Assembly: GCA_016789785.1 (NCBI GenBank)
Contig: JAEUQE010000073.1
Location: 22,560-35,304, forward strand
From: Bryobacterales bacterium
GTDB lineage: Bacteria; Acidobacteriota; Terriglobia; Bryobacterales; Bryobacteraceae
Length of the DNA stretch: 12,745 nt
Reading direction: 5' to 3'
How positions within the stretch are numbered: position 1 is the first letter of the stretch; each line of letters begins with the position of its first letter. The notes beneath the pieces were generated by a model, which was not told where the DNA came from, did not search any database, and was given only the letters and a program-made list of their open reading frames with translations. This document shows, piece after piece, positions 1 through 12,745 of this stretch. The position numbers and the translations under genes were made by a program.

Positions 1-1266
1 GATGCCCATCGCGGAGTAAATGGTCGCTTCCACATCTTCCGCGCGGATCTCGCGGCCACGGCCCCAGCCCGGCTCACGTGTGGATCCACCCGCCGCATCT
101 GTAACGCCAAGCACCCGGCCGCCATTCACTCCCGCGCCCGCAAACAACGCGGCCTGCTGCACATGGTGATCACGCCCTCTGCCTGCGTTCAGATTGCCGG
201 GAATCCGCCCGAACTCGCCCAGACACACGACCAGCGTCTGATCGAGCAGGCCATCATTCTGGAGATCCTGCATGAGGGTGCCGAGCGCGGCATCGAACTG
301 CTTTGTCAGCAGCATGTGACCGCGATTGGCGTCGTAGATGTTCTCGTGATGATCCCAATCGCCCTGGTTGATCTGAATGAAGCGCACGCCGGACCGCGCC
401 CGCAGCATATTTCGAGCCGCGATACATGCGTTGCCGAAACCGGTTGCGCCATAGCGGTTGCGCTCATTCTGATCGAACGTGAACATCGAATTCACATCGG
501 GGTTGTACACCAGCCGGCGCGCGGCATCGTTGAAGGCGTAGGATTCGTGCACCTCGGCGCCCAACTCCTTCGATTCGCGCAACTCGTTCGATAGCTCCTT
601 GTAAAGCTCATAACGGCGGTCAAACCGCGCCTGGCCGAGGGAGTGCGTTGTGTTCGCCATACCTCCGCCGCCAGGGCTCACATAGAACGGACTATGATCC
701 GGCGGCAAATAACCAGGGCCGGGACCTGCCGTGGTGTTCAGATGGACAAACAACGGCAGTACGCGATTCGGTTCCTGCTTCGTGAGTTCGATCGAGACCA
801 CCGAACCGATATGCGGCGCGATTCGCGAACTGCTCAACGTCGGATTGCGCCCAATCTGCACCCAGGTGCGCGCCAGATTGTGCACCAGCGCCCATGCCTT
901 GATGGATCGCACCAGCGCCACACGATTCATCTGCTCGGCAAGCACCGGCATGGCGCCCTGCGGCCAACGGATGTCGCCGTAGCTGGTTGGGTTGAAACTC
1001 TGCGGGGTCCACGGGCCTTCCTTCAGATCGAAGGTGTCGATCTGGCTTGGGCCGCCCGACATCAACACAAAGATGCAATACTTCGCCGTGCTCTTCAATG
1101 CTGGCGCTGCCTGCGCGATGCGCTCGGTGGGGCGTCCTGGCATCAGGAAGTAACCGCCGATCGCGGAAGTGGCGTGTTGGAAGAACAACCGCCGCCCCAT
1201 CTGTGGACGCCGCCAGAATTGCGTGCCCGCGATCTTTGTCCAGTCGTAACCGAATCTGTCTTTCAT
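1..1266 (-). CDS. DUF1501 domain protein, exported, 3' end cut by window edge
   Basis: The first 422 codons read without a stop to the window edge. Seen: GGPSQIDTFD (residues 71-80), GDWDHH (302-307), GEFGR (350-354), GRDHH (364-368) and GGRVLGVTDA (382-391). These are hallmark motifs of DUF1501, whose Asp/His clusters suggest an alkaline-phosphatase/sulfatase-like metal-binding fold. The N-terminus contains GRRLFFQ (24-30) followed by a hydrophobic stretch, which looks like a twin-arginine signal, so export is likely. The start ATG is at 1266, with GGAG at 1273-1276 six bases upstream and only 10 bp after the stop of the DUF1549/DUF1553 gene, so the two are almost certainly co-transcribed. 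Family members usually have roughly 430-480 residues, so little should be missing. Substrate and reaction are unknown. Family assignment is firm; function is not. Confidence 0.92.
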   Translation of the reverse strand, partial: MKDRFGYDWTKIAGTQFWRRPQMGRRLFFQHATSAIGGYFLMPGRPTERIAQAAPALKSTAKYCIFVLMSGGPSQIDTFDLKEGPWTPQSFNPTSYGDIRWPQGAMPVLAEQMNRVALVRSIKAWALVHNLARTWVQIGRNPTLSSSRIAPHIGSVVSIELTKQEPNRVLPLFVHLNTTAGPGPGYLPPDHSPFYVSPGGGGMANTTHSLGQARFDRRYELYKELSNELRESKELGAEVHESYAFNDAARRLVYNPDVNSMFTFDQNERNRYGATGFGNACIAARNMLRARSGVRFIQINQGDWDHHENIYDANRGHMLLTKQFDAALGTLMQDLQNDGLLDQTLVVCLGEFGRIPGNLNAGRGRDHHVQQAALFAGAGVNGGRVLGVTDAAGGSTREPGWGRGREIRAEDVEATIYSAMGI

Positions 1267-1276
1267 GGCACGCTCC

Positions 1277-3136
1277 TCAATAGCTGAAGATGAACTCAGG
1301 CTTGTTCATCAGGGCCCAGGCCAGATCCTCAATGAACGCGTTGCGCTCGTTGGCGTCGCGGGCTTTCGCAAGGAACTCGATGCCCGATTTCCGCTCTTTT
1401 TCGGTGGGCGTGCGCGACAGAATCAGCAGGCTCAATTCGTCCACCACTTCCTCGTTCGTCCCAAGCCGCGATGCCGCCGTGATGGTTGGAGACGTGTTCA
1501 CACGGACGCGGTTCAGCACAAACGAGTCATTCATGAGATTCATCTGCTGGAGGATGGAGAGACTGTTGCTGCGCGGCTGAGAGTCGCGATTGCCCCGCAG
1601 GAAGTGATTGAGGAACGTGGCCACCGCACCGTTGCTGCGCGGTTCGGCAGGCTCAGGAAGCTGCATTGCCCAATTCAGCGGCAGCGTGAAGCCAGTCACT
1701 GTGTACACGGGCGTCACACCGGTCGACTTCACAATCGCGTCGTGCACCTCCTCCGCCATCATTCGCCGGGGATAGTGGCGCGCGAAGCTGCTCACGTATT
1801 CATACTTCCATTCGCCGTCGTACCGAGAGCTGAGTTGATAGGCGGTCGACTGCACCAGCGTACGAACGAATCCGCGCAAGTTGTAGTCGTAGTCCTTGAG
1901 GAAATCGGCCAGCTTCACCAACAGACGAGGATGCGTTGCTTGCAGTGTCCACGGGGCATCGGGCGGATTGTCCGGATCGAGCCTTGCGGGGTCCAGACTG
2001 TCCACAGGCTCCACCAGCGCGAGATTGAAGATCTCCTTCCAGATACGGTTGGCGAAGTTGCGTGAAAACATCGGGTCCTTGATCATGAACTCCGCGAACG
2101 CGACGCGCCAGTTGCCATCCTTCGGCGTGAGGCCCCCGAAGTACTCCGGCGACAGGTTGCGAACGTTGCCGATCGCGGCCCGGTCCGGCCGGTTGCCCCA
2201 ATTGGTGTTCAGATCATAGGTGCCCGTGGTGCGATCGTTGACATCAAAGCTGCGGTAGTAGCGGTCGGTCGCCGGCACATTCCGTTGCGGCATGTTCAGG
2301 CGTGAGAAAAACGCGGACAACCGCCACGCTTCGGCTCTTGATACTTTCGATCCCCATAAGTTCACTTGATCGAGCCGGCCGCGCCCACTGTGGCAGAGCA
2401 GGCAATCCATCTCGCCCAGGCCAAGAAACGTCGACATGGTCATCGACAGCATCGTGTCGTAGGTGTCCTGAATTGGACCCATGGGAGTCTTCGAGGCGAT
2501 CGGATAGTTCGAGTTGCCGAAGCGTGCCTCGAAGCTGTTGCCCGTACCGGTGACAAGATCGTAGGCAAGTGTGGTGAGCGCCTTATCCTCCGCCAGCGAC
2601 TGCCGCAGGTACACGTGATAGGCGTTCCGGCCGTCCTGCTGACGATCGAAATTCGACGGAAACGAGTTGTTCTTCAGCAGATCGCCCAGCCACATCGTCC
2701 ACTTGTCGAGAAACTCTGGTGAGGCCAACAACTGGTCGATCACCTTGTCACGCTTGTTCTCATCCGAACTGCCAACGAATGCGCGGATTTCGTTCGGTGA
2801 TGGAATGCGCCCCGTGAGATCAAGCATCACCCGCCGCAGGAATTCCTCGTCTGTCGAGACAGGCGCGGACGCAATGCCGCGCTCCTGGAGTGTGTCGAAG
2901 ATGTAGTCGTCGATAAAGTTGCGCCGGGGCAGCGAGCCTGGCTGTACAGTGCGAATCTTCGCGGATGCCGCGCGGGCGCTGAACTTCGACGTCGCATCGA
3001 AGATCTCGCGGTGCGCGCGAGCCTGCCGGTCCAGATACTCATCGGGCTTGGCTTGAAAACTGCAATCGATGTTTCCCCGTATCGACTGTCCGCTTGCAGC
3101 CCACGCCACTAAAAACGCAGCAATCGTTTTAAACAT
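1277..3136 (-). CDS. DUF1549/DUF1553 (PSD1-type) exported protein
   Basis: A 619-residue protein when started at ATG 3136, which gives an N-terminal signal peptide (MFKTIAAFLVAWAASGQS). The frame stays open upstream to an ATG at 3232, but the extra 32 residues are hydrophilic and would bury the signal, so I prefer 3136. The ribosome site there is only a weak purine run (GAACGAAGAC). DUF1549 lies at roughly residues 73-280 and contains RRVMLDLTGRIPS (near 101) and the Cys pair CLLCH (245-249). DUF1553 lies at roughly 350-610, with NRIWKEIFNLALVEPVD, ending in NKPEFIFSY. CxxCH has the form of a c-type heme site and corresponds to the conserved CxxCH of this family; whether heme is bound is unknown. 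The gene is paired with DUF1501 immediately downstream, as is common in Acidobacteriota and Planctomycetota. No reaction has been firmly assigned to the family. Confidence 0.92.
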   Translation of the reverse strand: MFKTIAAFLVAWAASGQSIRGNIDCSFQAKPDEYLDRQARAHREIFDATSKFSARAASAKIRTVQPGSLPRRNFIDDYIFDTLQERGIASAPVSTDEEFLRRVMLDLTGRIPSPNEIRAFVGSSDENKRDKVIDQLLASPEFLDKWTMWLGDLLKNNSFPSNFDRQQDGRNAYHVYLRQSLAEDKALTTLAYDLVTGTGNSFEARFGNSNYPIASKTPMGPIQDTYDTMLSMTMSTFLGLGEMDCLLCHSGRGRLDQVNLWGSKVSRAEAWRLSAFFSRLNMPQRNVPATDRYYRSFDVNDRTTGTYDLNTNWGNRPDRAAIGNVRNLSPEYFGGLTPKDGNWRVAFAEFMIKDPMFSRNFANRIWKEIFNLALVEPVDSLDPARLDPDNPPDAPWTLQATHPRLLVKLADFLKDYDYNLRGFVRTLVQSTAYQLSSRYDGEWKYEYVSSFARHYPRRMMAEEVHDAIVKSTGVTPVYTVTGFTLPLNWAMQLPEPAEPRSNGAVATFLNHFLRGNRDSQPRSNSLSILQQMNLMNDSFVLNRVRVNTSPTITAASRLGTNEEVVDELSLLILSRTPTEKERKSGIEFLAKARDANERNAFIEDLAWALMNKPEFIFSY

Positions 3137-3150
3137 ACTGTCTTCGTTCG

Positions 3151-3160
3151 ATTGTACAAT
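3151..3160. promoter_or_regulatory. Palindrome ATTGTACAAT, possible -10 element or operator
   Basis: A perfect 10-bp palindrome that presents TACAAT on both strands. On the minus strand, TACAAT (3156 to 3151) ends 14 bases before the ATG at 3136. That would suit a -10 element and give a leader of only about seven bases. No good -35 hexamer lies 16-18 bp upstream. It could equally be a small dyad for a regulator. Low confidence. Confidence 0.3.
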
Positions 3161-3260
3161 GCCGGACTCGTCATCCTGGGGCATGCTATCCTGTCGAATG
3201 ACCCCGATTCGAAGGGGACTAGCGCGTTTCAACTCCAGGGTAAATTCGGATTGACGCGAC

Positions 3261-3301
3261 GAAGGGGCCTTCCCGCAAGGGTTGCGCCCCTTCTCCTTTT
3301 T
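3261..3301 (+). terminator. Hairpin plus T run, terminator- or attenuator-like
   Basis: GAAGGGGC (3261-3268) pairs perfectly with GCCCCTTC (3286-3293). Inside it, CCC (3272-3274) pairs with GGG (3279-3281) around a GCAA tetraloop of the GNRA type. The stem is followed by TCCTTTTT to 3301. This is an intrinsic-terminator shape in the plus orientation only; the minus strand has no T run after the stem. No plus-strand gene ends here, so it would act on the leader of the downstream operon as an attenuator or leader hairpin, or stop antisense transcription leaving the DUF gene region. The structure is seen; the role is inferred. Confidence 0.5.
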
Positions 3302-3336
3302 CGGCCTCGCCGCTTCTCCTTTCTCAGCCTCGCCGC
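3291..3336 (+). repeat. Two tandem copies of a 23-bp pyrimidine-rich unit
   Basis: Unit 1 is 3291-3313 and unit 2 is 3314-3336. Both start TTCTCCTTT and end GCCTCGCCGC, and they match at 21 of 23 positions. A partial third copy (TTCCTCC) follows at 3337. The array overlaps the end of the hairpin and its T run and lies 66 bp before the first gene of the operon. It could be a two-site regulator target (23 bp is close to two helical turns) or simple slippage. Confidence 0.7.
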
Positions 3337-3402
3337 TTCCTCCAAGAAAGTTCGAGCCGGGCGTGATGTTTCCTGCAATCCGCTCACACGCCAGTAGAGC
3401 CG

Positions 3403-3798
3403 ATGAGCAAAAAGACCTTCACGATTGGCCGCGACCGCACCGCCGATATCCCCCTCGCCGATCCTTCGGTGAGCCGGCAGCATGCGGAAATCCAGCTTCT
3501 GGATACCGGCTGTCTGTTTCTCATCGACTGCAACAGCAGCAACGGCACGTGGTTGTTTCGTGAGGGGATCCCGAGACGCATTCAACAGGACACCGTCAGC
3601 GCCGGCGAAGAGATTCAATTCGGCAGCGTGCGCATCGCTGCTTCCGATCTGATCGACGTCGCGCAACGCAGTCTCGCGCCTCCCGCGCCGCAACCGCAGG
3701 CGCGCACACTTCCCAAGAGCACGAAGCTGGTGCGCTGCGGCTGTGGCGCAGTGGTGGCGATGGGGAGCGAATGTCCTTTCTGTGGAGTGAACGTATGA
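3403..3798 (+). CDS. FHA domain protein with C-terminal zinc ribbon
   Basis: 131 residues. The FHA fold, a phosphothreonine reader, spans about residues 3-85. Its recognition residues are all present: GRD at 9-11 (Arg10), SRQH at 24-27 (Ser24, His27) and NSSNGT at 44-49 (Asn47). After a Pro/Ala-rich linker (near 91-100), residues 112-127 form a CxC-x9-CxxC cluster (Cys112, 114, 124, 127), which reads as a small zinc ribbon. No signal peptide or membrane segment is present, so it is cytoplasmic. It is the first gene of the block, and its stop overlaps the next start as ATGA at 3795-3798. No strong ribosome site precedes ATG 3403. Inferred role: a soluble adaptor that brings phosphorylated partners, perhaps the linked kinase, to the channel pair encoded next. 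Confidence 0.9.
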   Translation: MSKKTFTIGRDRTADIPLADPSVSRQHAEIQLLDTGCLFLIDCNSSNGTWLFREGIPRRIQQDTVSAGEEIQFGSVRIAASDLIDVAQRSLAPPAPQPQARTLPKSTKLVRCGCGAVVAMGSECPFCGVNV

Positions 3799-4610
3799 AT
3801 TCCGAAGCCTCCGTCTCCGCGCCGATTCCGACGCCGCCCGCTTCGTCCAACGGCTTCTGGTCGCTGCCCAGCCGCTCGATGGTGATGCTCGTGGCGGTGG
3901 CGCTGTCCATCGCATGCATCACCTTGCTGACCCTGACGCTGCGCGGGCGCGCCGCGGTGCTGATTCTCGATTACGGATCGGTACACTTTCCCTATCCCTT
4001 CACCATCCAGAACATGATGCACGTCGTGTTCTTCATCGGCCTCGGCGAGATCTTCGTGCGCTGGCGGATCGGTGTGCGCGAGCATGCGTTTCTCAACAGC
4101 GGATTTCTCCCGGAAGATGATCAGACGGTTCTCCAGGTGCGGGATCTCGGTCCGGTTCGGCGCCGTGTGGCCGCGGCCTTCGACCGCGAGAATGGCTTTC
4201 TTCCCTCGCTCATCAATCTCGCGATTCTTCAGTTTCAAGCGAGCCGCTCCATTGACCAGACGGCCGCGGTGGTGAGCAATTCCCTCGAGTTGATTGCGCA
4301 CCGCGTCGACATGCGTTACGGTGTGGTGCGCTTTATCGCATGGTTGGTGCCGACGCTCGGGTTCATCGGCACGGTATACGGCCTGGGTGCGTCGCTTGCG
4401 GAGGCCGGCGATCCAACCAAGCAACTCGATACGAAGGAAGTGGCCAAGACGCTCGCGGTCGGCTTCGACTGCACGATGGTGGCGTTGATGCAAAGCGCGG
4501 TGCTCGTGTTCTTTCTCCAGTTGGTTCAGGAGAAGGAGGAGACCGCCGTCAACCATTCCGGAGACTACGTGCTTCGCAATCTCATCAACCGCCTGTACGT
4601 AGGCCAGTAG
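3795..4610 (+). CDS. MotA/TolQ/ExbB-type proton channel subunit
   Basis: 271 residues from ATG 3795, chosen because of the 4-bp ATGA overlap with the preceding gene and GGAG at 3784-3787. An in-frame ATG at 3771 would add eight residues and lacks this arrangement. Four membrane segments are visible at about 29-49, 71-90, 177-201 and 216-244, with a cytoplasmic region of about 85 residues between the second and third. This matches MotA-type topology. The segment LVPTLGFIGTVYGLG (184-198) is the core motif of the MotA/TolQ/ExbB superfamily. The third and fourth helices normally line the proton path around the partner's membrane helix, and the partner is encoded 13 bp downstream. This is not a flagellar stator in context, since no flagellar gene is near. 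Family is confident; the driven process is unknown. Confidence 0.9.
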   Translation: MNSEASVSAPIPTPPASSNGFWSLPSRSMVMLVAVALSIACITLLTLTLRGRAAVLILDYGSVHFPYPFTIQNMMHVVFFIGLGEIFVRWRIGVREHAFLNSGFLPEDDQTVLQVRDLGPVRRRVAAAFDRENGFLPSLINLAILQFQASRSIDQTAAVVSNSLELIAHRVDMRYGVVRFIAWLVPTLGFIGTVYGLGASLAEAGDPTKQLDTKEVAKTLAVGFDCTMVALMQSAVLVFFLQLVQEKEETAVNHSGDYVLRNLINRLYVGQ

Positions 4611-4611
4611 C

Positions 4612-4616
4612 GGAGG
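4612..4616 (+). promoter_or_regulatory. Ribosome binding site GGAGG for the MotB-like gene
   Basis: GGAGG sits seven bases before ATG 4624, in the 13-bp gap after the channel gene, and fixes the start of the MotB/TolR-like gene. Confidence 0.75.
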
Positions 4617-4623
4617 CGAACCC

Positions 4624-5622
4624 ATGTCGTTGAAGGCGGGCAATCGCGAGGTCAACATCTTCAACATGTCGCTGCTCGACATTCTGTGCGGCGCGCTGGG
4701 AGCGTTCTGCTTCCTGATGCTCGCGCTGTTCCCTTACTACTCGCCGAAGGGGTTGACCGCGAAGGAGGCCGTCGAGCAGGCCGAGCAATTGCAGAAAGAG
4801 ATCGAGGAGTTGAAGCGCAGGCTCGCAAACTCCACTGATAAGGACAAGGTGCAGGCATTGCTGCAGAAGTTGGAAGGCAGGATTCGCATGCTGCAGGGAC
4901 AGTTGAACAAGGCACTGCGCGAGTTGGAAGTGATGCGAGCCAAGAGCGCCCGCGCGGAAGAGGCCGAACGCGCCGCCCAGGAATTGCAGAAGCGCCTCGA
5001 GGAGTTGAAGGCGCAACTGGAGCCGGGAGATCCTCGCCAGTTGTTGCAGAAGATTGAAGAAGTGGAACGCCTGATGCAGGAACAGCAGGCCAGGCTGCAG
5101 AAGGCGGCCAAGGAGTTGGCGCAGAAGCAGGAGCAGGTTCGCAAGCTCTCCACGCGCAACCCGGTGCTCGTCAAGATGAACAGCCTTGTCGCGGCTCACG
5201 ACGTGGACCTCTACGTCTACTTCAAGGCGGAGAAATCCTCACAGTCCAAGCCGGATCCCGCGGTCAAGCAACGCCACGAATACAGCGACGAGTATTACGA
5301 CGGCTGCGAACGGTCCACATGCAGCGAGACGTGGATCATGCGCGACGTGCCCCGCGGCGTGGACTTCGAGGTCTACTACAAGTTTCTTCAAGCCAACAAG
5401 GACAAGAAGCCCGCGCGAGTCACGGGGTCCTATTTCCACGATGGCAAGGCCTACCCGCTTCCGGAAGCCACGATTCCAAAGGAGAAGACGATGGTTCTCG
5501 CCGGCGCGATTCGTGCAAATCCCGACTACACGGTGACTTTCAAGCCCGCGCCGGAGTTCGAACAGTCGTACAAACAACTGATCGAGAAACAGACGCCACC
5601 CAAGGAGACCAAGAAGCAATGA
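4624..5622 (+). CDS. MotB/TolR-like single-pass protein with long coiled coil
   Basis: 332 residues. One membrane helix near the N-terminus (about 15-38) carries Asp19 in MSLLDILCGALGA, at the place of the proton-binding Asp of MotB/ExbD/TolR. Residues 45-178 form a long charged coiled coil rich in Glu, Lys, Gln and Leu. Residues 180-312 form a separate domain of mixed beta-like segments with a Cys pair (Cys228, Cys233). The C-terminus is Lys-rich. By family topology everything after the helix is periplasmic. No OmpA-like peptidoglycan-binding motif is visible, which separates it from flagellar MotB and from ZorB of Zorya defence. It should assemble with the MotA-like protein encoded just upstream. 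Its stop overlaps the next start (ATGA, 5619-5622). What the C-terminal domain binds is unknown. Confidence 0.82.
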   Translation: MSLKAGNREVNIFNMSLLDILCGALGAFCFLMLALFPYYSPKGLTAKEAVEQAEQLQKEIEELKRRLANSTDKDKVQALLQKLEGRIRMLQGQLNKALRELEVMRAKSARAEEAERAAQELQKRLEELKAQLEPGDPRQLLQKIEEVERLMQEQQARLQKAAKELAQKQEQVRKLSTRNPVLVKMNSLVAAHDVDLYVYFKAEKSSQSKPDPAVKQRHEYSDEYYDGCERSTCSETWIMRDVPRGVDFEVYYKFLQANKDKKPARVTGSYFHDGKAYPLPEATIPKEKTMVLAGAIRANPDYTVTFKPAPEFEQSYKQLIEKQTPPKETKKQ

Positions 5623-6209
5623 TCCGCTGCAACGAAGGGCACTTCTACGATCCTGCGAAACACACTTCATGTCCATGGTGCGGGCAGCGTATCGACATCG
5701 GCGCTCGCATTCCCGAGACAGTTCCCGTGCGTCCCGGCCCTTCCGATCCGCTGAAGACGGTTCCGGTGGCGCCACCAGTTGCGCCACCAGTCCCGCCGCC
5801 TGCCGCTGTGCCGGCTCCCGCGCCGCAGGCCGCTGGTAAGACCGTACGTCTGGTGCGGGAACAGTTGGGTATCGATCCTGTGGTGGGTTGGTTGGTCTGC
5901 ACGCAAGGCCCGGACCGTGGCAAGGACTACCGGCTGCATTCGGAGAAGAACTTCATTGGCCGCGCCACGTCGATGGATGTTTGCGTTTCCGGTGACGACG
6001 CAATCTCGCGCGAGAAGCATGCGGTGGTTACGTTCGAACCGAAGAAGCAGACGTTCTGGCTCTTGCCGGGAGAGTCGAGCGGACTCGTGTATCTGAATGG
6101 CGACATTCTGCACCTTCCGGCGCTGCTGAAGGATCGTGACGTCATCGAGATCGGCAAAACCAAACTCGTGCTGGTGCCGTTTGTCTCGGGCGAATTCCGA
6201 TGGGAGTGA
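5619..6209 (+). CDS. Zinc ribbon plus FHA domain protein
   Basis: 196 residues from ATG 5619, which overlaps the preceding stop by 4 bp and has AGGAG at 5603-5607. The frame is open further upstream, but the RCNEGHFYD...CPWCG start matches the usual N-terminus of zinc-ribbon FHA proteins. Cys4, Cys18 and Cys21, with His8 or His15, can form a zinc site. A Pro/Ala/Val linker spans about 39-72, with APPV written twice in the DNA as an 11-bp repeat at 5769-5791. The FHA domain spans about 90-190, with Arg115, Ser130 and His134 in place. The usual SNGT loop is changed to YLNGD, which keeps Asn160 and Gly161. It is cytoplasmic. Inferred role: a second phosphopeptide reader of the block. Confidence 0.88.
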   Translation: MIRCNEGHFYDPAKHTSCPWCGQRIDIGARIPETVPVRPGPSDPLKTVPVAPPVAPPVPPPAAVPAPAPQAAGKTVRLVREQLGIDPVVGWLVCTQGPDRGKDYRLHSEKNFIGRATSMDVCVSGDDAISREKHAVVTFEPKKQTFWLLPGESSGLVYLNGDILHLPALLKDRDVIEIGKTKLVLVPFVSGEFRWE

Positions 6210-6218
6210 TTTGACGCC

Positions 6219-7214
6219 GTGCCTTACGCCTTCGGCAATGCCCAACACATTGGCCTGCGCGAGCAGCAGCAGGATTCGTTCGGCTTCTCCGATCCGGCGA
6301 ATGAGGCTCTCTGCGCACACGGAGGATTCCTCGCCGTCGTGGCCGACGGGATGGGTGGCATGCAGCACGGGGATCTCGCGAGCCGCTCGGCCGTGCGCGC
6401 GTTCCTTCAGGCCTATGAGCGCAAGGCGGTGGACGAGCCAATTCCTGATGCGCTCTGGCGATGTCTTCACGAAGCCGCCGCCTATGTGCGGTCGGCGCAA
6501 ACAAGTCTCGCGGCGGGAGAGGAGATTGGTACAACGTTCGTGGCCGCGGCTTTGCACCACCAGCATCTCTACTGGATTTCCGTTGGAGACAGTGGGCTGT
6601 TCCTCTACCGGGAAGGCGAATGGACGCAGTTGAACACGCCACACATCTATGCCCGCGAACTCGATGCGCGCGCAGAGGCGGGTGAGATCACGGCGGAGCA
6701 GGCGCTATCGGACCCGCAGAGGGAAGCGCTCACCAGCTTTCTCGGCGGTGAGATGAACGAGGTTGACCGCAACGTGCGCGCATTTCCCCTGCATGCCAGC
6801 GATTGCCTACTGCTTGCAAGCGATGGTCTGTTCAGGACACTGGCCCCGGATGAGATGAGTTCGGCCATGGTGGGGACGCTCCAGGAGCGTTGCGAAGCAC
6901 TGGTCCGCCGCACGTTGGAGAAGCGATCGCCGGCGCAGGACAACGTGACCGCCGTTGCGCTGGCCTTGGAGGAGACAGCGCTCGGAGTTGCCGCGTCCGC
7001 GCTACCCAAGACGCCCCCTCGCAGGGCGATACGTCGCCGCGCCGGAATACGCGTTGCCGTATTCGCCGCTGCCCTGGCCGCGATGGCTGCGGGCTACTTC
7101 TGGCGAACATACTGCTGTCAGCCTCCCCCAGCGCCCTTGGCGAAGGAGAAGCCCGGCCAGGGCTACGATCCCGCCGCACTGCCACCGTCGGAAAAAGCTC
7201 AGGAGGACAAGTGA
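6219..7214 (+). CDS. PP2C-type protein phosphatase with C-terminal membrane anchor
   Basis: 331 residues starting at GTG 6219, nine bases after the preceding stop, with GGGAG at 6202-6206. PP2C (PPM) motifs run in order: QQDSF with Asp19, ADGMGG with Asp43, GTT (104-106), VGDSG with Asp124, ASDGL with Asp202, and DNVT with Asp241. All metal-binding aspartates are kept, so it should be an active Mg/Mn-dependent Ser/Thr phosphatase. After a basic stretch (PPRRAIRRRAG) a membrane helix spans about 277-294, leaving about 37 residues with Cys299-Cys300 outside. The basic side puts the catalytic domain in the cytoplasm. Its natural substrates are likely the linked kinase and targets of that kinase (inference). 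The stop overlaps the protease start by one base (TGATG). Confidence 0.93.
   Translation: MPYAFGNAQHIGLREQQQDSFGFSDPANEALCAHGGFLAVVADGMGGMQHGDLASRSAVRAFLQAYERKAVDEPIPDALWRCLHEAAAYVRSAQTSLAAGEEIGTTFVAAALHHQHLYWISVGDSGLFLYREGEWTQLNTPHIYARELDARAEAGEITAEQALSDPQREALTSFLGGEMNEVDRNVRAFPLHASDCLLLASDGLFRTLAPDEMSSAMVGTLQERCEALVRRTLEKRSPAQDNVTAVALALEETALGVAASALPKTPPRRAIRRRAGIRVAVFAAALAAMAAGYFWRTYCCQPPPAPLAKEKPGQGYDPAALPPSEKAQEDK
7201..7206 (+). promoter_or_regulatory. Ribosome binding site AGGAGG for the protease-FHA gene
   Basis: A full AGGAGG seven bases before ATG 7214. It settles the start of the protease-FHA gene at 7214, although the frame stays open far upstream inside the phosphatase gene. Confidence 0.85.
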
Positions 7215-8491
7215 TGAAGCTGATCTGCGCATTCCTGGGGATGCTTGCCGCACTCGCCGCCGAAGCGCCCATCGAGAATATGAAACAGAGCACCGTGCGG
7301 GTTCACGTGGCCGTGTTCGATCCATCGCGGAATCAGGGCGCGATTGTGGGCAGCGGAAGCGGATTCATTGTCGGCGAGAAACAGGTCGCCACCAACTGGC
7401 ACGTGTGTTGCATGCCGCTGCCTCGCGAACTGGCGCGCTTTCGCGTGGCGCTCATCGTTTCCACAGACAAGGAACATCAATACCCCGCGCAAGCGAAGTG
7501 GCGTTCCGCCGAAAAGGACCTCGCCATTCTCGAGACAGAGAAGCCGATGGAACGGCAGCCGGTGCGCTTCGCCACGCGCAAGTCCCTGAAGGAGACGCTC
7601 ACGGTTTGGGCGATCGGATTTCCAGGCGCGGCGGATCGCGCGGGCGGTGAGGAAGGCATCTTCATTCCGACCATCACGGAGGGCAAAGTCAGCCGCTTCA
7701 TCGCGGGCAGCTTCATGCCCGAAGGAACTGCCACGCGCGTGATCCAACACACAGCCGCGACCAACCCGGGCAACTCCGGTGGACCTCTCTTTGATGACTG
7801 CGGGCGGGTGATCGGTGTGAACCGCGCGAAATCATTGACCCAGGTGATCACTCCGGATGGACGCACCGAACGTGTGCCGATGGGCGACGACATCAATTGG
7901 AGCGTCGAAGCGGCGGAGTTGTTGCCCGAGTTGTCGCGCTTCCAGATCACACCGGAATCGAGTGATGAGGTATGTGCCGCGCCAGTGCTCACACAAACGC
8001 AGACGATGCCCGGTTGGATGATGGGTGGGCAGGTGGTTTCGTTTGGGGCGGCCGCGGCGGCGCTGCTGCTTGCAATGAACCGGCGTGTGAGAACTACTGT
8101 GACACAGAAGGTCACTCAGCGACTTCGCTCCGGCCCCACACCACAACCAGCGCCTGTCAGCGGAAAAGGCAAGGCGTCGCTCCGTGGACTCGCCGGCGCC
8201 TGCGCGGGCTCATCGATTGCGTTGGAATCCACCTGTACCCTTGGGCGCGATCCACAACTCGTCAATCTCGTGTTTCCCAACGACAGTGCCCAAGTTTCGA
8301 AGCGGCACTGCGAGGTGCGCTACGATCCTGCGCAAAAGCGATTCTTCGTGCAGGATACATGGTCGAGCAATGGAACGTTTCTCGCATCAGGCCAACGCAT
8401 TCCCGCGGGCAGCGCGGTGGAGCTGAAGCCCGGCGACCGTTTCTATCTCGGCACGCCCGACAACATGTTCGAGGTCCGCCTGGAGCAGTAG
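7214..8491 (+). CDS. Secreted trypsin-like serine protease fused through a membrane helix to FHA
   Basis: 425 residues. A signal peptide spans about 1-17 (MKLICAFLGMLAALAAEA). A trypsin/HtrA-like domain follows, with catalytic His63 (ATNWHV), Asp102 (KDLAIL) and Ser188 (NPGNSGGPL), so it should be active. No PDZ domain is seen. A membrane helix spans about 271-288 and is followed by basic residues (NRRVR), placing the protease outside and the rest inside. A Pro-rich linker leads to an FHA domain (about 335-422) with GRD 344-346, SKRH 362-365 and SSNGT 384-388, all intact. The frame is open upstream to 6890, but that part only shadows the phosphatase gene, and AGGAGG fixes ATG 7214. Inferred role: it links periplasmic proteolysis to cytoplasmic phosphothreonine binding. 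The stop TAG directly abuts the next ATG. Confidence 0.93.
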   Translation: MKLICAFLGMLAALAAEAPIENMKQSTVRVHVAVFDPSRNQGAIVGSGSGFIVGEKQVATNWHVCCMPLPRELARFRVALIVSTDKEHQYPAQAKWRSAEKDLAILETEKPMERQPVRFATRKSLKETLTVWAIGFPGAADRAGGEEGIFIPTITEGKVSRFIAGSFMPEGTATRVIQHTAATNPGNSGGPLFDDCGRVIGVNRAKSLTQVITPDGRTERVPMGDDINWSVEAAELLPELSRFQITPESSDEVCAAPVLTQTQTMPGWMMGGQVVSFGAAAAALLLAMNRRVRTTVTQKVTQRLRSGPTPQPAPVSGKGKASLRGLAGACAGSSIALESTCTLGRDPQLVNLVFPNDSAQVSKRHCEVRYDPAQKRFFVQDTWSSNGTFLASGQRIPAGSAVELKPGDRFYLGTPDNMFEVRLEQ

Positions 8492-9217
8492 ATGCACTTC
8501 GACACTGCCATTCTGTGCGAGGCCGGGGGCCGCGGCTACAACGAAGATTGCTGCGGTCATCAGGAGCACGGTGGTAACTCCGTATGGGTTCTCGCCGATG
8601 GTCTCGGGGGACACGGTTCCGGTGACATTGCCGCGCAGACCGCCGTGGAAGCAGTGCTGGCGCACTTTCAAACCAGGCCCGAAGTGTCCACGGAGAATCT
8701 GCTTGCGTGCCTTGTCAGCGGGCACGAGGCGGTGCTTGGCAAACAGAACGGCAATGCGTCGCCGCGTCAAATGTACACCACAGCGGTCGTGTTGCTGGCA
8801 TCCACGCATAGCGCTTGCTGGGGCCATGCCGGCGACTCGCGGCTCTACTTCTTCCACGGGGGCAGGATCGCGAAACGTACGCTCGATCACAGCGTGCCTC
8901 AAACCCTGGTGAGCGCAGGCCAACTGCGCGAGCGCGAGATCCGGTTTCACGAGGATCGCAACCGGCTTCTGCGAACACTCGGCTCGCGGCAGGAGTTGAA
9001 ACCAAGCGTCGATTCGCACGGCGCTCTCGAAGCGGGTGACGCGTTCCTGCTCGTGAGTGATGGCTTCTGGGAGTACGTGTTCGAAACGGAAATGGAAGTG
9101 GAACTGGCTCGCGCCGCAAGCGCCGCCTCATGGATCGATGGAGTGAAGCTGCGCTTGCGCACACGCGCCATGTCCGATCGCGACAACTGTTCGGCAATTG
9201 CCGTTTTTGTGGAGTGA
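8492..9217 (+). CDS. Soluble PP2C-type protein phosphatase
   Basis: 241 residues, starting immediately after the protease stop with GGAG at 8482-8485. PP2C motifs: RGYNEDC with Asp19, ADGLGGHG with Asp36, TTAV (96-99), HAGDSR with Asp115, SDGFWE with Asp190, and DRDNCSA with Asp231. All metal ligands are present. No membrane helix is seen and the protein ends at the catalytic domain, so it is cytoplasmic and minimal in size for the family. It differs clearly from the other phosphatase of the block in length, motifs (NED rather than QQD) and lack of an anchor, so the two are not a recent duplication. It lies just before the kinase gene, the usual partner arrangement. Confidence 0.93.
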   Translation: MHFDTAILCEAGGRGYNEDCCGHQEHGGNSVWVLADGLGGHGSGDIAAQTAVEAVLAHFQTRPEVSTENLLACLVSGHEAVLGKQNGNASPRQMYTTAVVLLASTHSACWGHAGDSRLYFFHGGRIAKRTLDHSVPQTLVSAGQLREREIRFHEDRNRLLRTLGSRQELKPSVDSHGALEAGDAFLLVSDGFWEYVFETEMEVELARAASAASWIDGVKLRLRTRAMSDRDNCSAIAVFVE

Positions 9218-9226
9218 AGCAGCCGT

Positions 9227-11731
9227 ATGCAAGGGACCGTTTGCTTCGGATGTATGGAATCGACAGGCGGCCATGCCGTTTGTCCAAAGTGCGGCTATGC
9301 CGCGGGACAGCGCCCACAATCGGCCCTCTATCTTACGCCCGGCACGATCCTCAAGGAGCAGTATCTGGTGGGGCGCGTACTGGGGCACGGCGGCTTCGGT
9401 ATCACCTATGTGGGCCTGGATGTAAATCTGAATCGCAAGGTCGCGATCAAGGAGTATTTTCCTGGCGGCGTGGCGATTCGAGGGCCGGGCGACACTCAAG
9501 TGTTCGCGCACTCGCCCACCCTCACACAGGAGTACACCTTCGGCCTGGAGCGCTATCTCGAAGAAGCGCGGCTGGTGGCGAGCTTCGACAATCATCCGAA
9601 CATCGTCTGGGTGAAGAACTACTTTGCGGCCAATGGCACCGGCTACATGGTGATGGAGTTTCTCGACGGCATTACGTTCGAGACGTTTCTCGAACGCCAG
9701 GGCGGGCGTGTCGATTGGGAAACCGTGATGCGCGTGATGGTGCCTGTGATGGACGCCTTGCGCGAAGTGCACAAGGTCGGGATTCTGCATCGCGACATCT
9801 CGCCGGACAACATCTGCCTGTTGCGCACGGGCATGGTGAAGGTGATCGACTTCGGCGCCGCGCGCAATGCCCTGGGCCGTGCAAGCCGCAACCTCTCCAT
9901 CATCTTGAAGCCCGGATTTGCGCCGCCGGAGCAGTATCAGACCCGTGGGAATCAAGGCCTGTGGACAGACATCTATGCGGTGGCCGGGACCATGTATCGT
10001 GCACTTACGGGAGAAGTGCCGCCAGCGGCGCCGGACCGGCAGGTGCGCGATGAACTGACACCTCCCAGCGCCATGGGATTCAATATCCCGTTCTCTCAGG
10101 AACAGGCGCTGCTGGCCGCTCTGGATCTCGATCCCGAACGCCGCTTCCAGGAACTCGGCGAGTTTCAAGCGGTACTGCTCGGATCGGAGACTTGGGTCGC
10201 GCCATCGCCGTTGCCGAAAACGGCACCAGTGCGGCGGGATGTGCCGGTTCCACGAGACGAGCCGCCGCCAACCCCAAGCCGCATTCTTCCCGCGCCCACG
10301 CCGCGAAAGAGAGGCTTGCCGAAGTGGCTGGTTGGCGCGATCGCAGCTCTCGCCGTGATTCTCGCTGGCGTTGTGGCGATGATCGCCTTTTCGAAGAAAG
10401 TGGAGATTCGCGACTTCACCGCGGAACCTCGCAGCATTCGCGCTGGCGAGGAAGTGCAGCTTCGGTGGAGCGTGGACAACGCGGAGTCCGTCGTGATTGA
10501 AGGAGTCGCTGGGAATCAGGCGCATCATGGCCGTTCGACAGTGCGGCCCACACGCAATACGCGCTACACACTGGTCGCGACACCACGCTGGGGCACGCCC
10601 GTGAAGCAAAGCATCGAGATCGCGGTGGCCGCACTGCGCAGCGCGTCTATTGAACGCTTCGTTGCGAGTGAGCAAAGCGTGAAGCCAGGCCAGTCCGTCC
10701 TGATCTCGTGGACTGTCGCCGACGCACAGGAAGTGCTGCTGGATGGGCAACCGGTTCCCTCATCGGGTTCCGTGGAGAAGCGGCTCACCGCGCCCGCGAG
10801 TTTTCATCTTGCGGCGCGCGGTGAAGACGGCGGTGTGCGGGAACGGGCGATCAGTGTTGATGTGGAGGGACAACGCTCACCCCCACCAGTGCGCGAACAA
10901 GTGGAGATCGCACTGTTTGTCTTTGATCCACCCAGCGTCCAAGCGGGTGGCTCGTCCACATTGAAGTGGGATGTGCGTGGCGCGGCGCAGGTCGAGATCG
11001 CCGGCCTTGGCCGCGTGAAGCCGCAGGGAACATACCCAGTCCGGCCGGAGCGCAACATTCTCGCGAAACTCACGGCGCGCGGCGCATCGGGCACAACCAC
11101 TACGGGTACGGCGACACTATCGGTGATCCCGCACACCGTGCCGGTGCCCGGTCCCGTTGCGCCTCGCATCCTGTCGTTCCAGGCAAACCCGCCGGCAGTC
11201 ACAGCCGGCCAGCCAGTGATCCTGTCGTGGTCCACGCAAGGGGCCACGCTTGTGGAAATCTCACCAGAGCCGGGGCGTGTCGAGAGTTCAGGGCAGATCA
11301 CCGTGACTCCGCGAGGCGCCACACGATACATGCTTCGCGCATCGAACAACCAGCAGATCAGCCACGCGGAGCTAACGGTGCAGGTGAATCGCAGCCCGCC
11401 GCCCCCCGTTCCGGAGGGCATCTCCTTCGCGGTGATTCATGATCACGACGGACCCGTCAATCTGGGAGCCAATCAGCGTGCCTGGAACTTCTGCAATGGT
11501 GTTCTTGGCGTGTCCGGCGGCAGGCTTCGATTTCAGTCCCGCGAAGCGGCGTATGAGAGCTTCGACGTCGAGGCAAACGAGGTTGTGGAGATCAAGAAGA
11601 ACCGCCTCGGGATTCGTGACTACGGGGCATTTCATGTGAAGCTCAGCCGCGGCACAAACTACAACTTCGTGGTGAGACAAGGGAACCCGGAGATCGTAGC
11701 GAACGCATTGCAGCAAGCGCTTCAGAAGTGA
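9227..11731 (+). CDS. Membrane Ser/Thr protein kinase with zinc ribbon, Ig-like repeats and PH-like C-terminus
   Basis: 834 residues. The N-terminal zinc ribbon is Cys6, Cys9, Cys19 and Cys22 (CFGC...CPKCG). The kinase domain spans about 46-318: glycine loop GHGGFG (53-58), Lys75 in VAIKEYFP, Glu113, HRDISPDN (Asp190, Asn195), DFG (208-210), the APE-equivalent APPEQY (232-237) and Asp248. It should be active and is of the RD type. A Pro-rich basic linker leads to a membrane helix (about 367-388), placing the rest outside. Four Ig-like modules follow at about 394-468, 475-546, 558-633 and 648-720. Residues 731-834 form a last domain resembling small PH/GRAM-like folds (tentative). GGFGITY plus KEYFP marks a known bacterial subfamily that carries this zinc ribbon. 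GGAG (9211-9214) lies 12 bases before the start. Probable central writer of the block. Confidence 0.93.
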   Translation: MQGTVCFGCMESTGGHAVCPKCGYAAGQRPQSALYLTPGTILKEQYLVGRVLGHGGFGITYVGLDVNLNRKVAIKEYFPGGVAIRGPGDTQVFAHSPTLTQEYTFGLERYLEEARLVASFDNHPNIVWVKNYFAANGTGYMVMEFLDGITFETFLERQGGRVDWETVMRVMVPVMDALREVHKVGILHRDISPDNICLLRTGMVKVIDFGAARNALGRASRNLSIILKPGFAPPEQYQTRGNQGLWTDIYAVAGTMYRALTGEVPPAAPDRQVRDELTPPSAMGFNIPFSQEQALLAALDLDPERRFQELGEFQAVLLGSETWVAPSPLPKTAPVRRDVPVPRDEPPPTPSRILPAPTPRKRGLPKWLVGAIAALAVILAGVVAMIAFSKKVEIRDFTAEPRSIRAGEEVQLRWSVDNAESVVIEGVAGNQAHHGRSTVRPTRNTRYTLVATPRWGTPVKQSIEIAVAALRSASIERFVASEQSVKPGQSVLISWTVADAQEVLLDGQPVPSSGSVEKRLTAPASFHLAARGEDGGVRERAISVDVEGQRSPPPVREQVEIALFVFDPPSVQAGGSSTLKWDVRGAAQVEIAGLGRVKPQGTYPVRPERNILAKLTARGASGTTTTGTATLSVIPHTVPVPGPVAPRILSFQANPPAVTAGQPVILSWSTQGATLVEISPEPGRVESSGQITVTPRGATRYMLRASNNQQISHAELTVQVNRSPPPPVPEGISFAVIHDHDGPVNLGANQRAWNFCNGVLGVSGGRLRFQSREAAYESFDVEANEVVEIKKNRLGIRDYGAFHVKLSRGTNYNFVVRQGNPEIVANALQQALQK
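10406..11386 (+). repeat. Four Ig-like protein repeats within the kinase
   Basis: Each module opens with an F-x-A/D-x-P-type strand, then A/P-G-(E/Q/G)-x-V, then W in (L/I)-(R/S/K)-W. Examples are VQLRWSV, VLISWTV, TLKWDV and VILSWST, at residues 411-416, 491-497, 578-583 and 665-670. The modules are diverged in DNA, so this is an old protein-level repeat. Such Ig-like modules usually mediate binding at the cell surface or in the periplasm. Confidence 0.75.
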
Positions 11732-11742
11732 GGTGCGCACCT
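11731..11742. promoter_or_regulatory. 12-bp perfect palindrome after the kinase gene
   Basis: AGGTGCGCACCT is its own reverse complement and begins on the last base of the kinase stop codon. It has no loop and no T run, so it does not look like an intrinsic terminator. It may be an operator for the downstream gene or chance in G+C-rich DNA. Confidence 0.3.
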
Positions 11743-11761
11743 GTAACGCCGGGACCTGCAA

Positions 11762-11794
11762 CACGCCGTCGTGGCGTGACTATAATGAGCGCAT
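11762..11794 (+). promoter_or_regulatory. Probable promoter of the TPR gene, TATAAT with overlapping inverted repeat
   Basis: TATAAT at 11781-11786 is a perfect -10 hexamer. At 17-bp spacing the -35 would be GCAACA (11758-11763), a weak 3 of 6 match. CACGCC (11762-11767) and GGCGTG (11773-11778) form an inverted repeat with a 5-base loop inside the spacer, a place where a regulator could act. Transcription would start near 11792-11793, only a few bases before ATG 11795, so the mRNA may be leaderless or nearly so. No terminator is visible in the 63-bp gap, so read-through from the operon is also possible. Confidence 0.5.
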
Positions 11795-12745
11795 ATGCGC
11801 CCGCTTGCCGTACTGGGGATCGCGGTGTCTCTTTGCATGCCCGTTCTGCGTGCAACGGAATCGCGTGGCGATGCGGAGATCAAACGCGGCGAGGAACTCC
11901 GCAAGAAAGGGACGCCTGCCGCACGGCGGGAAGCGTTGCAGGCTTACGAATCCGCTGTTGCTGCTTACCGGGAGTCGGGAGATCGCACGGGGCTTGGGAA
12001 CGCGCTTCACGCAGTAGGCCGCATTCTTTTTGATCTCGAGGAGCACCCGCGCGCGGCCGCCGTACTGGAAGAGGCTATCGGAATTCGCAGCGCGGCCGGA
12101 ACGCCGCTCGATCTTTCCAACAGCATTCAGACGCTCGGCGCAGCGAGATCGGCGCTTGGTGAGAATGCGAAAGCACTGGCGCTCTACACCGAAGCGTTGG
12201 GCATCCGCCGCAAAGTGGGCGATCAGCCAGGAATGGCCACCAGCCTTTACGCCTCCGCGGTCATCTACTGGATGTGGGGCGACACGCAGAACGCCGTTCG
12301 CACCTACGAAGAAGTTCTCCAGTTACGCCGCTCGCTGAAAGACACTTACGGGGAAGCGCACGCCCTGAATGCGATGGGGCTTGCGTTCGCAACCGCCGGC
12401 GACCATGGAACCGCGATGCGCCGTTATCAGCAGGCGCTGCCGCTCTGGCGCAGGTTGAAGAACCGCATGGGCGAATCGTACACGCTCAACAATATCGGGA
12501 TGTCGCAATCGGCTTCAGGCAACCATCGGGGCGCCATTGCGACGTTCCGTCAGGTGCTCGAAATTGCGCGAGAAACCGAGGAGAAGCGAGCCATCGCTTA
12601 TGCCAGCAACAACACCGCATCCGCTTATGCATCGTTGCGCGACTGGGCGAAAGCCGAAGAACACTACAGCGAAGGCTTGCAGCGAAGCCGCGATATTGGC
12701 GATCGCATGGGGGAATCGGCTGCGCTTGCGGGAATCGCACGAATG
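11795..12745 (+). CDS. Secreted TPR-repeat protein, 3' end cut by window edge
   Basis: 317 codons are visible, running off the right edge. A signal peptide opens the protein (MRPLAVLGIAVSLCMPVLRA, cleavage near residue 20-21). Helical TPR repeats of about 40 residues follow from about 30 to the end, with units such as ALHAVGRILFDLEEHPRAAA, AHALNAMGLAFATAGDHGTA and SYTLNNIGMSQSASGNHRGA. Each has Gly, Ala and a closing A-x-x-x-(Y/F/L) pattern of the TPR_12/Kinesin-light-chain type. TPR arrays bind proteins. ATG 11795 was chosen because it gives the signal peptide. It lacks a ribosome site, sits inside the palindrome GCGCATATGCGC (11789-11800), and lies just after TATAAT. Secreted TPR proteins of Acidobacteriota often end in a CHAT peptidase domain; that part would lie outside the window and is only a suggestion. 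Confidence 0.88.
   Translation, partial: MRPLAVLGIAVSLCMPVLRATESRGDAEIKRGEELRKKGTPAARREALQAYESAVAAYRESGDRTGLGNALHAVGRILFDLEEHPRAAAVLEEAIGIRSAAGTPLDLSNSIQTLGAARSALGENAKALALYTEALGIRRKVGDQPGMATSLYASAVIYWMWGDTQNAVRTYEEVLQLRRSLKDTYGEAHALNAMGLAFATAGDHGTAMRRYQQALPLWRRLKNRMGESYTLNNIGMSQSASGNHRGAIATFRQVLEIARETEEKRAIAYASNNTASAYASLRDWAKAEEHYSEGLQRSRDIGDRMGESAALAGIARM

Follow-up and report, generated by a model that had tools for sequence, protein, structure and literature searches.

An eight-gene cassette of Bryobacterales in which a TolQ/ExbB-class channel pair is linked to a kinase, two phosphatases, three FHA proteins and a protease

Several bacterial systems combine Ser/Thr phosphorylation with machinery of the cell envelope. 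The type VI secretion system (T6SS) PpkA-PppA-Fha set consists of a Ser/Thr kinase, a PP2C phosphatase and an FHA protein beside an envelope machine, the TerY-P triad joins a vWA protein to a PP2C and a kinase, and in GarA and OdhI the FHA domain binds the protein's own phosphorylated linker. Known TolQ/ExbB-class pairs perform work and do not sense, and the ZorA protein of Zorya carries a long tail. The available part of PMC11217815 describes type VII secretion system (T7SS) variants accompanied by kinases, PPM phosphatases, FHA and vWA proteins, that of PMC7159879 describes kinase-PP2C-vWA sets, and that of PMC11341870 presents KKP as a prophage toxin-antitoxin set with a PP2C and two kinases, one with a CSD and one with an FHA domain.

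The window analysed here (the whole stretch of 12,745 nucleotides from a Bryobacterales bacterium) contains eight intact open reading frames, genes A to H, all on the + strand and spanning positions 3403–11731. The junctions measure -4 bp (A/B), +13 bp (B/C), -4 bp (C/D), +9 bp (D/E), -4 bp (E/F), 0 bp (F/G) and +9 bp (G/H), with ATGA overlaps at A/B and C/D, GTGATG at E/F and TAGATG at the abutting F/G junction. These coordinates agree with an earlier note on this DNA, which had described eight same-strand genes with four coupled junctions and gaps of no more than 13 bp, and its list of a kinase, two phosphatases, three FHA readers and a protease was matched by Pfam in H, in E and G, in A, D and F, and in F, respectively.

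Gene B (3795–4610, 271 aa) encodes a TolQ/ExbB-class proton-channel A subunit. It matches MotA_ExbB (PF01618) at 8e-10, with 39 bits against a Pfam cut-off of 22.9, its fold is nearer to TolQ/ExbB than to flagellar MotA and has one extra N-terminal helix, and the Thr of the channel helix is invariant in the B proteins of the aligned relatives. Directly downstream, after a gap of 13 bp, lies gene C (4624–5622, 332 aa), a predicted MotB/TolR-like B subunit with a single membrane helix (residues 12–35) bearing an acidic residue, Asp19, which is invariant across an alignment of 82 rows. In the structural model this helix is followed by a helical region (46–176), a putative long coiled coil, and by a beta-sandwich (178–308, pLDDT 83–98) that would be periplasmic. 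Pfam gave only weak coiled-coil matches on C. No OmpA-like domain was found in the window C, nor did one figure among the 25 families that its 82-row alignment matched most often, and the ExbD/TolR model (PF02472) did not match the window C. The same model finds ExbD proteins away from the cassette in 25 of 25 related genomes, which, together with the missing match in C, rules out a housekeeping Tol or Ton locus. The description of the pair as MotA/MotB-like thus stands as regards the ion-driven motor superfamily (PF01618), but not in its detail, B being nearer to TolQ/ExbB and C lacking both domains.

Structurally, the C head came closest to TerD-family proteins, at a borderline level; TerD (PF02342) was found in none of the 12 genomes searched. 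DUF2135 (YfaP), suggested as the head by a DxDL motif seen by eye, was rejected, since it matched none of 16 heads and occurred in none of 12 genomes. The channel B subunit of the distant relatives L057, L059 and L060 carries a vWA domain instead of the beta-sandwich head. An early search of 297 genomes of the phylum with C gave matches at E<=1e-3 in nine, strong only in G008 and G145; most of the others seemed due to coiled coils. A TolQ-like relative in G256 (2.5e-29) had no module genes along its 14-kb stretch.

The residues expected for function were then compared in alignments that left out loci whose match fell under a per-protein bit threshold. Gene A (3403–3798, 131 aa) has an FHA domain (Pfam FHA, 1.2e-16) and a C-terminal zinc ribbon, and the FHA Arg/Ser/His/Asn and four Cys are invariant in 17 of 17 loci. 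Gene D (5619–6209, 196 aa) contains an N-terminal zinc ribbon, a Thr-bearing linker and an FHA domain (3.6e-7); its zinc ligands and FHA residues are invariant in 20 of 20 loci, and linker position 34 is Thr in 19 of them and Ser in one. Both phosphatases keep their metal-binding Asp residues: gene E (6219–7214, 331 aa, GTG start; PP2C_2, 6.5e-18), which has a C-terminal membrane helix (hydrophobic segment 276–294), in 20 of 20 loci, and gene G (8492–9217, 241 aa; PP2C_2, 4.7e-13), a soluble PP2C, in 17 of 17. Gene H (9227–11731, 834 aa) encodes a zinc ribbon, a Hanks-type kinase (Pkinase, 1.5e-27), a membrane helix (hydrophobic segment 368–386), four repeats and a C-terminal domain; none of the 16 loci aligned departs from its catalytic Lys/Asp/Asp or its four Cys. 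The repeat motifs, at 414, 495, 581 and 668, are Ig-like by eye only and were not detected by BLAST self-comparison. PADLOC kinase matches (PD-T4-6, mad6) were judged to be generic.

Gene F (7211–8491, 426 aa) combines a signal-like N-terminus, a trypsin-like protease (Trypsin_2, 2.2e-24), a membrane helix and an FHA domain (7.4e-14), with hydrophobic segments at 1–19 and 270–288; the His/Asp/Ser triad is present in 13 of 15 aligned loci and missing from two. Among the relatives, a C-terminal FHA domain is joined to varied modules, namely the trypsin-like domain of F, vWA (L070, L076), thermolysin (L057) and, by eye, a coiled coil (L059, L060). A possible ninth gene on the + strand (11795–12745), beginning 63 bp after H and running past the end of the window, encodes a TPR protein (TPR_12, 8.6e-36, Pfam). 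It is 31–34% identical to TPR-CHAT proteins adjoining the cassette in L003, L046, L051 and L055, four of the TPR-CHAT genomes having been picked after the gene had been seen, and it may be the N-terminal part of a protein of that kind.

Conservation of the set was assessed genome by genome across the Acidobacteriota; G367 (a short match at 1.1e-5 in the B search), nine weak genomes of 30 for D and seven weak genomes of 26 for G were dropped before counting. Among 22 Bryobacterales genomes with B, 11 keep all eight genes in order; ten others are variant, contig-cut, split or degraded, and one is rearranged. When B was the sole query on genome contigs, nine of the ten loci found showed the cassette's neighbours in unchanged order (one of the nine ending with its contig after D and one lacking F), the tenth consisting of B and C only. 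The set is patchy, B being present in 21 of the 200 genomes of the order that were searched, and B and D are shared in 19 of 21 genomes each, with Fisher values that take no account of kinship between genomes. At E<=1e-15, a D match was absent from only one of the 21 genomes with B, and that one carries a broken copy. The locus profiles were built from the window and L001–L010 (vWA-FHA from L001, L002 and L004), where matches arise by construction, and the independent evidence for L001–L010 comes from tblastn and blastp with the window's own proteins. Conserved gene order and B-D co-occurrence rule out chance juxtaposition, and the expectation that the channel pair and the phosphorylation genes would be conserved together in other genomes was borne out.

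Exceptions were found at individual loci. In L052–L054 the locus contains neither G nor H, and their genomes yielded nothing for G at E<=1e-40; F is absent from the locus in L009, and the channel pair of G010 is on a separate contig. The label 'Acidimicrobiia' of L009 looks wrong; its genome, G009, turned up in the order of G001. Most of the parts recur in a different order in the more distant Acidobacteriota G145, G178, G194 and G315 and on a Rhizobium plasmid, where no protease match was obtained; no kinase or G was seen on the 20-kb stretch read in G194, and no G on that of G178. Since most parts are reshuffled and yet remain together in these five cases, the linkage outlasts rearrangement. 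Because relatives keep the set together, the eight genes probably form one machine.

The phosphorylation module can also occur without the channel. Six related loci forming a sister group (G399, G412, G431, G451, G462 and G490) are channel-free, and so are at least two genomes that branch from among the channel carriers, G455 and G476; in G455 the homologous module set lies downstream of a contractile injection system (eCIS). A tree of the PP2C proteins places E from every sampled channel locus in one clade of 28 rows (100/98) and groups the stand-alone loci apart (six rows, 99/97; only 83/33 with L084 added). Coupling of channel and module therefore looks one-sided, the module occurring without the channel and the channel nearly always with D. 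The kinase/PP2C/FHA module looks portable, with the motor as one of its clients. A vWA-TM-FHA gene lies between D and E in L001, L002 and L004 (by eye and by profile), and vWA-FHA proteins have Pfam matches in L070 and L076 and a weak one in L044. The absence of a vWA gene, as the earlier note had it, thus holds for the ten window proteins scanned with Pfam but not for the relatives, as L001, L002, L004, L057, L059 and L060 attest.

From the domains, the conserved residues, the conserved linkage and the separability of the module, we tentatively favour, at somewhat less than even confidence, a dedicated trans-envelope machine, that is, a phospho-switched TolQ/ExbB-class motor with an FHA-tethered periplasmic protease. 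B, supposedly as a pentamer, and C, supposedly as a dimer, would form an ion-driven motor with Asp19 of C as the proton carrier, the coiled coil as a periplasmic shaft and the beta-sandwich (vWA in distant relatives) as a binding-type head. Kinase H would span the membrane with its Ig-like repeats outside and, with the membrane-bound phosphatase E and the soluble phosphatase G, would set phosphothreonine marks in the cytoplasm, to be read by the FHA proteins A, D and F; D may bind its own phosphorylated linker, as GarA and OdhI do. Because F should straddle the membrane, with its protease outside and its FHA domain inside, cytoplasmic phosphorylation could recruit a periplasmic protease to the motor, and proton flow might then present or pull substrates to it. 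The topology, stoichiometry, proton flow, phosphorylation targets, direction of control and protease-motor partnership of this machine are what we infer. More doubtful is a broader proposal, an undescribed class of envelope machines in which a phospho-switched TolQ/ExbB rotary motor bears a vWA/TerD-like periplasmic effector head, proteases are steered via FHA tethers, and the same phospho-module, re-plugged onto a contractile injection system, acts as a portable controller.

The channel pair might instead be a gauge and no actuator, informing the FHA/kinase circuit of proton-motive force or the state of the envelope through proton flow or the position of the C head, with the output elsewhere. 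H and the C head are both expected on the periplasmic side, a vWA or beta-sandwich head is a domain of the binding type, and a module that can stand alone has outputs independent of the motor; however, the known pairs of this class do work, and Pfam recognised none of the eight proteins as a transcription factor, so that a sensory role appears unlikely. We consider decidedly unlikely a Zorya-like defence system, in which the motor would detect disturbance of the envelope and the cell would be killed or arrested by a protease effector, either F outside or a TPR-CHAT protein inside. PADLOC was run on the eight cassette proteins and the flanks were covered in part by Pfam; no Zorya effector was among the PADLOC matches listed (the best 25 of 34 for H) and ZorA reached only 0.006. 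Relatives of B were absent from 50,697 phage records, and IMG/VR, searched with two peptide patterns, gave none.

That a generic kinase/PP2C/FHA module sits beside a proton channel by happenstance, the two parts working separately, would fit the channel-free loci (the six sister loci, G476 and, beside an eCIS, G455) and the separate contig of the G010 channel pair. It is improbable in view of the single PP2C clade of the channel loci, with the stand-alone loci grouped apart, of the linkage that outlasts rearrangement, and of the near-constant presence of D with B. Highly improbable is control of secretion or assembly akin to T6SS/T7SS phospho-regulation, with the motor energising a structure encoded outside the cassette: it recalls the T7SS companions described in the available part of PMC11217815 and the eCIS-linked set of G455, but none of the ten window proteins scanned with Pfam belonged to a secretion system or a baseplate, in keeping with the earlier note, and TagH scored 37.8 against a cut-off of 120.25.

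The open PMC literature, where most subscription papers are missing, gave no name for the eight-gene set, as had been anticipated. To our knowledge no TolQ/ExbB-class motor answers to a Ser/Thr kinase circuit of its own, and the open papers found describe none. If the link is real, the eight genes offer a test system for phosphothreonine gating of a proton-driven rotary motor and for control of a periplasmic protease's position by phosphorylation in the cytoplasm. A real link would also point to kinase/PP2C/FHA/vWA modules as exchangeable controllers of envelope machinery.

Compared with known systems, the cassette resembles KKP in having a PP2C with a Hanks kinase and an FHA domain, and membership is ruled out by its single kinase, the lack of a CSD match and the FHA domains on other proteins, KKP having no channel in the available part of PMC11341870. 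With T6SS PpkA-PppA-Fha and the T7SS variants it shares the Ser/Thr kinase, PP2C and FHA (and vWA) beside an envelope machine, which here is a TolQ-like motor and not a contractile or FtsK-type secretion system; the low TagH score and the absence of Tss structural genes exclude T6SS, and that of an FtsK-like ATPase TsxC and WXG100 excludes T7SS, all among the ten window proteins. The zinc-ribbon kinase with PP2C, the vWA of relatives and the borderline TerD-family match of the C head recall the TerY-P triad, from which the cassette differs in the vWA-free window, the added motor pair, FHA proteins and protease, and the absence of TerD from all 12 genomes searched. Zorya (ZorAB) likewise has additional genes around a motor of this superfamily that is not flagellar, and membership is ruled out: no ZorC, ZorD or ZorE was among the PADLOC matches listed, with ZorA2 at 0.006, C has no OmpA match, and B, at 271 aa, lacks the long ZorA tail. 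In place of the OmpA-like peptidoglycan-binding domain of flagellar MotAB, the head of C is modelled as a different beta-sandwich. TolQR/ExbBD and the other 5:2 motors share PF01618, the TolQ/ExbB fold and the channel-helix Thr of B, and the Asp-bearing single helix encoded directly downstream in C; in contrast to TolQR/ExbBD, no TolA, TonB or Pal is present among the ten window proteins scanned, B has an extra N-terminal helix, C carries a coiled coil with a beta-sandwich (or vWA) head, and the cassette has phosphorylation genes attached.

The eight genes proposed in the earlier note (A to H, 3403-11731) are all open, all on the + strand and spaced as it described. Pfam matches confirmed the three FHA readers (A, D and F), the Hanks kinase (H), the two PP2C phosphatases (E and G) and the trypsin-like peptidase (F). 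B matched MotA_ExbB, and C gave only weak coiled-coil matches in the Pfam scan. Among the matches listed in the protein search, the nearest named relative of C was 96% identical and came from a Bryobacterales MAG. The window proteins have intact kinase motifs, PP2C motifs and protease triad. A simple hydropathy scan placed membrane segments in B, C, E, F and H. The segment of E is C-terminal, so this protein is predicted to be a membrane-bound phosphatase. F has a signal-like N-terminus and a second hydrophobic segment ahead of its FHA domain, which should leave the protease outside and the FHA domain inside, and the segment of H lies C-terminal to the kinase domain, which should place the kinase inside and the Ig-like repeats outside.

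Scanning of genome_contigs with B as the sole query gave 10 loci, and the order A-B-C-D-E-F-G-H was kept in nine of them, including L006, cut by a contig end past D, and L009, which is without F; at the tenth (L010) B and C stand alone. B was matched at E<=1e-3 in 22 of 200 genomes from the order of the window. One of these (G367) was dropped for a short match (1.1e-5), and the genome of locus L007 (G007) was added to the remaining 21 to give a set of 22 genomes. The full collinear set of eight genes was present in 11 of them (L001-L005, L007, L008, L046, L048, L049 and L051), one more (L009) being collinear except for the absence of F. The cassette ended past F in three genomes (L052-L054), with G and H absent locally, and was collinear with contig-end cuts in four (L006, L047, L050 and L055). 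Single genomes showed a set split across two contigs, B-C versus A-D-E-G-H (G010), A with a broken B only (L056), and a distant, rearranged copy (L057). Upstream of the cassette at L048 (15060-19880) there is a divergent S41-peptidase gene together with a TPR-bearing kinase; ORFs of similar size and with a kinase profile occupy this place at L008 and L049.

Co-occurrence of the channel gene B with the phosphorylation genes D and G across genomes, a check of the kind proposed in the earlier note, was evident from strong matches in the 200 genomes (B, E<=1e-70; D, at least 170 bits; G, E<=1e-60). B and D were each found in 21 genomes, 19 of them shared (Fisher p 2e-22), and G in 19, of which 16 were shared with B (p 1e-16) and 18 with D (p 1e-21), all p values ignoring kinship between genomes. 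Two genomes had a strong B without a strong D: G315, with a weak D (99 bits) located in the cassette, and G384, which holds a remnant copy. Two others (G455 and G476) had a strong D without B, and G427 had G with B and D absent.

The key residues of the phosphorylation module hardly vary over the aligned loci. The kinase Lys/Asp/Asp and zinc Cys of H (16/16), the FHA residues and Cys of A (17/17), the FHA residues and zinc ligands of D (20/20) and the PP2C Asp residues of E (20/20) and G (17/17) are invariant. Position 34 of D, in the linker between its zinc ribbon and FHA domain, is Thr in 19 loci and Ser in one of the 20. In F, the FHA Arg/Ser/His are kept in 15/15 loci and the Asn in 9/15, being replaced by His in six; the protease triad is kept in 13/15, two relatives being without it. 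A C-terminal FHA domain joined to other modules is a recurrent architecture across the relatives: thermolysin (L057), a coiled coil (L059 and L060, by eye) or vWA (L070 and L076 by Pfam; L001, L002, L004 and L044 by profile, eye or weak match). A vWA gene is absent among the ten window proteins scanned, in agreement with the earlier note, and present in some relatives.

The module is separable from the channel. In all nine weak-D genomes the locus was inspected. One was a channel locus (L057, in G315); B was not found in the other eight (8/8) in the 200-genome search. Six channel-free loci (G399, G412, G431, G451, G462 and G490) carry protease-FHA, D, PP2C and kinase genes. The protease was confirmed by Pfam in the four scanned (G399, G431, G451 and G462); the call in G490 is a profile match alone, and the gene in G412 is cut by the contig start. 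A contig-cut locus in G487 holds vWA-FHA, D, E, protease-FHA, RDD-FHA and kinase genes, and in G393 D occurs by itself. As for the strong-D genomes, G455 (L070 and L074) carries D, vWA-FHA, E and G plus two kinases without the channel pair. These genes lie downstream of, and on one strand with, a contractile-injection cluster comprising eCIS_core, Tail_P2_I, Baseplate_J, two sheath proteins and an AAA ATPase, from which ~670 bp separate them. In G476, D-E stand at the end of one contig and F-G-H on a different contig, and the expected place of A-B-C holds an ORF lacking any cassette-profile match; B was not found in this genome. In a PP2C tree of 56 rows, the E proteins from every sampled channel locus formed one clade of 28 rows (100/98), which also includes G455, G476 and the contig-cut G427 and G487. 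Six stand-alone loci grouped apart (99/97; with L084, only 83/33). The placement of G455 and G476 inside the channel-locus clade fits an association with the channel that would be ancestral and lost at least twice, one of these putative losses leaving the set beside an eCIS, as seen in one genome.

The cassette is followed, 63 bp past H, by a TPR gene (11795-12745, + strand), whose relatives are TPR-CHAT proteins adjoining the cassette on the same strand in L003 (18310-20775), L051 (4442-7108) and L055 (4897-7602), and on the opposite strand in L046 (10147-13107). CHAT matches number 3 to 25 per genome in eight genomes, so this recurrence looks more than chance, but four of those genomes were picked because TPR-CHAT adjoined the cassette. 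Other genes occupy the position in L048 and L049. A CHAT peptidase is a possible, occasional ninth member of the cassette. The divergent neighbours on the - strand are a PSCyt2/PSD1 (DUF1549/DUF1553) protein by Pfam (1277-3232) and an ORF that continues beyond the window edge (1-1266) and appears to resemble DUF1501 proteins.

Across the phylum, B was found at E<=1e-20 in 5 of 297 genomes, one of them (G008) the Bryobacterales centre. In G145, G178 and G194 it is flanked by module genes in an order different from that of the window (protease-FHA, B, G, kinase, D, E, C over ~10 kb in G145); on the stretches read, G was not found in G178, and neither G nor kinase in G194. No module genes were seen on the 14-kb stretch of G256 (B match 2.5e-29). 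Between G and the kinase of G145 lies a protein resembling Peptidase_C70 (papain-like), with a signal-like stretch at its N-terminus (L067, 1280-1996). Among 72,556 plasmid records, the only one with at least 80% coverage of B was a Rhizobium leguminosarum plasmid (L044; 44% identity over 81%), in which an 18-kb stretch holds B, FHA, C-like and D-like genes, a vWA-like FHA protein (VWA_2 0.0014, below the cut-off), two kinases and two PP2C; no protease match was found in this stretch. The same set contains a 1610-aa protein (16033-20865), Gly-rich over its first 400 residues and with no Pfam match at E<=0.01. On the Anabaena cylindrica plasmid pANACY.03 (L045), a MotA/TolQ/ExbB gene (9539-10939) lies a short distance downstream of the cmr genes of a type III-B CRISPR system, with a viperin-family gene a few genes further on. 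Protein searches at E<=1e-3 gave 2,335 relatives of B and 590 of C, the best 120 of each including names from Bryobacterales, Vicinamibacterales and Verrucomicrobiota (Chthoniobacteraceae, Udaeobacter). The vWA form of C had 132 relatives, and names among the best 120 include Holophagales, Rhodospirillales and Sphingomonadales.

The gene set is real and conserved, and in it a motor of the TolQ/ExbB class is joined to a portable module for pThr signalling. There is good support for the parts and for their association, and the mechanism is inferred; interest would be high if coupling of motor and phosphorylation were confirmed. The earlier note knew of no named system with the full set, and neither such a system nor a paper on this gene set was found among the matches listed from the open PMC library, which does not include bioRxiv preprints or most of the subscription literature. 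Among related sources, PMC11341870 deals with KKP, its 'MotA' being a T4 protein in the references, PMC7159879 with conflict systems, PMC12505986 with MotAB and generic ion transporters, without the term 'FHA', and PMC11217815 with T7SS variants carrying kinases, PPM phosphatases, FHA and vWA. We rate the cassette as belonging among the ion-driven motors, as a variant form.
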